From contig NZ_CP152019.1 of the NCBI RefSeq assembly GCF_038622445.1, forward strand, positions 929,501 through 993,500: 64,000 nt of DNA, in the 5' to 3' direction. The stretch comes from Sporosarcina sp. FSL K6-1522 (GTDB taxonomy: Bacteria; Bacillota; Bacilli; Bacillales_A; Planococcaceae). The notes under the pieces are model-generated. The model did no database searches. It saw only the letters and a list, made by a program, of their open reading frames with translations, and was not told the DNA's origin. A program made the position numbers and the translations under genes. This document shows positions 1-64,000 of the stretch, one piece after another. The stretch's first letter is position 1. Each line of letters opens with the position of its first letter.

Positions 1-348
1 AAAAGTGCAACTTCCTTATATGGGATTGGGATATACGATGGTGTATTTGGTCCGGGGAGTGGAACATTGGCCTTGTATTTGTACGCTCGGCTAAAGGTTT
101 CTTATTTGAGGGCAGTCGGATTATCCCGAATTATGATCTTTTCAAGCTGTTTCGGGGCATCTATTAGTTATATTTCGACAGGGAAAATCATTTGGCCACT
201 GACGGTTGCGTTAATGCTTGGCTCCATTAGTGGGGCACAGCTAGGTGTTCGGCTTGCGCGCAAGTTGAAAAAAGAACATGTTGGGCCAATCTTGCGCATT
301 GTTACGGTACTGCTAATTGTCCAGATTGCTGTGAAGTATTTTGGATGA
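1..348 (+). CDS. TauE/SafE (TSUP) family membrane permease, C-terminal part
   Basis: The reading frame is open from base 1, so the gene is cut by the window edge and only about 115 C-terminal residues are visible. The fragment begins with a glycine-rich GIYDGVFGPGSGT segment, typical of the second repeat of TSUP permeases (sulfite, sulfonate or organic anion export/import), followed by three hydrophobic segments and a short C-terminus. TTG at 67 is internal, because the conserved motif lies upstream of it. A rho-independent terminator follows within 10 bases. The substrate cannot be told from this fragment. Confidence 0.8.
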   Translation, partial: KSATSLYGIGIYDGVFGPGSGTLALYLYARLKVSYLRAVGLSRIMIFSSCFGASISYISTGKIIWPLTVALMLGSISGAQLGVRLARKLKKEHVGPILRIVTVLLIVQIAVKYFG

Positions 349-356
349 TAAAGATG

Positions 357-410
357 GGCTGTCTCAAAAGTCGATTGTAGTCGATTTGATGAGGCAGCCT
401 GTTCTTTTTT
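357..410. terminator. Terminator between TSUP gene and TetR gene
   Basis: GGCTGTCTCA (357-366) pairs with TGAGGCAGCC (390-399) with one wobble, and a T-run follows on the + strand. It ends the TSUP transcript. The converging tetR gene stops at 409, so the hairpin may serve both strands. Confidence 0.75.
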
Positions 411-1278
411 ACAACTTAAAATAATTCCGCAGTGCATAAGTGCTCCATTTGCAATGGGGGTGCGTTCGAATGTTTTCAAGCAGCCCTTTTACTAGAGCAG
501 GGCTTAATGTTGGTTCAAGTATCTGTTGCTTTAGAAGGACTAACGATTCTTTCTCAATCGATTCTTCAATTTCCTGTATATTTTGCTCAAGGATTTCTAG
601 GATTTGCTCCTTCGTTGCTTCTCCATTCAGTGGTTGGTAACGCAGTTGAATCAGCTCAGTTGAAATAAATGGAATGGTAATATGGCTTGCTAATACATTT
701 GTTTTTTCCACTAGTGACTTGGCTAGTAGATGTAAGTCTAATGGTAGGTCATAGAATAAAAATAGCTCCGAATAGGTTTTCATGAAGCCTTTCACACAGT
801 ACATGACATCGTGTTTTGTCTGTTTAACCTCATCACCGTATAATCGTTCCACCATCGATAAAATGATGTCATCCATTGCTTGATCGTAGGTACGGCCCTT
901 TATAAGGAATTCTTCATTAAAGGATCGCATTTGTTCTTTAATAAGAATTTTGGCGAAATCAGCATGCTTACTAAAGGAATTGAAGATGGTGTAATAAAAT
1001 GTGTATAAAAGTTCGTCATCATTTTTGGTGTTTTTGACCACGTAGTCAATATCTGAAGTGAACTGCATCATAAAGTAATCGATCAATGCTAAAATCAATT
1101 CGTCCTTTGACTTGAATGATAAGTAGAAAGCACCTTTAGAAATTCCGCAATGCTCGGTGATTTGTTGGACAGAGGTAGCTTCGAAGCCTTTTTCTGCGAA
1201 GAGTTCTAATGCTTTTTCCATAATCAATTGTTTTTTCATCATGGGTATCGTATCGCTCCTAGGGTTTTTCGTTGACAT
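409..1278 (-). CDS. TetR/AcrR family repressor (YerO-like), likely controls swrC
   Basis: The N-terminal helix-turn-helix is clear (ALELFAEKGFEATSVQQIT, then GISKGAFYLSFKSKDEL), followed by a long ligand-binding domain. The protein is about 289 aa, longer than a usual TetR of about 200 aa, and its C-terminal ~90 residues are rich in Glu/Leu. It is divergent from an RND pump, the same arrangement as yerO-yerP/swrC in Bacillus subtilis, so it is probably the local repressor. The start is uncertain: ATG codons at 1287, 1278 and 1242 are all in frame. An AGGAG lies 13 bases before the ATG at 1242, while the upstream two lack a good Shine-Dalgarno site. Confidence 0.85.
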   Translation of the reverse strand: MSTKNPRSDTIPMMKKQLIMEKALELFAEKGFEATSVQQITEHCGISKGAFYLSFKSKDELILALIDYFMMQFTSDIDYVVKNTKNDDELLYTFYYTIFNSFSKHADFAKILIKEQMRSFNEEFLIKGRTYDQAMDDIILSMVERLYGDEVKQTKHDVMYCVKGFMKTYSELFLFYDLPLDLHLLAKSLVEKTNVLASHITIPFISTELIQLRYQPLNGEATKEQILEILEQNIQEIEESIEKESLVLLKQQILEPTLSPALVKGLLENIRTHPHCKWSTYALRNYFKL

Positions 1279-1323
1279 GTGACTCATTAGTCATTAGTAT
1301 AGAAAATTGAATGAGATTAGTCA
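1272..1323 (+). promoter_or_regulatory. swrC promoter with TetR-type operator in the spacer
   Basis: A -35 TTGACA (1272-1277) and a -10-like TAGTAT (1295-1300) are 17 bases apart. The spacer holds the inverted repeat TGACT-CATT-AGTCA (1280-1293). The half ATTAGTCA recurs at 1316-1323, just past the expected transcription start. This is a classic position for a repressor. The sites are seen directly; binding by the adjacent TetR protein is inference. Confidence 0.6.
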
Positions 1324-1342
1324 AATAGGGGAAGGTGTAAGA

Positions 1343-4300
1343 GTGAAAGGTTTAGTCAATTTTGTCTTGAAGAATAAACTAGCAGTTTGGTTGCTAACAA
1401 TCATTATCGTTGCATCGGGTATCTATTCAGGTACGCGCATGAAAACGGAGACACTTCCGGATATTTCGATTCCATTTTTAATGGTGATGGATGTTTATCC
1501 TGGGGCCACTCCCGAGCAAGTGATGAAAGATGTTTCTATGCCATTAGAGAAAGCGATAGAAAATCTTGAGCATGTAAAATCTGTTTATTCAAACTCCTAT
1601 TCAAATATGTCCAGTATTCAAGTGGAATATGAATATGGTATAGACATGGATGAGGCAAAACGTGCATTAGATGCCGCATTAGACGATGTGTCTTTGCCAG
1701 AGGATGCACAAAAGCCAACAATTACAGCCATTAGTATGAACATGATGCCAGTTGTGGCATTGAGTGTTAGTAGTGAGAAAGAAGATATTGTTGAGCTGAC
1801 ATCGACGGTTGAGGAAATTTTACTTCCGAAAATCACAAAAATTGATGGGGTTGCCTCTGCAACGATTACAGGTCAGCATATTGAAGAAGTACAGTTGACG
1901 TATAACGATGAAAAACTGGCTGAACTAGGTATCACGCCAGATGACGTGAAACAAATGATTCAAGCGAGTGATCTCGCGGTATCACTTGGGATGTACGAAT
2001 TTGAAGAAGGCGAGCAAGCCGTTGCAGTAGACGGTAAGTTCATGACAGTGGATGAATTAAAGGAAATGCTAATTCCTGTCACACCATCTGCAACAAATCC
2101 ATCACCATTTGTGAAGCTTGGCGACATTGCGACAATTGAACTTGTTGGTAAAGTCCAATCGGTTTCGCGTACAAACGGTGAAGATGCCATTGCTATTCAA
2201 ATCATTAAAGGGCAACAAGCAAATACAGTGGATGTTGTAAATGCTGTGAAGAAGTTAGTCAAAGAAGAAGAGAAAGCCATTGACGGTCTTGTTATTGATG
2301 TATCGCTTGACCAAGGTGAACCAATTGAACAATCCGTTTCGACAATGATTGAAAAAGCATTATTTGGTGGAGGAATTGCAATACTGATTATTCTCCTCTT
2401 CCTACGTGATATTAAATCAACGATTATTTCCATCGTATCCATTCCTGTGTCGATTTTCATGGCGTTACTGCTATTGAACTGGATGGATATTACGTTAAAT
2501 ATTATGACGCTTGGAGCGATTACGGTTGCCATCGGTCGTGTCATTGATGACTCGATTGTCGTCGTGGAAAATATTTATCGTCGCTTGCATTTGAAAACAG
2601 AGAAGTTATCGGGCCGAGCGCTTGTGCGTGAAGCGACGATTGAAATGTTCAAACCAATCATGTCTTCAACATTAGTAACTGTTGCAGTATTTGCACCGCT
2701 TATTTTCGTTGGTGGTATGGTCGGAGAGTTGTTCATGCCATTCGCGTTAACAATGACGTTTGCATTAGGTGCTTCGTTAATTGTTGCGATTACAATCGTT
2801 CCTGCATTGTCTCACTTCTTGTTTAAGAAAAAGCTTTATAGTGAGAAAACGGCAAGCAACCATAAGGAAGTTGGTAAATTAGCAAAATGGTATAAAGGTA
2901 TTTTAGCTTGGACGCTTAACCATAAAGTGATTACTTCTATCATTTCAGTTGTTTTGTTAGCTGGAAGTGTGGCGTTAACGCCGTTAATTGGCTTTAGCTT
3001 TATGGGTAGTGAAGAAGAAAAAATGATGTATATCACGTATACGCCGGAAACGGGCGAGCTGATGGAAGATACATTAGCGAATATTGAAGTTGTAGAACAA
3101 GAGCTATTGAAGCGCGATGATATTGATATTGTACAGTTGTCTGTGACGGACGCGAGTGATCCGATGTCTGCAATGATGGGCGGAGGTTCAAATGGTGCGT
3201 TAATGTTCCTCATCTTTGATCCGGACATGAAGAACTTCCCAGAAGCTCGTGCAGAAGTTGAAGATTATGTATTCAACGTCGGTCAAACGGGCGAGTGGAA
3301 GAGCCAAGACTTCGGTTCAATGGGCATGTCTACCAATGAAATCAGCTACACTTTCAACAGTGAAAATTTAGATAGACTAAATGAAGCTGTAAAGATGGTA
3401 GAGGACGTTATGAGTGAAAACAAACGTTTAGAAGATGTTTCTTCTAGTGCGGAAGATGCTTATGTGGAATACAAACTGAAAGTCGAGCAAGACGAATTGT
3501 TGCAGTATGGGTTAACAACAGGGCAAATTGTTATGATGTTGAGTCCAACGCGTACAGAAGATGTCTTAACGACGATTAAAAAAGACGATAATACGCTGAA
3601 AGTCATTGTGCAGCAGGAAGAAGCTGTTCAACCTAAAACAATCGATGAATTACTAGCAACAGAAGTACCGACAGCACTTGGGACGACAATGAAATTGTCT
3701 GAACTGGTAGAAGTGAACAAAGGTACAACATTGAATGCACTTACTCGAAGCCAAGGAGAATACCATGCAACGGTTTCAGGTAAGATTTTGGATGAAGACA
3801 TTTCAAAGGCGACATCAGAAGTGGATAAAGCCATTGATGAATTGAAGTTACCAAAAGGTGTAACAGTCGGGACTGCGGGTGTTGCGGCAGATATGACAGA
3901 AGCCTTTACACAACTAATTGTTGCGATGTTAGCGGCGATTGCCATTGTGTACTTCATCTTAGTGGTGACATTCCGAGAAGGGGTTGCGCCATTCGCAATT
4001 CTTGTATCATTGCCATTCGCAGTGATTGGGTCATTCGTAGGTCTATTGATCGCGGGTGAAACGATTTCAATCTCTGTTATGATGGGTCTATTGATGTTAA
4101 TTGGTATTGTTGTCACGAATGCGATTGTCCTGGTCGACCGGATTATCCGTATGGAGCGTGAAGGTCTGAAAATGCGTGAAGCAGTTCTTGAGGCGGGAGC
4201 GACACGTTTGCGCCCAATTCTTATGACGGCAATCGCAACAATCGGTGCGCTAATTCCGTTAGCAATGGGAACAGGCGGCGGAGGTGGTTTAATCTCCAAA

Positions 4301-4429
4301 GGACTTGGGATCACGGTAATTGGCGGGTTAATCAGTTCAACGTTATTGACGTTGATTGTTGTGCCGATCGTTTATGAGATCTTGTCGAAGTTGTTTAAGA
4401 AAAACCGTATGGAAGTAGAAGAAGATTAA
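1343..4429 (+). CDS. swrC: RND efflux transporter, SwrC/YerP (HAE1/AcrB-like) family
   Basis: This is a proton-driven inner-membrane exporter of about 1028 aa, the normal length for the family, with one N-terminal helix, two large extracytoplasmic loops and two blocks of membrane helices. The central helix motif GRVIDDSIVVVEN (from about residue 398) carries the proton-relay Asp pair, and its counterpart GIVVTNAIVLVDR lies near residue 920. GTG at 1343 is chosen over TTG at 1307 because GGGGAAGGTG sits 5 bases upstream of it. In B. subtilis SwrC exports surfactin and other amphipathic compounds; the substrate here is unknown. No membrane-fusion partner is adjacent, as usual in Gram-positives. 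Confidence 0.92.
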   Translation: MKGLVNFVLKNKLAVWLLTIIIVASGIYSGTRMKTETLPDISIPFLMVMDVYPGATPEQVMKDVSMPLEKAIENLEHVKSVYSNSYSNMSSIQVEYEYGIDMDEAKRALDAALDDVSLPEDAQKPTITAISMNMMPVVALSVSSEKEDIVELTSTVEEILLPKITKIDGVASATITGQHIEEVQLTYNDEKLAELGITPDDVKQMIQASDLAVSLGMYEFEEGEQAVAVDGKFMTVDELKEMLIPVTPSATNPSPFVKLGDIATIELVGKVQSVSRTNGEDAIAIQIIKGQQANTVDVVNAVKKLVKEEEKAIDGLVIDVSLDQGEPIEQSVSTMIEKALFGGGIAILIILLFLRDIKSTIISIVSIPVSIFMALLLLNWMDITLNIMTLGAITVAIGRVIDDSIVVVENIYRRLHLKTEKLSGRALVREATIEMFKPIMSSTLVTVAVFAPLIFVGGMVGELFMPFALTMTFALGASLIVAITIVPALSHFLFKKKLYSEKTASNHKEVGKLAKWYKGILAWTLNHKVITSIISVVLLAGSVALTPLIGFSFMGSEEEKMMYITYTPETGELMEDTLANIEVVEQELLKRDDIDIVQLSVTDASDPMSAMMGGGSNGALMFLIFDPDMKNFPEARAEVEDYVFNVGQTGEWKSQDFGSMGMSTNEISYTFNSENLDRLNEAVKMVEDVMSENKRLEDVSSSAEDAYVEYKLKVEQDELLQYGLTTGQIVMMLSPTRTEDVLTTIKKDDNTLKVIVQQEEAVQPKTIDELLATEVPTALGTTMKLSELVEVNKGTTLNALTRSQGEYHATVSGKILDEDISKATSEVDKAIDELKLPKGVTVGTAGVAADMTEAFTQLIVAMLAAIAIVYFILVVTFREGVAPFAILVSLPFAVIGSFVGLLIAGETISISVMMGLLMLIGIVVTNAIVLVDRIIRMEREGLKMREAVLEAGATRLRPILMTAIATIGALIPLAMGTGGGGGLISKGLGITVIGGLISSTLLTLIVVPIVYEILSKLFKKNRMEVEED

Positions 4430-4432
4430 TCG

Positions 4433-4475
4433 AACAGCCCTACAAGGAGATATGTTTCTTTGTAGGGCTGTTTTT
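4433..4475 (+). terminator. Terminator of swrC
   Basis: ACAGCCCTACAA and TTGTAGGGCTGT form a 12-bp stem around a short loop, followed by TTTTT. It starts 4 bases after the swrC stop codon. Confidence 0.9.
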
Positions 4476-4494
4476 GTGTAGTACGCTTAACAGA

Positions 4495-4523
4495 TTGTAT
4501 AAACATCAAGTGTTTGTTATATT
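4495..4523 (+). promoter_or_regulatory. Sigma-A promoter of the proS T-box transcript
   Basis: TTGTAT (4495-4500) and TATATT (4518-4523) are separated by exactly 17 bases. A start near 4530 would place the whole T-box leader in the transcript. Confidence 0.6.
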
Positions 4524-4529
4524 ATAAGT

Positions 4530-4780
4530 AATATGGAATCTTTGATGTGACCGAGTAGATAAGAATTGTGAACCAGAGAGTCTAGTGTATTGCTGAGAGC
4601 TAGACCACCGCTTCTTATTGAAACCTACCACGGAGATGTTATGCCAACATAACCGAGTCGTTTTCGTTATCAGACGTTTAGAGGGCTTACCAGTTCGGTG
4701 AGCTAAACTAAGGTGGTACCACGTCCATTTCAGCACAAAGACGTCCTTACATGAGGGCATTTTTGTGCTTTTTATTATTT
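4530..4780 (+). ncRNA. T-box leader (tRNA-Pro sensing) upstream of proS
   Basis: The T-box core AAGGTGGTACCACG is exact at 4710-4723. It is followed by a terminator hairpin (GCACAAA at about 4733 pairing with TTTGTGC before TTTTTATT). An AGTAGATAAGAA element lies at the 5' end of Stem I. The best specifier candidate is CCT at 4624-4626, followed by A as expected, which reads as a proline codon and matches the downstream gene. Uncharged tRNA-Pro should stabilise the antiterminator and switch on proS. Stem boundaries were judged by eye. Confidence 0.92.
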
Positions 4781-4795
4781 TAGGGGGGAATTAAA

Positions 4796-6235
4796 TTGAC
4801 TAACCAACAGCAAAATGATTTTTCAAAATGGTATATCGACACAATTCAAAAGGCGGATTTAATGGACTACACGCCGGTTCGTGGTTGTATTGCATTCAAA
4901 CCAGACGGCTATGAAATTTGGGAGCATATTCAAGCAGAGATGGATCGCCGCTTTAAAGAAACGGGACATCGGAATGCTTACTTCCCAATGCTCATTCCAG
5001 AGTCATTCTTCCAAAAAGAGAAGGATCATATCGAAGGATTCTCACCAGAGCTACCTTGGGTAACGGAAGCGGCAGGCGAGAAATTAGAAGAGCGTTTAGC
5101 GCTACGTCCAACTTCTGAAACGATGATTGGTCATCTGTATTCAGATTGGATTAAGAGTTACCGTGATCTTCCGGTGTTAATCAACCAATGGGCAAACGTC
5201 TTCCGTTGGGAAAAGAAAACATTGCCATTCATTCGTACATCTGAATTTTTATGGCAGGAAGGGCATACAGCTCACGTGGATGAAGAAGAAGCACGTGCAG
5301 AAACGATGCAAATGCTGAACATTTATAAGGAAGTCGTTGAAGAGTTGCTAGCGATTCCGGTATACGATGGTCAAAAAACACCTTCTGAGCGTTTTGCAGG
5401 CGCTGTCGATACGTATTCAATTGAAGCAATGATGAAGGACGGCAAAGCTGTTCAGGCGGGAACATCTCATTACCTAGGCACAAAATTTGCCGAAGCCTTT
5501 GATATTAAGTATTTAAATAAAGAAAACAAGCATGAGTTTGTCCACACAACTTCATGGGGAACGTCTACACGTTTAATCGGTTCTGTGATTATGACGCATG
5601 GCGATGAGCAAGGTCTTGTGTTACCACCACGTATTGCACCAACACAAGTAGTACTCATTCCAGTAGGCCCATGGAAGAAGAATCCTGCAATCGTGGAGAA
5701 GTTAGATGAAGTCTTTGCGGCGTTAAAAGCAAAAGGCATTCGCGTACGTTTGGATGATTCGGATCAATCACCAGGCTTCAAATTCAATGAATGGGAGCTA
5801 AAAGGTGTTCCGGTTCGCGTTGAATTAGGCCCACGTGATTTGGAAAATAACCAAGCATTGCTCAAAGCACGCGACGAAGGTGACAAAGTAGCTGTAGAAC
5901 TTTCAGAAATTGTTGCACGCGTTGAAGAGGAATTAGTGACGATGCAAGCACGCTTATTAGAAAAAGCACGCGCATTCCGTGAGGAGCATTCGCATACGCA
6001 TGTTGACTCAATAGAGCAATTGACAAACCATATTGCTGATTCAACAGAAAAAGGAGAAATCCCAGGTTGGATTCTTGCAGGTTGGTGCGGAGATGATGCT
6101 TGTGAGGAAAACGTGAAAGAAGAAACGAAATTCACAACACGCAACATTCCATTCAACCCACCAGCAGAGAAATCTAGCTGTATTAACTGTGGCAAAGAAT
6201 CTAAGCATACAGTGTGGTTTGGCCGCGCTTACTAG
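4796..6235 (+). CDS. proS: Prolyl-tRNA synthetase, archaeal/eukaryal-like short type
   Basis: A class II aminoacyl-tRNA synthetase of 479 aa that charges tRNA-Pro. It lacks the ~180-residue editing insertion of the usual bacterial enzyme and begins with the KWYIDTIQKADLMDYTPVRG block of the archaeal/eukaryal-type ProRS. Motif 2 (FRWEKKTLPFIRTSEF) and motif 3 (GTSTRLIGSVIMTHGDEQG) are intact. The C-terminal part has four cysteines in two pairs (CGDDAC and CINC), a zinc-binding domain, and ends in the conserved terminal Tyr. The start is TTG at 4796 after AGGGGGGAA. It stands alone behind a T-box. Firmicutes with this form often also carry the long ProRS elsewhere, which cannot be seen here. 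Confidence 0.95.
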   Translation: MTNQQQNDFSKWYIDTIQKADLMDYTPVRGCIAFKPDGYEIWEHIQAEMDRRFKETGHRNAYFPMLIPESFFQKEKDHIEGFSPELPWVTEAAGEKLEERLALRPTSETMIGHLYSDWIKSYRDLPVLINQWANVFRWEKKTLPFIRTSEFLWQEGHTAHVDEEEARAETMQMLNIYKEVVEELLAIPVYDGQKTPSERFAGAVDTYSIEAMMKDGKAVQAGTSHYLGTKFAEAFDIKYLNKENKHEFVHTTSWGTSTRLIGSVIMTHGDEQGLVLPPRIAPTQVVLIPVGPWKKNPAIVEKLDEVFAALKAKGIRVRLDDSDQSPGFKFNEWELKGVPVRVELGPRDLENNQALLKARDEGDKVAVELSEIVARVEEELVTMQARLLEKARAFREEHSHTHVDSIEQLTNHIADSTEKGEIPGWILAGWCGDDACEENVKEETKFTTRNIPFNPPAEKSSCINCGKESKHTVWFGRAY

Positions 6236-6247
6236 GAATACGAGAAC

Positions 6248-6282
6248 GCTCCACTCGGGTACAATCGAGTGGAGCATTTTTT
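6248..6282 (+). terminator. Terminator of proS
   Basis: GCTCCACTCG and CGAGTGGAGC form a perfect 10-bp stem with an 8-base loop, followed by a T-run. It also abuts the end of the converging ABC permease gene. Confidence 0.9.
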
Positions 6283-7019
6283 CATATTTCTTTTCGCATA
6301 AAATAACCAAGTCCAGAACCAAAAAACAGCACAAAACTCCCTAAAATGACGATGAATAGCGTTTCATTCGAAGCATTTAATGCGCCAAAGCTTTCACTTG
6401 AATTTGGCATCATCATTAAGAATGGCTGTGACCAAGGATAATAAGGCCCAAACTTTTCAGAGTTGACGATTAGCATATTTGGAATCGTAAAAATGACATT
6501 GATGGCAAGTGGAGCAGCAAAGCTTGACCAGGCAACGGACACAAACATCTGTAAAGCGATTAACGGCATGCATGCTAGCCATCCACCGAACGCGCTGGAG
6601 AGAATGACATCCCATGGAATCGCAGTCGAATAGCCCTTCATCCAACCAATTAAAACCAGTCCGCTGATAAATAAGATTTGCGTTAAAGCGATGAGCAGAC
6701 TAACAATCATGATTTTTACGATATATACCTGTTGTCTAGAAATGGGGAGGGACAGCAGTTGCTTCCAACCCCCGCCGACATGCTCGTAGCGACAAATAAA
6801 GCTTGAAAAGATCCCTGTTAATAACGGCAAAAAGAGAATGGCATGACTAATCGTCATAATGCCTAGGGTGGCAGTCCACTGGTGCTGTTTAAACTCCTCT
6901 ATTTCACCTACTCCATCACTCAGACCGAGTAACATGGATAAAATAGGACTCACGAAAATGAGTAGCCAAATCGAAGACTTGCGTAATTTCAGGAATTCAG
7001 AATGAAATAACTTTCCCAT
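6282..7019 (-). CDS. ABC-2 type permease, lantibiotic-immunity (LanE/G, BcrB) like, second subunit
   Basis: An integral membrane protein of 245 aa with about six hydrophobic segments and a short cytoplasmic N-terminus (HSEFLKLRKSSIW). The loop YEHVGGGWKQLLSLPISRQQVY is the typical EH..WKQLL.LPISR signature of LanE/LanG and bacitracin-type BcrB permeases, and the next gene has the same signature. It directly abuts that gene, so the pair probably forms a heterodimer served by the upstream ATPase. The likely role is expulsion of membrane-acting peptides or self-protection. No lantibiotic biosynthesis genes are visible. Confidence 0.82.
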   Translation of the reverse strand: MGKLFHSEFLKLRKSSIWLLIFVSPILSMLLGLSDGVGEIEEFKQHQWTATLGIMTISHAILFLPLLTGIFSSFICRYEHVGGGWKQLLSLPISRQQVYIVKIMIVSLLIALTQILFISGLVLIGWMKGYSTAIPWDVILSSAFGGWLACMPLIALQMFVSVAWSSFAAPLAINVIFTIPNMLIVNSEKFGPYYPWSQPFLMMMPNSSESFGALNASNETLFIVILGSFVLFFGSGLGYFMRKEI

Positions 7020-7733
7020 TTACTTCACCTCTCTTCGATTAAAATCTATAAGGCTCATGAAATAGAGCAGCAATCCTACGACAAGACCAGCCAAGACAGA
7101 ATAGATGGGCTGATTCCATTCATTTACTAAGAGGGGCCATTTCAATGGAACCCAATCGGGAAAATTCATCGCGTACATTGCGACAATTGTCCCGATAATA
7201 CCAGCCGTTAATGGAATCGCTTGGTTTTTTAGTGTAATGGCCAGCCAAATTTGCAAAATGAGCAATGGTAGGGAAGCGAGAAATGGAAAGAAACACATTT
7301 TCATCAAATAAAGAAATGGTATAGCGGTTCCAAATTTCAATAGCAGGCCAAGTGCAATTGTGCCGCCTGCTAATAGTAAACAAGACGTTAACAGTAATAA
7401 AACAGATAGCAGTACTTTCCCTGTAAATACCTTCATCTTTGAAATCGGCAATGCCAGTAGTTGTTTCCAGGCATTTGTCTGATGCTCGATATTGGCAATC
7501 ATTGATGTAAGTATCGTTAGTCCAATGAGAATTGTTGGAACAGATAATAGTGAAACTTCTTCAATTAACCCTCCCCATAAATTCTCTTTGTAGAGATCTG
7601 TCAGCCATTCGTATCGTATCCCAAAATTGACAGCCTCCAAGCTAATGACGCCAAATGGACCGAGGAAGACGAGGAAGAAAATCATTTTTCGTCTGATTTT
7701 AAGGAATTCAGAGACCATAACCCGCGTCATCAC
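7020..7733 (-). CDS. ABC-2 type permease, lantibiotic-immunity like, first subunit
   Basis: A membrane protein of 237 aa with about six helices. It shows the paired signature IEHQTNAWKQLLALPISKMKVFTGK seen in its neighbour, so the two permeases are paralogues. Its start overlaps the ATPase stop by 4 bases (7730-7733), indicating translational coupling, and the second permease follows with no gap. The order ATPase-permease-permease is that of lanFEG immunity operons. Confidence 0.82.
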   Translation of the reverse strand: MMTRVMVSEFLKIRRKMIFFLVFLGPFGVISLEAVNFGIRYEWLTDLYKENLWGGLIEEVSLLSVPTILIGLTILTSMIANIEHQTNAWKQLLALPISKMKVFTGKVLLSVLLLLTSCLLLAGGTIALGLLLKFGTAIPFLYLMKMCFFPFLASLPLLILQIWLAITLKNQAIPLTAGIIGTIVAMYAMNFPDWVPLKWPLLVNEWNQPIYSVLAGLVVGLLLYFMSLIDFNRREVK

Positions 7734-8644
7734 AATCCGCCCCCTCGGCCTGTTAGCTCCAAGAATATTTCTTCTAATGATTTACGCTCTTCTTCCACTC
7801 TATAGACGGAGTGCTCATTTTGAACAAGAGATTTCACGATTTCTGCCACTTTTTGATCCGAACAATTTTCGATGAAAAGCTTGTCTTGAATGATATCCGT
7901 TGTATAGCCATGCGTTAATAACATTTTCCAAGCAGACTCCACATCATTCACGCTTACCTTAATCTTGCTAGTAGATTGTGCTCTTAATGCGGAAATGGAA
8001 TCTTGAAAAATCATTTGACCTTTTGAGATAATACCTACCTGTGTTGCCATTTGATCAATTTCCGAAAGAAGGTGGCTCGATACAACAATCGTGATACCAT
8101 GCTCCTTCGGCATACTTTTAATCAGCTCTCGAATTTCGATAATACCCGATGGATCAAGTCCGTTGGTCGGTTCATCTAAAATGAGTAATTCGGGATTGCC
8201 AAGTAAGGCAGTCGCAATGCCAAGCCGCTGTTTCATGCCTAAAGAAAATCCTTTGACAGGCCGTTTCGCATCTTTTGTGAGCCGGACAATCGACAGAACT
8301 TCTTCAACTCTAGACTTTGGTGCGTCCAATAAAATACGGACAGCTTCCAAATTCTCATAAGCTGTTAAATGCCCATAGTAAGAAGGATATTCTACAAGCG
8401 ATCCCACCTTTTTTAAGATGGATAACTTGTCTTTTCGGATATCTTTCCCGAAAATTTGGATAGAACCTTGTGTTGGGCGAGCAAGCCCTAAAAGCATGCG
8501 AATCGTTGTTGTTTTCCCTGCACCATTGGGCCCTAGAAAGCCGTAAATCTCTCCTTTCTTCACTTGTAAGTCCACATGGTTAACTACTCTTCTTGAACCA
8601 AATTTCTTCGTCAACTTCTTCGTTTCAATAATGAAATCGCTCAT
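7730..8644 (-). CDS. ABC transporter ATP-binding protein, BcrA/LanF type
   Basis: A nucleotide-binding subunit of about 304 aa. The Walker A is GPNGAGKTTT, the signature is FSLGMKQRLGIA and the Walker B is LLILDEPTNGLD. A C-terminal extension of about 80 residues follows the core, as in BcrA/LanF proteins. ATG at 8644 is preferred to the GTG three codons upstream because GAGGTGAGG lies just before it. It energises the two permeases encoded downstream. A two-component system lies 0.8-2.8 kb away on the same strand and could be its regulator, though DUF1284 separates them. Confidence 0.9.
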   Translation of the reverse strand: MSDFIIETKKLTKKFGSRRVVNHVDLQVKKGEIYGFLGPNGAGKTTTIRMLLGLARPTQGSIQIFGKDIRKDKLSILKKVGSLVEYPSYYGHLTAYENLEAVRILLDAPKSRVEEVLSIVRLTKDAKRPVKGFSLGMKQRLGIATALLGNPELLILDEPTNGLDPSGIIEIRELIKSMPKEHGITIVVSSHLLSEIDQMATQVGIISKGQMIFQDSISALRAQSTSKIKVSVNDVESAWKMLLTHGYTTDIIQDKLFIENCSDQKVAEIVKSLVQNEHSVYRVEEERKSLEEIFLELTGRGGGL

Positions 8645-8859
8645 TTTCCTCACCTCGCTTTCTATCCTATCGCTTGAAGGTTAAAACGATGGGAGGGTGA
8701 AGGTTAAATTTTGTTTAAAAATAGGGGGAATAAGGTACTGCACTTGAAAATGAGTTGCATTAGCACAACTAAAGCCCCTGTTAGTGAATAATAAGTGTCT
8801 AATTAATTGGGAAAGAATATGTTATCATAATCAATATTGGTTAACTTTTTTGTCATTAC

Positions 8860-8879
8860 GATTAACACTATAGTTAATC
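8860..8879. promoter_or_regulatory. Perfect palindrome upstream of the DUF1284 gene
   Basis: GATTAAC-ACTATA-GTTAATC is a perfect 7-bp inverted repeat with a 6-base centre, 25 bases before the start codon. TTGGTTAAC just upstream (8838-8846) repeats part of one arm. This fits an operator overlapping the promoter. The binding protein is unknown. Confidence 0.5.
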
Positions 8880-8904
8880 CATCCTGGTGAAATGGGGGAA
8901 AGTT

Positions 8905-9321
8905 ATGTATATGCTACGAGGTCATCATCTTTTTTGTCTTTTGGGCTATCGGGGAATGGGCTATTCCCAAGAATACGTGGAAAATATGACATATTTGCAT
9001 CATACTCTGAGAAATAATCCTAAAACTAGAATTCAACTTGTAAAGGGTCCTGATCAGTTGTGTGAAAAGTATCCAAACTCAGGTGAATATCACTGCCAAA
9101 ACGATAATATTTATGAAAGAGATGCCGCGGTTTTGGAGAAATTAGGGCTTACAATTGGGCAAACTCTAACTTGGAGTGACATTGAATCACTCATTCAAAA
9201 GTCTATCGTCCCCTCCGATATTCAAGTTGTGTGTGAATCTTGTTCTTGGCGATCATATGGCGTTTGTGAAGAGGGCGTCCAAGAGATTCTTGACGGAAAG
9301 CGATTAAGGGAAGTTAAATAA
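8905..9321 (+). CDS. DUF1284 family protein, cysteine-rich
   Basis: A small cytoplasmic protein of 138 aa. It opens with the family motif MLRGHHLFCLLGYRGMGYS and contains paired cysteines (CEKYP...YHC and CESCSW...GVC), a pattern suggesting a metal or iron-sulfur site. No biochemical function is established that I know of. ATG at 8905 is used because GGGGGAAAG precedes it and the conserved part begins at once; the GTG at 8887 lies within the leader. It is a single gene with a palindrome in its promoter region, between a peptide exporter and a two-component system transcribed on the other strand. Confidence 0.8.
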   Translation: MYMLRGHHLFCLLGYRGMGYSQEYVENMTYLHHTLRNNPKTRIQLVKGPDQLCEKYPNSGEYHCQNDNIYERDAAVLEKLGLTIGQTLTWSDIESLIQKSIVPSDIQVVCESCSWRSYGVCEEGVQEILDGKRLREVK

Positions 9322-9406
9322 GCTTTCTCCGTTTGAATAAAAAATCATGCTACTACTAATACATTCAGTGCGACTAGAGGGTTTCTTAATCTACATTAGG
9401 CAATTG

Positions 9407-9446
9407 CAAAAAAGTCGAATCCCAGTATGTTAAGGAATCGACTTTT
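9407..9446 (-). terminator. Terminator of the two-component operon
   Basis: Read on the minus strand, AAAAGTCGATTCC and GGATTCGACTTTT form a long stem followed by a T-run, immediately after the kinase stop codon. Confidence 0.8.
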
Positions 9447-9451
9447 CTCGT

Positions 9452-10810
9452 TTAGTGAGCACTTTGCATACTTCTGATAATCATCCTTGTACCTCGTTCA
9501 CTCGTTTCAATCGTCCAGTCTAGCTGCATTTCCTTGAGCATCAAGGAAACGACGGAGAGACCGATTCCAATCCCTTGCTCGTTCGATTTCGCTTTCATCC
9601 CAGGTCCATGATCTTCAATCATAATCGTTTCGTTGTCGATTCGTATGGCTATAAACTGTCCACTTTTTGCATGTCGATAAATATTTTGGAAAAAGTTATC
9701 CAACACTCGATGAAACATTTGAGGATCTATTTCCCATAACAATTGTTTCTCAGGAATATCTAATTGGATATCGAAATGCAGATTCTCAAAAACGGGATAC
9801 CATGCAGCGAAAGAAGTGCGAATGAGTCGATTGATATCCACTTCCTCCGGATAGAATGGATATTTTCCTGTAGATAACAGTGTATAAGACAGTAAGTTTT
9901 CGATGAGTTCGCCCATATAACTTACTTTTTCATCGATAAAATCTAACGACTCCTGCCCTGATATACTGAGCGGTTCTTTCTTCAAGCGATAGGCATGTCC
10001 ACGAATTGTTGTCAGTGGCGTTCGCAAATCATGCGATAAATTTGCAATGAGCTCTTTTCGAAGTTTTTCTTCCTCTTGCTCGCGCATTCTACTAGCTTCT
10101 AGCTCATGAATCATGCGATTAAAAGATTGACCGAGACGTCCTATTTCGTCCTCTTTTGTTACCTCGATGGTTGATGGAATGCCACTGGCTTCAGGTACTG
10201 CCATCGCCTTTTGTAACTGTAGAAGTCTTTTGCGAATTCGATAAAAAAAGAGCATCGAAATGACAATAAAAAGAACGAGTATCATTAAGAGGGCAACAGG
10301 AAAAATATAATCGAAACTTTTGGTGAACGAATCATTTGGGTCAACCATCGCTGAACGTGGTAGTTGCAACACCATGAATCCATTGTCAGGATTGTCTCCT
10401 ATAAAAGCGACTGTTGTAAATGGGTCAATGGTGTATCCGCGATTTCTTTTTATAAAGTCCATCGCAAAAGCAGCTGACCACGTATCAGGCACGGATAGTG
10501 ATTCCGGAAAGGTATCTCTCGTTTTTCCAGATGGATCTACCCAATACATGTCCGCTTCTTGATAAATAGCTTTTAGTTCTTGTAGTTTATTGTACATCTG
10601 TTCTTCGGAAGCATTTGCTAATTCTTTGGCTGTATTATGCCACATGTTTTCTAAATCGGTACCATTATAATAGCGATTGGATGACTCTTCTTGATGAATA
10701 CTATTGTAAAAAATAATCGATAGAACGGGGATGGTGATAGGGATAATTGTCGTTGCTAGTAGAATAATCAACAAATATTGGAGTAATAAAGAGTTTCTTA
10801 ACTTTTTCAT
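9452..10810 (-). CDS. Sensor histidine kinase
   Basis: A membrane kinase of 452 aa. There is a helix at about 12-36, an extracytoplasmic domain of about 130 residues, a second helix at about 168-192, then a HAMP linker, the H-box LSHDLRTPL with phospho-acceptor His260, an N-box (LDNFFQNIYRHA) and G-boxes (DHGPGMK, GIGIGLSV). Its start overlaps the response-regulator stop by 4 bases, so the two are co-translated. The sensor domain gives no clear ligand. The lantibiotic-type exporter nearby makes antimicrobial peptide or envelope stress sensing plausible, but this is inference. Confidence 0.9.
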   Translation of the reverse strand: MKKLRNSLLLQYLLIILLATTIIPITIPVLSIIFYNSIHQEESSNRYYNGTDLENMWHNTAKELANASEEQMYNKLQELKAIYQEADMYWVDPSGKTRDTFPESLSVPDTWSAAFAMDFIKRNRGYTIDPFTTVAFIGDNPDNGFMVLQLPRSAMVDPNDSFTKSFDYIFPVALLMILVLFIVISMLFFYRIRKRLLQLQKAMAVPEASGIPSTIEVTKEDEIGRLGQSFNRMIHELEASRMREQEEEKLRKELIANLSHDLRTPLTTIRGHAYRLKKEPLSISGQESLDFIDEKVSYMGELIENLLSYTLLSTGKYPFYPEEVDINRLIRTSFAAWYPVFENLHFDIQLDIPEKQLLWEIDPQMFHRVLDNFFQNIYRHAKSGQFIAIRIDNETIMIEDHGPGMKAKSNEQGIGIGLSVVSLMLKEMQLDWTIETSERGTRMIIRSMQSAH

Positions 10811-11475
10811 TGCTTCACTCGATAGCCGATGCCGCGTATTGTCTCCACGATTTTTGGAGCGCTCGGATCTTCTTCAATCTTTTCTCTCAAGTAGCGAATA
10901 TGAACCATTAAGGTTTTATCCCCCTCTATATAAGACTCTCCCCACACAGCTTCGTAAAGCTGTTCCTTTGTTAAAATCTGATTGGGATGGCGCAATAAAT
11001 ACATGAAAATCTGATGCTGCTTGGCTGTCAAAAAGATCTCTTCTCCATCCTTTTTGACAATGCGGTTTTCTGTCAGATTGACGGTTAGATGTTTTAACTG
11101 AATCTCTTGAGACACTGCATGCTGATTTCTTCTAAATAACACATCAATTCTTGCGGCGAGTTCTTCAGGATGAAAAGGCTTTGTGACATAATCGTCGGCA
11201 AAACGTAGCCCTTGAAGTTTATCGTCAACAGCTGTTCGAGCTGACAACATGAGAATCGATACATTAGGGTGATGGTACTTTAAACGTTGACCAACTGTAA
11301 AACCATCAAGCCCTGGGAGCATTACATCCAAAATGACTACTTGTGCATCGCCAAGCGTTTCAATCGCTTTTTCCCCAGAGGTGAGCCAACGCACCGAATA
11401 GCCACGTTGCTCTAAGTCCTCTTTGACGATTGTACCAATCTCTAGATCATCTTCAATATACAATATTTCCTTCAA
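10807..11475 (-). CDS. OmpR/PhoB family response regulator
   Basis: A 222-aa regulator with a receiver domain (acidic pair Asp9/Asp10, phospho-acceptor Asp50, KPF Lys near 100) and a C-terminal winged helix (LLRHPNQILTKEQLYEAVWGES...VHIRYLREKIE). The start is TTG at 11475 behind AAAGGTGG. The loop normally reading GxxxGADDYxTKPF reads GLRFADDYVTKPF, one residue shorter than usual before the ADDY motif. It is paired with the downstream kinase; an upstream two-helix membrane protein gene is only 16 bases away and probably in the same operon. Confidence 0.92.
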   Translation of the reverse strand: MKEILYIEDDLEIGTIVKEDLEQRGYSVRWLTSGEKAIETLGDAQVVILDVMLPGLDGFTVGQRLKYHHPNVSILMLSARTAVDDKLQGLRFADDYVTKPFHPEELAARIDVLFRRNQHAVSQEIQLKHLTVNLTENRIVKKDGEEIFLTAKQHQIFMYLLRHPNQILTKEQLYEAVWGESYIEGDKTLMVHIRYLREKIEEDPSAPKIVETIRGIGYRVKQ

Positions 11476-11491
11476 CGCACACGCCCACCTT

Positions 11492-11689
11492 TCACTGTTC
11501 TTTGCCTTTTACCATCTGCTGACCGATTGCCCCGACGATTAGAATAATGAGCGAAGGGATGCTGTAGTCCCTAAAAAAGGTGATAAACGGAAGCTTCAAT
11601 ATCATAAAGACCATCGTAATAATACGTCCCGCTAATAATACCAGCCCGATGATGACCATCCAATCAAATATTTTTGATAAAAAATGCAT
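11492..11689 (-). CDS. Small two-helix membrane protein, unknown function
   Basis: About 65 aa beginning MHFLSKIFDWMV, with two hydrophobic segments separated by a short FRDYS turn and a short charged tail (MVKGKEQ). ATG at 11689 follows AAGGTG by 6 bases, so the longer 77-residue frame from 11725 is not needed. It is the first gene of the operon, 16 bases before the response regulator. Small membrane proteins in this position sometimes modulate kinases, but nothing in the sequence proves it. I do not recognise the family. Confidence 0.6.
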   Translation of the reverse strand: MHFLSKIFDWMVIIGLVLLAGRIITMVFMILKLPFITFFRDYSIPSLIILIVGAIGQQMVKGKEQ

Positions 11690-11739
11690 AGTGAACACCT
11701 TCTCATATATTTGTTTTATCTTCATTCAGCAGAAAACTC

Positions 11740-11935
11740 CACCTCGATAGGTGACGAGATGAATGCAGTTTTATTTCCTGTTCAGTGGGTGTTAAAACAC
11801 CAGCTGAACGAAGATAAAGCCTCCGGCGGATGTCACAGATTTTTTAGAGGAGCTTTTCGAACGAGCTCGAAAAAAATCTGGACGCAATTACGCCGAGGCG
11901 TAATTGATGAAATCCATCGTAGAAATCTATCGTAG
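11740..11935. repeat. Hairpin-rich intergenic repeat element
   Basis: This gene-free stretch holds several strong inverted repeats in series. TTCAG..GGTGTT pairs with AACACC..CTGAA (11781-11808), AGATTTTTT pairs with AAAAAAATCT (11837-11879), and CAATTACGCC-GA-GGCGTAATTG is perfect at 11885-11906. The base composition and modular hairpins look like a dispersed intergenic element rather than a promoter region. A shorter, related-looking piece with the phrase GTTCAGTGG occurs at 36684-36737. I recall similar elements from related genomes but could not check. Confidence 0.55.
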
Positions 11936-12070
11936 CATCTAAGTGTTCATTCCTCTACTTCATATAGTAGCTTGTTCGATATTTTTTCAATAATATTCCT
12001 GAAATCCGTTTATTTCCTTCTTTTCATTGTATAATAGAATTTCGATTGGAATGGATTTACAAAGTTGGTT

Positions 12071-12094
12071 AAAACGGAACTCTGTAAAGACGTC
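12071..12094 (+). promoter_or_regulatory. Possible ECF-type autoregulated promoter
   Basis: AAAAC (12071-12075) and CGTC (12091-12094), 15 bases apart, resemble the AAC / CGTC elements of ECF sigma promoters, where spacing is usually 16-17. It lies just upstream of an ECF sigma gene, so autoregulation is plausible but weakly supported. Confidence 0.35.
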
Positions 12095-12117
12095 AAAATG
12101 AGTAGGGAGTGTGTGAA

Positions 12118-12675
12118 ATGTTGAATACGATTTGCAGGGAATCGAAGCAACCGGATTGCGAGAGTTACAGGCGTATTTTTGAAACGTATTATGAGCGGGT
12201 CTATTATGCTGCATATTGCGTCATCAAAGATCCTGATTTGGCGCAGGACGTCGTGCAAGAAACCTTCATGAAGGCTTTTCAGCATTTGCACACGGTCGAG
12301 GATACAGAAAAAATAGGTGCATGGCTGTCGACCATTGCGACTCGAACGGCCATTGATCATTTACGTCGCATGAAAAGATGGAGTGATTGCACAATGGAGG
12401 ATGCCTTTTGGGAGCGAGAATGCTGCGCGTTGACGGTTGAAACCATTGTAGAAAACGCACTTCTTAAAGCATTGTTAATGAGGGAAATTGATAAACTAAA
12501 ACCGAATTATAAAGAAATATTGATCTTCCATTATCTTCATGACTTGAAGTATGAAGAAATCTCTAAGTTGTTAGATATGCATATTGGGACTGTGAAAACA
12601 CGAGTATCCCGTGCAAAAACCAAATTGAAAGAACTGATTGAGCAACAGCCTGAAATTATTGAGGTAATGCGATGA
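12118..12675 (+). CDS. ECF sigma factor (RNA polymerase sigma-70 family)
   Basis: A 185-aa protein with region 2 (YERVYYAAYCVIKDPDLAQDVVQETFMKAF) and region 4 (LKPNYKEILIFHYLHDLKYEEISKLLDMHIGTVKTRVSRAK), the two domains of extracytoplasmic-function sigma factors. ATG at 12118 lies 8 bases after GGGAG; the GTG at 12109 falls within that site. The next gene overlaps the stop by 4 bases and encodes a membrane-anchored esterase rather than an anti-sigma factor, which is unusual for ECF operons. The activating signal is unknown. Confidence 0.9.
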   Translation: MLNTICRESKQPDCESYRRIFETYYERVYYAAYCVIKDPDLAQDVVQETFMKAFQHLHTVEDTEKIGAWLSTIATRTAIDHLRRMKRWSDCTMEDAFWERECCALTVETIVENALLKALLMREIDKLKPNYKEILIFHYLHDLKYEEISKLLDMHIGTVKTRVSRAKTKLKELIEQQPEIIEVMR

Positions 12676-13679
12676 GGAAAATACTTGTGGCACTGTTCGT
12701 TTCGATATTCTCTATTGTTATGCTAACGGTCTTGTTATTTGTTGTTTCGCCAGTACCGACTTCTATGCTCATTCATAAATTATTTGAAGGTGGCATGGCG
12801 GTAGAGCCTGCTAACTACGCTGAAATTGAGCAGGGAACTCGTACGTACCAAGATGTATCTTATCAATCTGTTTATCAAGATGGTGATCTAGATATCATCA
12901 CGCCGAAAGAATTTGAAGGCAAGTTGCCGGTGATTTTTTGGGTGCATGGCGGTGCATTTTTGGGTGGTGATAAAGCCGACATTACCGAGTATGCCGTCCA
13001 GATTGCCAATGAAGGATACATCGTTGTCAATTTGAACTACGAATTGGCGCCAAGTGCAAAATATCCAACACCACTACTTCAGGTCAGTGAGGCTTATTCA
13101 TTTATCATGCAGGAAGCAGCTACTTATGGAATGAATATGGATCGTGTGTATTTTGCAGGAGATTCTGCTGGTGCACAAATTGTGAGCCAGTTTGTCAATG
13201 TGCAAGTGGAGCCGAGTTATGCGAAGGTAGCCAAGCTGGAAGCAATTGTTCTGCCTGAGACAATCGAGGGTGTACTGCTGTTTTGCGGGCCCTATGATGT
13301 GACGCGTTTTGGTGAAATTAGCGATAATGCGTTAGTCAGTTTCTTGTTCCGTAGAGTTGGTTGGGCATACCTAGGTGATCGAAATTGGCTAGACTCCGAT
13401 GAGGCGAAGGAAGCCTCTATTATTGAATATGTGTCTGAGAGCTTCCCTCCGACTTTCATTACAGACGGCAACACGGGTTCATTTGAAGATCAAGGAATAG
13501 AGCTTACACAAAAGTTGAAAGACAATGGCGTTTTTGTGCAGGATATTTTCTACTCGACGGAAGAAGCAGAATTTGGGCATGAATACCAGTTTGTCATGAA
13601 TACGCCGCAAGCTGAAAATACGTTTCAGGAAATGATGGCGTTTTTGAAGACTACTCAAGGCGATTCAGAGGAGAGATGA
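12672..13679 (+). CDS. Membrane-anchored alpha/beta hydrolase (HSL/acetyl-esterase type)
   Basis: A 335-aa protein with one N-terminal hydrophobic helix (residues ~5-25) and an extracytoplasmic hydrolase domain. The HGGA oxyanion motif is at 92-95, the nucleophile elbow GDSAG gives Ser165, and Asp265 and His303 complete a plausible triad, as in the hormone-sensitive-lipase family. It is translationally coupled to the ECF sigma factor (ATGA overlap at 12672). It may act on an envelope-associated or external ester or peptide; the substrate is not deducible. Whether it also modulates the sigma factor is open. Confidence 0.85.
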   Translation: MRKILVALFVSIFSIVMLTVLLFVVSPVPTSMLIHKLFEGGMAVEPANYAEIEQGTRTYQDVSYQSVYQDGDLDIITPKEFEGKLPVIFWVHGGAFLGGDKADITEYAVQIANEGYIVVNLNYELAPSAKYPTPLLQVSEAYSFIMQEAATYGMNMDRVYFAGDSAGAQIVSQFVNVQVEPSYAKVAKLEAIVLPETIEGVLLFCGPYDVTRFGEISDNALVSFLFRRVGWAYLGDRNWLDSDEAKEASIIEYVSESFPPTFITDGNTGSFEDQGIELTQKLKDNGVFVQDIFYSTEEAEFGHEYQFVMNTPQAENTFQEMMAFLKTTQGDSEER

Positions 13680-13711
13680 GCTACATACAATTCGATAAAT
13701 AATGTGAGAAC

Positions 13712-13756
13712 AAAGAAGGGAAACCTTGATGAATTCAATCAAGACTCCTTTTTTAA
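13712..13756 (+). terminator. Probable terminator of the sigma-esterase operon
   Basis: CTTGAT and ATCAAG flank a GAATTCA loop, with partly pairing AGGGA / TCCTT outside and a T-run after. The stem is moderate. Confidence 0.5.
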
Positions 13757-13894
13757 AAATTTTGATAGGAATGTTGGAATTGTTCTAAATATGACAAATT
13801 GATTGTTGAAAAACGGTGAACTTTCCCAATTATACTAGAATCCTTCTGTCGTTCCTTGGTATGATAGGGGGGACAATAGAAGGAGGAGATCGTT

Positions 13895-14869
13895 ATGAAA
13901 AGAACGTCGACTTTAGTTCTAGGTTTATTATTTGTCGTTGCATTAGTCGTTATTGGCGCAATGGCCAATCAATTGAAAAATAACAAAGAGTCCGCAACTG
14001 AACCCGCGGAAGAGCAAGTAGAAACACCAGGAAAAGTAGCAGGGGTTACGCATACGCCACCCTCGCTAGATGATGTACCAGAAGGACCTCTTGGCGAAGC
14101 GATTTTAAGAGGGTATGAGCTGACGAACGATACGTCTAATGTATTGCGATCGGAAGCGGCGTCTGTGGAAGATGGCGAAAGTCGTGTGAACGCGCTATCT
14201 TGTACGAGTTGTCACGCAGGTGCTGGATTAGAAGAAGATTCGTCTTCATTCGTAGGTGTATCGGCAGTTTATCCGATGTATATTCCACGTTCAGGTCAAA
14301 TTGTGACGTTGGAAGAGCGTATTAATGGTTGTATGGTACGCAGTATGGATGGCGAGAAGTTTGCCTCGGATGATGAAGATTTGGATGCAATGGTTGCTTA
14401 TTTGACGTATATTTCTGAAGGGATTCCGGTTGGAGCTGAGTTACCATGGCGTCATCAGAATAGCCTTGATGATTTGCCAACGCCAAGCGTAGCCGATGGT
14501 GAGGAATTGTATCAGCAATCTTGTATTGCTTGTCACGCTGGAGACGGGTCGGGTAACGGCTCGAATACAGGACCTGCTTTATGGGGTGAAGGCTCGTTCA
14601 ACGATGGTGCAGGTATGGCGCGGATGACAAAAATGGCAGGTTATATTCAAAATAATATGCCAGTTGGCGCTGAAAAAACATTAACTGACCAAGAAGCAAG
14701 TGACCTTGCAGCCTTCATTTTATCGCAAGATCGTCCAGAGTGGGAAAACCACGACAAAGACTGGCCAAATGGTAACCGCCCAACAGATATTATGACGAAG
14801 GAACGTCGTCAACAAGTGCAAGACGGTACAATTGATTGGGATGAAGTGCTAGGGAAGAATAAACAATAA
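13895..14869 (+). CDS. Membrane-anchored dihaem cytochrome c, TsdA (thiosulfate dehydrogenase)-like
   Basis: A 324-aa protein with an uncleaved-looking N-terminal anchor (residues ~7-25) and two haem c sites, CTSCH (103-107) and CIACH (210-214). Between them ERINGCMVRSMDGEKF, with Cys146, matches the region that supplies the unusual axial Cys to haem 1 in TsdA-type thiosulfate dehydrogenases; Met ligands such as NNMPVG occur after haem 2. Family assignment is from motif memory. It would oxidise thiosulfate to tetrathionate or the reverse, outside the membrane. AGAAGGAGGAG precedes the ATG. It is a single-gene unit with its own terminator; no sox genes are near. Confidence 0.78.
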   Translation: MKRTSTLVLGLLFVVALVVIGAMANQLKNNKESATEPAEEQVETPGKVAGVTHTPPSLDDVPEGPLGEAILRGYELTNDTSNVLRSEAASVEDGESRVNALSCTSCHAGAGLEEDSSSFVGVSAVYPMYIPRSGQIVTLEERINGCMVRSMDGEKFASDDEDLDAMVAYLTYISEGIPVGAELPWRHQNSLDDLPTPSVADGEELYQQSCIACHAGDGSGNGSNTGPALWGEGSFNDGAGMARMTKMAGYIQNNMPVGAEKTLTDQEASDLAAFILSQDRPEWENHDKDWPNGNRPTDIMTKERRQQVQDGTIDWDEVLGKNKQ

Positions 14870-14881
14870 TACGAGAGATTG

Positions 14882-14917
14882 AAAGCCAGGTTCTGCGTCG
14901 AGAACCTGGCTTTTTTA
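14882..14917. terminator. Bidirectional terminator between cytochrome and PNP genes
   Basis: AAAGCCAGGTTCT (14882-14894) pairs perfectly with AGAACCTGGCTTT (14901-14913), flanked by T-runs suited to the + strand and, less well, the - strand. Confidence 0.9.
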
Positions 14918-14928
14918 AATGGTACTTA

Positions 14929-15747
14929 TTAGATTTCTTGTAAAACGTTTTTAATAAGATGTACAAACGCATTGCGAGATTTAGCAGCTACTGCAATAAC
15001 ATCTTCATGACTTAAAGGTTCATCTAAAATGCCAGATGCCATATTGGTTAAGCAAGATATACCGAGCACCTTCAGCCCAGCGTGAGTTGCGACAGTTGCT
15101 TCAGGTACAGTTGACATCCCGATGGCATCGCCACCTAAAATACGAATCATACGGATTTCAGCGGGCGTTTCATAAACAGGGCCACTCCACCAACCGTAAA
15201 CGCCTTCTCGCAAAGTAATATTATGCTTCTTGGCTACTTGCAACGCTGTATTTCTCAACTCACGATTATAAATTTCTGAAGCGTCTGGGAAGCGTGTGCC
15301 TAAGTCGTCATTGTTTTTACCGATTAAAGGGTTAATGCCCACTAAATTCAGATGATCTGTAATTAACATCAATTCACCTGGGTTAAAGTCTGTATTTACC
15401 GCACCGCAAGCATTTGTGATGATCAATTTATCGATACCTAATGCTTTCATAACGCGAACAGGGAAGGTAACTTCATCTAAAGAGTAGCCTTCATAAAAGT
15501 GATAGCGACCTTTCATTGCCACCACTGTTTTCCCTGCTAATTGCCCAATGACTAATTCATTGGCATGGCCTACTGCATCAGACTTCGAGAAAAAAGGAAT
15601 GTCCTCGTAGGGAATAACAACGCTGTTTTCAATTTCGTCGGCAAGATTGCCAAGTCCAGATCCTAGAATAATCCCGATTTCAGGAACGACTTTTGTTTTA
15701 CTTACGATATAATTTTTTGCTTCTACAATCTCTGCTGTTTTATGCAT
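14929..15747 (-). CDS. punA: Purine nucleoside phosphorylase (trimeric PNP family)
   Basis: A 272-aa enzyme that cleaves purine (deoxy)nucleosides with phosphate in purine salvage. The phosphate loop GSGLGNLADEI, the GRYHFYEGY block, the NACGAVN and ISCLTNMASGI segments are all typical. One part of the substrate pocket is unusual: the block normally close to GVSGPSYETPAE reads GWWSGPVYETPAE, with two tryptophans and Val in place of Ser. ATG at 15747 is used because TTGGAGGCC lies 8 bases before it. The gene starts inside the 3' end of the AlaX-like gene (8-base overlap), implying coupling. Confidence 0.92.
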   Translation of the reverse strand: MHKTAEIVEAKNYIVSKTKVVPEIGIILGSGLGNLADEIENSVVIPYEDIPFFSKSDAVGHANELVIGQLAGKTVVAMKGRYHFYEGYSLDEVTFPVRVMKALGIDKLIITNACGAVNTDFNPGELMLITDHLNLVGINPLIGKNNDDLGTRFPDASEIYNRELRNTALQVAKKHNITLREGVYGWWSGPVYETPAEIRMIRILGGDAIGMSTVPEATVATHAGLKVLGISCLTNMASGILDEPLSHEDVIAVAAKSRNAFVHLIKNVLQEI

Positions 15748-16951
15748 GAGTTGGGCCTCCAATTTGTTTTAAAGTGTCTTCCATTGCTAGTAGTAAGTCG
15801 GCCGTAGCTAGTGTCTTTTCGCCACCGCCTTGAACAAAGGCATCGTTCCCACCGCCTTTGCCATTGATAAGGGGAAGCACAATAGCTGAAATTTGTTTCA
15901 TGCTCATTTCTACAGAAGCGCCTCGTGCAGCGACAAACTGCAAACAGTCATCAGTGTCTGCAACGAGAAGGGCGATGACACTAGCTTGTTCTGTAACGAG
16001 TAATTTAGCGAGTTTCTGTAATTGTTGGACGGTTCGACCGGCAAACACCGCTTTTACAATGTTTTGCTGTTGTGTGTTCAAAAGTGCTTTTGCTTCAAAT
16101 GCGAGTAAAGCTTCCTGTGCTTCCTCCAACGATTTTTCAAGGGAATGATTCGTTTTTAGTAGTTTTTGCGCGGCTTCGGCAACACCGTTTCCGGGGGCAC
16201 TTAACAAGCGCGATGTTTCTGTAAGCGCATAATTTTTCTGATGCAACTGCTGTAACACGCGTTCTCCGCAGACAAAATGCACGCGTATTTTTCGCTTTTG
16301 CTTTTCGGTCGATAAAATCTTCAGTGCACGTACTTGTCCCGTTGAACTTGGATGTGTTCCGCCGCAGCCGTTATCATCGAAGTTTGGAATGATGACAAGC
16401 CGTATTTCATCCGTTACCGTAAGTTGTTTACGAAGCGCATACTGCCCAAGCTCATCCTCCGTGATCCACTTCGTTTCAATGGGTCTGTTCTCTAAGATCA
16501 TCGCATTTGCCAATCGTTCCACCGCATCCAATTGCTCAGGTGAAACTTCCTCCACATCCAAATCAATCGACACGAGCTCTTTTCCTAAATGGAAACTAAT
16601 CGTTGGAAAATCGTATAACTCGACAAAAGCAGCTGACAGGATATGTTGCCCCGCATGTTGTTGCATATGATCGAAACGACGCTCCCAATCAATACTACCC
16701 ACAATCTCATCTGTATTATCAACGCTTGCTGCCATAGTATGACGTATTTCGCCATCTACATCCTCAACATGAAGAACGGGAATCCCATTCAATGTTCCTA
16801 GATCGCTTGGCTGGCCGCCGCCTTCGGGATAAAAAGCCGTATTGTCCAATACGACATACGGTTGTCCATCTGCATCTTGTGTAGCTTTGCTTATATGTGT
16901 AGTAAACGTTTTGCAATAGGGATCTACATAATACAAACGATCTTTTAACAT
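15740..16951 (-). CDS. AlaX-L type alanyl-tRNA editing protein with DHHA1 domain
   Basis: A 403-aa stand-alone relative of the AlaRS editing half. The N-terminal beta-barrel (NTAFYPEGGGQPSDLG) is followed by the zinc/active-site pairs HMQQHAGQH and CGGTHPSSTG (HxxxH and CxxxH), then a coiled coil and a C-terminal DHHA1 domain ending GGKGGGNDAFVQGGG. It should hydrolyse mischarged Ser- or Gly-tRNA-Ala in the cytoplasm. It is the first gene of a two-gene operon with punA. Its upstream region carries a half-terminator sequence that is also found at 19.1 kb. Confidence 0.92.
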   Translation of the reverse strand: MLKDRLYYVDPYCKTFTTHISKATQDADGQPYVVLDNTAFYPEGGGQPSDLGTLNGIPVLHVEDVDGEIRHTMAASVDNTDEIVGSIDWERRFDHMQQHAGQHILSAAFVELYDFPTISFHLGKELVSIDLDVEEVSPEQLDAVERLANAMILENRPIETKWITEDELGQYALRKQLTVTDEIRLVIIPNFDDNGCGGTHPSSTGQVRALKILSTEKQKRKIRVHFVCGERVLQQLHQKNYALTETSRLLSAPGNGVAEAAQKLLKTNHSLEKSLEEAQEALLAFEAKALLNTQQQNIVKAVFAGRTVQQLQKLAKLLVTEQASVIALLVADTDDCLQFVAARGASVEMSMKQISAIVLPLINGKGGGNDAFVQGGGEKTLATADLLLAMEDTLKQIGGPTHA

Positions 16952-16993
16952 GTTATCGACTCCCGCTAGTTGATATTTTTATTTTAACACGAA

Positions 16994-17022
16994 AAGAAAA
17001 AAGAGAGGTTCTTTTGAGTCGA
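16994..17022 (+). repeat. Left copy of duplicated half-terminator
   Basis: The 24-base stretch AAAAAGAGAGGTTCTTTTGA plus GTCG here also occurs at 19108-19131 (with a one-base A-run difference further upstream). At the right copy it is one arm of a complete terminator; here the second arm is missing. The two copies bound the 2.1-kb island of small orphan genes. Confidence 0.6.
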
Positions 17023-17258
17023 CAAGGGATGCTTAAAAGGTTATTTTTCGGGGAAGGAAGCTGTGTATTTCAATGCAAGGTCTTTTGTTTTATAATCCCA
17101 TAACTTTGGTCATAGACGTATCGAAAAGAATGAATCTCATGGATTGTTTTTGTATAAATAGGTAATATAATCCTCACTGTTTCTGATTGAAATGATAAGA
17201 TAGTGTTATTATTTTTCTGATTCTGATTCTGATTCCTTAATACAAGGAGGTATTAACA
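17023..17258. other. Intergenic region upstream of the first island gene
   Basis: AT-rich, no coding potential seen. It contains three tandem TTCTGA hexamers (17215-17232) followed by TTCC, 27 bases before the next start codon, and a TATTAT that could be a -10. No clear -35 was found. Confidence 0.4.
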
Positions 17259-17561
17259 ATGTTTGAGGAAAAAGTAAGAGAAGTCTTAGGTGCTCGAGCA
17301 TTACTAGATGATAATGACCCAAGAATTGAGCAGAAATGGGAAGAGCTGATTGCCTTGCTAAGCGAAGACGAGGACTTAACTTTGAATTTCTTACAGGTCT
17401 GTACAAAAACAGAACTTTTATTTTTAAGTGAGATTTTCGAGGAAGTGGCATATAATTTGCAAAGTGAAAAATATATTGATTTACTATACGGCTTAGATCA
17501 AAGATACCCAGACTTAGATTTAAAGAGAAGTATACAAATTGCCGAGGAGTATATGGGTTAA
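17259..17561 (+). CDS. Small acidic hypothetical protein, immunity-like
   Basis: A 100-aa acidic, soluble protein predicted largely helical (MFEEKVREVLGARALLDDND...), with no membrane segment or Cys motif. It has a strong ribosome site, AAGGAGG, 9 bases before the ATG. Size, acidity and company of other small solitary genes resemble immunity proteins of polymorphic-toxin loci, but I do not recognise a family and there is no toxin gene in the window. Treat the immunity idea as inference. Confidence 0.7.
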   Translation: MFEEKVREVLGARALLDDNDPRIEQKWEELIALLSEDEDLTLNFLQVCTKTELLFLSEIFEEVAYNLQSEKYIDLLYGLDQRYPDLDLKRSIQIAEEYMG

Positions 17562-17672
17562 AATTAGGGTATTGAAGTTATTGAACCGAAAGTTTCATGA
17601 GAAAAACATTTAATTTAGATTAATTTCTTCTTTAGAAGTAACAAATAATGAAGTTGTATATCAAGAGCGATT

Positions 17673-18037
17673 AATCCTAATGTAGAAGCAAACCTTGATT
17701 GGCCAGATGCCTTTCAAGGTCTTTACATTTGGGGCGACTACAGTCACTTGTACAAAAAATATGCTCAAGGCAGATTTAGTACAACACTGGCCATGGCAGG
17801 TCTCCCTGTCAAGACGGGCACAAACTGTCAGCCGCAACGCAACTTGGTGCACTGTTAGCAGGACAAGACTCGATTCGGTTTGGTTATGGATTTGTGGATG
17901 GATCGAATTTGCTGTATGAATTGGGTATTTTAACATTTCCGGATATGACGACTTACGGGAAACCCATCCCCGAGGTGAATGGCACTGAGGATGCTGAGTT
18001 ACAGGCCTTTTTTAAGGAACTGGCCAAATTTAAATGA
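17673..18037 (+). pseudogene. Frameshifted gene remnant, unknown family
   Basis: Two adjoining frames read as coherent protein. From 17673 the text is NPNVEANLDWPDAFQGLYIW and onward to about 17815, then the reading must shift by -1 near 17810-17822 to continue KLSAATQLGALLAGQDSIRF and on to a stop at 18035-18037. The join restores a continuous ~120-residue C-terminal fragment. No start codon with a ribosome site is seen, so the 5' end is lost or degraded. The family was not recognised. A sequencing error could explain one shift but not the missing start. Confidence 0.6.
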
Positions 18038-18067
18038 GGTTCATGTACCTATAGAGGAGAAATGATA

Positions 18068-18490
18068 ATGAATTTAGAAGAATATCGAAAATTGCCAGAT
18101 TTTTTATCTGTAAGTGAACTAGCTTCATTATTTCGAGATGTATTAAATGATTTTTCATTTAATAAGATTGATAAAAATGAATTTTTACAGATACTTAGTC
18201 AATTAATGGACAGGCAAGTGATGACTTATGAGTTATTAAATGCTGACATAAGAGATAATGTTGATGGAGTTCTTTGCGATTTGTGGAATACTGAGTCTTA
18301 TGATGATGTAGATATTATTTTGTCGATTGTTGTAAACTTGGGTTTAAAAAACTGCTTTCAAAAAATTAAAGATTCTATTAGCCAAAGACAAGTCATTGAT
18401 AAAGTAATACTCCAAGAAATACAAGAAACAATCAATGAGGTAGGGGAAGACATACTGAATCCATATCATGGCTTAGAGAAATTCAAGTAA
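18068..18490 (+). CDS. Small hypothetical protein, immunity-like, AT-rich
   Basis: A 140-aa acidic, probably all-helical protein (MNLEEYRKLPDFLSVSELAS...). Codon use is much more AT-rich than that of flanking housekeeping genes (many AAT, TTA, GAT), hinting at foreign origin. ATG at 18068 is 8 bases after GAGGAG; the ATG at 18062 is too close. It lies 30 bases after the pseudogene. No family recognised; immunity role is inference from size and context. Confidence 0.7.
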   Translation: MNLEEYRKLPDFLSVSELASLFRDVLNDFSFNKIDKNEFLQILSQLMDRQVMTYELLNADIRDNVDGVLCDLWNTESYDDVDIILSIVVNLGLKNCFQKIKDSISQRQVIDKVILQEIQETINEVGEDILNPYHGLEKFK

Positions 18491-18681
18491 GGGAATACAG
18501 AACGAGTAAAAACTCAACGAATTAATAACTGTTTTATCAATGAAGAGCACTTGATTGTCTAATAACAGGCGACAAGTGCTTTTGGGAAATTAATGATTCG
18601 GTATTTCAGGTGGAATTGTTCCGCGGGAGAAAAGTAGTAGCCCCCAACAAGTCCATGGCATCCACCAGAGGAGGAATAAAG

Positions 18682-18933
18682 TTGGCTTCATATATATTAT
18701 TACTAAAAGAATATGAAGATAATGAAACTGTGGTTTACAGATTCGGACCTAATGAGAATATTATGGGGAAAATAGAGTTAAATAAATTAACTGAGAGGTT
18801 TTTGGAGCTAGAAGTTATACCAGATAAGAATTTCCCATCTAAGTTTTATTTCGATAGAGCTGCTCAAAGATTGGCAGTTTGTCTAGTAAAAGAAGATGGT
18901 GTGTTCCCGGAGAGAACAGTTTTTGAATCATAG
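18682..18933 (+). CDS. Small hypothetical protein, immunity-like
   Basis: An 83-aa protein starting at TTG 18682 behind AGAGGAGGAATAAAG, beginning LASYILLLKEYEDNETVVYR and predicted alpha/beta. The open frame extends upstream to 18610 without a ribosome site, and that stretch (GRKVVAPNKSMASTRGGIK) looks like the tail of an older, lost gene. It is the last gene of the island. The function is not recognised. Confidence 0.6.
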   Translation: MASYILLLKEYEDNETVVYRFGPNENIMGKIELNKLTERFLELEVIPDKNFPSKFYFDRAAQRLAVCLVKEDGVFPERTVFES

Positions 18934-19107
18934 TTACAAAAAATCCTTGTTTGGCAATAGTAGTGTCCAAAACTGATGTTAAGGAGTCCGGTAATCCTAA
19001 ATAGGCAATCAAACCTTCTAAGGACGATGTCAATATTTTTTACTAGATGGATGAAATAGGTGTGTGTTTCTTATGAGGAACTTAAGGCACAAGAGTTAAT
19101 TTAAAAG
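18934..19107. other. Gene-free end of the island
   Basis: No supported gene. On the minus strand, about 30 codons near 18950-19033 read as protein-like text (SLEGLIAYLGLPDSLTSVLD) without a ribosome site or a full frame, so it may be a decayed fragment. Confidence 0.3.
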
Positions 19108-19160
19108 AAAAAGAGAGGTTCTTTTGAGTCGGGTATAGGACTCTGAAGAACCTCTCTTTT
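19108..19160. terminator. Bidirectional terminator; right copy of duplicated arm
   Basis: GAGAGGTTCTT..GAGTC pairs with GACTC..AAGAACCTCTC to make a long stem, flanked by A-run and T-run so it works on both strands. It terminates the BASS transporter transcript (- strand). Its left arm is repeated at 16994-17022. Confidence 0.85.
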
Positions 19161-19203
19161 GTGAAGAATCAGTTTTCTTTGAGGGCGATAATCCCCAAAA
19201 ATG

Positions 19204-20190
19204 TTAACCTTTTTTCATAGCTACAACTTTGTTCGTTTGCTTTCTCGTTTTCGCTTTCTCGTCACTCGTCGGCTTTTTCGACCAAATGGTTGCGAGAATC
19301 GGTCCGGAAATATTATGCCAGATAGCGCCCCAGACGCTAGGTAGTGCGGCGAGTGGACCGAAATGCGCAGTTGCAAGTGCTACGCCTAGCCCAGAGTTTT
19401 GCATGCCGACTTCGAGAGAAATGGCGCGTCGGTCGTTTTCATTTAAGCCGATCATCAAGGCAGTCAAGTAGCCAAGGAGTAATCCGAAGCCATTATGAAG
19501 GAACACAGCGATGAAGACAATGAACCCAGAACTGGCCACATTTCCTGCATTAGCAGAAGTGACAGCGGCAACGATAATGAGAATCGCGGCAACCGATATA
19601 AGTGGAACGACGGAAACACTTTTTTCAACCGCTTTCGGGAAGAACTTCTGAATCAGTAATCCTAAAACGATTGGAATGATGATGACTTGGACAATCGATT
19701 TGAACATAGACATTGGGTCAACAGGTAGCCACTGCCCGGCTAGTAATAGTAGCAGGAGTGGCGTGACGACTGGTGCCAATAACGTTGAAAGGGAAGTCAT
19801 CGCAACAGAGAGTGCAAGGTTTCCTTTTGCTAAATAGACCATAACGTTTGAGGCAGTCCCGCCTGGTACGCAACCAAGCAAGACTAATCCTGCCGCCAAT
19901 TCAGGCGGTAATTTAAGCAAGTACGCAAGCGCAAAAGCGACGAGTGGCATAATGACGAATTGCGCACAAACCCCAATAATGACGGGTAGTGGCTTTGTTA
20001 AGATGATTTTAAAGTCGACTGCCTTCAGTGTCAGTCCCATTCCGAACATGACGACACCGAGTAAAATGGTAATATAGGCACCTAATCCTAAAAAAGGTGT
20101 AGGAAATAAAAAGGCGATAACCGCGGCGAAAATGACCCATAGAGCAAAGTATTTCCCCGCGATTGTTCCGACTGCTTCAAGTACTTTCAT
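19204..20190 (-). CDS. BASS family (bile acid:sodium symporter-like) transporter
   Basis: A 328-aa membrane protein with about ten helices. The crossing-helix motifs are clear: GLVLLGCVPGGTASNVMVYLAKGN and LEVGMQNSGLGVALA. BASS proteins move organic acids (bile acids, pyruvate, pantoate, glycolate) with sodium. It lies 2 bases after the GlcD-like oxidase gene (ATG at 20190 behind GGGGAGG; an ATG overlapping the stop is also possible). Co-transcription suggests it imports the 2-hydroxy acid that the oxidase consumes. Confidence 0.9.
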   Translation of the reverse strand: MKVLEAVGTIAGKYFALWVIFAAVIAFLFPTPFLGLGAYITILLGVVMFGMGLTLKAVDFKIILTKPLPVIIGVCAQFVIMPLVAFALAYLLKLPPELAAGLVLLGCVPGGTASNVMVYLAKGNLALSVAMTSLSTLLAPVVTPLLLLLLAGQWLPVDPMSMFKSIVQVIIIPIVLGLLIQKFFPKAVEKSVSVVPLISVAAILIIVAAVTSANAGNVASSGFIVFIAVFLHNGFGLLLGYLTALMIGLNENDRRAISLEVGMQNSGLGVALATAHFGPLAALPSVWGAIWHNISGPILATIWSKKPTSDEKAKTRKQTNKVVAMKKG

Positions 20191-20192
20191 CG

Positions 20193-21584
20193 TCATACCT
20201 CCCCATCGATTTTCACGATTTTATTTGGATTGAGTAAATTGTGTGGATCAAGTGCTTGTTTGATTTTTTCCATGACGATAAGTGCTGTGCCATGTTCTTG
20301 TGCTTGGTATTTTTGCTTACCAATGCCGACGCCGTGTTCGCCTGTACATGTGCCATTACGTTCGAGTGCATAGTGAACGATTCGTTCATTCAATTCATCA
20401 GCTTTGGCCAGTTCAGCAGGATCGTTCATATCCATCATGAGCAATACGTGGAAGTTCCCATCGCCGACGTGACCGACAATTCCACCAGGCATGCCTAATG
20501 ATTGAACCGTTTCCCGTGCATGGTTGACGGCGCCTGCTAATTCCGAAATCGGTAGACAGACATCTGTTACCATCATCTTTTTGCCTGGATAACCGTGGAT
20601 AAAGGCATAAGCTAAGTTATGGCGGGCTTCCCATAGTCTATTGCGACCAGCGTTATCTGTCTCAAACTCGATGTCTGTGCAATGATGATCTGCCACAATG
20701 TCTTTTGTGAACTCGACATCTTGCTGCAAGCCCGCTTCATTGCCATGGAACTCCAAGAATAGTGTCGGCTTTTCTTGAAAGCTCGTTTCACTAAATAGGT
20801 TTGCTTGTTTAATAGAAGGTTCATCGACCAATTCCACACGTGCAATCGGAACGCCCGCCTGCAAAATGGAGACGACGGCTTCCACTGCGTCATTGACTGT
20901 CGGGAAAGATGCCCGAGCGGCCATGACATGTTCTGGAATGCCGTAAACACGTAACGTCAATTCTGTAAAGCAACCGAGTGTCCCTTCAGAACCGACAAAT
21001 AACCCATTCAAATGAAGGCCTGATGCCGATTTTGCGGCCATATTCCCTGTATGAATAACCATGCCATCTGCAAGAACAACTTCTAAATCACGAACTTGAT
21101 CTCGCATCACTCCGTATTTAACGGATGTTGTCCCACTCGCATTTGTTGCGACCATGCCGCCTAGTGTCGCATCTGCTCCTGGATCAACGGAGAAAAATAA
21201 CCCGTGCTTTTTCAATTCTTTGTTTAACTGTGTACGTGTGACGCCGGGTTGCACTTTTACGAGAAAATCTTCTGCTCGAACTTCCAAGACCTTGTTCATG
21301 AGTGAGAAGTCGATGGTAATGCCTCCTTTGTCCGGAATGACATGCCCTTCCAGGCTTGAACCAAGTCCGAATGGAACGACTGGAACTTGGTGTGCTTGTG
21401 ATACTTTCATAATCTTGCTGACGTCTTCTGTAGACGCTGGGAATACAACAATGTCTGGTAATTGCATCGTGTGGTAAGATTCGTCGCGCCCGTGAAGCTC
21501 ACGCACGGTTTCATTGACGGTAACTTGTTCTTCTGTCAGTACATTTTGTAATGCTTTAACAATCGATTCTGTAGATATGGTCAT
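20193..21584 (-). CDS. glcD: FAD-linked 2-hydroxy acid oxidase/dehydrogenase (GlcD / D-lactate dehydrogenase type)
   Basis: A 463-aa PCMH-type flavoprotein. The FAD domain is VPVVPFGLGSSLEGHVIPDKGGITID and GADATLGGMVATNASGTTSVKYG; the C-terminal cap holds GIVGHVGDGNFHV and the end GTCTGEHGVGIGKQKY, all standard for glycolate oxidase subunit D and D-lactate dehydrogenases. The start is ATG at 21584 after AAGGAGCG; the open frame upstream of it is non-coding. No GlcE/GlcF subunits are adjacent, so it may act alone on D-lactate or a related acid. It precedes the BASS transporter and faces a GntR regulator. Confidence 0.93.
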   Translation of the reverse strand: MTISTESIVKALQNVLTEEQVTVNETVRELHGRDESYHTMQLPDIVVFPASTEDVSKIMKVSQAHQVPVVPFGLGSSLEGHVIPDKGGITIDFSLMNKVLEVRAEDFLVKVQPGVTRTQLNKELKKHGLFFSVDPGADATLGGMVATNASGTTSVKYGVMRDQVRDLEVVLADGMVIHTGNMAAKSASGLHLNGLFVGSEGTLGCFTELTLRVYGIPEHVMAARASFPTVNDAVEAVVSILQAGVPIARVELVDEPSIKQANLFSETSFQEKPTLFLEFHGNEAGLQQDVEFTKDIVADHHCTDIEFETDNAGRNRLWEARHNLAYAFIHGYPGKKMMVTDVCLPISELAGAVNHARETVQSLGMPGGIVGHVGDGNFHVLLMMDMNDPAELAKADELNERIVHYALERNGTCTGEHGVGIGKQKYQAQEHGTALIVMEKIKQALDPHNLLNPNKIVKIDGEV

Positions 21585-21608
21585 TTTTTGTCGCTCCTTA
21601 AGTGAATA

Positions 21609-21663
21609 ATCGGTCATACCGATATTATATGTAAGTGATAGTTTTGGAGTTTTGGTCCAACCA
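21609..21663 (-). promoter_or_regulatory. Two GntR(FadR)-type operators over the glcD promoter
   Basis: ATCGGT-CAT-ACCGAT (21609-21623) and TGGT-CCA-ACCA (21653-21663) both contain the GT-N3-AC core bound by FadR-subfamily GntR proteins. A minus-strand -10 TATAAT lies at 21624-21629, so one site covers the transcription start and the other the -35 region. The adjacent, divergent GntR gene is the obvious candidate regulator. Confidence 0.65.
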
Positions 21664-21781
21664 CTTTCATTATACGTAATAGTCTGAACAATGCAACGTT
21701 TATTTTTTCCACGATTGATTACTTGCTCCTTTATTGTTATCGTTAATGTCACAAAAAAGAGCTTCAATGTAAGGGGTGTCA

Positions 21782-22498
21782 TTGTTGATTTCACAGAGAA
21801 AAAGGACGTATGAAGTGATTGTTGAAAAGATTGAAGCATTCTTTTTAAATGGGGAGCTAAAACCGGGGGACAAGCTGCCGCCGGAGAGGGAGTTGGCGAG
21901 CCAGTTCAATGTTAGCAGGACTTCGGTGAGAGAGGCACTCAAAACCTTGGAGATGAATGGCATCATCGAGATTCGGCAAGGTGGGGGCAGTTTTATCAAG
22001 ACGTCTGAAGTACAAGTGTTAAGTGACGAGCTATCAACGACGGTTGTGCAAGCAGAAGGCAATTTGGTCTATGAGATGTTGGAGCTTCGGCGTGCGTTGG
22101 AAGTGGAAGCGGCATCGCTCGCTGCGCAACGAGCGACTTCCGAGGATTTAGAGAAGATCCGTCAGGCACTTGAGCAGTTGGCGGTATCCTCAAAAGAGGT
22201 GGAGGCGGGCATCCAAGCGGATTTGCATTTCCATTTGCAAATTGTGCAAGCAACGCATAATACGTTGCTCATCAATTTGGTTCAAACGCTAACGGAACAT
22301 ATGGAAGACACAATCCGTGCGACGAGAGGGCATCGTTTTATGGATCCAAGTCGTTATGAAGATACGTTTAATGAGCATAAGGATATTTATGTGGCCATTG
22401 CTTCGGGAAATGTAAGCGAGGCAAAACGGCTGATGGAAGAGCATATTAGTCGGATTCGTAAGGAATTGAGCGAGGCATTTTTACCGGTGTTGGAATGA
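21782..22498 (+). CDS. GntR family (FadR subfamily) transcriptional regulator
   Basis: About 238 aa. The winged helix (LKPGDKLPPERELASQFNVSRTSVREALKTLEMNGIIEIRQGGGSF) is followed by an FCD ligand domain with conserved Asp/His positions (DLHFHLQIVQATHN, NEHKDIYVAIASGN), which in related proteins bind a metal and small organic acids such as lactate or glycolate. AAGGGGTG precedes TTG at 21782; GTG at 21776 overlaps that site. It is divergent from glcD-BASS and two matching operators lie in the shared region, so it likely senses the acid taken up by that operon. Confidence 0.9.
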   Translation: MLISQRKRTYEVIVEKIEAFFLNGELKPGDKLPPERELASQFNVSRTSVREALKTLEMNGIIEIRQGGGSFIKTSEVQVLSDELSTTVVQAEGNLVYEMLELRRALEVEAASLAAQRATSEDLEKIRQALEQLAVSSKEVEAGIQADLHFHLQIVQATHNTLLINLVQTLTEHMEDTIRATRGHRFMDPSRYEDTFNEHKDIYVAIASGNVSEAKRLMEEHISRIRKELSEAFLPVLE

Positions 22499-22499
22499 A

Positions 22500-22555
22500 A
22501 AGAGGTGTCCTGTAAGTCGAGCATGCATCGATTTACAGGACACTTCTTTTTAAAT
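22500..22555. terminator. Bidirectional terminator between gntR and lrp
   Basis: GTGTCCTGTAA and TTACAGGACAC form an 11-bp stem flanked by an A/G-rich run and a T-run, serving the converging gntR and lrp genes. Confidence 0.88.
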
Positions 22556-22972
22556 AAACGGCTTATATTCTACAACAGAAGATAGTTTTATTAGGGTGGA
22601 AGGTTCTCCGTAAGGTAAAGTAGCGTCAATAAATTCTTCTAGCATTTTCACGGATTCCGTTACGACTTTTACCAAATAACTAAACTGCCCTGCCAATCGA
22701 TGGCATTCTACTACTAGCGGATGTTCTTGGCAAAAATCACGGAATCTTTTTCCTTGTTTTGTATCGAATAAAATAAATGCCGTTACATTTTTATCGAGTT
22801 TTTCAGGGTCAATAATCGCCCTGTAGCCTGTTATCACTTCTTTATCTTCTAGTTTCTTTACTCTTTCGTTTGTTGCGGGAGTGGAAAGCCTGATTTGCTT
22901 CCCGAGTTCTGTCATGGATATGCGTGCGTTTTCTTGAAGCTGATTCAGGATGCTTTGATCGATTTCGTCCAA
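22550..22972 (-). CDS. Lrp/AsnC family transcriptional regulator
   Basis: A 140-aa regulator with an N-terminal helix-turn-helix (DEIDQSILNQLQENARISMTELGKQIRLSTPATNERVKKLE) and a C-terminal RAM effector domain. The start is TTG at 22972 behind AAGGAG. Such proteins bind amino acids and form octamers. It is divergent from a GNAT gene, with matched inverted 10-mers at both ends of the shared region, so it may control both. Confidence 0.92.
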   Translation of the reverse strand: MDEIDQSILNQLQENARISMTELGKQIRLSTPATNERVKKLEDKEVITGYRAIIDPEKLDKNVTAFILFDTKQGKRFRDFCQEHPLVVECHRLAGQFSYLVKVVTESVKMLEEFIDATLPYGEPSTLIKLSSVVEYKPFI

Positions 22973-22997
22973 TGAGTTATCTCCTTTACATTAAAAA

Positions 22998-23088
22998 ATA
23001 AGGTATAGGCATAGTATTATCATTTATAATAAAGTATTTATTTAGAATAACCTTACTATAGTTATGTATTTAGAACAATATACCTTAT
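22998..23088. promoter_or_regulatory. Lrp/GNAT shared region with inverted 10-mers
   Basis: ATAAGGTATA (22998-23007) and its exact reverse complement TATACCTTAT (23079-23088) flank a very AT-rich stretch of 71 bases. A partial copy, AACCTTACTATA, lies between. Paired sites around bendable AT-rich DNA suit Lrp-type wrapping. Confidence 0.45.
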
Positions 23089-23121
23089 ATAATTATATAA
23101 AGATAAGGGGGAATGTTAAAA

Positions 23122-23709
23122 ATGGTGAATGAATTTTATAACGATCAAATCATTTTAGAAAATCATCTTGTTAAGTTAATTCCGTTTGACGGAAAATACA
23201 AAGAGCAGTTACAAGAGATCATTTATGACGAAGAGGTTTACTACACAATCGAGTGTAAGAATGATGCGGAACTCGATCAGTACATAAATGAAACGGCAAA
23301 TCAAAGAATAGCGGGTAATTCATATCCATTTTTGGTGATTGATAAAAGGACCAATAAAATTGCGGGTTCAACTAGGTTTGGACATATGCAGTTCAATAAT
23401 AAGCGCTTGGAAATTGGCTGGACTTGGTACGGCGAACCGTATAGAGGAACTGGTTTGAACAAGGCTTGTAAATTTGAGTTGTTAACCTATGCATTTGAGG
23501 TTATGAATTTTAGAAGGGTACAGTTTAGTGCTGACGTGAGAAATATTCGTTCGCAAAAGGCTATTAAGAAGTTAGGGGCAACCGAAGAAGGGGTTTTTAG
23601 AGCGAATTATATGGATACGTCTGGCGTAAGCAGAGATGATGTCTATTTTAGTATTATTCATACTGAATGGGATGATATTAAAGGAAGTATTTTTAAAGAG
23701 TTTATGTAA
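23122..23709 (+). CDS. GNAT acetyltransferase, RimJ/RimL type
   Basis: A 195-aa cytoplasmic N-acetyltransferase. The core is AGSTRFGHMQFNNKRLEIGWTW, then the acetyl-CoA loop YRGTGLNKACKFELL, then FSADVRNIRSQKAIKKLGATEEG, the usual end of RimJ/RimL-like enzymes. ATG at 23122 is preferred because AAGGGGGA sits 9 bases upstream; the ATG at 23113 is too close. The substrate is unknown. The divergent Lrp gene suggests amino-acid linked control. Confidence 0.85.
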   Translation: MVNEFYNDQIILENHLVKLIPFDGKYKEQLQEIIYDEEVYYTIECKNDAELDQYINETANQRIAGNSYPFLVIDKRTNKIAGSTRFGHMQFNNKRLEIGWTWYGEPYRGTGLNKACKFELLTYAFEVMNFRRVQFSADVRNIRSQKAIKKLGATEEGVFRANYMDTSGVSRDDVYFSIIHTEWDDIKGSIFKEFM

Positions 23710-23725
23710 CTATAAAATAAAACGG

Positions 23726-23766
23726 CAAAAAGGCAAACTCGTGTGTATGAGATTGCCTTTTTTTGA
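23726..23766 (+). terminator. Terminator of the GNAT gene
   Basis: AAAAAGGCAA..CTC and GAG..TTGCCTTTTT form a stem with a T7 tail; it also faces the end of the converging XRE operon. Confidence 0.75.
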
Positions 23767-23777
23767 TAGGGCTGCTT

Positions 23778-23975
23778 CTAGTTCTTCTCTGGCTTAAACA
23801 GCTCATCAACAGTTGTTTCAAGGATATCAGCTAAGGCAAACGCAAGCGATAGTGACGGATCGTATTTGTTATTTTCGACGGCATTTATCGTTTGCCTTGT
23901 CACATTGCACAGTTTAGCAACTTCTTCTTGAGATAATTTTTTAGCTTTTCGAAGTTCTTGTATGTTGTTTTGCAT
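23778..23975 (-). CDS. Small XRE family (Cro/CI-type) regulator
   Basis: A 65-aa single-domain helix-turn-helix protein (NNIQELRKAKKLSQEEVAKLCNVTRQTINAVENNKYDPSLSLAFALADIL), of the YozG/YvaO-like kind. ATG at 23975 follows GGTGAT by 5 bases. It closes a three-gene set with two small membrane proteins encoded upstream on the same strand, a common Bacillota arrangement. The triple repeat upstream of the first gene could be its operator. Confidence 0.85.
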   Translation of the reverse strand: MQNNIQELRKAKKLSQEEVAKLCNVTRQTINAVENNKYDPSLSLAFALADILETTVDELFKPEKN

Positions 23976-23996
23976 ATCAATCACCAAATTTCTGTT

Positions 23997-24401
23997 TTAT
24001 TTCAAACGGTACTTCATTGAAATAAAGAATTCAATTATCGGAAGTGTGACGAAGGCAAGGCCAATTACAATGACAAGTGGGATGTTTTCGATGTCATTCA
24101 GGGCAGTTACTCGTTCCGATAAAAATAAAACAATGACCATTAGTATGAGCAGTACATAATAACTTACCTTAGAGCTTATAAGTGTTATGTGTTTTTCCAA
24201 TTCGTCCTTTTTGCCCTCGTGTTTTCCATCCATTTCACCCCACGTAAAAGACTGAAAGAGAAAACCTATACCTAAAGAAACAAAGAAGATTGTAGAAGCA
24301 TTGATGGTGTCTTTTTCAATCCACTCATATAGACCAAACCCACCGATTGCAATAATAAGGACGAGTGAACCGAATATGCTGACCTTTTTGACAGCTGTCA
24401 T
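23997..24401 (-). CDS. Four-helix membrane protein, unknown function
   Basis: A 134-aa protein with hydrophobic segments near 8-25, 37-52, 80-95 and 108-125, and a charged central loop (GEMDGKHEGKKDELEKH). The layout resembles the small membrane proteins (DUF2178-like) that often accompany XRE regulators. The start ATG follows AGGGGATG. It lies 21 bases before the XRE gene. The function is not known. Confidence 0.7.
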   Translation of the reverse strand: MTAVKKVSIFGSLVLIIAIGGFGLYEWIEKDTINASTIFFVSLGIGFLFQSFTWGEMDGKHEGKKDELEKHITLISSKVSYYVLLILMVIVLFLSERVTALNDIENIPLVIVIGLAFVTLPIIEFFISMKYRLK

Positions 24402-24441
24402 TTGTAATCATCCCCTTCATGAAAATAATGTACAACATGTT

Positions 24442-24741
24442 TCATGTTAATTTCTTTTTGTTATATAAGAGGTTTACCAGGAATACGATTGAGATCACAA
24501 CGAGAAAGGTGAAAGGGTTAATGCCTTCTGGTTTTTCGCCTTTTGCAAATATGACATAAAGTGCTTTGATATTTAGCCAAATTAACAAACCGACGATTGC
24601 GAGGAATGTGGAGGTCATTGCTTTTGTTTTTATGAATTCTCCCCGTTCATCTCCCTGCTTCGCTAATGAAATGAGCAATAAGCCAATCAATACGAATAGG
24701 GACAAAATAAAGCCTAGAAACAGTAGTAAAAACCAATCCAT
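24442..24741 (-). CDS. Three-helix membrane protein, unknown function
   Basis: A 99-aa protein beginning MDWFLLLFLGFILSLFVLIG. It has three hydrophobic segments and a charged loop (AKQGDERGEFIKTKAM). ATG at 24741 is used because GGAGG is 8 bases upstream; the open frame begins 6 codons earlier. It is the first gene of the XRE trio. No family recognised. Confidence 0.7.
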   Translation of the reverse strand: MDWFLLLFLGFILSLFVLIGLLLISLAKQGDERGEFIKTKAMTSTFLAIVGLLIWLNIKALYVIFAKGEKPEGINPFTFLVVISIVFLVNLLYNKKKLT

Positions 24742-24758
24742 TAGATAACCTCCATTCA

Positions 24759-24825
24759 ATTAGTCAAACATGTTTTACAAATTTAGTATAAGATGTTTTA
24801 CATGTTTAGTCAAACAAGTTTTACA
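24759..24825. repeat. Three 21-bp direct repeats with 23-bp period upstream of the XRE trio
   Basis: Copies start at 24759, 24782 and 24805. Consensus WTTAGTMWAAVATGTTTTACA; copies 1 and 3 differ by two bases. They cover the expected promoter of the operon, starting 17 bases upstream of the first ATG. A spacing of about two helical turns fits cooperative binding by a small regulator such as the XRE protein. Confidence 0.7.
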
Positions 24826-24938
24826 TAATTGTTTTTTGTATGGAGAAATGTTGTGGGAGGTTCAAGACGGTCATAAATAAATAAATGAATGAATGTACAA
24901 AGGAGCTTCCTAAATAAATCGGGAAGCTCCTTTGTTCC

Positions 24939-25682
24939 TTATTCAACGATTTCAAAGCTTTCTAACATATGATAGAATCTAGCACCGTGGCCTTCTGCGG
25001 CTTCTAGGAAATAGTTAGAAGTGATGATGAAGCTGCCTGTTTTACCGTTGCTAATGACGTAAGTGTGGACGATTTTACTATCTGGCGCATTGCCCGCAGC
25101 TCCATGTAATAGATATCCTTCGACGGGTTCTGTCACGCTTTCGATTGCACGTAGTTCAGGGAAATCTTTTTTCAAATCGGTTTCGACTTTCGTAACGAGT
25201 TCTTCTGGTTTTTCATCTGTTACTTGTTTAATTTCCATAGACACTTGGGGGTACTGGGCTGGTAGTGGTTCGATGGTGGTGATGATATCTGCCTTTTCAC
25301 CCTTTATCATTTTGTAGCGTGTTTCATCGACATAAATAATGTATTCGGCATTTGTGCCTTCGTTCAAGTGAACGTCGGTTTCTTCGTCTTGTCCCTCGAT
25401 GCTTTGAATCAGTGCTTTTTCGGGGACGAATAGTTCTTTCATGCTTTTGACAAATGCCATTCCTGGTTCTGTTTGTAGACTGAATACGATAATCAGGGCA
25501 GCGGCGGCGGTCAGTATGACGGGAATTATCCGCTTTTTCATATGTTTCACGTCACCTTTCTTATCATCAAATAATTCTTTTTCGAGTGCATTCCAAATGT
25601 CGTCTTTGAGCCCATCTGCCTCTTGTTCGGTCCGTTTATGAAGTTGCTCGATTGCTTGTTTATCGAAAGGGTTCATTGTCAC
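24939..25682 (-). CDS. Membrane-anchored anti-sigma factor
   Basis: A 247-aa protein with a cytoplasmic N-terminal ~45 residues (PFDKQAIEQLHKRTEQEADGL...), one helix (IIPVILTAAAALIIVFSL, ~52-70) and a large outer domain with a DUF4367-like end (KTGSFIITSNYFLEAAEGHGARFYHMLESFEIVE). It overlaps the sigma gene stop by 4 bases (GTGA), the hallmark of ECF sigma/anti-sigma pairs. It probably holds the sigma factor until a surface signal. GTG at 25682 or ATG two codons later may start it. Confidence 0.82.
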   Translation of the reverse strand: MTMNPFDKQAIEQLHKRTEQEADGLKDDIWNALEKELFDDKKGDVKHMKKRIIPVILTAAAALIIVFSLQTEPGMAFVKSMKELFVPEKALIQSIEGQDEETDVHLNEGTNAEYIIYVDETRYKMIKGEKADIITTIEPLPAQYPQVSMEIKQVTDEKPEELVTKVETDLKKDFPELRAIESVTEPVEGYLLHGAAGNAPDSKIVHTYVISNGKTGSFIITSNYFLEAAEGHGARFYHMLESFEIVE

Positions 25683-26203
25683 TCGTCCTCCTCTATATTC
25701 AATTGTTTTTTGAGCCGTTTTCGCCCTTTAAATAATCGTGATTTTACCGTGTTGTGATTGAGCCCGAGAATGTCTGCAATTTCTTTTTCAGTAAAGCCTT
25801 TTATATATTTCAAGATGAGTGGGATTCGATGTGCGTCATCGAGCGATTGAATCGTATCGTATAGGTCGGCGAGATGATCGAAAGATTGCTCGGCAAGGGC
25901 AGGGTCATTTTCTAAATCAGGATGTTCGAATTTGGAAAGAGGAGCCTCTTTTTTCAATAATCGCAGACACTCGTTTGTCAAAATTCGATAGAACCACGGA
26001 TCGAATGGTAGTTCTGGCTGATAACTATGAATTTGTCGATACACGCGGATAAATGTTTCCTGCACAGCATCTTTCGCCATTTCTCGATTGCGTGTAATGG
26101 CGGAAGCGGTTCGGATGGCATAGTCCGCATAGGCTTCGTAAAAGAGGCGAAAGGATTCTTTATCGCCCGCTTGAATTTTTTGTATCCAGTCGTTTGTTTC
26201 CAT
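25679..26203 (-). CDS. ECF sigma factor
   Basis: A 174-aa sigma-70 family protein. Region 2 is YEAYADYAIRTASAITRNREMAKDAVQETFIRVYRQI and region 4 is IPLILKYIKGFTEKEIADILGLNHNTVKSRLFKGRKRLK. The ATG follows AAGGAGTG. Coupled to the downstream anti-sigma gene. A minus-strand AAAAC-N15-CGG in the upstream region is similar to the element before the other ECF gene at 12.1 kb, but too weak to call. It is divergent from an FMN reductase that might belong to its regulon. Confidence 0.92.
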   Translation of the reverse strand: METNDWIQKIQAGDKESFRLFYEAYADYAIRTASAITRNREMAKDAVQETFIRVYRQIHSYQPELPFDPWFYRILTNECLRLLKKEAPLSKFEHPDLENDPALAEQSFDHLADLYDTIQSLDDAHRIPLILKYIKGFTEKEIADILGLNHNTVKSRLFKGRKRLKKQLNIEEDE

Positions 26204-26391
26204 ATGAGCTTCACTCCTTTCAAGAACGTACGGTATTTTGTCGCTCTTACTATACTTACCCGTCTACGAGTGAAAAAGTTTTCGAATATGTAAAATTTGT
26301 TGCCAGTTGAGCATTCCAGCGTATGTAAGTAGTGTACCTCGTGTAAAATACAGACATAGCTGAAAATTTAGGGAATAGAGGAGAGAGGCCT

Positions 26392-26940
26392 ATGAAGATT
26401 GTGGCACTTGTCGGGAGCTTACGTGAAAACTCATTCAATATGCAGTTGGTGAAAACGATTCAGAAAAGATATCGTACACTGTTTGACGTGGAAATCGCGG
26501 ATATCGGGATTCTGCCGCATTACAACGAAGATGATGAGCATGCACCTTCAGAAGAAGTGAAGTGGTATAAACAGCAAATTGTAGAAGCGGATGCGGTCAT
26601 AATTAGCACACCTGAATTCAACTGGTCGATACCGGGCGTACTACAAAATGCATTGGATTGGCTATCAAGAGTGGAACGACCACTTGTTGGGAAGCCGGTT
26701 CTACCGATGGGTGTCTCTCAAGGAGCGCTTGGCACAGTGAGGGCACAATTACATTTGCGCCAAGTATTAATGAGCATGGGCATTAACGCCAATATTTTAC
26801 CACCGGCAGGCAATGAAATTTTCATCGGCGCAGCGGGGCAAAAATTTCAAGACGGCGAATTGACAGATGAAGCAACATTACAGTTTTTAGATCAAGTCAT
26901 GGATAATTTTGTTGCGTTTGTTAAAGAAGAAACGAAGTAA
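26392..26940 (+). CDS. NADPH-dependent FMN reductase (azoreductase/chromate reductase type)
   Basis: A 182-aa flavodoxin-fold enzyme. The FMN phosphate loop is GSLRENSFNMQLV (8-20), and STPEFNWSIPGVLQNALDW is the conserved flavin-binding and dimer segment. It would reduce FMN, quinones, azo dyes or chromate with NADPH. The ribosome site is GAGGAGAGAGG. It is a single gene with its own terminator, divergent from the ECF sigma operon. Confidence 0.9.
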   Translation: MKIVALVGSLRENSFNMQLVKTIQKRYRTLFDVEIADIGILPHYNEDDEHAPSEEVKWYKQQIVEADAVIISTPEFNWSIPGVLQNALDWLSRVERPLVGKPVLPMGVSQGALGTVRAQLHLRQVLMSMGINANILPPAGNEIFIGAAGQKFQDGELTDEATLQFLDQVMDNFVAFVKEETK

Positions 26941-26959
26941 GGTTTACATTATTATGATA

Positions 26960-27012
26960 GAAAAACACCTTTTTGATGTTGTAGACGACCATCGAAAAGG
27001 TGTTTTTCTATT
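26960..27012 (+). terminator. Terminator of the FMN reductase gene
   Basis: AAAAACACCTTTT..GAT pairs with ATC..AAAAGGTGTTTTT, followed by a T-run. Confidence 0.85.
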
Positions 27013-27119
27013 TTGATTGTCCGTGTGATGTTGAAAAAATGAACTTGCCAAATACTTTTGAGCGTGCGAATATTGTTGTTGAATGATTCTACCAATTCAG
27101 GAATCTGGGGGACTAATAT

Positions 27120-27944
27120 ATGAAAATCTACGTATCTGTGGATATGGAAGGCATTACAGGGTTACCAGACTACACGTTTGTGGATTCGGCCCGACACAAT
27201 TATGAGCGAGCACGGCGGATTATGACAGAGGAAGCGAATGTGATTATTCGTGCGGCATTGGACAAAGGGGCAAAGCAAGTTCTTGTGAATGACAGCCATT
27301 CGAAAATGAATAACTTGCTCGTTGAAGAACTGCATCCGGAAGCGGATTTTATTACGGGTGATTTGAAACCACTTTCGATGGTTCAGTCGATTGATGAATC
27401 GTTTGAAGGGGCTATTTTTGCGGGATACCATGCACGTGCGGGACAGCCGGGTGTCATGAGCCATTCGATGGTTTTTGCGGTACGTAAGATGTTTATCAAT
27501 GATGTTGAAATTGGGGAATTGGGCTTCAATGCTTATGTTGCAGGCCATTTTGGTGTGCCGGTCATACTGGTAGCTGGCGATGACGGCGCGTGTCGTGAAG
27601 CGGAAGCACTCATTCCGGGCGTTGTGACGGCAGCAGTCAAGCAGTCGATTTCGAGATCAGCTGTGCAAACCTTGCATCCTCAAAAAGCGCATGCATTGCT
27701 AGAAGTGAAAACGACTGAGGCGATTGCCAAGCGAAAAACAATTCAGCCGCTTGTGCCGCCTGAAAATCCGGTACTGCGCATTGAATTTACCAATTATGGA
27801 CAAGCAGAATGGGCGGCGCTGATGCCGGGTTGTGAAATTGAGCCGGGAACGACAACGGTGAAATTCGAAGCGAGGGACATTATTGAGGCTTATCGTGCAA
27901 TGCTTGTTATGATTGAGTTGGCATTGCAAACAAAGTTTTGCTGA
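27120..27944 (+). CDS. dppA: D-aminopeptidase DppA (M55)
   Basis: A 274-aa zinc peptidase that releases N-terminal D-amino acids such as D-Ala. All residues expected from B. subtilis DppA are in register: Asp8 and Glu10 (SVDMEG), His60 (NDSH), His104 (GYHARAG), His115 (SHS) and Glu133 (GELGFNAY). It opens a salvage locus with an LD-carboxypeptidase, a dipeptidase and a peptide importer, the same logic as the dpp-ykf operon of B. subtilis. A GGGG ribosome site lies 8 bases upstream. Confidence 0.94.
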   Translation: MKIYVSVDMEGITGLPDYTFVDSARHNYERARRIMTEEANVIIRAALDKGAKQVLVNDSHSKMNNLLVEELHPEADFITGDLKPLSMVQSIDESFEGAIFAGYHARAGQPGVMSHSMVFAVRKMFINDVEIGELGFNAYVAGHFGVPVILVAGDDGACREAEALIPGVVTAAVKQSISRSAVQTLHPQKAHALLEVKTTEAIAKRKTIQPLVPPENPVLRIEFTNYGQAEWAALMPGCEIEPGTTTVKFEARDIIEAYRAMLVMIELALQTKFC

Positions 27945-27979
27945 CAATGCACGCGAGAAAGTAGAAAAGAGGGTTACAC

Positions 27980-28903
27980 ATGCGATTAAGACCAGAAAGA
28001 CTCGCTGTAGGTGATACGGTTGGCATTATTGCACCAGCAAGTCCGCCGAATAGAGAGAACTTGCAACGGGCATTGGCCTTTTTAGAAGAACTTGGCTTGA
28101 AGTATAAAATGGGTAAACATGTCGACAAGGTCAATGGACATTTGGCAGGAACTGATGCGCAACGAGCCGAGGATTTCCATGCGATGTTTGAAGATGACAG
28201 TATCAAAGGGATTATCTGTGCGGGTGGCGGGTACGGAACGGCTCGTTTTGCACAAAGTATCGACTATCAATTGGTTAAAGAACATCCGAAAATCTTCTGG
28301 GGATATAGCGATATTACGTATTTACATAGTGCCCTAGGGAAGTATTCGGATATTGTGACGTTCCATGGTCCGATGCTGGCATCAGATGTAGGGAAAGATT
28401 CATTCCAGGATTTATCCAAGAAGATGTTCCAGCAATTGTTTATGCCGATGGAATTGCATTATACAGAGGCAATTTCACCATTGACAACGCTATCCGAGGG
28501 AAGTGCGAGGGGCGAGTTAGTAGGAGGAAATCTCTCACTCATAACGAGTGCAATTGGTACGAAGTACGAACTCGATATGAAGGGCAAACTGCTCTTAATC
28601 GAGGATGTTGGGGAAGCACCTTATCGTATTGATGGCATGTTGAATCAGTTGAAGCTAGCAGGGAAATTGGATGAAGTGCAAGGGGTTGTCGTTGGGGATT
28701 TCTCAAAAGTAGATCGGGAGAAAAAGGACAACTCGCAGACGATCGACGAGGTATTCGATCATTATTTAGGGAATCTCAATAAGCCTGTTGTCAAAGGATT
28801 TAAGATTGGTCATTGCCAACCGCATTTTGCTGTGCCGTTGGGAGTAGAGGCAAAGTTAGATGCAACTGCAAAAACGTTAACAGTACTTCCAGGTGTTCAA
28901 TAA
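27980..28903 (+). CDS. ykfA: LD-carboxypeptidase (S66, LdcA/YkfA family)
   Basis: A 307-aa serine carboxypeptidase that trims D-Ala (or D-amino acids) from muropeptides. The fold start GDTVGIIAPASPP, the GGGYGTAR turn, the nucleophile in FWGYSDIT (Ser110), GELVGGNLSLI and the C-terminal His in GHCQPHFAVPLG are the family landmarks. It is 35 bases downstream of dppA. With the neighbours it should convert cell-wall tri/tetrapeptides to smaller usable peptides in the cytoplasm. Confidence 0.92.
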   Translation: MRLRPERLAVGDTVGIIAPASPPNRENLQRALAFLEELGLKYKMGKHVDKVNGHLAGTDAQRAEDFHAMFEDDSIKGIICAGGGYGTARFAQSIDYQLVKEHPKIFWGYSDITYLHSALGKYSDIVTFHGPMLASDVGKDSFQDLSKKMFQQLFMPMELHYTEAISPLTTLSEGSARGELVGGNLSLITSAIGTKYELDMKGKLLLIEDVGEAPYRIDGMLNQLKLAGKLDEVQGVVVGDFSKVDREKKDNSQTIDEVFDHYLGNLNKPVVKGFKIGHCQPHFAVPLGVEAKLDATAKTLTVLPGVQ

Positions 28904-28920
28904 GAAAGGGGAATGGGATT

Positions 28921-29847
28921 ATGCAAATTATTGACTTACATTGTGATGCATTGTTAAAACTCTATGAATCTAAGGGGAAAGTGAAGTTTCGGGATTCTCT
29001 GGAACTGGATACCAACTATGAGAGACTTGTGGCGGGGGGCGTAAAAGTACAAGCATTCGCGATTTTCATTTACCCAGACATCAAGTCGGATCAAAAGTTC
29101 CAAGTTGCGTTAGATCAAATCCATTATTTCTACACGGATGTCCTAGCAAATAATCCGAATATGAAACATATTAAGGAATGGAGCGATTTCGATCAGCTTA
29201 AAGAGGGGGAAATCGGGGCGGTACTAACGCTTGAAGGCGTAGATGCAATCGGCAATGACTTGCAAAAGCTATCCATTCTTCATCAGTTGGGTGTTCGTTC
29301 GATTGGGCTGACATGGAATAATGCGAACTTGGCTGCAGATGGTGCAGGGGAGCCACGTGGAGCTGGTCTGACAACATTCGGGAAAGAAATTGTGCAGTTT
29401 AACAACGACCATAAAATCTTGACGGACGTCTCTCATTTATGCGAAAAAGCTTTTTGGGATGTCATGGAGGAAGCACGCTATCCGATTGCTAGCCATTCCA
29501 ACGCGCGGGCGCTCTGCAATCATGTCCGTAATTTACATGATGAGCAAGCGAAAGCGATGTTTGAGAAAAATGGCCTGATCCATGTCGTCTACTGTCCGCA
29601 ATTTGTGAAGGAGCAAGGAGACGTAACGATTGATGATTTAATCAAACATATTGATCACTTCTGTGCATTAGGAGGAGAAAAGCAAATCGGATTAGGCTCG
29701 GACTTCGATGGTATTATGACGAAAGTTCAAGGACTAGAAGATGCATCTAAGTATCCGAACTTAATCAACGAATTGCTGAAACGTTACAGTGAAGATACAG
29801 TGAAAGGCTTTGCTTATCAAAACTTCTTAGATTATCGTCCGAAGTAA
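28921..29847 (+). CDS. Membrane dipeptidase (M19, renal dipeptidase family)
   Basis: A 308-aa zinc dipeptidase. The first metal pair is DLHCDAL (His/Asp), followed by the bridging Glu in LTLEGVDAIG, SHLCEKAFWD and ASHSNARALCNH, and GLGSDFDGI. These enzymes cleave L,D- and L,L-dipeptides and fit the D-amino acid theme of the locus. The start is ATG at 28921 after AAAGGGGAATGG. The last 16 bases overlap the convergent DUF3899 gene. Confidence 0.93.
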   Translation: MQIIDLHCDALLKLYESKGKVKFRDSLELDTNYERLVAGGVKVQAFAIFIYPDIKSDQKFQVALDQIHYFYTDVLANNPNMKHIKEWSDFDQLKEGEIGAVLTLEGVDAIGNDLQKLSILHQLGVRSIGLTWNNANLAADGAGEPRGAGLTTFGKEIVQFNNDHKILTDVSHLCEKAFWDVMEEARYPIASHSNARALCNHVRNLHDEQAKAMFEKNGLIHVVYCPQFVKEQGDVTIDDLIKHIDHFCALGGEKQIGLGSDFDGIMTKVQGLEDASKYPNLINELLKRYSEDTVKGFAYQNFLDYRPK

Positions 29848-30209
29848 ACGACGACGAACGAGGCAGCCACGCTCAATACAAAGTAGTAGCCACCGAGGGA
29901 GAGCAGGGATGTTAAGAACGGAAAGCGTTTGACATACGTCCCGCCTTCGCGGCCTCTTCCCTCGCCATGCTGAATCGCTTGTTCACGTTTATTCACAGCG
30001 GAAAAGAATCGCCTAGAATTTTTGAGAAAGGCCGTGAAAAAGCCTTCTTGGATGATAAGTAATGCACTACCGACGACGAGTAAAATGAGGCCTAGATAGA
30101 AAAGGATATCTAAAAAGGTAACAATTTGGCTTGTCGAAAAAAGGATGAAAAAAAGTAATAGTACAATTGGAATGATGAATAATGGGACAAGCAGTTTATT
30201 TTTTGTCAT
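29832..30209 (-). CDS. DUF3899-like membrane protein
   Basis: A 125-aa protein with two N-terminal helices (residues ~7-25 and 31-52), a basic cytoplasmic loop (FLKNSRRFFSAVNKREQAIQ) and a C-terminal helix ending VVVYFGR. It resembles the small DUF3899 membrane proteins of bacilli. It is the only gene on the minus strand inside the peptide-salvage locus and overlaps the dipeptidase end by 16 bases, tail to tail. The function is unknown. Confidence 0.68.
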   Translation of the reverse strand: MTKNKLLVPLFIIPIVLLLFFILFSTSQIVTFLDILFYLGLILLVVGSALLIIQEGFFTAFLKNSRRFFSAVNKREQAIQHGEGRGREGGTYVKRFPFLTSLLSLGGYYFVLSVAASFVVVYFGR

Positions 30210-30291
30210 TGGAATAGGTCAGCTCCTAGCTTTCTCTGTCAGAATACCAATAAAATTAACTAATAATTAAAAGTCTTATTGCTATTCTAAG

Positions 30292-30305
30292 TGTAGGCGC
30301 TTACA
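30292..30305 (+). promoter_or_regulatory. cre-like site upstream of the peptide ABC operon
   Basis: TGTAGGCGCTTACA differs from the palindromic CcpA target TGTAAGCGCTTACA by one base. It lies 47-60 bases before the binding-protein start codon, so CcpA-mediated catabolite repression is likely. Confidence 0.6.
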
Positions 30306-30351
30306 ATTGCTATATTAAATTAATAAAATAGTACAAGGGGGTAATTGGGAG

Positions 30352-32004
30352 ATGAAGAGAAAAACGTGGTTGGGGTTCATGTTTTTAGCAATATTTGCGT
30401 TGCTTGTTTCAGGTTGTAACTTTAGTTCAACAGAAAAAGACACAGGCGACAAGAAAGATGATGGAGAGAAAAAGGAAGACGGCAAGGTAGCACAAGTGTT
30501 GAACTTGGGCGTAACGGCTGATATTCCTACACTAGATTCTACAAAAGCACATGACGCGATTGCATTTGACGTATTGAATAACGTCAATGAGGGGCTATTC
30601 CGTCAAGACGAAAACAATCAGCCTGTTCCGATTCTAGCTGAACAGCATGAAAAAAGTGAAGATGGCACAGTTCATACATTTACAATTAAAGAATCAACTT
30701 GGGCTAATGGTGAGCCTGTAACGGCTGCTGACTTTGAATATGCATGGAAACGTGTCATGAAAGAAGCGGGCCCATACAACTACATGCTTGTAACTGCAGG
30801 TATTAAAAATGCTGAGCCGATTATGGATGAGGAAATGGATGCAGCGGAGCTAGGCGTTAAAGCAATTGATGAAAAAACGCTTGAAGTAACGCTTGAAAGT
30901 GCAAATCCATTGTTTGAAACGCTACTGGCGTTCCCAACATTCTTCCCACAAAACCAAAAGTTTGTTGAAGAGCAAGGAGATCAGTATGCGCTTGAACCTG
31001 AAAACATTTTGTCTAATGGACCGTTTAAACTAACGAATTGGACGCACGAACAAAGCTGGAAAATGGTTAAAAACGATACGTATTGGGATGCAGCGAATGT
31101 AAAGCTTGATGAAGTCAATACGATTGTTGTCAAAGATCCTTCTGCGGGTGCAAACTTATATGAAACGGGTAAAGTTGACCGCGTTAGGCTAACATCTGCA
31201 TTGATCGATCAATATGCGGATAATAAAGATTTCAATATTGAACAAGAGTCAGGCATCGTATTTTTACGCTTTAACCATAATCATGAAATATTGAAAAATC
31301 CGGACATTCGCCGCGCAATTGGTATGGCAATTGACCGTCAAGGTTTGACAGATGTCATTCTAAAAGACGGTTCTGCACCACTATATGGCGTAGTTGCAGG
31401 AGGATTCTACTTCTCACCTGAGAAAAAAGATTACCGTGAATTGAATGGTGATTTCAATAAGGGAACAGTTGAAGAAGCGAAAGCGCTTTGGGAAAAAGCG
31501 CTGGCTGACACTGGTCAAAAAGAATTGACTGTGTCACTCAATATCGCGGATTCTGATGAAATGAAAAAAGTAGCAGAATACCTACAAGCTCAATTGGAGG
31601 ATAATCTACCAGGCTTCAAATTGGAGATTAAAGCAGTACCTTTCGCACAACGTCTTGAAATTGAAAAAGCGATCGAATATGAATTGTCTCTGTCTACATG
31701 GGGACCTGACTATAGTGACCCGATGACATATCTTGATATGTGGGTAAACGGTAGTTCTTCTAACCGTATGGACTACAGCAATCCGAAAATCGACGAGCTT
31801 GTTCAGCAAGCACGTGTAGAGACAGATCTAAGCAAGCGTTATGAACTCCTTCTTAGCATTGAAAAAGTGCTATTGGAAGAAGATTATGCAATTGCACCAC
31901 TTTACCAACGCGGTGCTGCAATTCTAAAACGTGACACAGTGCAAAATCTTGTCAAACATCCATCTGGAGCAGAATTCACTTACAAAGGTGCTTATATCGA
32001 ATAA
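30352..32004 (+). CDS. dppE: Peptide ABC transporter substrate-binding lipoprotein (DppE/OppA family)
   Basis: A 550-aa SBP_bac_5 protein. The signal peptide ends in a lipobox LVSGC (Cys23), followed by a charged linker rich in Asp, Lys and Glu. The family blocks PTLDSTKAHDAIAFDVLNNV, WANGEPVTAADFEYAWKRVM, GPFKLTNWTHEQSW and the C-terminal YSNPKIDELVQQA are present. It captures di- or oligopeptides outside the membrane. A strong ribosome site (AAGGGGG) lies farther upstream than usual. A terminator follows at 32031, so it may be made in excess over the membrane subunits. Confidence 0.92.
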   Translation: MKRKTWLGFMFLAIFALLVSGCNFSSTEKDTGDKKDDGEKKEDGKVAQVLNLGVTADIPTLDSTKAHDAIAFDVLNNVNEGLFRQDENNQPVPILAEQHEKSEDGTVHTFTIKESTWANGEPVTAADFEYAWKRVMKEAGPYNYMLVTAGIKNAEPIMDEEMDAAELGVKAIDEKTLEVTLESANPLFETLLAFPTFFPQNQKFVEEQGDQYALEPENILSNGPFKLTNWTHEQSWKMVKNDTYWDAANVKLDEVNTIVVKDPSAGANLYETGKVDRVRLTSALIDQYADNKDFNIEQESGIVFLRFNHNHEILKNPDIRRAIGMAIDRQGLTDVILKDGSAPLYGVVAGGFYFSPEKKDYRELNGDFNKGTVEEAKALWEKALADTGQKELTVSLNIADSDEMKKVAEYLQAQLEDNLPGFKLEIKAVPFAQRLEIEKAIEYELSLSTWGPDYSDPMTYLDMWVNGSSSNRMDYSNPKIDELVQQARVETDLSKRYELLLSIEKVLLEEDYAIAPLYQRGAAILKRDTVQNLVKHPSGAEFTYKGAYIE

Positions 32005-32030
32005 TTTAGCCGTTTGAAAGTAGTAGAAGA

Positions 32031-32066
32031 GCGAAGGTGTATCTACTGGTGCACCTTCGTTTTTTC
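32031..32066 (+). terminator. Intra-operon terminator after the binding-protein gene
   Basis: CGAAGGTG (32032-32039) pairs with CACCTTCG (32052-32059), followed by a T-run. It would attenuate transcription between the binding protein and the permease genes. Confidence 0.8.
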
Positions 32067-32071
32067 CTTTT

Positions 32072-32226
32072 GTCGTCTAGGCGCTTGCGCTTTTGGGGTA
32101 TCGTCTAGGCTCCAGGCGCCAGATGCTCGGGTCATAAGTCAAGCCGACTCTGTGGCAAAGATCGCCACGCCGTCGGCTCGCCTTATGCCTGTCGCATCTA
32201 AGCAGGCGCCCTGCGCTTTTGTTTTA
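32072..32226. repeat. Dispersed intergenic repeat (CTAGGCGCTTGCGC...GCGCCCTGCGCTTTT type)
   Basis: A GC-rich 155-base element unlike its surroundings. Ends are GTCTAGGCGCTTGCGCTTTT and GGCGCCCTGCGCTTTT. Inside, AGATGC (32121-32126) pairs with GCATCT (32194-32199) and AGCCGAC (32142-32148) with GTCGGCT (32172-32178). The ends match, from memory, a repeat family found in many copies in Bacillus-type genomes with an internal hairpin and a variable centre. It carries no real gene. It sits between the binding-protein and permease genes. Confidence 0.75.
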
Positions 32227-32270
32227 TCGTTCAACATAGAAGAGCTTGTCAAGAAATTGGGGTGTTTAAT

Positions 32271-33203
32271 TTGAAGGGCTACATAGTGAAACGATTTGGC
32301 TTTATGATTATCACATTGTTTATCATTACGACCGCGACGTTCTTTCTCATGCAATTACTACCAGGGACGCCATTTAGCAATCCTGAGAAATTGTCAGAGA
32401 AGCAGCTGATGATTTTGAATGCCAAGTATGGATTGGACCAGCCGGCCGCAATCCAATATCTCCGCTATTTGGGGAATTTAGTGCAAGGTGATTTTGGTTA
32501 TTCTTTCCAGTATGAAGGTCGAACTGTCGAAAGTATGATTGTCGATCGAATCGGTCCTTCGGCAATGATTGGTTTACAAGCCCTTGTTTTTGGGACGATT
32601 GTCGGGCTTGTATTGGGGATTATATCTGCGCTAAGACATAATACGATTCTTGACTACGGGGCTGTAACGCTTGCGGTGCTTGGGATGTCGATTCCATCAT
32701 TCGTATTTGCGGCATTGCTACAGTATTTTGTTGGGGTGAAGTGGGGGATTTTACCTGTCGCTTTATGGGAAAGTTATGCCAGTACCATTTTACCGTCCTT
32801 TGCGCTTTCTGTGACGGTTATTGCGACGGTCGCCCGATTTATACGCAGTGAAATGCTTGAAGTATTAGGACAGGATTATGTGACAACGGCTAGGGCAAAA
32901 GGCTTGCGTGAACTAACGGTGATCTCGAAGCACGTCATTCGAAATGCACTCATTCCTGTTGTGACGATGCTGGGTCCACTAGCAGTTTCAATTATGACTG
33001 GAACCTTAGTCATTGAAAAAATCTTTGCTGTTCCAGGGCTTGGAGAACAGTTTACATTATCGATTCTTGTTCTCGACTACAGCGTAATTATGGGTATCAC
33101 GTTATTTTACAGCGCGCTATTTATCGTTGTTGTGTTCATCGTCGATATTTTATATGGGCTACTAGATCCCCGAATTGATTATAAACAGGGGGGACAGGCA
33201 TGA
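32271..33203 (+). CDS. dppB: Peptide ABC transporter permease (DppB/OppB family)
   Basis: A 310-aa membrane protein with about six helices, starting at TTG 32271 (GGGGTG six bases before; a GTG lies three codons upstream). The family N-terminus MQLLPGTPFSNPEKLS and the EAA-type loop TARAKGLRELTVISKHVIRNALIPV are present. It forms the channel with the next gene product, with which it overlaps by 4 bases. It is separated from the binding-protein gene by a terminator and a repeat. Confidence 0.9.
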   Translation: MKGYIVKRFGFMIITLFIITTATFFLMQLLPGTPFSNPEKLSEKQLMILNAKYGLDQPAAIQYLRYLGNLVQGDFGYSFQYEGRTVESMIVDRIGPSAMIGLQALVFGTIVGLVLGIISALRHNTILDYGAVTLAVLGMSIPSFVFAALLQYFVGVKWGILPVALWESYASTILPSFALSVTVIATVARFIRSEMLEVLGQDYVTTARAKGLRELTVISKHVIRNALIPVVTMLGPLAVSIMTGTLVIEKIFAVPGLGEQFTLSILVLDYSVIMGITLFYSALFIVVVFIVDILYGLLDPRIDYKQGGQA

Positions 33204-34249
33204 GTAAAAGTACAATTGATCAACAAGAATCCATTGTAAAAGAACGAGTAGATGCACATGAAATTACTGCGGATTTATTTGTACCGGCGCCATTAGATCC
33301 AGAAAAAAATGAAGAAATTACAACGCCGTCTGTGTCATTTTGGCAAGAGGCGTTCCATCGCTTATTCAAAAATAAAGGAGCGGTTATTTCTCTTGTTGTA
33401 CTTATAGCGCTAATCGTGTTGGCGCTTGTGGGTCCGTTGCTGAACGAGCATACGTATCGAAGCCAAAACTTGGTCCATTCCAATTTACCTGCCAAAGTCC
33501 CTGGACTTGAGTGGCTTGGGTTTAACGGAAAGGACGTAAAGGGCGTTGATGTGTATGAAACGAGAGGGATAGAAGAGAACTATTGGTTCGGAACGGATGA
33601 ATTCGGCCGTGATTTGTGGACGAGGGTGTGGAAGGGGACGCAAATTTCCTTATTCATCGCACTCGTCGCAGCGGCTTTGGATTTAGTCATTGGTGTTGTC
33701 TATGGCGGTATTTCCTCGTTTTACGGAGGGCGAGTAGACAATCTTATGCAGCGGATTATCGAAGTATTAATGGGTATTCCGAATTTGATTATCATTATTT
33801 TGTTTATCCTGATTCTTGAACCGGGGATTACGTCGATTATTTTGGCGATGGTCATAACCGGTTGGGTAGGGATGGCGAGGGTTGTACGCGGACAAATTTT
33901 GCAGTTGAAAGGTCAAGAATTTGTTTTAGCCTCTCAAACGCTGGGGGCATCGAATTTCCGCCTCATTAGTAGACATTTGCTGCCGAACGTCATGGGTCCG
34001 ATTATTGTAACTATCATGTTTACCATTCCGACAGCGATTTTCTTTGAAGCCTTTTTAAGTTTTATCGGTTTAGGATTGCAGGCACCGCAAGCTTCGCTTG
34101 GGGTTTTGATTGAAGATGGTTATAAATCAATGAGGTATTTTGCATACAAACTCGTTTTCCCGGCGATTGTTATTAGTGCGATTATGATTTGCTTCAACTT
34201 GTTGGCTGATGGATTACGGGATGCGTTAGATCCAAAAATGAGAAAATAA
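33200..34249 (+). CDS. dppC: Peptide ABC transporter permease (DppC/OppC family)
   Basis: A 349-aa permease with an N-terminal cytoplasmic tail of about 55 residues, a first helix, an outer loop with FGTDEFGRDLWTRVWKGTQISL (the OppC signature) and the EAA loop ASQTLGASNFRLISRHLLPNVMGPI. A GGGGGG ribosome site lies within the end of the upstream gene. It pairs with DppB in the membrane. Confidence 0.92.
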   Translation: MSKSTIDQQESIVKERVDAHEITADLFVPAPLDPEKNEEITTPSVSFWQEAFHRLFKNKGAVISLVVLIALIVLALVGPLLNEHTYRSQNLVHSNLPAKVPGLEWLGFNGKDVKGVDVYETRGIEENYWFGTDEFGRDLWTRVWKGTQISLFIALVAAALDLVIGVVYGGISSFYGGRVDNLMQRIIEVLMGIPNLIIIILFILILEPGITSIILAMVITGWVGMARVVRGQILQLKGQEFVLASQTLGASNFRLISRHLLPNVMGPIIVTIMFTIPTAIFFEAFLSFIGLGLQAPQASLGVLIEDGYKSMRYFAYKLVFPAIVISAIMICFNLLADGLRDALDPKMRK

Positions 34250-34263
34250 GGGGTGGGTCATGT

Positions 34264-35286
34264 ATGAAAGAAGAGATTTTGTCAGTTGACAATTTACACA
34301 TATCCTTCCAGACCCAAACCGGTACGGTGGCGGCTGTAAGAGGTGTGAACTTCAAGTTGAATAAAGGAGAAACGCTGGCGATTGTAGGGGAGTCGGGTTC
34401 TGGGAAATCGGTTACTGCCAAGTCCATCATGCGTTTACTACCAAAACATAATACGATTATTCCGCAAGGGAATATTGCGTACGAAGGTCTAGATCTTTTG
34501 AAATTATCGGTAACGGATATGCAGAAAGTTCGAGGCTCTGATATCTCCATGGTGTTTCAAGATCCAATGACGTCTTTAAATCCAACGATGAAAATTGGTA
34601 AGCAAATTATGGAGGGGCTTATTAAGCACCAAAGTATGACGAAGAAAGAGGCGAAGGAACGGGCATTGCAAATGTTGCAGCTCGTTGGAATTCCGAATGC
34701 GGAAGCGCGACTTGAAGCGTATCCGCACCAATTTTCCGGTGGAATGCGACAACGGGTTGTTATTGCAATGGCACTTGCCTGTAATCCGAAAGTATTGATA
34801 GCAGATGAGCCGACGACAGCGCTTGACGTGACGATCCAAGCGCAAATTTTACGATTGATGAAAGATTTGCAAGAAAAGATGGACACGGCTATTGTGCTGA
34901 TAACACATGATTTAGGTGTCGTGGCGAATATGGCTGATCGTGTGGCTGTGATGTATGCAGGTGAAGTGGTAGAGCAAGGGGCGTTGGATGAAATATTTTA
35001 TGAGCCGCAGCATCCGTATACATTAGGTCTTTTACGTTCAATGCCGAACTTGGATGCGAGTCGTTCAGAGCCGCTTATTCCGATTCCGGGTTCACCGCCA
35101 GATTTAGCGACATTAGGCACGGGCTGTCCGTTTGCGGCCCGCTGTCCATATACGATGAAGGTCTGTCATAACTTCCATCCGGAAACGACGCAATTGAATG
35201 ATAGTCACGCTGTGTCGTGTTGGCTACAAGACCCGAGGACGCCAGCAGAGCATGTCCCGGAAACAGTTGGGAGTGCAAAATCATGA
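34264..35286 (+). CDS. dppD: Peptide ABC transporter ATPase (DppD/OppD family)
   Basis: A 340-aa ATPase with Walker A GESGSGKSVT, signature FSGGMRQRVVIAMAL and Walker B VLIADEPTTALDVT, plus the C-terminal oligopeptide-transporter extension with CPFAARCPYTMKVC, the Cys-rich iron-sulfur-like motif of OppD/DppD. It is followed by the second ATPase with an ATGA overlap. Confidence 0.93.
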   Translation: MKEEILSVDNLHISFQTQTGTVAAVRGVNFKLNKGETLAIVGESGSGKSVTAKSIMRLLPKHNTIIPQGNIAYEGLDLLKLSVTDMQKVRGSDISMVFQDPMTSLNPTMKIGKQIMEGLIKHQSMTKKEAKERALQMLQLVGIPNAEARLEAYPHQFSGGMRQRVVIAMALACNPKVLIADEPTTALDVTIQAQILRLMKDLQEKMDTAIVLITHDLGVVANMADRVAVMYAGEVVEQGALDEIFYEPQHPYTLGLLRSMPNLDASRSEPLIPIPGSPPDLATLGTGCPFAARCPYTMKVCHNFHPETTQLNDSHAVSCWLQDPRTPAEHVPETVGSAKS

Positions 35287-36302
35287 GCCAGAGTGAAGAT
35301 CTGTTAGTCGTTAAAGACTTGAAAAAACATTTTAAATTAGATAAGAAAAGTACGTTGAAAGCCATTGACGGCGTTAGTTTCACCATTAAAAGAGGCGAGA
35401 CGTTAGGCCTAGTCGGGGAATCAGGATGTGGAAAGTCTACGGTAGGGCGGACGATTACGCAAATCTATGATCCGACAGCAGGTGAAATTCTTTTTAATGG
35501 GGAAGGCGTGCATGCGAAAAGTAGTGCGGCGGAGCGGAAAGAAAAGAAACGCAGTATGCAAATGATTTTCCAAGACCCTTACTCATCGCTCAATCCACGG
35601 ATGACGGTCATGGAAATTATTTCAGAAGGACTGCTCATTCACGCACCAGAACTATCCACTCAGCAACGTGAAGAGAAGGTCAATGCACTATTAGAGCTTG
35701 TCGGCTTGAACAAAAAGCATTCGCAGCGTTATCCACATGAATTTAGCGGAGGGCAACGACAACGGATTGGTATTGCACGCGCGTTGGCGGTCGAGCCGGA
35801 GTTTATCGTGGCGGACGAGCCGATTGCGGCACTGGATGTGTCGATTCAAGCGCAAATTGTGAACTTGTTGAAGCAGTTGCAAAACGAGCAAGGACTCACT
35901 TTTCTATTTATCGCACATGATTTGTCGATGGTGAAATATATTAGTGATCGGATTGCTGTGATGTATCTTGGGAAGATTGTCGAGTTGACGGAAAGTGAAA
36001 CGCTTTACGAGAAACCGTTGCATCCTTATTCGGAGGCATTGCTGTCAGCGATCCCATTGCCTGACCCGAATCTAGAGCGCACGCGGAAACAAATTGTTTT
36101 AACGGGCGATGTGCCAAGTCCAATTGATATTCCAAGCGGTTGTCGATTCCGAACGAGATGTCCAAAAGCGATGGATGTTTGTTCGAAATTGGAGCCGACA
36201 TTTGCGGAAGTAGAACAAGGTCATTTTGTTGCGTGTCATCTTCACGATGAGCAAGTGATGGCGCGAGAAGATGCAGTTCCATTACATAAAGAGTTGTCCT
36301 GA
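35283..36302 (+). CDS. ykfD: Peptide ABC transporter ATPase (OppF/YkfD family)
   Basis: A 339-aa second ATPase subunit. Walker A is GESGCGKSTV, the signature FSGGQRQRIGIARAL, Walker B FIVADEPIAALDVS and the C-terminal Cys motif CRFRTRCPKAMDVC. ATG at 35283 overlaps the previous stop; the longer open frame from 35217 lies entirely within dppD. It is the last gene of the importer operon, and its stop codon is part of the terminator stem. Confidence 0.93.
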   Translation: MSQSEDLLVVKDLKKHFKLDKKSTLKAIDGVSFTIKRGETLGLVGESGCGKSTVGRTITQIYDPTAGEILFNGEGVHAKSSAAERKEKKRSMQMIFQDPYSSLNPRMTVMEIISEGLLIHAPELSTQQREEKVNALLELVGLNKKHSQRYPHEFSGGQRQRIGIARALAVEPEFIVADEPIAALDVSIQAQIVNLLKQLQNEQGLTFLFIAHDLSMVKYISDRIAVMYLGKIVELTESETLYEKPLHPYSEALLSAIPLPDPNLERTRKQIVLTGDVPSPIDIPSGCRFRTRCPKAMDVCSKLEPTFAEVEQGHFVACHLHDEQVMAREDAVPLHKELS

Positions 36303-36324
36303 ATGTTCAGGACAACTCTTTTTA
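36291..36324 (+). terminator. Terminator of the peptide importer operon
   Basis: GAGTTGTCCTGA (36291-36302, including the ykfD stop codon) pairs with TCAGGACAACTC around a tiny loop, followed by TTTTT. Confidence 0.92.
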
Positions 36325-36784
36325 TTTTGTGAAAAAATATCTGTCGAGAAGGGGATGTTTAACTGCATCAGATTACTCATTTTATGAGAAGAAAGGCTAT
36401 GGTTCCAATCACATGTAGAGTGTAAAAATGATCCCATTTTTTATTTGTTTCACTTAGGAAATTTCTAGTCGTATCAGTATCTCCACTTATTATTTTAGAA
36501 AAATAACATTTCTCTGTTCACTATTAGGAGAGGGATTATGTATGTGATCCGAGTAGGAAGGTGTAGAAATTATTTCTTTTCAATCGATTAAAAAGCGAGT
36601 AGAATGTGAAAGTTCCCTTTTCTGGATAAAACGTTTGGTGAATATTGCTTAGGTAGAAAGGTGATATTTATCTTAGTTCAGTAAAAGACTTTTACCTCTA
36701 GAGGAGGAATTTGTTCCCCGTTCAGTGGAGGTCCAAATGTCGTGGAGCACAGAGAAATAAAAAACAGTAGAAGGGAAGATGATT
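36325..36784. other. Long gene-free region upstream of the urea channel gene
   Basis: About 460 bases without a supported gene and AT-rich. I found no confident sigma-A promoter. At 36684-36737 a stretch (GACTTTTACCTCTAGAGGAG, then CCCCGTTCAGTGGAGG) contains short inverted repeats and shares the GTTCAGTGG phrase with the repeat at 11.78 kb. TGTGAAAAAATATCTGTC near 36327 resembles half a TnrA box only. Confidence 0.4.
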
Positions 36785-37729
36785 ATGCAAAGTGAAATGC
36801 GGAAATCATGGACCAGAGAGTCGCTTGTTGCGTTCCTTGTAGCATCACTAAAAGGGATTTCTCAAGTGCTATTGATTGAAAATGCCATTTCAGGCCTTCT
36901 CATTCTACTGGCTATTACCACTTATTCTTCCTTTTTAGGCGTCATCACACTGCTATCGGCTTTTGTGGGTACAATCGTTGGAAAGCTAGGTGGGGCGGAT
37001 GAAAAGAGTATAAGTCAAGGTCTGTTCGGGTACAACTCAGTACTGACAGGGATTGTACTCGCATCATTTTTAACAGGATCTTATCACTGGATTATCGCGC
37101 TTGTAGGAGCTGCGATTGCTGCGATTTTTACAGCTGCTATGATGCATGTGTTGAAAGACTCAGGGATACCTATTCTTACCTTTCCTTTTATTATCCTGTC
37201 TTGGTTGATGTTACTCGCATCGTACCGACTAAAAGTGTTTCAACTAACTCCGGATCTATTCCCACAGGATTTGTCGCATTGGGAAGTGGACATGACTGGC
37301 AAAGTAGATTGGGTGGATGGGACTTTTAACGGTATAGGACAAATCTTTTTCCTCGATAGCACATTTTCTGGTGCCTTGATTTTTGTTTCAATCTTTTGGG
37401 CCAGTTGGAAGTTTGGATTGTATGCGATTATCGGAAATTCCGTCGCGTTATTGACATCGTATCTCCTCGGTGCGGAGCCGAATTTGATCTTTATGGGGTT
37501 GTACGGATATAACGCAATCTTAACCATTATCGCTGTGTCTATCGTATATAATGCGAAGTCTAATCGTTTTACACCTTTTTTAGGTATCATAGGTGCTTGT
37601 TTAACGGTGCTGTTAACAGCAAGCATCGCCACATTACTGTTACCTTTCGGGCTTCCAACATTAACATTGCCATTTGTGCTTAGTACGTGGCTTCTCCTTG
37701 GTGCAAGAAAGGTTCTACCACGATTGTAG
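36785..37729 (+). CDS. Urea transporter (UT/SLC14-type urea channel)
   Basis: A 314-aa membrane protein with about ten helices in two homologous halves. The duplicated UT signatures are LFGYNSVLTGIVLA and LYGYNAILTIIAV, each followed by a PILTFPF / PTLTLPFV segment. It is a passive, selective urea channel. ATG at 36785 is used because AAGGGAAG precedes it. It is directly upstream of the urease genes on the same strand but ends in its own hairpin, so it is a separate unit feeding urea to urease. Confidence 0.9.
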   Translation: MQSEMRKSWTRESLVAFLVASLKGISQVLLIENAISGLLILLAITTYSSFLGVITLLSAFVGTIVGKLGGADEKSISQGLFGYNSVLTGIVLASFLTGSYHWIIALVGAAIAAIFTAAMMHVLKDSGIPILTFPFIILSWLMLLASYRLKVFQLTPDLFPQDLSHWEVDMTGKVDWVDGTFNGIGQIFFLDSTFSGALIFVSIFWASWKFGLYAIIGNSVALLTSYLLGAEPNLIFMGLYGYNAILTIIAVSIVYNAKSNRFTPFLGIIGACLTVLLTASIATLLLPFGLPTLTLPFVLSTWLLLGARKVLPRL

Positions 37730-37763
37730 AGATTTAGAGGGAAATGGTCATTGACATGGGAGG

Positions 37764-37806
37764 TAAAGATTAGCTGAAGTATGTTTCGGAGAATCTTTAT
37801 TTTCCA
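37764..37806 (+). terminator. Probable terminator of the urea channel gene
   Basis: AAAGATT pairs with AATCTTT across a 19-base loop, followed by ATTTT. Modest strength. Confidence 0.45.
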
Positions 37807-37920
37807 ATGGTCAGGTAGATGGAGCGTGTGATGTTTTTTAGTAATAGTTAAAAAGTAAAGCTTTCAATATTATTTTAAAAAAGTAATTCGATTTTCCTAT
37901 ATCTTTGAAATGCCATGAAG

Positions 37921-37949
37921 TTGAAGAAAACACTGAAATCCTTTATACT
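37921..37949 (+). promoter_or_regulatory. Sigma-A promoter of the urease operon
   Basis: TTGAAG (37921-37926) and TATACT (37944-37949) are 17 bases apart. A start near 37956 gives a leader of about 200 nt before ureA. Confidence 0.7.
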
Positions 37950-37994
37950 AGGACAGTAAACGACATTCTTCGACAAAACCCACAAACCCTACAA

Positions 37995-38056
37995 AACCCG
38001 TCTAAATCGGGTTCCATTCACTGAGGCAATTGCCTAAAACTTGCATGTCCATGCAA
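37995..38056 (+). promoter_or_regulatory. Structured leader of ureA with three dyads
   Basis: Within the predicted untranslated leader lie AACCCG-TCTAAAT-CGGGTT (37995-38013), the palindrome AGGCAATTGCCT (38024-38035) and TTGCAT-GTCC-ATGCAA (38041-38056). Three perfect dyads in 62 bases are unlikely by chance. They could be RNA hairpins or protein sites. They match no riboswitch class I know, and no terminator follows. Confidence 0.55.
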
Positions 38057-38154
38057 ACGAACTTTTAAAAAGAAACAAAGATGTTAACTTGAATAATTTT
38101 CTGAATCATCTATGATTTGGTTTTTTTATTAATTAAAAAAAGAGGTGCTTTGAA

Positions 38155-38457
38155 TTGAAGTTAAACCAAGTTGAACAGGAAAAATTACTGTTACACGTTG
38201 CTGGAGAGTTGGCTATTAAGCGTAAGGAACGTGGCGTTAAGTTGAATTACCCAGAAGCAGTAGCGCTACTTTGTCACTACATTATGGAAGGCGCGCGTGA
38301 TGGTAAAACTGTTGCGCAACTGATGAGTGAGGGGAAACAAGTGCTAACAGTTGATGACGTCATGGAAGGTGTTGGCGACATGATTAGTGATGTGCAAATT
38401 GAATGCACATTCCCAGATGGTACAAAATTGGTGACGGTCCACCGTCCAATTCAATAA
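38155..38457 (+). CDS. ureA: Urease gamma subunit
   Basis: The 100-aa small subunit of nickel urease, with the conserved start [19 protein letters not shown], then [27 protein letters not shown] and [20 protein letters not shown]. The start is TTG at 38155 behind AGAGGTG. Urease hydrolyses urea to ammonia and carbamate. It is the first gene of ureABC-EFGD, 15 bases before ureB. Confidence 0.96.
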
Positions 38458-38472
38458 GAGGAGGCTTCAACA

Positions 38473-38837
38473 ATGATTCCAGGAGAAATTAAAACAGCTG
38501 AAGGCATGATCGAAATCAACTTCGGACGCCCAACGAAAACAGTCCGTGTTGCGAATACAGGTGACCGTCCGATACAAGTCGGCTCTCATTTCCACTTTAT
38601 CGAAGTGAATAAAGCCCTTGAATTTGATCGCGAAGTAGCAGTTGGTATGCATTTGAACATACCATCAGGTACAGCGGTGCGTTTTGAACCAGGCGAAGAG
38701 AAGGAAGTCGAATTGGTAGAGTTTGGCGGGAAACGTCACGTATTTGGATTGAATAACTTAACAGATGGTTCTACGCATAATGTAGACGAAATCTTAGATA
38801 GAGCAGCTGAAGCAGGATTTAAAGGAGCCGAAGATAA

Positions 38838-38841
<4 letters not shown>
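38473..38841 (+). CDS. ureB: Urease beta subunit
   Basis: A 122-aa structural subunit with [16 protein letters not shown], the core [22 protein letters not shown], and [21 protein letters not shown]. The AGAGGAGG ribosome site is strong. The stop overlaps the ureC start (ATGA). Confidence 0.97.
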
Positions 38842-40553
<1,712 letters not shown>

Positions 40554-40572
40554 TCAATAAGTGTGGTTGATG

Positions 40573-40631
40573 CTGGTATTGGTTGCGAGCGCAATTTGAA
40601 GAGAAGAAATGGTGTTAGTAACTGATACCAG
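40573..40631 (+). promoter_or_regulatory. Structured ureC-ureE intercistronic region
   Basis: CTGGTAT (40573-40579) pairs with ATACCAG (40625-40631), enclosing a second hairpin TTGCG-AG-CGCAA (40583-40594). This folds the 120-base gap between structural and accessory genes. No T-run follows, so it is more likely an mRNA processing or stability element than a terminator. Confidence 0.45.
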
Positions 40632-40673
40632 GCTTATGATTTGATTGATATTTCTGATAAAGGAGAATGTTGA

Positions 40674-41180
40674 ATGTTAATTACGAAAGTCATTGGTAAT
40701 ATCGGTACGGAAGAAGAGATTGCAGGGAAGAAGACAGAGTGGCTTGAGCTTGACTGGGAAGAATTGAGCAAGCGCATTTTACGTCGTGAAACAGACCAAG
40801 GTACGGATATTGCGATATCGCTTGAACAGCATGCTGATGACCACCATCACGATCATCACCACCATGACGGACACGACCATCATCATGATCATCATACATT
40901 GCAGTATGGCGATATCTTATTTGAAGATGATAACCGCCGCATTGTTGTGCGTACAAAAATGGAGCCAGTTATTGTTATCAGCCCGAAAAACATGACGGAG
41001 ATGGGTAAAACGGCATTCGAACTTGGAAATCGTCATACGCCGGCTTTGATTGAGGAAAATCAAGTCATCGTGCGCGCAGACCATACGTTGAATAAATTGT
41101 TAGATGAAGTGGGTGTTGCATATGAAACAACTGAAAGACGGTTTAAACAACCATTCAAATACCGTGGCCACTCCCACTGA
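40674..41180 (+). CDS. ureE: Urease accessory protein UreE (nickel metallochaperone) with internal His-rich loop
   Basis: A 168-aa nickel-binding protein that delivers nickel to the UreG-containing maturation complex. The C-terminal domain has the conserved nickel ligand in GNRHTPALI (His121). The striking part is residues 53-74 in the N-terminal domain, with 14 histidines and 7 Asp/Gly in 22 residues. His-rich stretches of UreE are usually at the C-terminus; here the C-terminus has only RGHSH. The ~21-residue shift of the key His relative to the usual position (about 100) equals the insert. AAAGGAG precedes the ATG. Confidence 0.95.
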
Positions 41181-41862
41181 TTTTGCGCTCTTGCATCTGT
41201 TTCAAATACATGACTCTGCTTTTCCAATAGGTTCTTTTACGCAGACTTATGGAATGGAGACGTACATCCAAGAAGATGTCATCCGGACGAAAGAGGATTT
41301 GGTCGCGTACTGCACCTCATTCCTATTTCATAATCTAGTTCGCGGAGATGCAATTCTGATGCAAGAAGCTTATGCCGCAGCTCTGGAACAGGATGTCGAG
41401 CGATTGCTCTATTTGGAACAATTATGTGGAGCCATGAAGCTTGCGAAAGAATCGCGAGAGGCAAGTGTGAATTTAGGCAGACAGTTTATAAAAACGGCGT
41501 CTCCACTTGGCACGGATGCATTTCTTACTGAATGGAAAGAGCGTATTGACGCGAAAGAGATTAAAGGGCATTACGCCATTCTTTACGGCATTTACAGTGC
41601 GGCAACGGGCGTCAGTGTACACCATGCCGTCATGACGTATTTGTTTGCATCGCTGAATGGACTCGTTCAAAATGCCGTTCGTGCAGTGCCTTTTGGGCAA
41701 ACGACGGGTGTCCAAGCGATGTACGAATTGATTGGACCAGTGACGGAGGCAGCTGCATTTGTTTCGACGTTGACGGAAAATGATATTAGCAATAATGCGC
41801 TTGGTATCGAACTCGCTTCTATGAAGCATGAGTACTTATTCTCAAGACTATTTATTTCGTAA
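41122..41862 (+). CDS. ureF: Urease accessory protein UreF
   Basis: A 246-aa helical accessory protein that, with UreH/D and UreG, forms the complex for nickel insertion and acts on the UreG GTPase. The landmarks are [29 protein letters not shown] and [13 protein letters not shown]. The start at 41122 lies within ureE (59-base overlap), in another frame, with a GTGGGTG before it; a later start is possible but would shorten a variable N-terminus only. Confidence 0.93.
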
Positions 41863-41885
41863 TGGATTGAAAGGAGTTTTTTATA

Positions 41886-42515
41886 ATGAAACCAGTACGT
41901 ATTGGTATCGGTGGACCCGTTGGATCGGGCAAGACATCGCTCGTTGACCAACTGACACGTGCGATGCATAAAGACTATAATGTGGCGGTTATTACGAACG
42001 ATATTTATACACGTGAGGATGCTCAGTTTTTAATGAGTAACGGTGTGCTTGAAGAGGACCGTATTTTAGGCGTGGAAACAGGTGGGTGTCCGCACACAGC
42101 TATTCGTGAAGATGCTTCCATGAACTTTGCGGCGATTGATGAGTTGAAAACTCGTTTTACGGACTTGGATATTATTTTTGTAGAAAGTGGCGGCGATAAC
42201 TTATCTGCTACATTTAGCCCTGAATTGGTTGATGGCTATATTTATGTGATTGACGTTGCGGAAGGACAGGATATTCCACGAAAAGGCGGCCCTGCGCTAA
42301 CGCGTTCTGATTTGTTGTTGATTAATAAAACGGATTTAGCTCCGTATGTGGGTGTGGATCTTGAACTTATGGATAGTGACGCGAAAAAAATGCGTAACGG
42401 CCGTCCTTATATTTTCACAGATGTAAGAACACAGAAAAACGTTGATAAAGTTGTTGAATGGATTCAACATAGCATGCTGTTGGAAGGTGCGGGATCCGCT
42501 GGTTCAAATGACTAA
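41886..42515 (+). CDS. ureG: Urease accessory GTPase UreG
   Basis: A 209-aa SIMIBI-class GTPase that powers nickel delivery. The P-loop is [10 protein letters not shown] (Lys16), the nickel-binding CPH motif is at 68-70 ([11 protein letters not shown]), followed by [17 protein letters not shown] and the base-specificity motif NKTDLAP. GAAAGGAG precedes the ATG. Its end overlaps the ureD start by 8 bases. Confidence 0.97.
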
Positions 42516-43314
42516 GCCGTCCCGCTCTATCCACCACGGGAAGTTGGACATGGCATTCGAGCCTAGAAGGGGTTATACACGGATGCCGCATGTTTACCAA
42601 CAGCCTCCATTAAAGGCAAGTCGGGAGTTGTACGAAGGGCAAGACCCGACGGCGACTGTCTATATAATGGAGTCGTCAGGTGGCATGGTAGCAGGAGATC
42701 GCAATGATATTACGGTGAAAATTGCGCCGGATAGTCGGGTGCGATTGATCCAACAATCAGCGTTGAAAATCTATCCATCGCATACGGGCGATACTTGTGT
42801 GTTTACAATCGATGTCGACCTTGCGGAACGTTCACGGTTAGAGTGGATGCCTGAAGTGCTAATTCCATTTGTTGACGCGAAGTTCCAAGTCGATACAACG
42901 TTGCGTGTAGCCCGCGACGCGACGGTATTATGGGGCGAAATCGTTGCGCCGGGACGTGAAAAACGCGGTGAGATATTTGACTATCAATCGTTTCGATCGA
43001 ATTTCAAGATATTCGTAGAGGATGAGCTGCTTGCTTTTGACTCGCTTCATTTTGCGCCAAAAGAAGCGAATCTAGGGGGGATAGGTGTCCTTGAAGGCGC
43101 TATGTATGTCGGTACGATTTGGCTTGTATCGCCGAATGCAGCGAATGTCGATGTACGTGCATTGCAGGAAACACTGCGAGTAGAAGAAGGTTTAAAGGCC
43201 GGCATGACGCGGCTTGAAGGCAATGCAATCCATTGTCGCTGGCTTGCGGTTGATCAGTGGACAATGCAAGAAGAGATGAAACGGATTTATGCGTTGTTGG
43301 CGGAAATGATTTAA
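42508..43314 (+). CDS. ureD: Urease accessory protein UreD/UreH
   Basis: A 268-aa scaffold protein, with [57 protein letters not shown] and [16 protein letters not shown] typical of the family. It binds the urease apoprotein and channels nickel from UreG. ATG at 42508 overlaps the ureG stop; the extra 22 codons upstream belong to the ureG region. It is the last gene of the operon. Confidence 0.93.
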
Positions 43315-43316
43315 GA

Positions 43317-43346
43317 AGGCACTCCAATTGGGGTGTCTTTTTTTGT
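43317..43346 (+). terminator. Terminator of the urease operon
   Basis: GGCACTCC-AATT-GGGGTGTC forms an 8-bp stem with a wobble pair, followed by T7, 3 bases after the ureD stop. Confidence 0.82.
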
Positions 43347-43582
43347 GTTGTTTAGTTTTACATAGGATTTCGCTATGTTCCCCCCAAAAAGGATATGCCT
43401 CGAATGGTGTATCTTTTTGGGCGTGAAATATGGTGTAGGCTTTCTTGTTACTATTGGTATAGAGTGTCATGTGTTGTTGATAGTACGCTATCTACTCTAT
43501 GAAAGTGCTGTTTAATTAGGTGTGTAGAGACTAGTTATTTAGCATTAATTATAAGAAAATGGTGTAATATCAAAATTTACAA
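43347..43582. other. Gene-free region between urease and glucarate loci
   Basis: AT-rich, no supported gene. CCCCCCAAAAAGGATATGCC followed by GTGTATCTTTTTGGG (43381-43421) contains a weak inverted repeat (CCCAAAAAG...CTTTTTGGG) that may be another terminator. Nothing else stands out. Confidence 0.35.
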
Positions 43583-43610
43583 TTGACTAATAATTAATAT
43601 GTCTTACAAT
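43583..43610 (+). promoter_or_regulatory. Promoter of the glucarate operon with partial operator
   Basis: TTGACT (43583-43588) and TACAAT (43605-43610) are 16 bases apart. GTCTTACAATAATAC over the -10 is a close relative of the perfect site GTCTTACGATAAGAC at the 46.9-kb promoter, so the two promoters probably share a regulator. Confidence 0.65.
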
Positions 43611-43696
43611 AATACTTACAAATGGTTTTACTAATATGAATATGGAGGTGTACATTGTAACTTCTAAATACTCGAACTGCCCTTTCATTAGCAGCG

Positions 43697-43712
43697 ATGT
43701 AAGCGGTGTCAT
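43697..43712 (+). promoter_or_regulatory. cre site 1 in the glucarate leader
   Basis: ATGTAAGCGGTGTCAT fits the CcpA consensus WTGNAANCGNWNNCW exactly. It is about 80 bases downstream of the predicted start, where bound CcpA would block elongation. Confidence 0.7.
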
Positions 43713-43789
43713 ATGAGGGAATTTAATAGGCATTTGAGGGGAGCGTCGACTGGCAATTGGACTGTGATGAATGGGTTTAGGTCTTCGAG

Positions 43790-43805
43790 ATGTAAGCGGT
43801 TTCTA
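43790..43805 (+). promoter_or_regulatory. cre site 2 in the glucarate leader
   Basis: ATGTAAGCGGTTTCTA also fits WTGNAANCGNWNNCW and repeats the first 12 bases of cre site 1, 93 bases downstream. It ends 35 bases before the likely gudP start codon. Confidence 0.65.
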
Positions 43806-43840
43806 GATGTAGTGTGAAAATGAAAAGGGGATGTGTGCTT

Positions 43841-45253
43841 ATGGTAGTGATTGAAAATGAAGTACAAGAAAACGTTCAGGAACAAGTTTCTAAAACACCA
43901 CCCAGCAAGAATGAGAATAAACCGCCGATCAATACGACGCAGAAAAAGACGAATGTTCGTTGGTTCATGGTGTTTTTACTCTTTATTGTCACGGCAATCA
44001 ATTACGCAGACCGGGCAACGCTCTCGATTGCAGGAACGGATATGTCAAATCAGTTAGGTTTGGATTCTGTCATGATGGGCTTGGTTTTCTCTGCATTTGC
44101 ATGGTCTTATGTGGCTGGTCAAATTCCAGGGGGATGGCTACTTGACCGTTTTGGCTCGAAGAAAGTTTATTTTTGGAGCGTTTTCTTATGGTCCGCATTT
44201 ACCTTATTACAAGGGCTTCTTGGCTTTTTTGGATCTGCGGGTACCGCAGTAATGATTTTATTCGGTTTACGGTTTTTAGTGGGGCTGGCAGAGGCACCCT
44301 CTTTTCCTGCCAACAGTCGCATTGTTGCGTCCTGGTTTCCGAGCAATGAACGTGGCACTGCTGCTGCGACGTTCAATTCGGCTCAATATTTCGCCACGGT
44401 TCTTTTTGCTCCAATCATGGGATACCTTACATACACATTTGGCTGGCGGTATGTGTTCTATTTCATGGGGGCACTAGGTATTGTCGTTGCTTTAGGATGG
44501 TTGAAGCTGTTTCATAACCCGAAAGACCACCCACGTGTCAATCAGGCTGAGCTTGATTATATCGAACAAGGTGGCGGTTTGACGTCTATGGATCAGCAAA
44601 TGATGAAGAAAGAAGAGAAAGTGAAGGGGAAGAATTGGAAGAATATCAAACAACTTTTAGGAAATCGTATGTTGCTTGGTATTTATCTTGGACAATATTG
44701 TATTACAACATTAACTTACTTTTTCCTAACTTGGTTTCCTATTTACTTGGTAAAAGAAAGAGGCATGACCATCCTTCAAGTCGGTTTTGTTGCTTCACTT
44801 CCGGCAATTTGCGGCTTTTTGGGTGGGATATTAGGTGGTATTTTCTCAGACTTCTTATTAAGAAAAGGGTTTTCGCTAACGGTTGCCCGTAAAACACCGA
44901 TTATTGCCGGAATGATTTTGTCGACGAGCTTAATCGCAGCGAATTACGTGGATGCACAATGGGTTGTTATTTTCGTTATGTCTCTTGCATTTTTCGGTAA
45001 AGGATTTGGAGCACTTGGTTGGGCCGTCATGTCAGATACATCTCCGAAAGAAATGTCTGGCATGAGCGGTGGGTTATTCAACACATTCGGAAATATTGCT
45101 GGCATTACGACACCGATTATTATCGGCGTCATTATCGCTACAACTGGATCCTTTAATGGAGCACTTCTTTTTGTAGGTGCCAATGCACTTGTTGCAATTT
45201 TGAGCTACTTATTTCTTGTAGGTGAAATCAAACGTGTGGAATTGAAAGCGTAA
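43841..45253 (+). CDS. gudP: MFS transporter, glucarate/galactarate permease (GudP-like)
   Basis: About 470 aa with twelve helices after a hydrophilic N-terminal ~40 residues. The first helix region [21 protein letters not shown] and the loop [16 protein letters not shown] are typical of the anion:cation symporter family to which GudP/GarP belong, as is [25 protein letters not shown] at 43841 is preferred because AAAAGGGGATG precedes it. It is the first gene of the pathway operon and should import D-glucarate or galactarate with protons. Confidence 0.88.
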
Positions 45254-45311
45254 TCGTCCAATGCAATGTCTGTGCCTCCCAATAGATATTAAACAAAAAA
45301 GGATGGGTTTA

Positions 45312-46844
45312 ATGACTAGTACTGTAGAAGTTGACATTCCGTTATTCATCAAAGTAAATCCGATAGACAACACTGCAATCATTGTGAATAAAGGAGGATT
45401 GAAAGAGGGGACGGCGTTTTCAGGCGACCTCGTTCTTACGGAATTTGTTTCGCAAGGTCATAAGGTTGCTTTGATGGATATCCATCCTGATGAAGAAATC
45501 GTTCGATATGGTGAAGTGATTGGTTATGCGCAGCAGCTTATTCCAAAAGGGAGTTGGATTCGGGAGTCGTTAGTCATTATGCCGACTCCGCCTGAACTGG
45601 ATTCACTGCCCATTTCAACGAAAGTAGCAGAGGTTGAACCACTTGAAGGGGAATACACCTTTCTAGGGTATCGTAATTCAGATGGTAGTGTAGGGACGAA
45701 AAATCTATTAGGCATTACGACGAGTGTACAATGCGTAGCGGGTGTTCTGGACTTTGCTGTGAAAAAAATTAAAGAAGAGTTACTGCCCTCCTTTCCGAAC
45801 GTAGATGATGTCATTGCGTTAACGCATAGCTATGGCTGCGGGGTAGCCATTGATGCACCAGATGCAGTTATTCCGATTCGGACCATACAGAATTTAGCGA
45901 AACATCCCAACTTCGGTGGGGAAGTAATGATTATCGGACTCGGTTGTGAGAAATTGGTCCCATCACGTTTGAATGATGGGAAAGAGGACGATAATATTTT
46001 GTCTTTGCAAGATGAAGATGGATTTATCAATATGATTGTGTCAATCGTAGCGATGGCGAAGGAACGTTTGCAAAAATTGAACGAGCGGAAAAGAGAAGTT
46101 TGTTCGGTTTCAGACTTAGTCATCGGCGTTCAATGCGGCGGAAGTGATGCGTTTTCCGGTGTTACTGCGAATCCCGCGGTCGGCTATGCGGCTGACTTAT
46201 TTGTGAAGGCAGGGGCTACTGTTTTATTTTCAGAGGTAACTGAAGTGAGAGATGCTATTCATCTTCTAACGCCTCGCGCTTCCACGGAAGAAGTCGGACA
46301 GTCGCTTATCCGTGAGATGAAATGGTATGACGAATATTTAAATAGAGGCGAAGCGGATCGGAGTGCGAATCCAACTCCGGGCAACAAACGAGGCGGCTTG
46401 TCCAATGTTGTTGAAAAATCGCTTGGATCGGTAGTGAAGTCTGGTACGACACCGATTGTTGATGTATTGGCACCGGGAGAGAAGGCGCGTAAAAAAGGGC
46501 TTGTCTTTGCTGCAACCCCTGCTGGCGATTTCGTCTGCGGTACGCTACAACTTGCATCGGGTATTCATTTACAAGTATTTACAACGGGAAGAGGGACTCC
46601 GTATAATTTGTCCGTCGCTCCAGTTATGAAGGTTGCTACACGCAATGCGCTACAAGAACAATGGCATGACTTGATTGATATTAATGCCGGGAAAATTGCG
46701 ACGGGTGAAGCGACGATCGAGGAAGTGGGCTGGGAGATTTTCAACGATATTCTTGAAATCGCAAGTGGAACGAAAAAAACATGGGCAGACAAATGGGGTA
46801 TCCATAACGATTTGGTTTTGTTTAATCCCGCGCCGATTACGTAA
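45312..46844 (+). CDS. garD: Galactarate dehydratase (GarD, UxaA/altronate dehydratase family)
   Basis: A 510-aa enzyme dehydrating galactarate to 5-dehydro-4-deoxyglucarate. The small N-terminal SAF-like domain ([22 protein letters not shown]) is followed by the main domain with [35 protein letters not shown] and [22 protein letters not shown]. The ATG at 45312 follows AAAGGATGGG; the frame from 45261 has no ribosome site. It lies 58 bases after gudP. Confidence 0.9.
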
Positions 46845-46874
46845 TTATCACTTTCCGTATAAAAATAATTACAT

Positions 46875-46903
46875 TTGACAGATAATTATTATTGTCTTAC
46901 GAT
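46875..46903 (+). promoter_or_regulatory. Internal promoter before kdgD
   Basis: TTGACA (46875-46880) and TACGAT (46898-46903) are 17 bases apart. It permits kdgD and downstream genes to be transcribed separately from gudP-garD. Confidence 0.7.
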
Positions 46904-46918
46904 AAGACAATAATAATT
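46884..46918. promoter_or_regulatory. 35-bp perfect palindrome operator over the kdgD promoter
   Basis: The 16-base arm from 46884 (AATTATTATTGTCTTA) and its exact complement ending at 46918 surround a CGA centre. It covers the -10 and the expected start point. TTGTCTTACGA inside it matches the FadR-type TNGTNNNACNA pattern. There is no T-run, so it is not a simple terminator. The GntR gene at 52.0 kb is the likely regulator (inference). Confidence 0.7.
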
Positions 46919-46943
46919 GACTATTTCGAAGGGTGGAATTTAT

Positions 46944-47873
46944 ATGATGACGAAACGAAAACAGGCACCGAAAGGGATTTTAGGATTTCCGGTAGCGCCG
47001 ATGGATGCTGAAGGGAAATTGGATTTACATGGTTTAGGAAAGAATATCGAGTTTTTAGTTGAAGAAGGATTGTCTTCTGTTTTTGTAGCATGTGGAGCGG
47101 GGGAATTACATGCAATTAGCAACGAAGAATACAGGTCCATGGTGGAAGTTGCTGTTGAAAAGACAAAAGGAAAAGTTCCACTCTACACAGGTGTTGGCGG
47201 AAATATTACGCATGCGTTGGAGCAAGCGAAGATTTCTGAAGAACTTGGCGCGGAAGGGTATTTGATTTTACCACCGTATTTGATCGATCCATCACAGGAT
47301 GGGATTTATAATTATTTAAGCGAGATTATTCAAAGCACAGATTTGAATGCCATCGTTTATCAGCGTGATAATTGTATTTTTGAAGCCGAGACACTTCAGA
47401 AACTATGCGAATTGCCACAACTGGTAGGGTATAAAGATGGTATCGGGAATATGGAGAAGAACGTCGAGTTTACACATCTGATTGGGGATCGTCTAGAGTG
47501 GATTAACGGGATGCCGTTAGCGGAAGTGACAATGGCTTCGTATGTGAACTTAGGATTCACGTCGTACTCATCAGCGATTTCGAACTATATCCCTCATATT
47601 TCTGCGAAGTATTACGAGGCGCTTCTAAGCGGTAATAACGAAGTGGTTCATGATCTGTATGAAAATGTGATTTTCCCGATTCACCGTATCCGTAAACAGA
47701 AGAAAGGTTATGCCGTTTCGCTTATCAAAGCAGGCATGCAAATTGTCGGTCTTCCTGTTACAACCAATGTACGGGCACCGATTGCGCCTGTCGAAGAGGG
47801 GCATTATGAAGAGCTAAAAGTTATTATTGAAAAAGCGCTAGAAAAGTATCCTGCAAAAGTAGCAGTAGTTTAA
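46944..47873 (+). CDS. kdgD: 5-dehydro-4-deoxyglucarate dehydratase (KdgD)
   Basis: A 309-aa member of the DHDPS/NAL aldolase family that converts 5-dehydro-4-deoxyglucarate to 2-oxoglutarate semialdehyde, CO2 and water. KGILGFPVAPMDAEGKLDLHGLGKNIEFLVEEG is the family start, and the Schiff-base Lys lies in LVGYKDGIGNME, with Tyr in IVYQRDN. AAGGGTGG lies 7 bases before ATG 46944. It sits directly behind the 35-bp palindrome. Confidence 0.93.
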   Translation: MMTKRKQAPKGILGFPVAPMDAEGKLDLHGLGKNIEFLVEEGLSSVFVACGAGELHAISNEEYRSMVEVAVEKTKGKVPLYTGVGGNITHALEQAKISEELGAEGYLILPPYLIDPSQDGIYNYLSEIIQSTDLNAIVYQRDNCIFEAETLQKLCELPQLVGYKDGIGNMEKNVEFTHLIGDRLEWINGMPLAEVTMASYVNLGFTSYSSAISNYIPHISAKYYEALLSGNNEVVHDLYENVIFPIHRIRKQKKGYAVSLIKAGMQIVGLPVTTNVRAPIAPVEEGHYEELKVIIEKALEKYPAKVAVV

Positions 47874-47885
47874 GGGGAGGCCATT

Positions 47886-49352
47886 ATGACGACAACGACT
47901 GAAGCAAAAACGAAGACATATTTGAATTATATTAACGGTGAATGGGTCGCTTCTGAAACAGGGAAGACAGCCGCTAGTAAAAATCCTGCGCGGAAGGACG
48001 AAGTGGTTGGAGCTTATCAACTTTCTTCCAGTAAAGATTTTGCCAAAGCAGCTACTTCTGCAAGAAAAGCTCAAAAGGCATGGCGGAAACTCACTGGTAA
48101 CGTGCGAGGCGATTACTTGCTTAAAGCCGCTTCCATTATGGAAGAGCGAATCGATGATATAGCAAAGGCCATGACATTTGAAATGGGTAAGACGTTCCCG
48201 GAAGCAAAAGGTGAAACAGCGCGTGGCGTAGCCATTTTACGTTACTTTTCCGGCGAGGGAATGCGGTCGGTTGGTGATGTGATCCCTTCGACGGACAGTG
48301 AAGCATTGATGTTTACAACGAGAGTACCGTTGGGGGTTGTCGGCGTTATCACGCCTTGGAATTTCCCGGTAGCTATCCCGATGTGGAAAATGGCTCCAGC
48401 TCTGATTTATGGAAATACGGTGGTTCTTAAACCAGCGAGTGAAACAGCAGTTACCAGTGCGAAAATCATCGAGTGTTTACATGATGCGGGCATTCCGGCC
48501 GGCGTTGTGAACTTGGTGACGGGCTCAGGTTCCCTGATTGGACCGGAAATGGCTAACCATAAGGACATCGATGCCATTACGTTCACGGGTTCGAATACGG
48601 TTGGAAAACAATTGGCGCAAATCGCTGTTTCAAGAGGAATTAAATATCAACTTGAAATGGGTGGGAAGAACCCTGTAATTGTTGCTAACGATGCAGATCT
48701 AGAATTGGCTGTTGAAGCGACAATCAGTGGTGGTTTAAAATCATCCGGACAAAAATGTACAGCGACAAGCCGAGTCATCGTTCAACAAGATGTTTATGAA
48801 ACATTTAAAGGGAAATTGCTTGAAAAAGTTGCTGAAATCACTGTCGGGGACGGTATGGATGTAGGGACTTGGATGGGTCCTAGTGCAAGTCAAGGCCAGT
48901 TAGATACGGTTCTTTCTGCGATTGAAAAAGGAAAAGCAGAGGGAGCTACATTGCTTCTAGGTGGAAACGAAGTGAAGAAAGATGGCTTGAATGGCTACTT
49001 TGTCGAGCCGACTGTATTCGAAAATGTATCGCCTAACATGGCGCTTGCGCGAGAAGAAATTTTCGGCCCAGTTCTTGCGCTTATGAAAGTAGATACGATC
49101 GAAGACGCACTAGAGTTGGCAAATGACTCGGAATATGGATTAAGTGCTTCCATTTTCACAACGAATATTAGCAATATGCTGTCGTTCATCAATGAAATGG
49201 ATGCTGGTTTAGTCCGCATTAATGCAGAAAGTGCTGGAGTTGAACTGCAGGCCCCTTTCGGCGGCGTGAAGCAATCTAGTTCCCATTCACGTGAACAAGG
49301 GCAAGCAGCAAAAGAATTCTATACAGCGATTAAAACGGTGTTTATCAAATAA
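47886..49352 (+). CDS. gucD: 2-oxoglutarate semialdehyde dehydrogenase (aldehyde dehydrogenase family)
   Basis: A 488-aa NAD(P)-dependent dehydrogenase with [27 protein letters not shown], the catalytic Glu in LEMGGKNP and nucleophilic Cys in GQKCTATSR. By position, 12 bases after kdgD, it should oxidise 2,5-dioxopentanoate to 2-oxoglutarate, the last step of the pathway (as YcbD/GucD in B. subtilis). AGGGGAGG precedes the ATG. Confidence 0.92.
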
Positions 49353-49457
49353 GATGAATGTGCGGGAGTTATGCGATGAAAAGCTTAACTCCATGTTTTC
49401 TATAATAGAAGAAATTAAGAAGGCAAAGGGAAAACAATTCGTTAGGGGGACGTTATT

Positions 49458-50828
49458 ATGATTATTGGTGAGAAAAAGGAAAGTGCACATATAGGGAATG
49501 TAGGAACTACGCCAAGGGTTTCCAAGATGACGGTGATTCCTGTCGCGGGTCACGATAGCATGTTACTGAATTTGAGTGGAGCGCATAGCCCATATTTTAC
49601 AAGAAATATTGTCATTCTCGAAGATAACCAAGGAAATCGGGGTGTCGGAGAGGTACCGGGAGGAGAGGCAATCCGTCAAACATTGGAAGACGCCAAGTCC
49701 TTGGTCATTGGGGAATCCATCGGTACTTACAATTCGATTTTAAACAAAGTTCGCAAACAGTTTGCCATTCGGGATGCGGGTGGACGTGGTGCACAGACAT
49801 TTGATCTCCGGACGACCATTCATGTTGTTACGGCTATTGAAGCGGCTTTACTAGATTTACTAGGGAAGTTCCTGGATGTACCTGTTGCTGAATTGCTTGG
49901 CGAAGGTCAGCAGCGCGACAGTGTAGAAATACTTGGTTACCTTTTTTATCTAGGTGATCGAAACAAAACGGATTTGCCTTATTTAAGTGATACAGAATCA
50001 AAAGGTGATTGGTTCAGATTACGCCATGAAGAAGCATTGACACCAGAATCGATTGTTGCACTTGCGGAGGCGGCATATGAGCGCTACGGTTTTAATGACT
50101 TTAAACTAAAGGGTGGAGTACTATCCGGAGATGAAGAGATGGCAGCTGTGACAGCGCTCGCAAAACGTTTCCCAGAAGCAAGAATTACGCTGGATCCGAA
50201 TGGTGCCTGGTCATTGGAAGAAGCGATTCGTCTTTGTAAAAATCAGCATGACGTACTTGCATATGCTGAAGATCCATGTGGAGCAGAAGATGGTTATTCA
50301 GCACGTGAAGCGATGGCTGAATTCCGCCGCGCAACAGGCCTTCCTACAGCGACAAATATGATTGCGACGGACTGGAGACAAATGGGGCATGCAGTACAGC
50401 TTCACGCGGTTGATATTCCGCTAGCGGACCCACACTTCTGGACGATGCAGGGTTCAGTTCGAGTGGCACAAATGTGCAATGATTGGGGACTAACGTGGGG
50501 ATCGCACTCGAATAATCATTTCGATATTTCTCTTGCGATGTTCACACATGTTGCAGCTGCGGCGCCTGGGAAGATCACCGCGATTGATACGCACTGGATT
50601 TGGCAAGATGGACAGCGTCTAACGAAAGAACCGCTTCAAATTAAAAAAGGGAAAATCGAAGTTCCATCTGCACCAGGTTTAGGTATTGAAATTGATATGG
50701 AGCAGATTGAAAAGGCGAATAAACTTTATATCGAACAAAATCTTGGAGCGCGTGACGACTCTATCGGCATGCAGTATTTAATTCCAGGCTGGAAATTCGA
50801 TAATAAACGACCTTGTTTAGTTCGATAA
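49458..50828 (+). CDS. gudD: D-glucarate dehydratase (GudD)
   Basis: A 456-aa enolase-superfamily enzyme. The catalytic KxK is in FNDFKLKGG, the metal ligands in [15 protein letters not shown] and TNMIATDW, and the second base in [15 protein letters not shown], matching the glucarate dehydratase subgroup. It forms the same 5-dehydro-4-deoxyglucarate as GarD, so both epimeric acids enter the pathway. TTAGGGGGAC precedes the start. Confidence 0.95.
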
Positions 50829-50871
50829 TTTAAAGCAGTGAAGACCTTTCGAATAAAGTATTACAGGGTAG

Positions 50872-50906
50872 GCCAGCGAAAATCGTTGGTCTATATTTTA
50901 TTTATA
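50872..50906 (+). terminator. Possible terminator after gudD
   Basis: TAGGCCAGCG-AAAAT-CGTTGGTCTA forms a 10-bp stem with two G-T wobbles, followed by TATTTTATTT. It may separate the pathway genes from the next two. Confidence 0.55.
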
Positions 50907-51022
50907 GTAAGGTGGAAATTTGGCGGAGCATAAAGTGATTGTTTGTAAAACGTGGATTCATAAATTTTAGATGATCCATGTAGAAATCGTTAAGAAATAC
51001 ATTTATTTTGAGGAGGTTGACT

Positions 51023-51970
51023 ATGCACTTTATTAACGAACAGGAAATTAGAAGTCTTATTTCGATGAAAGATATCATTGAGACAATCGAGGATTATTAT
51101 GTAAACAACGGGGAGAAAAAGTCGCTCGTTCCGGAACGATTATTCATCAATGATGACGAGAACTCGGCACTATTAATGCCTTCATTTTATGAAGATTATT
51201 ACGGGGCAAAGCTAATTGGTATTGCTCCAGGGAATGCAGCTATCGGTGAAGCTACGTTGAGGGGGATTTTCCTATTGAACGAAAGGAAAACGATGAAACC
51301 GCTTGTCATTATGGATGCGCGAACGATTACTGCTATGCGGACGGGGGCTGTAAGCGGATTGGGTATGAAGTACTTGGCATCCGATGAAGCGGATACCATC
51401 GGCATTATAGGAACTGGCGATCAGGGGTGGAGTCATTTGCAGGCGGCTTGTGCAGTAAGGTCAGTACATAGGGTTTTAGTGTATAATCGTAGTAAGGGTA
51501 GACTTGATAACTTTATGGATAGAGCGAAGAAGGAATTTCCAACTATTTGCTTTGTGGTTTCGGACCCTGCGACCATTGTGAAAGAGGCGCAAATTATTAT
51601 TACAACGACGACATCGACAGATCCGGTGATTCCTTATGACGGACAAGTTGATTTGACTGGGAAGCATTTCGCGGGTTCAGGTGCATTCAAATCATTCATG
51701 CAAGAAATTCCTGACTCAATCATTAAGAAAGCAGATCATCTATTTGTTGATACGCACGCAGCGTTTTCCGAATGCGGTGAAATGATTAATGCACGAACAT
51801 TCGGCCATAGCGAGGAAACAATACCCGAGTTGAAAAGTCTTGTTCAACAAGGTGAAATTGAAGAGATGAAGCAACAAATAACGGTGTTCAAATCGGTGGG
51901 GGTATCCATTTTTGATATACTCACAGCAAAGCTGGTTTACGAAAGATATCAAAGTCAAGTTGAAGTGTAA
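51023..51970 (+). CDS. Ornithine cyclodeaminase / mu-crystallin family protein
   Basis: A 315-aa NAD(P)-binding protein. The N-terminal dimer domain (INEQEIRSLISMKDIIETIEDYY) with KxxG..PGN substrate residues precedes the Rossmann fold GIIGTGDQGWSHLQAA; the DARTITAMRTGAVSGLGMKYLA block is typical. Members act as cyclodeaminases, amino or imino acid reductases or opine-type dehydrogenases. The GAGGAGG before ATG 51023 fixes the start. It lies between gudD and gntR, where an amino acid enzyme is unexpected; a link to 2-oxoglutarate or an imino acid is conceivable. Confidence 0.85.
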   Translation: MHFINEQEIRSLISMKDIIETIEDYYVNNGEKKSLVPERLFINDDENSALLMPSFYEDYYGAKLIGIAPGNAAIGEATLRGIFLLNERKTMKPLVIMDARTITAMRTGAVSGLGMKYLASDEADTIGIIGTGDQGWSHLQAACAVRSVHRVLVYNRSKGRLDNFMDRAKKEFPTICFVVSDPATIVKEAQIIITTTTSTDPVIPYDGQVDLTGKHFAGSGAFKSFMQEIPDSIIKKADHLFVDTHAAFSECGEMINARTFGHSEETIPELKSLVQQGEIEEMKQQITVFKSVGVSIFDILTAKLVYERYQSQVEV

Positions 51971-52005
51971 AATGAACTAGGAAACCCAAGAAAAGGAGGG
52001 GCGAA

Positions 52006-52698
52006 ATGAAAGAGTATAAAATGGACACTGTCCGTAGGAGCACCCTCTCGCAACAGGTGTTGGAACAAATCGTTCAGCTTTTAATGAGCGGGCAGTTGAA
52101 CCCCGGAGATAAATTGCCGCCGGAAATGAATTTGATGGAACAATTTGATGTGAGCCGACCCGTACTGCGGGAAGCGCTTAGCTCGTTAGAGACCTTGGAA
52201 ATCATTACGAGAAGGCCGCGTGGAGGTACGTTTGTAAACGATAAAGTCGGAAGTAATCCATTCAAGGTAATGCTCGCTCTATCCATTAACAATGTGCCTG
52301 CCATCATTGAAGCGCGCATGGCGTTAGAGCTAGGACTAGTTACGATTGCGGCCGAAAAGATATCGGATGAACAACTTGAAAAGATGAAAGAGACGATTAC
52401 CAGTATTCAGGAAAATGCTGATGGTGATTACGGTCGCTTAGATAAAGAATTCCATAGATTGATTGCGCAAAGTGCTAATAATCCCGTTGTCGAAGGGATG
52501 ATTGATTCTCTTCTTATTACGCATGAAAAAACGGATAGCTTAATCAGTTATCGGGAACCAGACATTACGATTGAACATCACTTAGCGATCTATGAAGCGC
52601 TGAAAAAAAGAGACCCGTACGAATCATTCACGCAAATGTATAAGCATTTAAGTTATGTGAGAAATAAAATACTAGCTGATTATGGGGAGAAACAATAA
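52006..52698 (+). CDS. GntR family (FadR subfamily) regulator of the glucarate locus
   Basis: A 230-aa regulator with a winged helix (LNPGDKLPPEMNLMEQFDVSRPVLREALSSLETLEIITRRPRGGTFV) and FCD domain (DKEFHRLIAQSANNP, EHHLAIYEAL). AAAGGAGGGG precedes the ATG. Located at the end of the glucarate genes, it is the likely sensor of a pathway intermediate and the candidate binder of GTCTTAY-R-ATAAGAC sites at 43.6 and 46.9 kb. Confidence 0.9.
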   Translation: MKEYKMDTVRRSTLSQQVLEQIVQLLMSGQLNPGDKLPPEMNLMEQFDVSRPVLREALSSLETLEIITRRPRGGTFVNDKVGSNPFKVMLALSINNVPAIIEARMALELGLVTIAAEKISDEQLEKMKETITSIQENADGDYGRLDKEFHRLIAQSANNPVVEGMIDSLLITHEKTDSLISYREPDITIEHHLAIYEALKKRDPYESFTQMYKHLSYVRNKILADYGEKQ

Positions 52699-52725
52699 CT
52701 AGAAAATCTGAATAGGATTGTGCAG

Positions 52726-53115
52726 CTACTTCGATGTTTTTTTATTCCACACTTTCACTAAAAACTCCATAAACCAAGCATAAAAGAACATGGAGCCGAT
52801 TAATACAACGATGATATAAACAGACTGCAAGAGACCAGGAATCGTATGTTTTTTAATAAAACTACCGGATGCTAGCATGGTTACGGTGAGAGCTACAATG
52901 AGTACAACCATACCGAGTGCATAAATAATCATCGTACTTCTAGGCGTTTTTTGGAGTCTTGTCCGAATGGATTTCCGGAACTTTATGGCTTTTATAATTA
53001 GGTAGGAAAACAATGCAATTGATAAGTATTCATTTGCTACAAAAAGTAATATGAACCCAAGTAATAGGATAAACCAAGTAATTTTTTCATAGTGTTTATC
53101 GATGAAGTTTGTCAT
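52726..53115 (-). CDS. Four-helix membrane protein, unknown function
   Basis: A 129-aa protein with helices near 12-27, 29-44, 63-83 and 97-117 and a basic loop between the second and third (KFRKSIRTRLQKTPRS). GGGGGAATTTCA precedes the ATG. It is divergent from the thioesterase gene, sharing a region with the dyad GTATAC-TAT-GTATAC (53135-53149). No family recognised. Confidence 0.68.
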   Translation of the reverse strand: MTNFIDKHYEKITWFILLLGFILLFVANEYLSIALFSYLIIKAIKFRKSIRTRLQKTPRSTMIIYALGMVVLIVALTVTMLASGSFIKKHTIPGLLQSVYIIVVLIGSMFFYAWFMEFLVKVWNKKTSK

Positions 53116-53134
53116 TGAAATTCCCCCAATATGT

Positions 53135-53149
53135 GTATACTATGTATAC
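53135..53149. promoter_or_regulatory. Dyad in the membrane protein/thioesterase region
   Basis: GTATAC-TAT-GTATAC: two self-complementary hexamers in a row, so it is both a direct and an inverted repeat. It lies 20-34 bases upstream of the membrane protein start and 55 before the thioesterase start. It may be an operator or simply overlapping -10 elements. Confidence 0.35.
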
Positions 53150-53203
53150 GAAGTATAGTGGGAAAAGTTTCTTTTATTTTTAAGCCGCGAAGGAGAGAGT
53201 TAT

Positions 53204-53680
53204 ATGCCAGAAAAAAGACCCATGAGCCAATCACGTACAATCCAGACGAAACTGGTCTTGCCACCAGATACGAATCACCTACAGACGATTTTCGGGGGGA
53301 AAGTTCTCGCATATATCGATGAAATTGCTGCTATTACGGCTATGAAACATGCCAAAACAGCAGTCGTTACGGCTTCTATCGATTCAGTGGATTTTGTATC
53401 TTCTGCACGTGTTGGTGATGTATTAGAGCTAGAAGCAGTCGTCACGTCAACGGGACGTACATCGATGGAAGTATTCGTTTCTGTTCATTCGATGAATTTG
53501 TTGACGGGTGAAACAAAACTGACGACGGAATCATTTTTGACGATGGTAGCGATGGATAAACACAATAAACCAACTCCTGTGCTTGAAATCTATCCGGAAA
53601 CAGAAGTAGAAAAAAGTCTGTTCGAAACAGCGCCTGCTCGCCGTGCGCATCGGAAAGTGCGGAGTGAGATGAAACACTGA
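53204..53680 (+). CDS. Acyl-CoA thioesterase (YkhA-like hotdog family)
   Basis: A 158-aa single-hotdog enzyme that hydrolyses acyl-CoA. LVLPPDTNHLQTIFGGKVLAYIDEIAAITAMKHA with the catalytic Asp/Glu pair, then ASIDSVDFVSSARVGDVLELEAVVTSTGRTSMEVFV are the standard blocks. AAGGAGAG precedes the ATG. The C-terminal RRAHRKVRSEMKH is basic. It is a single-gene unit. Confidence 0.9.
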   Translation: MPEKRPMSQSRTIQTKLVLPPDTNHLQTIFGGKVLAYIDEIAAITAMKHAKTAVVTASIDSVDFVSSARVGDVLELEAVVTSTGRTSMEVFVSVHSMNLLTGETKLTTESFLTMVAMDKHNKPTPVLEIYPETEVEKSLFETAPARRAHRKVRSEMKH

Positions 53681-53727
53681 ATTCGTAATAGTAATTAGTT
53701 AATTTGAAATGTTTTATACTTTTGTTG

Positions 53728-53756
53728 TTGACATTCTATTCGGATACCTGTATTGT
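53728..53756 (+). promoter_or_regulatory. Promoter of the SAM-riboswitch transcript
   Basis: TTGACA (53728-53733) and TATTGT (53751-53756) are 17 bases apart, giving a start near 53763, 20 bases before the riboswitch P1 stem. Confidence 0.65.
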
Positions 53757-53783
53757 TCTATTTACCAACTGAATACGTAACTT

Positions 53784-53951
53784 TCTTATCCAGAGAGGTG
53801 GAGGGACTGGCCCTTTGATACCTCAGCAACAGACTTGTTAAGTACTGTGCTAATTCCAGAAGCAAAGCGTAAAGCTTGTAGCTTGAAGATAAGAAGAGCA
53901 AATAGCGAAACTGCCAAAACCTCTTCTTAAAGTATAGAAGAGGTTTTTTTG
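53784..53951 (+). ncRNA. SAM-I (S-box) riboswitch with terminator
   Basis: P1 is TCTTATC (53784-53790) with GATAAGA (53888-53894). The core AGAGAGGTGGAGGGACTGGC, CCTCAGCAAC and GTGCTAATTCC are essentially consensus. The terminator AACCTCTTCT (53918-53927) with AGAAGAGGTT (53936-53945) has a T7 tail, and AAGAAGAG (53891-53898) can pair with CTCTTCTT to form the antiterminator. High S-adenosylmethionine should therefore stop transcription of the next two genes. Confidence 0.96.
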
Positions 53952-54002
53952 TTCTTTCTGGAGACTAAGGTTACCTTCAAAAATAATGAAGGAGGAATTT
54001 TT

Positions 54003-54740
54003 ATGTCGAATGAATTATTGAATGCAATTACGTTATTAAAAAAGAAAGAGTGGGTCGATTTAACACATACATTTGGGCCTAACTCACCCCATTTCTCGGC
54101 ATTTGATGCTGCGGAATTTACGACGTTATTTGATCATGACGATGGTTTTTTCGCACAGAGCTTTAAATTTGCTGGACAGTACGGAACGCATATTGATGCG
54201 CCCATCCATTTCGTTCGGGATACAAGATATTTAGAGGAACTTGGCTTGAAGGAATTAGTGTTACCGCTCATCGTTATGGATCATTCAACAGAAGCTGCCG
54301 CCAATCATGATTTTACGCTAGCAGTTGAAGATATTTTGAAGTTTGAAGAGCAGCATGGACAAATTGAGGCAGGTACATTTGTAGCGCTGCGCACAGATTG
54401 GAGCAAGCGCTGGCCGGATAACGAAGCGTTCTGCAATAAAGATGCCGAAGGGAATAATCGTATACCCGGTTGGGGGCTTGATGCATTAAAGTTTTTATTC
54501 GAAGAACGACAAGTAAAAGCGGTTGGACATGAAACGTTCGATACCGATTCAGCCATCGATTTTCAAAAGAATCAAGCACTGTTAGGCGAATATTATGTGC
54601 TCGAGCAAGACACCTACCAAATCGAATTACTAACGAATTTAGATAAACTGCCTGCAAAAGGCGCCGTCATTTTCAACATCGTTCCGAAGCCGGAAAAAGC
54701 ATCGGGATTCCCAGTTCGCTCATTCGCGATCCTGCCGTAA
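54003..54740 (+). CDS. Cyclase family protein (PF04199, kynurenine formamidase/isatin hydrolase-like)
   Basis: A 245-aa metal-dependent hydrolase. The motif GQYGTHIDAPIHF is the family's HxGTHxDxPxH metal site with Gln for the first His; VGHETFDTDSA and the C-terminal GFPVRSFAILP also fit. ATG at 54003 follows GGAGGAA. It is the first gene behind a SAM-I riboswitch, which is unexpected for this family and implies a role in methionine or sulfur metabolism. The reaction is unknown. Its 3' end runs into the tandem repeat. Confidence 0.85.
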   Translation: MSNELLNAITLLKKKEWVDLTHTFGPNSPHFSAFDAAEFTTLFDHDDGFFAQSFKFAGQYGTHIDAPIHFVRDTRYLEELGLKELVLPLIVMDHSTEAAANHDFTLAVEDILKFEEQHGQIEAGTFVALRTDWSKRWPDNEAFCNKDAEGNNRIPGWGLDALKFLFEERQVKAVGHETFDTDSAIDFQKNQALLGEYYVLEQDTYQIELLTNLDKLPAKGAVIFNIVPKPEKASGFPVRSFAILP

Positions 54741-54752
54741 TTGCCAGAAATC

Positions 54753-54990
54753 AACTGCTCATTCGCAGTCAACGCCTCGGCGAAAGCATCACTCATTCGT
54801 GATGTAATCTTCGCCCAAAAGAAATCGCCCATTCGCGTTTCCGCAGCACTATCGGGAAGCAACTGCTCATTCGCAGTCAATGCCTCGGCAAAAGCATCAC
54901 TCATTCGTGATGTAATCTTCGCCCAAAAGAAATCGCCCATTCGCGTTTCCGCAGTACAATCTGAAATCAGCTGCTCATTTGCAGTCGATA
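54753..54990. repeat. 108-bp tandem repeat with hairpin modules between cyclase and yxjG-like genes
   Basis: Copy A is 54753-54860, copy B 54861-54968, and a third copy starts at 54969 and fades after ~20 bases. A and B differ in only two places over the first 90 bases. Each unit holds CTGC-TCATTC-GCAG, ATCAC-TCATTC-GTGAT and CG-CCCATT-CGCG, three hairpins sharing a YCATTCG loop/stem phrase. The same phrase, GCTCATTCGCG, occurs in the last codons of the cyclase gene, so the array may have grown from there. No ribosome site supports a gene; open frames here reflect the 108-base period. Confidence 0.85.
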
Positions 54991-55105
54991 ACCTACTAAA
55001 CAAGGTGGAAAAGTTATGTTTTGTGTTAACCTCGAATAAATATAAAGACGCTCATTTGCAATGAGTTGGCGATCCCCCACTAATAATAGAAAGAAGGAAT
55101 TTACT

Positions 55106-56218
55106 ATGACAAACACATCGACTACTTTAACGAAAGCACCATTCAGAGCGGATCACGTAGGAAGTTTGCTACGTCCAGATAACTTGCACCAAGCACGCAA
55201 AGAGTTCAAAGAAGGTACGATTACAGCACGACAGTTGCGGCAAGTGGAAACACAGGAGATTAAGCGTATTGTAGATAAACAAATCGAAGTCGGCTTAGAG
55301 CTTGTAACAGATGGTGAATTTAGACGTACATGGTGGCATCTAGATTTTCTGGAGCATTTGAATGGATTTGAAGGATTTGTCCCTGAGACGGGCTATGTAT
55401 TTGAAGGCGTTGAAACAGAAAGATACAATGTCCGAAACACAGGGAAGATTTCATTTGATCCTGGGCACCCGTTCATCAAAGACTTTGTTGAGTTTAATGA
55501 AATCGTTGGTGGTCGTGCGGTTGCAAAACAAACAATTCCAAGTCCAAACCAGCTATTTAATATAGGCATTCGTGATGAAAACATCTATCCAGACATCGAA
55601 GAATACGCTAAAGATATTATTCAAGCCTACAAAGATGCACTGCATGCATTTTACGAAGCGGGTGTGCGCTACTTGCAACTAGATGATGTATACATTGCTG
55701 GATTATCTGCACCAGATATCCCATTCAATGATGGCGAATATTCAAGAGAGCAACTCATTGACTTGGCATTGCGCGTTATTAATGGCGTATTGGAAGGGAA
55801 ACCGGAAGACTTAGTCGTAACAACGCATTTATGCCGCGGAAACTACCAATCGACATGGGCATTTGAAGGAAGCTATGCATTAATCGCACCAACATTGCTA
55901 GCAAAAGAAAAAGTAGATGGCTTCTTCTTGGAATATGATGATGAGCGTTCAGGCGACTTTGAGCCGTTGGAGCATATCCCGAATGGTGGAGCGAGTGTTG
56001 TCCTTGGCGTCGTCACATCGAAAAATGGAGAAGTAGAAGATAAAGAAGCCGTGAAAGCGCGTATTCAAGAAGCGACAAAACATGTACCACTTGAACAATT
56101 ATGCCTAAGTCCACAATGTGGCTTCGCTTCTACGCATCATGGTAATAAATTGACGGAAGATGAGCAGTGGGAGAAGTTGAAGTTCATCGTCGGTGTAGCG
56201 AAGGAAGTTTGGGGATAA
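55106..56218 (+). CDS. yxjG: MetE-like methyltransferase (YxjG/YxjH family)
   Basis: A 370-aa single-domain relative of the C-terminal half of cobalamin-independent methionine synthase. The start FRADHVGSLLRPDNLHQAR, ELVTDGEFRRTWWHLDFL, the zinc ligands in VTTHLCRGNY (His, Cys) and LSPQCGFAS (Cys) are present. B. subtilis yxjG and yxjH also lie behind S-box leaders, which supports a methyl transfer to homocysteine or a related thiol. The methyl donor is not known from sequence. GAAGGAATTTACT precedes ATG 55106. It is co-transcribed with the cyclase gene. Confidence 0.93.
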   Translation: MTNTSTTLTKAPFRADHVGSLLRPDNLHQARKEFKEGTITARQLRQVETQEIKRIVDKQIEVGLELVTDGEFRRTWWHLDFLEHLNGFEGFVPETGYVFEGVETERYNVRNTGKISFDPGHPFIKDFVEFNEIVGGRAVAKQTIPSPNQLFNIGIRDENIYPDIEEYAKDIIQAYKDALHAFYEAGVRYLQLDDVYIAGLSAPDIPFNDGEYSREQLIDLALRVINGVLEGKPEDLVVTTHLCRGNYQSTWAFEGSYALIAPTLLAKEKVDGFFLEYDDERSGDFEPLEHIPNGGASVVLGVVTSKNGEVEDKEAVKARIQEATKHVPLEQLCLSPQCGFASTHHGNKLTEDEQWEKLKFIVGVAKEVWG

Positions 56219-56265
56219 ATGATGAAATGGTACAAGGCTGATAGCAATCGGCTCTGTACCATTTT

Positions 56266-56733
56266 TTATTCCTCTATATACTTCTCGGGATCATCTAACT
56301 TCTGAACGAATTCTGTAAATGTGTCAGCGAGTACGTGAAAATTATTCCCGTCACCTTCATCTGGCTCTGCGTAGACGATATTTGGAATGTCGCGTCCATC
56401 ATAATTAAAGCCGACCCATGCATGGCCACTGCCTGAGAATAGGAGAAGATTTTGTGGTAAATCCCACTCCTCCACCAAGTATTCACTTTGTAATATACCT
56501 TCTGCATCAAGTCCCTTAATTTCTTCGACTTCAATAAAGATATCGCCACTTTCGATGCTAAAGTCAACTGGAAATGCTCGTTTATTGTAATTGACATAGC
56601 CCCCGTTTGAGCGTTTTAAGAATGCGAGAAAATCATCAGGCAATGTCACATCTAATGTAGCTTCAGCAGCTTCAATTTCTTCTTGTGTCACAGGTTCGTT
56701 TATAGAATCTGCGAGCAATAAATTTGTAAACAT
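56266..56733 (-). CDS. SMI1/KNR4 (SUKH) family protein
   Basis: A 155-aa acidic protein. The SUKH signature is seen in EPVTQEEIEAAEATLDVTLPDDFLAFLKRSNGGYV, then LLLFSGSGHAWVGFNYDG. Many SUKH proteins are immunity proteins against nuclease toxins, but stand-alone copies are common. AAGGAGG precedes the ATG. No toxin gene is adjacent. Confidence 0.88.
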   Translation of the reverse strand: MFTNLLLADSINEPVTQEEIEAAEATLDVTLPDDFLAFLKRSNGGYVNYNKRAFPVDFSIESGDIFIEVEEIKGLDAEGILQSEYLVEEWDLPQNLLLFSGSGHAWVGFNYDGRDIPNIVYAEPDEGDGNNFHVLADTFTEFVQKLDDPEKYIEE

Positions 56734-56933
56734 ACAGTTCCTCCTTCGTATCAGTCAAAACTGGTTCGCTTTGTGATTGTGTAGCTGAACCTTCGACAAG
56801 TGTACAGAAATCCTTGTTAGTAATCAAAAGATATGGGGAACTTCGGGTGTTTGGATTACTTTTTTTGAAATTGTTAAACTTATTAACAGACTTGGTAACA
56901 GTTGTGTATAGTTTTGACCTGAATGTGGACAAT
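56734..56933. other. Gene-free region between SUKH and DUF418 genes
   Basis: About 200 AT-rich bases with no supported gene. A minus-strand open frame across it has no ribosome site and reads as low-complexity basic text. It includes TTATCCACATGTGGATAA (56961-56978) just inside the DUF418 gene end, a dyad noted in the findings. Confidence 0.4.
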
Positions 56934-58148
56934 CTATTGTTTTGTGAGGGTGGTAATTTGGTTATCCACATGTGGATAACTTGATTGTTTACTCTTTACT
57001 TTTACACGTCCGCTCCACGAAAAGTTTGTCCACATACGGAGAATAAATTCGAATGGCCCACGGCTGAAAACTTTTAGATACCAATAGCTGAATACGCATT
57101 GGGCAGAGAAAATGACGAGTCCGAGTGCGACACTGTTCAAAACGCCAAGTTTTCCAAATTGACCAAGACCGTAGCCATAAAAAATAGATGTACAGATGAC
57201 GGTTTGTAGCAGGTAATTCGTTAATGATAACTTGCCGATATTTTCGAAAGCTCGCATAAGGATGGATGCAGAAAAACGAGTGTAGGCGTAAGCAAACGCA
57301 CAAATATAGCCCAGTGCAAGTAACGGACCACCTATGCTAAGTAAGATGTAAGTCCAGTTGTTTTCCGGTGTGAGTGCCTCTACACTTTTCAGTAAAATCC
57401 CCAATGGTAAAAGGACTGCCATGCAGATTTTATATTTGTTACGTTCGGATGTTGGATTTGAAAAATAATTTGCTTTTGCTGCGTACATGCCAAACAAAAA
57501 AAGTGGAGCTATAGCAAATGGCGCAAACAAAAGCATGAACGCGACTTCTAATCCAGATATGTTTAGTGGATCTTCATTGATTCGATGTTTCATGATTTTC
57601 GTATACGTCCCATTCGCATACACATCATTTGTGTTTGTGATATATGTTGCCATTCGTTCCAAATCTTCGATGGGTTCTTCTATTTGTCCATATGTAAGTG
57701 CACTTGAGAGTACGAAAAGGATTATACCCCAAATGAGCAGTGTCTTCTTCTTGCGATTTAAAAACAGTAGAAGGAAAAAGCCCATCAGGCCATAGAGAAG
57801 TAAAATATCGCCTTCCCATAGGAAACTGCCATGCAGAAGTCCAATAGCCGCTAATAATACAAAACGTCGAACAAGGTGGCGCTTCACCTTTGCGCTGTTC
57901 CTCTCTATCCCTTCCGCCATTTTAATCATAGAGTAGCCAAAAAGAAATGTGAAAATCGGCATGAAACTGCTTTCGATAAAGATTTTTAGAAACTGATAAG
58001 TCCTCGTATCTACTAGTGAGAGTGAAAAGACTGAGATTGAATCTTTTCCATAGATTCCATATTGAAAAATAAGTAAGTTTGCTAGTAAAATCCCGAATAA
58101 GCTCAATCCACGCATGCCATCAATTAAGTGAATTCGTTGTGGTTTCAA
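56934..58148 (-). CDS. DUF418 family membrane protein (YeiB-like)
   Basis: A polytopic membrane protein of about 404 aa with some ten helices. The family start RIHLIDGMRGLSLFGILLANL, FSFLFGYSMIKMAEGI-type second segment and the C-terminal DUF418 part (LGKLSLTNYLLQTVICTSIFYG, GPFEFILRMWT) are recognisable. The start is probably TTG at 58148, 8 bases after GGGGG; a TTG five codons earlier has no ribosome site. The function is unknown; distant resemblance to acyltransferase-type membrane proteins is known for the family. Confidence 0.88.
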   Translation of the reverse strand: MKPQRIHLIDGMRGLSLFGILLANLLIFQYGIYGKDSISVFSLSLVDTRTYQFLKIFIESSFMPIFTFLFGYSMIKMAEGIERNSAKVKRHLVRRFVLLAAIGLLHGSFLWEGDILLLYGLMGFFLLLFLNRKKKTLLIWGIILFVLSSALTYGQIEEPIEDLERMATYITNTNDVYANGTYTKIMKHRINEDPLNISGLEVAFMLLFAPFAIAPLFLFGMYAAKANYFSNPTSERNKYKICMAVLLPLGILLKSVEALTPENNWTYILLSIGGPLLALGYICAFAYAYTRFSASILMRAFENIGKLSLTNYLLQTVICTSIFYGYGLGQFGKLGVLNSVALGLVIFSAQCVFSYWYLKVFSRGPFEFILRMWTNFSWSGRVKVKSKQSSYPHVDNQITTLTKQ

Positions 58149-58308
58149 TTTGTATGCCCCCAATACTGTTGTCTGTTGACCGTACTATATACCGCCATCC
58201 CGTTAAAACTTCTATTGCGGCACATATTTATTCGGTAATCGTGCCCGTTTCTTGGATACTATTTTGTGCTAAATCCAAAGCATTTACGAATCCATCCGTT
58301 GGCCTCTG

Positions 58309-58917
58309 CTATTGAAATAAATTGAATATGATATCGGCTATGTAGGTTTCTAGAAAAGCGGCTACAATGATTGTGGGTAAAACAATAATGGCATAAGTTC
58401 TTATGGTTTCTAAGAATTTTTTAATAAAAGATATTCCTTTTTTATCTTTCTTAAATATATTTCTTATTTTTGCTCTAACAACTTGGTTTAATTCAAACAG
58501 AACCGCTGCAAGTAAGCATAAAGCAAAAACTTCAAAAACATAATGAGGAATAGTAGAGATTATTATCTCAGAACCTTTTTTAAAGTCGGCTTGTAAACCA
58601 ATTCCAAAAAGAATCCCAGGCAGCAAAACAGTTGAAATGATATTTGCGACATATAGAAATTGTATTGGAATTAAGGCTAAGATAAGCATTTGTAAGGGAA
58701 CCATAAATCCGTTATTAACAATATAGGACCATACTTTATGTATACCTATAGATTCTTTTACTTGGTCCGGCAGTCTACTTTTTGTGCCTTCCATTACTGC
58801 TTTTAAATCTGGATTGATGATGTAGGTTATTATAGTTGCCATAATTGTTATGGCTGCTGCAAATAAAAAAAAGTTAACAGCTCTTTTAACTATAATTTTT
58901 GGTATTGTAGATTCCAT
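58309..58917 (-). CDS. Stage II sporulation protein M (SpoIIM/DUF95) family protein
   Basis: A 202-aa membrane protein with about five helices: an N-terminal segment (FFLFAAAITIMATIITYI), an outer loop, then NNGFMVPLQMLILALIPIQFLYVANIISTVLLPGILFGIGLQ, and IISTIPHYVFEVFALCLLAAVLFEL, the conserved HxxxE region of SpoIIM-like proteins. It is not in the usual spoIIM context, so it is more likely a general member than the true engulfment protein. GGGGTG precedes the start. Confidence 0.82.
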   Translation of the reverse strand: MESTIPKIIVKRAVNFFLFAAAITIMATIITYIINPDLKAVMEGTKSRLPDQVKESIGIHKVWSYIVNNGFMVPLQMLILALIPIQFLYVANIISTVLLPGILFGIGLQADFKKGSEIIISTIPHYVFEVFALCLLAAVLFELNQVVRAKIRNIFKKDKKGISFIKKFLETIRTYAIIVLPTIIVAAFLETYIADIIFNLFQ

Positions 58918-59049
58918 AGTTTGAAGTCACCCCATTAATTGTATGACTAATACCGTACTCCATACCGCCTTCATTTGTTAGTATAATGAAAGAAGCTTAT
59001 ATGGAAATGAAAGGAACCTTAACGGGACCTTAAATTTGGGGGAGATTTA

Positions 59050-59748
59050 GTGGAACAGGCAAAAATACTTGTTTTAGATGATGAACAGGCAATTGGGGAT
59101 ATGGTTGATATTATTTTACGCAAGGAAGGGTTCAATGATATTGATGTTTGCATGACCTATAAGGAAGCGGAAGAGCTTGTCTCTAAAAAACGCTATGATT
59201 TACATATTCTCGATATTATGTTGCCGGATGGAACAGGTCTTAAATTGGCACGGCAAATTCGTCATGTATCGAATGCACCAATTTTCTTCCTGACAGCAAA
59301 GTCATCCGATGCTGATAAATTGCGTGGTTTCATGCACGGGGCGGACGATTATATAACGAAGCCATTCAACCCACTGGAATTGGCTGCTCGTGTAAAAGTA
59401 CAAACAAGCCGCTATATGACAACGATAGAAAAGCAGCTAGACCCTTATGATTTTGGTCATTTCCGTTTCGATCCAACTGCTGCTGAACTGATTGTGAATG
59501 GTGAAACGGTAACGCTTCCGGGTAAACAATTTCACTTGCTGGAACTGTTTTGTAACCATCCAGGTCAAGTACTGTCAAAAGAACAGCTCTATGAAAAAGT
59601 ATGGGGAGAGGACAGTTTCATAGACGATAATACGATTATGGTTCATATTCGGCGATTGAGGGAAAAGATTGAAGTGGATCCAAGCCGTCCGAAGTTTTTG
59701 AAGACTGTCCGTGGCATTGGTTACAAACTTCAAGCTAAGGGGAAATAA
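59050..59748 (+). CDS. OmpR/PhoB family response regulator
   Basis: A 232-aa regulator. The receiver has Asp10/Asp11, phospho-acceptor Asp55 (LHILDIMLPDG) and the DDYITKPF Lys; the winged helix ends with WGEDSFIDDNTIMVHIRRLREKIEVDPSRPKFLKTVRGIGYKLQ. The start is GTG at 59050 behind GGGGGAG. The kinase follows after one base, so they are co-transcribed. Confidence 0.94.
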   Translation: MEQAKILVLDDEQAIGDMVDIILRKEGFNDIDVCMTYKEAEELVSKKRYDLHILDIMLPDGTGLKLARQIRHVSNAPIFFLTAKSSDADKLRGFMHGADDYITKPFNPLELAARVKVQTSRYMTTIEKQLDPYDFGHFRFDPTAAELIVNGETVTLPGKQFHLLELFCNHPGQVLSKEQLYEKVWGEDSFIDDNTIMVHIRRLREKIEVDPSRPKFLKTVRGIGYKLQAKGK

Positions 59749-59749
59749 C

Positions 59750-61417
59750 ATGAAATTATCGGGCAAAATGACCCTTCGATTCGCAGGTTATTTCCTCGCG
59801 TTTTATGCAATGCTTGTTGTCGTATCTCTTCTGATCTTGTTCTATATTTTTGCGGAAATCGTGACGGGATTTTCTGCATTCGGGGACATTAGAGAGGTTG
59901 ACACGGATGCAATTGGGTCTCATATTGATAGAAATAAAGCAGGGGAGTATTCATTCTCGGCATCATTAGAAAAAATTGCACAACGGAGTGGTGGAGAGCT
60001 GGAATTACTGGACCGTCAAGGGAATGTCCTGTTGTCGTCCTCGTCATCAACCATCGCGCCTGTATCATATAGTTTCTCGGATTTGATAGAAATGTCGGGA
60101 GATAAACGTTTCCATACTTGGTTACTGGAAGATGAAGTTTACCTGTTATTCAAGGAAAATACAGAGAGCGAAGCGATCATGGATAGTCTTCGAAATACAG
60201 TGATCTTTCCTCAATTAGATGAAGCAGGGCAAAGGCTACTTGAAGAAAATAATGCAATTTTTGAGCTTTATGATAGAGAAGGCAACGTCCTCGATTCTAT
60301 AAACGGCGAAGGTACTCCTTTGACTGGTGTGGATTTGTTGGTTTCCGCCAGAAGATTTTCAGAACATCGAGAAATGATAACGTCTATTCAGTTGGATGAC
60401 GGGATAACAGCTGTTGTTCGAATGCCCAATCGCTATTACACCCCGTTGGATTCCCTATTTAGTGATTTTTTCATGAGAATGCTGATTGGTTTTGCAATTT
60501 TTCATGGTGTTCTGCTGTTGTTTATCGTAGGTTATTCTTTGTGGATTGGACGGCGGTTAGGAAGACCGGTGTTTTATTTCCTAAAACGAATTGAACGGTT
60601 ATCGAAAAAGGATTATTCGTTGTTAGACGACAAAAAATTGCGGAATGCGAAGGATGGCAGGTTGAAGCGCAAATATCGGATGTATGATGACGTGGATCAG
60701 TCTTTAATCACGCTAGCTAGCAGTTTGGAAGCGAATGAACGGAAGTTGAAAAAGACGGAGCAACTGAGGGAAGACTGGGTAACGGGGCTTTCGCATGATT
60801 TGAAAACGCCGCTTAGTTCGATTTATGGCTATTCAGTTATACTCGGGTCAAACCATGAATGGACAAGCGAAGACGTACAGAAATTTGCGTCAGTTATGCA
60901 AGAGAAGGCGGGCTATATGGATGAGCTTATCAATGATTTGACCTATACGTATCAGTTGAAGAGTGATGGTGTCGTACTTGAAAGGGAACATGTTGAACTT
61001 GGGGACTATGTAAGGGGATATGTTGAAAGAAATAGTTTAGAAGAACTTCATATACATGAACCGAGTGAATCTATCTCTGTCTTCATTGATCAAAAGCGCT
61101 TTGGTCGGGTGTTGGATAATGTGATTGGCAATGCAGTGAAGCATAATCCGACACGGACACCCATCTATATTCATATGACTTTGGATACTGAATCTGTGCA
61201 ACTGCAAGTGCGTGATGAGGGAGTTGGTATGTCGGCCGATGTCTTAGAAAACTTATTTGACCGCTATTATCGGGGGACGAATACGACTTCGGATGGTAGT
61301 GGAAGCGGGCTTGGCATGACTATAGCCAAACAGCTTGTTGAAGCGCATGGTGGTTGGATACGTGCGAAATCAGATTATAGTGGTACGACGATTACGATTT
61401 CATTGCCAAAGGTTTAG
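59750..61417 (+). CDS. Sensor histidine kinase
   Basis: A 555-aa kinase with helices near 12-36 and 242-266 flanking a ~200-residue outer domain, a HAMP-like linker, the H-box GLSHDLKTPL (His349), N-box LDNVIGNAVKHNP and G-boxes RDEGVGMS and GSGLGMTIAKQLVEAHGG. The ATG at 59750 follows AAGGGGAAATAAC; the frame before it lies in the regulator gene. No target gene is evident next to the pair. Confidence 0.94.
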   Translation: MKLSGKMTLRFAGYFLAFYAMLVVVSLLILFYIFAEIVTGFSAFGDIREVDTDAIGSHIDRNKAGEYSFSASLEKIAQRSGGELELLDRQGNVLLSSSSSTIAPVSYSFSDLIEMSGDKRFHTWLLEDEVYLLFKENTESEAIMDSLRNTVIFPQLDEAGQRLLEENNAIFELYDREGNVLDSINGEGTPLTGVDLLVSARRFSEHREMITSIQLDDGITAVVRMPNRYYTPLDSLFSDFFMRMLIGFAIFHGVLLLFIVGYSLWIGRRLGRPVFYFLKRIERLSKKDYSLLDDKKLRNAKDGRLKRKYRMYDDVDQSLITLASSLEANERKLKKTEQLREDWVTGLSHDLKTPLSSIYGYSVILGSNHEWTSEDVQKFASVMQEKAGYMDELINDLTYTYQLKSDGVVLEREHVELGDYVRGYVERNSLEELHIHEPSESISVFIDQKRFGRVLDNVIGNAVKHNPTRTPIYIHMTLDTESVQLQVRDEGVGMSADVLENLFDRYYRGTNTTSDGSGSGLGMTIAKQLVEAHGGWIRAKSDYSGTTITISLPKV

Positions 61418-61508
61418 TTTTGCTAAAACTATACAATTTCCAAATTGTATAAGGGATATTGAAACTTCGTTCATTCCTTTCCGTATATAGTAAAAAGGGG
61501 TGTGAGCG

Positions 61509-62459
61509 ATGAGGCAGGATATCTATGAACGGCAAATGGATTTGGCGATGAAACGGACGGAGCGTAATCGGATAAAAAGGCGATTGGAAGGGGCAGAGGC
61601 TCTGTTACAAGAGGCGGTTATACTGCGCGATGTGCTCCATAAACAATTGACGAAAGAGCAACAAGACGTAGTGAAGCTTGGGAAGTTTTCTTTTGTCAAT
61701 AAAATCAAAGAGTGGACGGGTAAATGGGATGAGCAGATGGAGAAGGAAATGGCCGAGGTAGCTGAAGTAGAATTGGAATTTAATGAGGCTGAGAAAACGG
61801 TAATGGATATGGAGGCGGAAGTCGGGCGTCTACGTGAAAAGATGAAAAATCCGAATTTCTCGTCTATCGATGAAGATTGGGCAGAATTTCTGAAGGGAAA
61901 AGAAAGATGGGTTCGACAGAATGATCCGGTTGCTGATGCTACATTGCAAAAGATTGCGGATGATCGGGTCATACACCAGTCGATGGTGCGTGAAATTGAT
62001 GAGGCTTGTGATGCAGGAAATGAGGCCATCCGTGCCCTCGATGCGGCGCTAGATCGTCTCGATTCAGCGGAAGGGATGTCGATGTGGGATACATTCCTTG
62101 GTGGTGGCATGATTGTATCAGCCATGAAGTATTCCGAAATTAACAGCTCGGATGACCATGTCCATCGTGCGCAGCGAGCACTTCGCCATTTTGAGACGGA
62201 GTTGATGGATGTGCAGAACGTTGCGGCAGAATCATTCACGATTAATAAAAATGACATTTTCACGTTTACAGACATGTTTTTCGATAATATTGTCTCGGAT
62301 TGGATGGTCCACTCACGGATTACAGACGCAAAAAGGAAGTTAAAAGCTGTGCTTCAGGACGTGCGACGAGTGCAAGACCAACTAGTGCGAAAGCATGACG
62401 AAATGACGCACGAACTGCAACAGCTTGACGTGCAGGAAAAAGCAATTATTGAAGCATAG
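61509..62459 (+). CDS. Coiled-coil hypothetical protein
   Basis: A 316-aa soluble, charged protein. Long heptad-like helices cover about residues 3-55 and 75-125 (MEKEMAEVAEVELEFNEAEKTVMDMEAEVGRL) and 275-316. A central glycine patch (MWDTFLGGGMIVSAMKYSEINSSDDHVHRAQRALRHFE) resembles the middle of small membrane-remodelling or stress coiled-coil proteins, but I do not recognise the family firmly. AAGGGGTGTGAGC precedes the ATG. It lies 91 bases after the kinase and before a shared terminator. Confidence 0.8.
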   Translation: MRQDIYERQMDLAMKRTERNRIKRRLEGAEALLQEAVILRDVLHKQLTKEQQDVVKLGKFSFVNKIKEWTGKWDEQMEKEMAEVAEVELEFNEAEKTVMDMEAEVGRLREKMKNPNFSSIDEDWAEFLKGKERWVRQNDPVADATLQKIADDRVIHQSMVREIDEACDAGNEAIRALDAALDRLDSAEGMSMWDTFLGGGMIVSAMKYSEINSSDDHVHRAQRALRHFETELMDVQNVAAESFTINKNDIFTFTDMFFDNIVSDWMVHSRITDAKRKLKAVLQDVRRVQDQLVRKHDEMTHELQQLDVQEKAIIEA

Positions 62460-62464
62460 CATGA

Positions 62465-62502
62465 AAAAACGCCAAGTAGACTTTCGAACTTGGCGTTTTT
62501 GA
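62465..62502. terminator. Bidirectional terminator between coiled-coil and pepD genes
   Basis: AAAACGCCAAGT and ACTTGGCGTTTT form a perfect 12-bp stem with A- and T-runs on both sides. Confidence 0.92.
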
Positions 62503-63966
62503 TTAGTCTACTTTCATCCTTTTCAATGTGTAGATAAAGTATTCCCAGTTATTGATGGTGGAAGGGATGCTGATATGTTCATCGGGTGTATGCACGTGAA
62601 AGATATCCGGCCCAATCGATACGGCATCTAGTCCGGGAATTTTTTCGATAAAGACGCCACATTCAATCCCCGCATGTACTGCGATAATGTCGATTTCTTT
62701 GCCGTATTTTTCACGATACGTATCCTCGAATAATTGTCGCGCTTTTGACTGAGGGTTGTACGGCCACTCTGGGTAATCGGAGTCGATGCGTACTTCGCAG
62801 CCAAGTAGATTGGCCAGTGCTTCGGCTTTTGTGACCATATATGCTTTTGCACTTTTGACGGAGCTTCTGATTTCATTTTCAAATTGGATTTCTGTTTCCG
62901 TTGTTGTGACGACGCCTAAATTTGTCGAACTTTCCACTAGTCCTTCGACGCCCTTACTCATGGCTTGAACGCCGTGTGGAATAAGCAGTAAGAGAGTTAA
63001 GACTTTACGCTTTGTTTCTTCTGAAAAAACGTTTGTCGATGTACTTGTACAGGCCTCGAAGCTCACGGTTACACCAGCGTCTGAAGATTGTAGCTCCTCT
63101 TTGAAAATGTGTTGCCATTGCTCGACTTTTTCTTGGATACTATTTATATCACTAGGCTGAATGTGTATGATTGCCTGCGCTTCGCGAGGAATGGCATTCG
63201 GTTTTAAACCGCCGTCAATCTGTTGAAGAGCGTACGGGAATTCGGTCGATAAACCATGTAATACTCTTCCTAATAACTTCGTAGAATTTCCTCTTTCTTT
63301 ATCGATTGAAATGCCAGAGTGACCGCCTTTTAATCCTTTAATGCCGATGCGATAAGCAACTGTATCTGATGAAGCGTTAGCCCATGTAATCGGCAATACT
63401 TGTGTGACATGTACGCCGCCAGCGCTACTCACGAGTAGTTTGCCATCTTCTTCGGAATCCAGATTGATGAAAATTTTTCCCGTAAAATGCGAAGCGTCGA
63501 CAGCGAGGGCGCCATTCATCGTAGTTTCTTCCTCAGTTGTAATGACCACTTCAAGCGCTGGATGTGGAATGTCGGTTGCGTCTAATAAAGCCAATGCGTA
63601 AGCGACTGCAATGCCGTTATCTGCACCTAAAGTTGTGTCCGTTGCGTAGAGCATATCCTCAATAATTCGTAATTGGATAGGGTCTTTGTTGAAGTCATGA
63701 AGTGTATCTTGGTTCTTTTCGCAAACCATATCCATATGACCTTGAATGATGATGGCAGGCGCATTTTCGTAACCAGATGTCGCCGCTTTTTTGACGATGA
63801 CATTTAAGGCGGCATCCTGGATGACAGGCAAGTTCCGTTCTTGTGCAAATCGCACTAAATAATCACTGATCGCTTGTTCATTCCCCGAACCTCTTGGAAT
63901 CTTGGAAATTTCCGCGAAGTAATGAAAGACGGGATGACTCGTTAACTCTTCTAGATTACGGTACAT
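62503..63966 (-). CDS. pepD: Aminoacyl-histidine dipeptidase (PepD/Xaa-His dipeptidase, M20)
   Basis: A 487-aa two-zinc dipeptidase. The metal residues lie in IIIQGHMDMVCEKN (His), TTLGADNGIAVA (Asp), ITTEEETTMNG (catalytic Glu), NLDSEEDGKL (Asp) and IAVHAGIECG (His), in the order expected for PepD. ATG at 63966 is preferred because AAAGGATG is 5 bases upstream; the ATG at 63975 overlaps that site. It cleaves Xaa-His and other dipeptides in the cytoplasm. Confidence 0.94.
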   Translation of the reverse strand: MYRNLEELTSHPVFHYFAEISKIPRGSGNEQAISDYLVRFAQERNLPVIQDAALNVIVKKAATSGYENAPAIIIQGHMDMVCEKNQDTLHDFNKDPIQLRIIEDMLYATDTTLGADNGIAVAYALALLDATDIPHPALEVVITTEEETTMNGALAVDASHFTGKIFINLDSEEDGKLLVSSAGGVHVTQVLPITWANASSDTVAYRIGIKGLKGGHSGISIDKERGNSTKLLGRVLHGLSTEFPYALQQIDGGLKPNAIPREAQAIIHIQPSDINSIQEKVEQWQHIFKEELQSSDAGVTVSFEACTSTSTNVFSEETKRKVLTLLLLIPHGVQAMSKGVEGLVESSTNLGVVTTTETEIQFENEIRSSVKSAKAYMVTKAEALANLLGCEVRIDSDYPEWPYNPQSKARQLFEDTYREKYGKEIDIIAVHAGIECGVFIEKIPGLDAVSIGPDIFHVHTPDEHISIPSTINNWEYFIYTLKRMKVD

Positions 63967-64000
63967 GGGATTCATCCTTTCACTTAAATTCTAAAAACTC

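Follow-up and report, generated by a model that had tools for sequence, protein, structure and literature searches.

The closest described counterpart of the locus analysed here is the metICFE-mdh operon of Staphylococcus aureus, in which mdh stands for 'metal-dependent hydrolase'. This operon is induced by methionine starvation; its leader is a Met T-box that senses initiator tRNA-fMet, and CodY also controls it (available text of PMC3771891). The literature searched yielded no assigned substrate or reaction for mdh. It also yielded no link between PF04199 cyclases and SAM-I riboswitches; the key S-box survey, reportedly one by Rodionov from 2004, lay outside the scope of that search, and we claim no novelty for the link. 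In the portions available, PMC7857596 does not mention yxjG, PMC3766115 contains no cyclase or COG1878 term, and neither PMC5670726 nor PMC4342826 mentions the cyclase.

Our locus belongs to Sporosarcina sp. FSL K6-1522 and lies in what we call the window, the whole 64,000-nucleotide stretch of DNA that was analysed. As in S. aureus metICFE-mdh, a hydrolase appears to share a methionine-repressed unit with homocysteine-methylating capacity. The staphylococcal unit, as far as the available text of PMC3771891 describes it, has five genes with MetE under a Met T-box and CodY, whereas here a SAM-I riboswitch stands ahead of the hydrolase and YxjG comes second. The features, in window positions, are as follows.

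53728-53756, + strand: promoter-like site of sigma-70 type, TTGACA-17-TATTGT, 10/12 matches
53783-53895, + strand: SAM-I (S-box) riboswitch aptamer, RF00162, by covariance match
53890-53929, + strand: antiterminator helix, 53890-53898 with 53921-53929, by folding
53916-53947, + strand: intrinsic terminator belonging to the riboswitch, with a T run behind it
54003-54740, + strand: PF04199 cyclase-family metal-dependent hydrolase, 245 aa, by profile match
54747-54986, no strand assigned: 108-bp tandem repeat, 2.2 copies, with short hairpins (TCATTC loop), inside the 369-nt gap between the genes
55106-56218, + strand: YxjG-type homocysteine methyltransferase, PRK06520 subfamily, 370 aa, by PF01717 and NCBIfam match

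The aptamer matches RF00162 over its full length (model positions 1-108), scoring 86.9 bits where the gathering score is 44.4 (E 3.1e-19). Positions 53890-53898 (UAAGAAGAG) overlap the 3' strand of P1 and form a perfect pairing with the terminator's 5' half at 53921-53929 (CUCUUCUUA). The leader RNA (53783-53955) has a folding energy of -57.6 kcal/mol (z = -4.97), a value equalled by none of 200 shuffles. When folded, a transcript truncated at 53932 adopts the antiterminator, which by folding only is mutually exclusive with the terminator. Terminator-like sites as a class are near chance in the region (3 against a shuffle mean of 2.2), so the terminator call rests on its position behind the aptamer. 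Promoter-like sites show no excess (7 against a shuffle mean of 6.2); the original prediction took 53728 as its start because the TTGACA-17-TATTGT site begins there. The complete SAM-I riboswitch that the original prediction described, terminator and antiterminator included, is borne out. The leader looks like an ordinary OFF switch, predicted to act through transcription termination: aptamer, terminator and antiterminator are all like those of classic S-box leaders (RF00162), and the sole oddity relative to classic S-box units is the identity of the regulated gene. Nine SAM-I riboswitches occur in the host genome in total, and the other eight units look like metA, metI-metC, two MetN-type transporters, yitJ, metY, metK and an FMN-reductase-like gene (names assigned by eye, except FMN_red).

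Profile matches above the cut-offs also bear out the identity of the two genes, a PF04199 cyclase (132.9 bits against a curated cut-off of 23.1) followed by a YxjG-type methyltransferase. The latter scores 452.4 bits against NCBIfam NF005085 (PRK06520; cut-off 313) and only 45.8 bits against met_syn_B12ind, the model of full MetE (cut-off 929.95), whose two-barrel length it falls short of. The zinc ligand set of MetE is His, Cys, Glu, Cys. The H-x-C motif and the later Cys align between the two proteins, although YxjG is shorter at 370 aa: H241, C243 and C338 of YxjG fall on MetE residues that we take to be the zinc ligands, while the Glu aligns uncleanly, with D278 opposite and E276 two residues off. 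The YxjG/YxjH-type structure PDB 1ypx ('vitamin-B12 independent methionine synthase family protein') matches residues 11-370 with 398 bits. The host genome also encodes a 786-aa MetE.

The gap between hydrolase and yxjG spans 369 nt here against 29 nt in Sporosarcina psychrophila. No terminator-like site was found within it in the terminator scan, and yxjG is likely to lie on the hydrolase transcript. The hairpin repeat in the gap was considered as a genome-wide element and set aside, since this genome gave no support for it: a BLAST search of 54741-55060 returned only itself. The pattern GCTCATTCGC has 11 occurrences against 4 for a control pattern. Sampled sequence of 400 kb (20 stretches of 20 kb each, 9% of the genome), with eight of the stretches positioned on hits of that pattern search, contained no hairpin with a TCATTC loop and a stem of 5 or longer.

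Across relatives, it is the hydrolase rather than the gene pair that the riboswitch accompanies. A SAM aptamer lies within 500 nt of the hydrolase at 33 of 40 family-sample loci, the window included, and is absent at the remaining 7, whereas a full YxjG adjoins only 5 of the 40; on these counts the riboswitch tracks the hydrolase and not the pair. Among named Bacillota hydrolase loci, 39 of 44 have a same-strand upstream SAM aptamer, 35 of them at a distance of up to 500 nt and 4 across a single intervening gene. In L052 the intervening gene encodes a PF02574 homocysteine methyltransferase; in the other three (L055, L056, L068) it is a MetI-type gene scoring above the cut-off (PRK08247, 'methionine biosynthesis PLP-dependent protein').

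Five class-level loci (L124-127 and L137), whose hydrolases are 54-64% identical to the window protein, have the order metF-metE-hydrolase; they were called from BLAST clusters, with family models run on two of the five (L125 and the MetE of L126). This order matches metICFE-mdh as given in the available text of PMC3771891, so that the description of the cyclase as 'not a known methionine gene' was too strong, and by this criterion of gene order the window hydrolase is probably an ortholog of staphylococcal mdh. The link of the hydrolase to SAM-I or T-box leaders recurs in part of its Bacilli range, and methionine control of the cyclase, as originally suggested, is supported for that part. Where it is under such control, the hydrolase probably serves the homocysteine/methionine node.

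Elsewhere in its range the picture differs. Bacillus subtilis is absent from the control genomes with a PF04199 match. At 22 of 35 class-level loci neither a SAM aptamer, a T-box, MetE nor YxjG stands beside the hydrolase (two of the 35, L123 and L145, are the same contigs as the named loci L041 and L042). Once the distant paralogs L146 and L147 are excluded, 20 of 33 orthologs have neither regulation nor a partner of the methionine type, which speaks against a dedicated methionine enzyme; in two Paenibacillaceae-like families (f22 and f3) this holds for all 13 fetched non-paralog loci, at 72-80% identity. In a tree that left out 12 loci sharing a contig with another locus and five own-genome duplicates, and in which one row (L089) is labelled 'none' despite a yxjG fragment, a gammaproteobacterial clade sits beside the Sporosarcina rows and therefore looks like a transfer without the switch. 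None of the 8 named gammaproteobacterial hydrolase loci has a SAM aptamer, five of these having also been scanned against all of Rfam. MetJ control was considered for the same eight and discarded, a crude 16-base consensus giving at best 12/16 and nothing convincing at a gene start. In Providencia an NlpA/MetQ-like gene lies upstream of the hydrolase, and in Proteus the neighbourhood is metL/ppc; these methionine-like neighbours may be due to chance.

The hydrolase itself begins, by eye, at an ATG with an AGGAGG-type Shine-Dalgarno sequence; the mechanical open reading frame begins at a TTG at 53949. In its version of the motif HxGTHxDxPxH the first His is Gln59 and the remaining positions are kept, and Gln occupies this position in 130 of 132 aligned rows, a count from which five own-genome duplicates were dropped and in which contig duplicates were kept. 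Since motif variation within PF04199 is already published (available text of PMC5341072), the Gln motif marks a subfamily rather than exclusion from the family. The predicted structure (pLDDT 96.4) finds its best PDB matches in the isatin hydrolases IH-a/IH-b (5nmp, 5nna, 4j0n, 4m8d; TMq 0.90-0.92, 30-31% identity), of which 4m8d carries bound thioisatinate. The model has the isatin-hydrolase fold, and its metal motif is altered; the isatin hydrolases retain the first motif His where the window protein has Gln, and isatin as a substrate finds no support here. Fold is in any case a poor guide to substrate, because labels within the family include amidase, carboxylesterase and phosphotriesterase. 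No homocysteine thiolactone hydrolase appears by name among the 9 matched sequences and 34 chains (E up to 0.001).

We propose the following sequence of events. At low SAM the leader would form the antiterminator, so that RNA polymerase could transcribe the hydrolase gene and probably yxjG as well. The enzyme, presumably of the Mn/Zn type with the isatin-hydrolase fold, would act at the homocysteine node whichever methionine synthase exists. When methionine is scarce, methionyl-tRNA synthetase would misactivate and edit homocysteine and so release the thiolactone, whose five-membered ring the hydrolase would open; the regenerated homocysteine could then be methylated by YxjG, MetE or a PF02574 enzyme. 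In the available text of the sources, MetRS forms Hcy-thiolactone from bacteria to humans (PMC11312131), bacterial MetRS edits Hcy to thiolactone (PMC11004401), and ester hydrolysis was demonstrated for the PF04199 enzyme MGS0169, which, like trans-dienelactone hydrolase, carries a Gln-modified motif (PMC5341072), albeit with two Gln in the enzyme described there and one in the window hydrolase. Taken whole, as a SAM-repressed unit in which an mdh-like hydrolase at the homocysteine node opens homocysteine thiolactone, this account is tentative, with the balance tilting against it. L-homocysteine thiolactone as the substrate, the function that we propose and prefer to the alternatives below, is conceivable but doubtful, and a still more doubtful generalisation is that Gln-motif PF04199 proteins (mdh) are dedicated thiolactone hydrolases which recycle MetRS-edited homocysteine at low methionine, under SAM-I or Met T-box control according to lineage.

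The enzyme could instead be a homoserine lactone hydrolase, or a general detoxifier of lactones and esters, that stands only incidentally in the methionine operons of some lineages. Homoserine lactone arising from SAM breakdown is an example of such a target. The Gln-modified motifs of the MGS0169 esterase and trans-dienelactone hydrolase (available text of PMC5341072) are in keeping with this alternative, as are the many orthologs without methionine-type regulation. SAM breakdown, however, should peak at high SAM, when the gene would be expected to be off, and the repeated joining of the hydrolase to homocysteine enzymes favours homocysteine over homoserine; we consider this alternative unlikely.

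An N-acyl amidase that deformylates or deacylates N-formyl-methionine or N-formyl/acetyl-homocysteine, thereby recycling methionine or homocysteine, would suit two observations, namely that PF04199 includes a formamidase branch, KynB (available text of PMC4243253), and that the leader of the staphylococcal mdh operon senses initiator tRNA-fMet (available text of PMC3771891). KynB (PDB 4co9, 4cob, 4cog) has the PF04199-type fold but resembles the window hydrolase less than the isatin hydrolases do, at TMq 0.71-0.72 and 16-18% identity. Its His50, a metal ligand conserved in 99.7% of 336 KynB-like sequences with at least 30% identity (ligand list and count from the available text of PMC4243253), corresponds to Gln59, that is, to the Gln of the 130 rows counted above with duplicates. 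None of the six neighbouring proteins typed belongs to tryptophan catabolism, and we regard the amidase as quite unlikely.

The original prediction held that the cyclase opens or frees a thiol or methyl-carrying co-substrate dedicated to YxjG, which would make the pair a new two-step methionine salvage pathway. The pair does recur beyond this strain: the order SAM-I-cyclase-yxjG is found at 15 of 52 named loci in 7 genera, mostly with short gaps (23-112 nt in 13 of the 15), a T-box precedes yxjG-hydrolase in two Bacilli loci (L133 and L134, with AUG at the specifier place by our own reading), the order yxjG-cyclase also occurs at L131 and L138, and a Pediococcus plasmid carries yxjG-permease-cyclase. 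It is thus not unique to the strain, nor did an established unrelated substrate of the cyclase come to light. Against a dedicated route, 35 of the 40 family-sample hydrolase loci have no adjacent full YxjG, and the two proteins are distributed independently. Of 151 family genomes, 40 have the hydrolase, 32 a YxjG of at least 70% identity and 8 both, a chance-level co-occurrence (Fisher p = 1.0, kinship ignored); when all YxjG at E 1e-60 or better are counted, 13 genomes have both (p = 0.26). Fragments of yxjG behind an intact hydrolase (L033, L067) and a probable hydrolase deletion ahead of an intact yxjG (L149) suggest that each gene can be lost alone. Of 20 yxjG loci that no hydrolase adjoins, nine carry their own SAM aptamer immediately upstream. 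Other enzymes that use or make homocysteine can also stand in YxjG's place, be it MetF-MetE, a MetI-type enzyme or a PF02574 homocysteine methyltransferase. A route dedicated to YxjG is therefore disfavoured, and we judge it very unlikely.

Least probable is an enzyme that breaks down an unrelated nutrient, for instance isatin or kynurenine, and stands behind the S-box by chance. The nearest solved structures, which are isatin hydrolases, favour this reading. Against it speak the aptamer-hydrolase link, which recurs at 39 of the 44 named loci from Bacillota, the methionine genes that often share the hydrolase's unit, and a PF04199 paralog in the same genome (L002) that has no SAM aptamer.

The hydrolase recurs in methionine units across many Bacillales and, judged by gene order, in the staphylococcal methionine operon. 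The comparison narrows attention to the homocysteine node and makes a methyl donor specific to YxjG less likely. To return to the thiolactone proposal, the detoxifying enzymes named in the available text of PMC11312131, paraoxonase 1, bleomycin hydrolase and biphenyl hydrolase-like, are described there for human or mouse. If the proposal is true, bacteria would own a regulated response to a by-product that arises universally when tRNA synthetases edit.

The hydrolase, a PF04199 cyclase-family protein, and the neighboring YxjG-type methyltransferase lie behind one leader, with the following features:

53783-53895, forward strand: SAM-I aptamer (Rfam covariance match)
53916-53947, forward strand: terminator 3' of the aptamer (terminator-site scan)
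ATG at 54003, forward strand: hydrolase gene, PF04199, 245 residues (open reading frame and Pfam)
ATG at 55106, forward strand: YxjG-type gene, 370 residues (open reading frame and family models)

Folding gave the P1 3'-strand bases of the aptamer, and the bases after them, two alternative sets of partners, one within the aptamer and one in the terminator's 5' half. In the full leader, aptamer plus terminator (-57.6 kcal/mol) was preferred to a forced antiterminator (-44.0 kcal/mol), while a transcript ending at 53932 adopted the antiterminator. The predicted arrangement is the usual OFF one. The riboswitch looks like a real, ordinary switch, and the aptamer match, terminator and leader folding bear out the complete set of elements described in the original prediction. 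A short hairpin (CCTTC...GAAGG, 53974-53992) directly 5' of the hydrolase start, its 3' arm overlapping the Shine-Dalgarno region, may be due to chance. Between the two genes lies a 108-bp tandem repeat (54747-54986, 2.2 copies), seemingly restricted to this locus within its own genome; its hairpins keep a constant TCATTC loop on varying, self-complementary stems (CTGC/GCAG, ATCAC/GTGAT). Elsewhere in the window, an Rfam 5_ureB_sRNA match (38990-39282, reverse strand, 62.7 bits) is probably explained by the coding DNA of urease and not by a conserved sRNA.

The hydrolase is a recurrent methionine-linked enzyme, and the underlying observation is real. We compared 52 named relatives from a pattern-based scan biased toward close ones, detecting aptamers with a covariance model made from 30 aptamers and computing distances. 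A same-strand aptamer lay within 500 nt of the hydrolase at 35 of the 52 loci, and four more had one intervening gene. The 13 loci lacking an aptamer were eight gammaproteobacterial ones plus L036, L042, L043, L049, and L059; among named Bacillota loci, the hydrolase was aptamer-linked at 39 of 44. In an evenly drawn family sample, the hydrolase was present (E 1e-20 or better) in 40 of 151 genomes, with an aptamer within 500 nt at 33 of these loci, window included. A full YxjG lay within 400 nt 3' of the hydrolase at 15 of the 52 named loci, always with an aptamer, in Sporosarcina, Ornithinibacillus, Virgibacillus, Oceanobacillus, Lentibacillus, Psychrobacillus, and Salirhabdus; pairing under an S-box leader is thus not unique to this strain. 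In the family sample, 5 of 40 hydrolase loci had an adjacent full YxjG, window included. A 315-kb "Stenotrophomonas rhizophila" plasmid (L087, CP031730.1) nearly shares the gene order of a Lysinibacillus fusiformis plasmid (L085, NZ_CP130332.1) and has a SAM-I aptamer in the corresponding position; the Stenotrophomonas assembly possibly contains Lysinibacillus DNA.

The original prediction had the hydrolase supplying YxjG specifically, which is disfavored by chance-level co-presence, remnants of either gene, and changing partners. YxjG at 70% identity or more occurred in 32 of 151 family genomes and together with the hydrolase in 8, as by chance (Fisher p = 1.0); at E 1e-60 or better it occurred in 13 of the 40 hydrolase genomes (p = 0.26), both tests treating genomes as independent. 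We also inspected 20 yxjG loci without an adjoining hydrolase (17 of the 24 genomes with YxjG at that identity and no hydrolase, plus three with a hydrolase elsewhere), measuring aptamer distances by hand. A SAM aptamer lay directly 5' of yxjG (up to 232 nt) at nine and about 1.3 kb 5' at two, and none was found within the stretch fetched at nine. At one yxjG locus, L149, a match to the window leader (86% over 129 columns) runs through the start codon of the hydrolase and is followed by a 25-base stretch resembling the hydrolase 3' end and then yxjG; the stretch is probably a deletion scar, though it is also a copy-like hairpin. L149 contains two hairpins similar to those of the window repeat. 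Conversely, L033 and L067 (the latter on the same contig as L015) retain an intact hydrolase and a C-terminal remnant of yxjG. In L033 (Sporosarcina sp. BP05), about eight units of about 39 bp (~4246-4535) 3' of the hydrolase resemble that gene's own 3' end, an apparent local amplification of a gene end. The hydrolase and yxjG are separable genes.

Partners and regulation also change. Aptamer and hydrolase are separated at L052 by a PF02574 homocysteine methyltransferase, and at L055, L056, and L068 by a MetI-type enzyme that scores above the PRK08247 cut-off. From matches in 96 of 398 class-sample genomes, we selected 35 class-level loci: four had an aptamer (including L123, also a named locus), five the order metF-metE-hydrolase (BLAST clusters; family models for some), two a T-box 5' of yxjG-hydrolase (L133, 106.2 bits, above the gathering score; L134, 88.8, below it), and two (L131, L138) yxjG-hydrolase with no switch detected by the scan. 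At the remaining 22, which take in distant paralogs (L146, L147) and short stretches (L132, L136), none of aptamer, T-box, metE, or yxjG stood beside the hydrolase; L116 and L140 each had a T-box, but on the opposite strand and at another position of the stretch. Since many orthologs lack methionine-type control, regulation is lineage-specific. On a Pediococcus plasmid, yxjG, an amino acid permease gene, and the hydrolase follow one another, and no switch was detected from yxjG onward.

The metF-metE-hydrolase order is that of Staphylococcus aureus metICFE-mdh, which ends in a metal-dependent hydrolase gene and is induced by methionine starvation via a T-box, according to PMC3771891. By order and family, the hydrolase of these loci is probably mdh. 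The earlier statement that the first gene is no known methionine gene was therefore too strong, yet the literature searched assigned no reaction to it. A hydrolase copy on a Staphylococcus epidermidis plasmid (L086, NZ_CP121525.1) adjoins an IS257-type transposase gene, with an annotated tet(K) beyond.

In a tree of 120 hydrolases, the rows nearest the window protein were from Sporosarcina. Aptamer-linked rows needed nine label changes, at least six forced by well-supported branches; metE-linked rows formed a single well-supported set together with the plasmid copy L086, and T-box rows fell in another, on long branches of unsure position. The regulatory setting has therefore probably changed more than once. 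Morganellaceae and Gilliamella rows formed one clade (100/100) nested in Bacillota and adjoining Sporosarcina rows (wider set 97/89, nearest fork 99/75), so these genes look transferred. The rows concerned (L061, L070, L072, L074-L077, L079; Proteus, Providencia, Gilliamella) apparently reflect a transfer out of Bacillales that left the riboswitch behind. Immediately 5' of the Providencia hydrolase is an NlpA/MetQ-like lipoprotein gene.

The 4.39-Mb genome of the window has nine SAM-I aptamers, ahead of metA, metI-metC, two MetN-type ATPases, yitJ, metY, metK, the hydrolase unit, and an FMN-reductase unit (named by eye from the first residues of neighboring frames; FMN_red confirmed by family model). 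A full MetE (786 aa) adjoins none of them, and a second PF04199 gene lacks an aptamer. The FMN-reductase unit, with its aptamer at G000:C1:1395685-1395789 (L093) and an acyl-CoA-dehydrogenase-like gene identified by eye, is perhaps a sulfur-scavenging flavin system.

YxjG, 20% identical to its own genome's MetE over 332 columns, aligns H241, C243, and C338 with MetE residues that we take to be zinc ligands; D278 falls opposite the Glu ligand of MetE, with E276 two positions off. Isatin hydrolases were the best matches (TMq 0.90-0.92) to the AlphaFold model of the hydrolase (pLDDT 96.4), ahead of a Ruegeria "cyclase-phosphotriesterase" (0.84-0.87), with KynB next (0.71-0.72). By its title, one matched isatin hydrolase structure contains thioisatinate, presumably what a five-membered thiolactone becomes when its ring is opened. 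The hydrolase motif, Q59-Y-G-T-H63-I-D65-A-P-I-H69, differs from the classic H-x-G-T-H-x-D-x-P-x-H by a first-position Gln, which 130 of 132 rows share (counting duplicates), as do all 33 of alignment A3. KynB identity was rejected because His50, a zinc ligand in nearly all KynB members according to PMC4243253, is Gln59 here. PMC5341072 describes a PF04199 carboxylesterase and trans-dienelactone hydrolase with two Gln in the motif, whereas the window hydrolase has one.

The hydrolase may be an amidase or a general lactonase. Our preferred candidate substrate is L-homocysteine thiolactone, to which methionyl-tRNA synthetase edits homocysteine (PMC11004401, PMC11312131), and which was more abundant in medium from metH-minus cultures given a sulfa drug (PMC5070874). 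Action on thiolactone would explain why various homocysteine-using or -making enzymes could serve as partner. Low SAM would mean low methionine and a high homocysteine:methionine ratio, favoring editing to the thiolactone, and the hydrolase would be made just then, beside a homocysteine-using enzyme. We infer a coherent picture, in which a thiolactone hydrolase would be expressed at low SAM alongside a homocysteine user.
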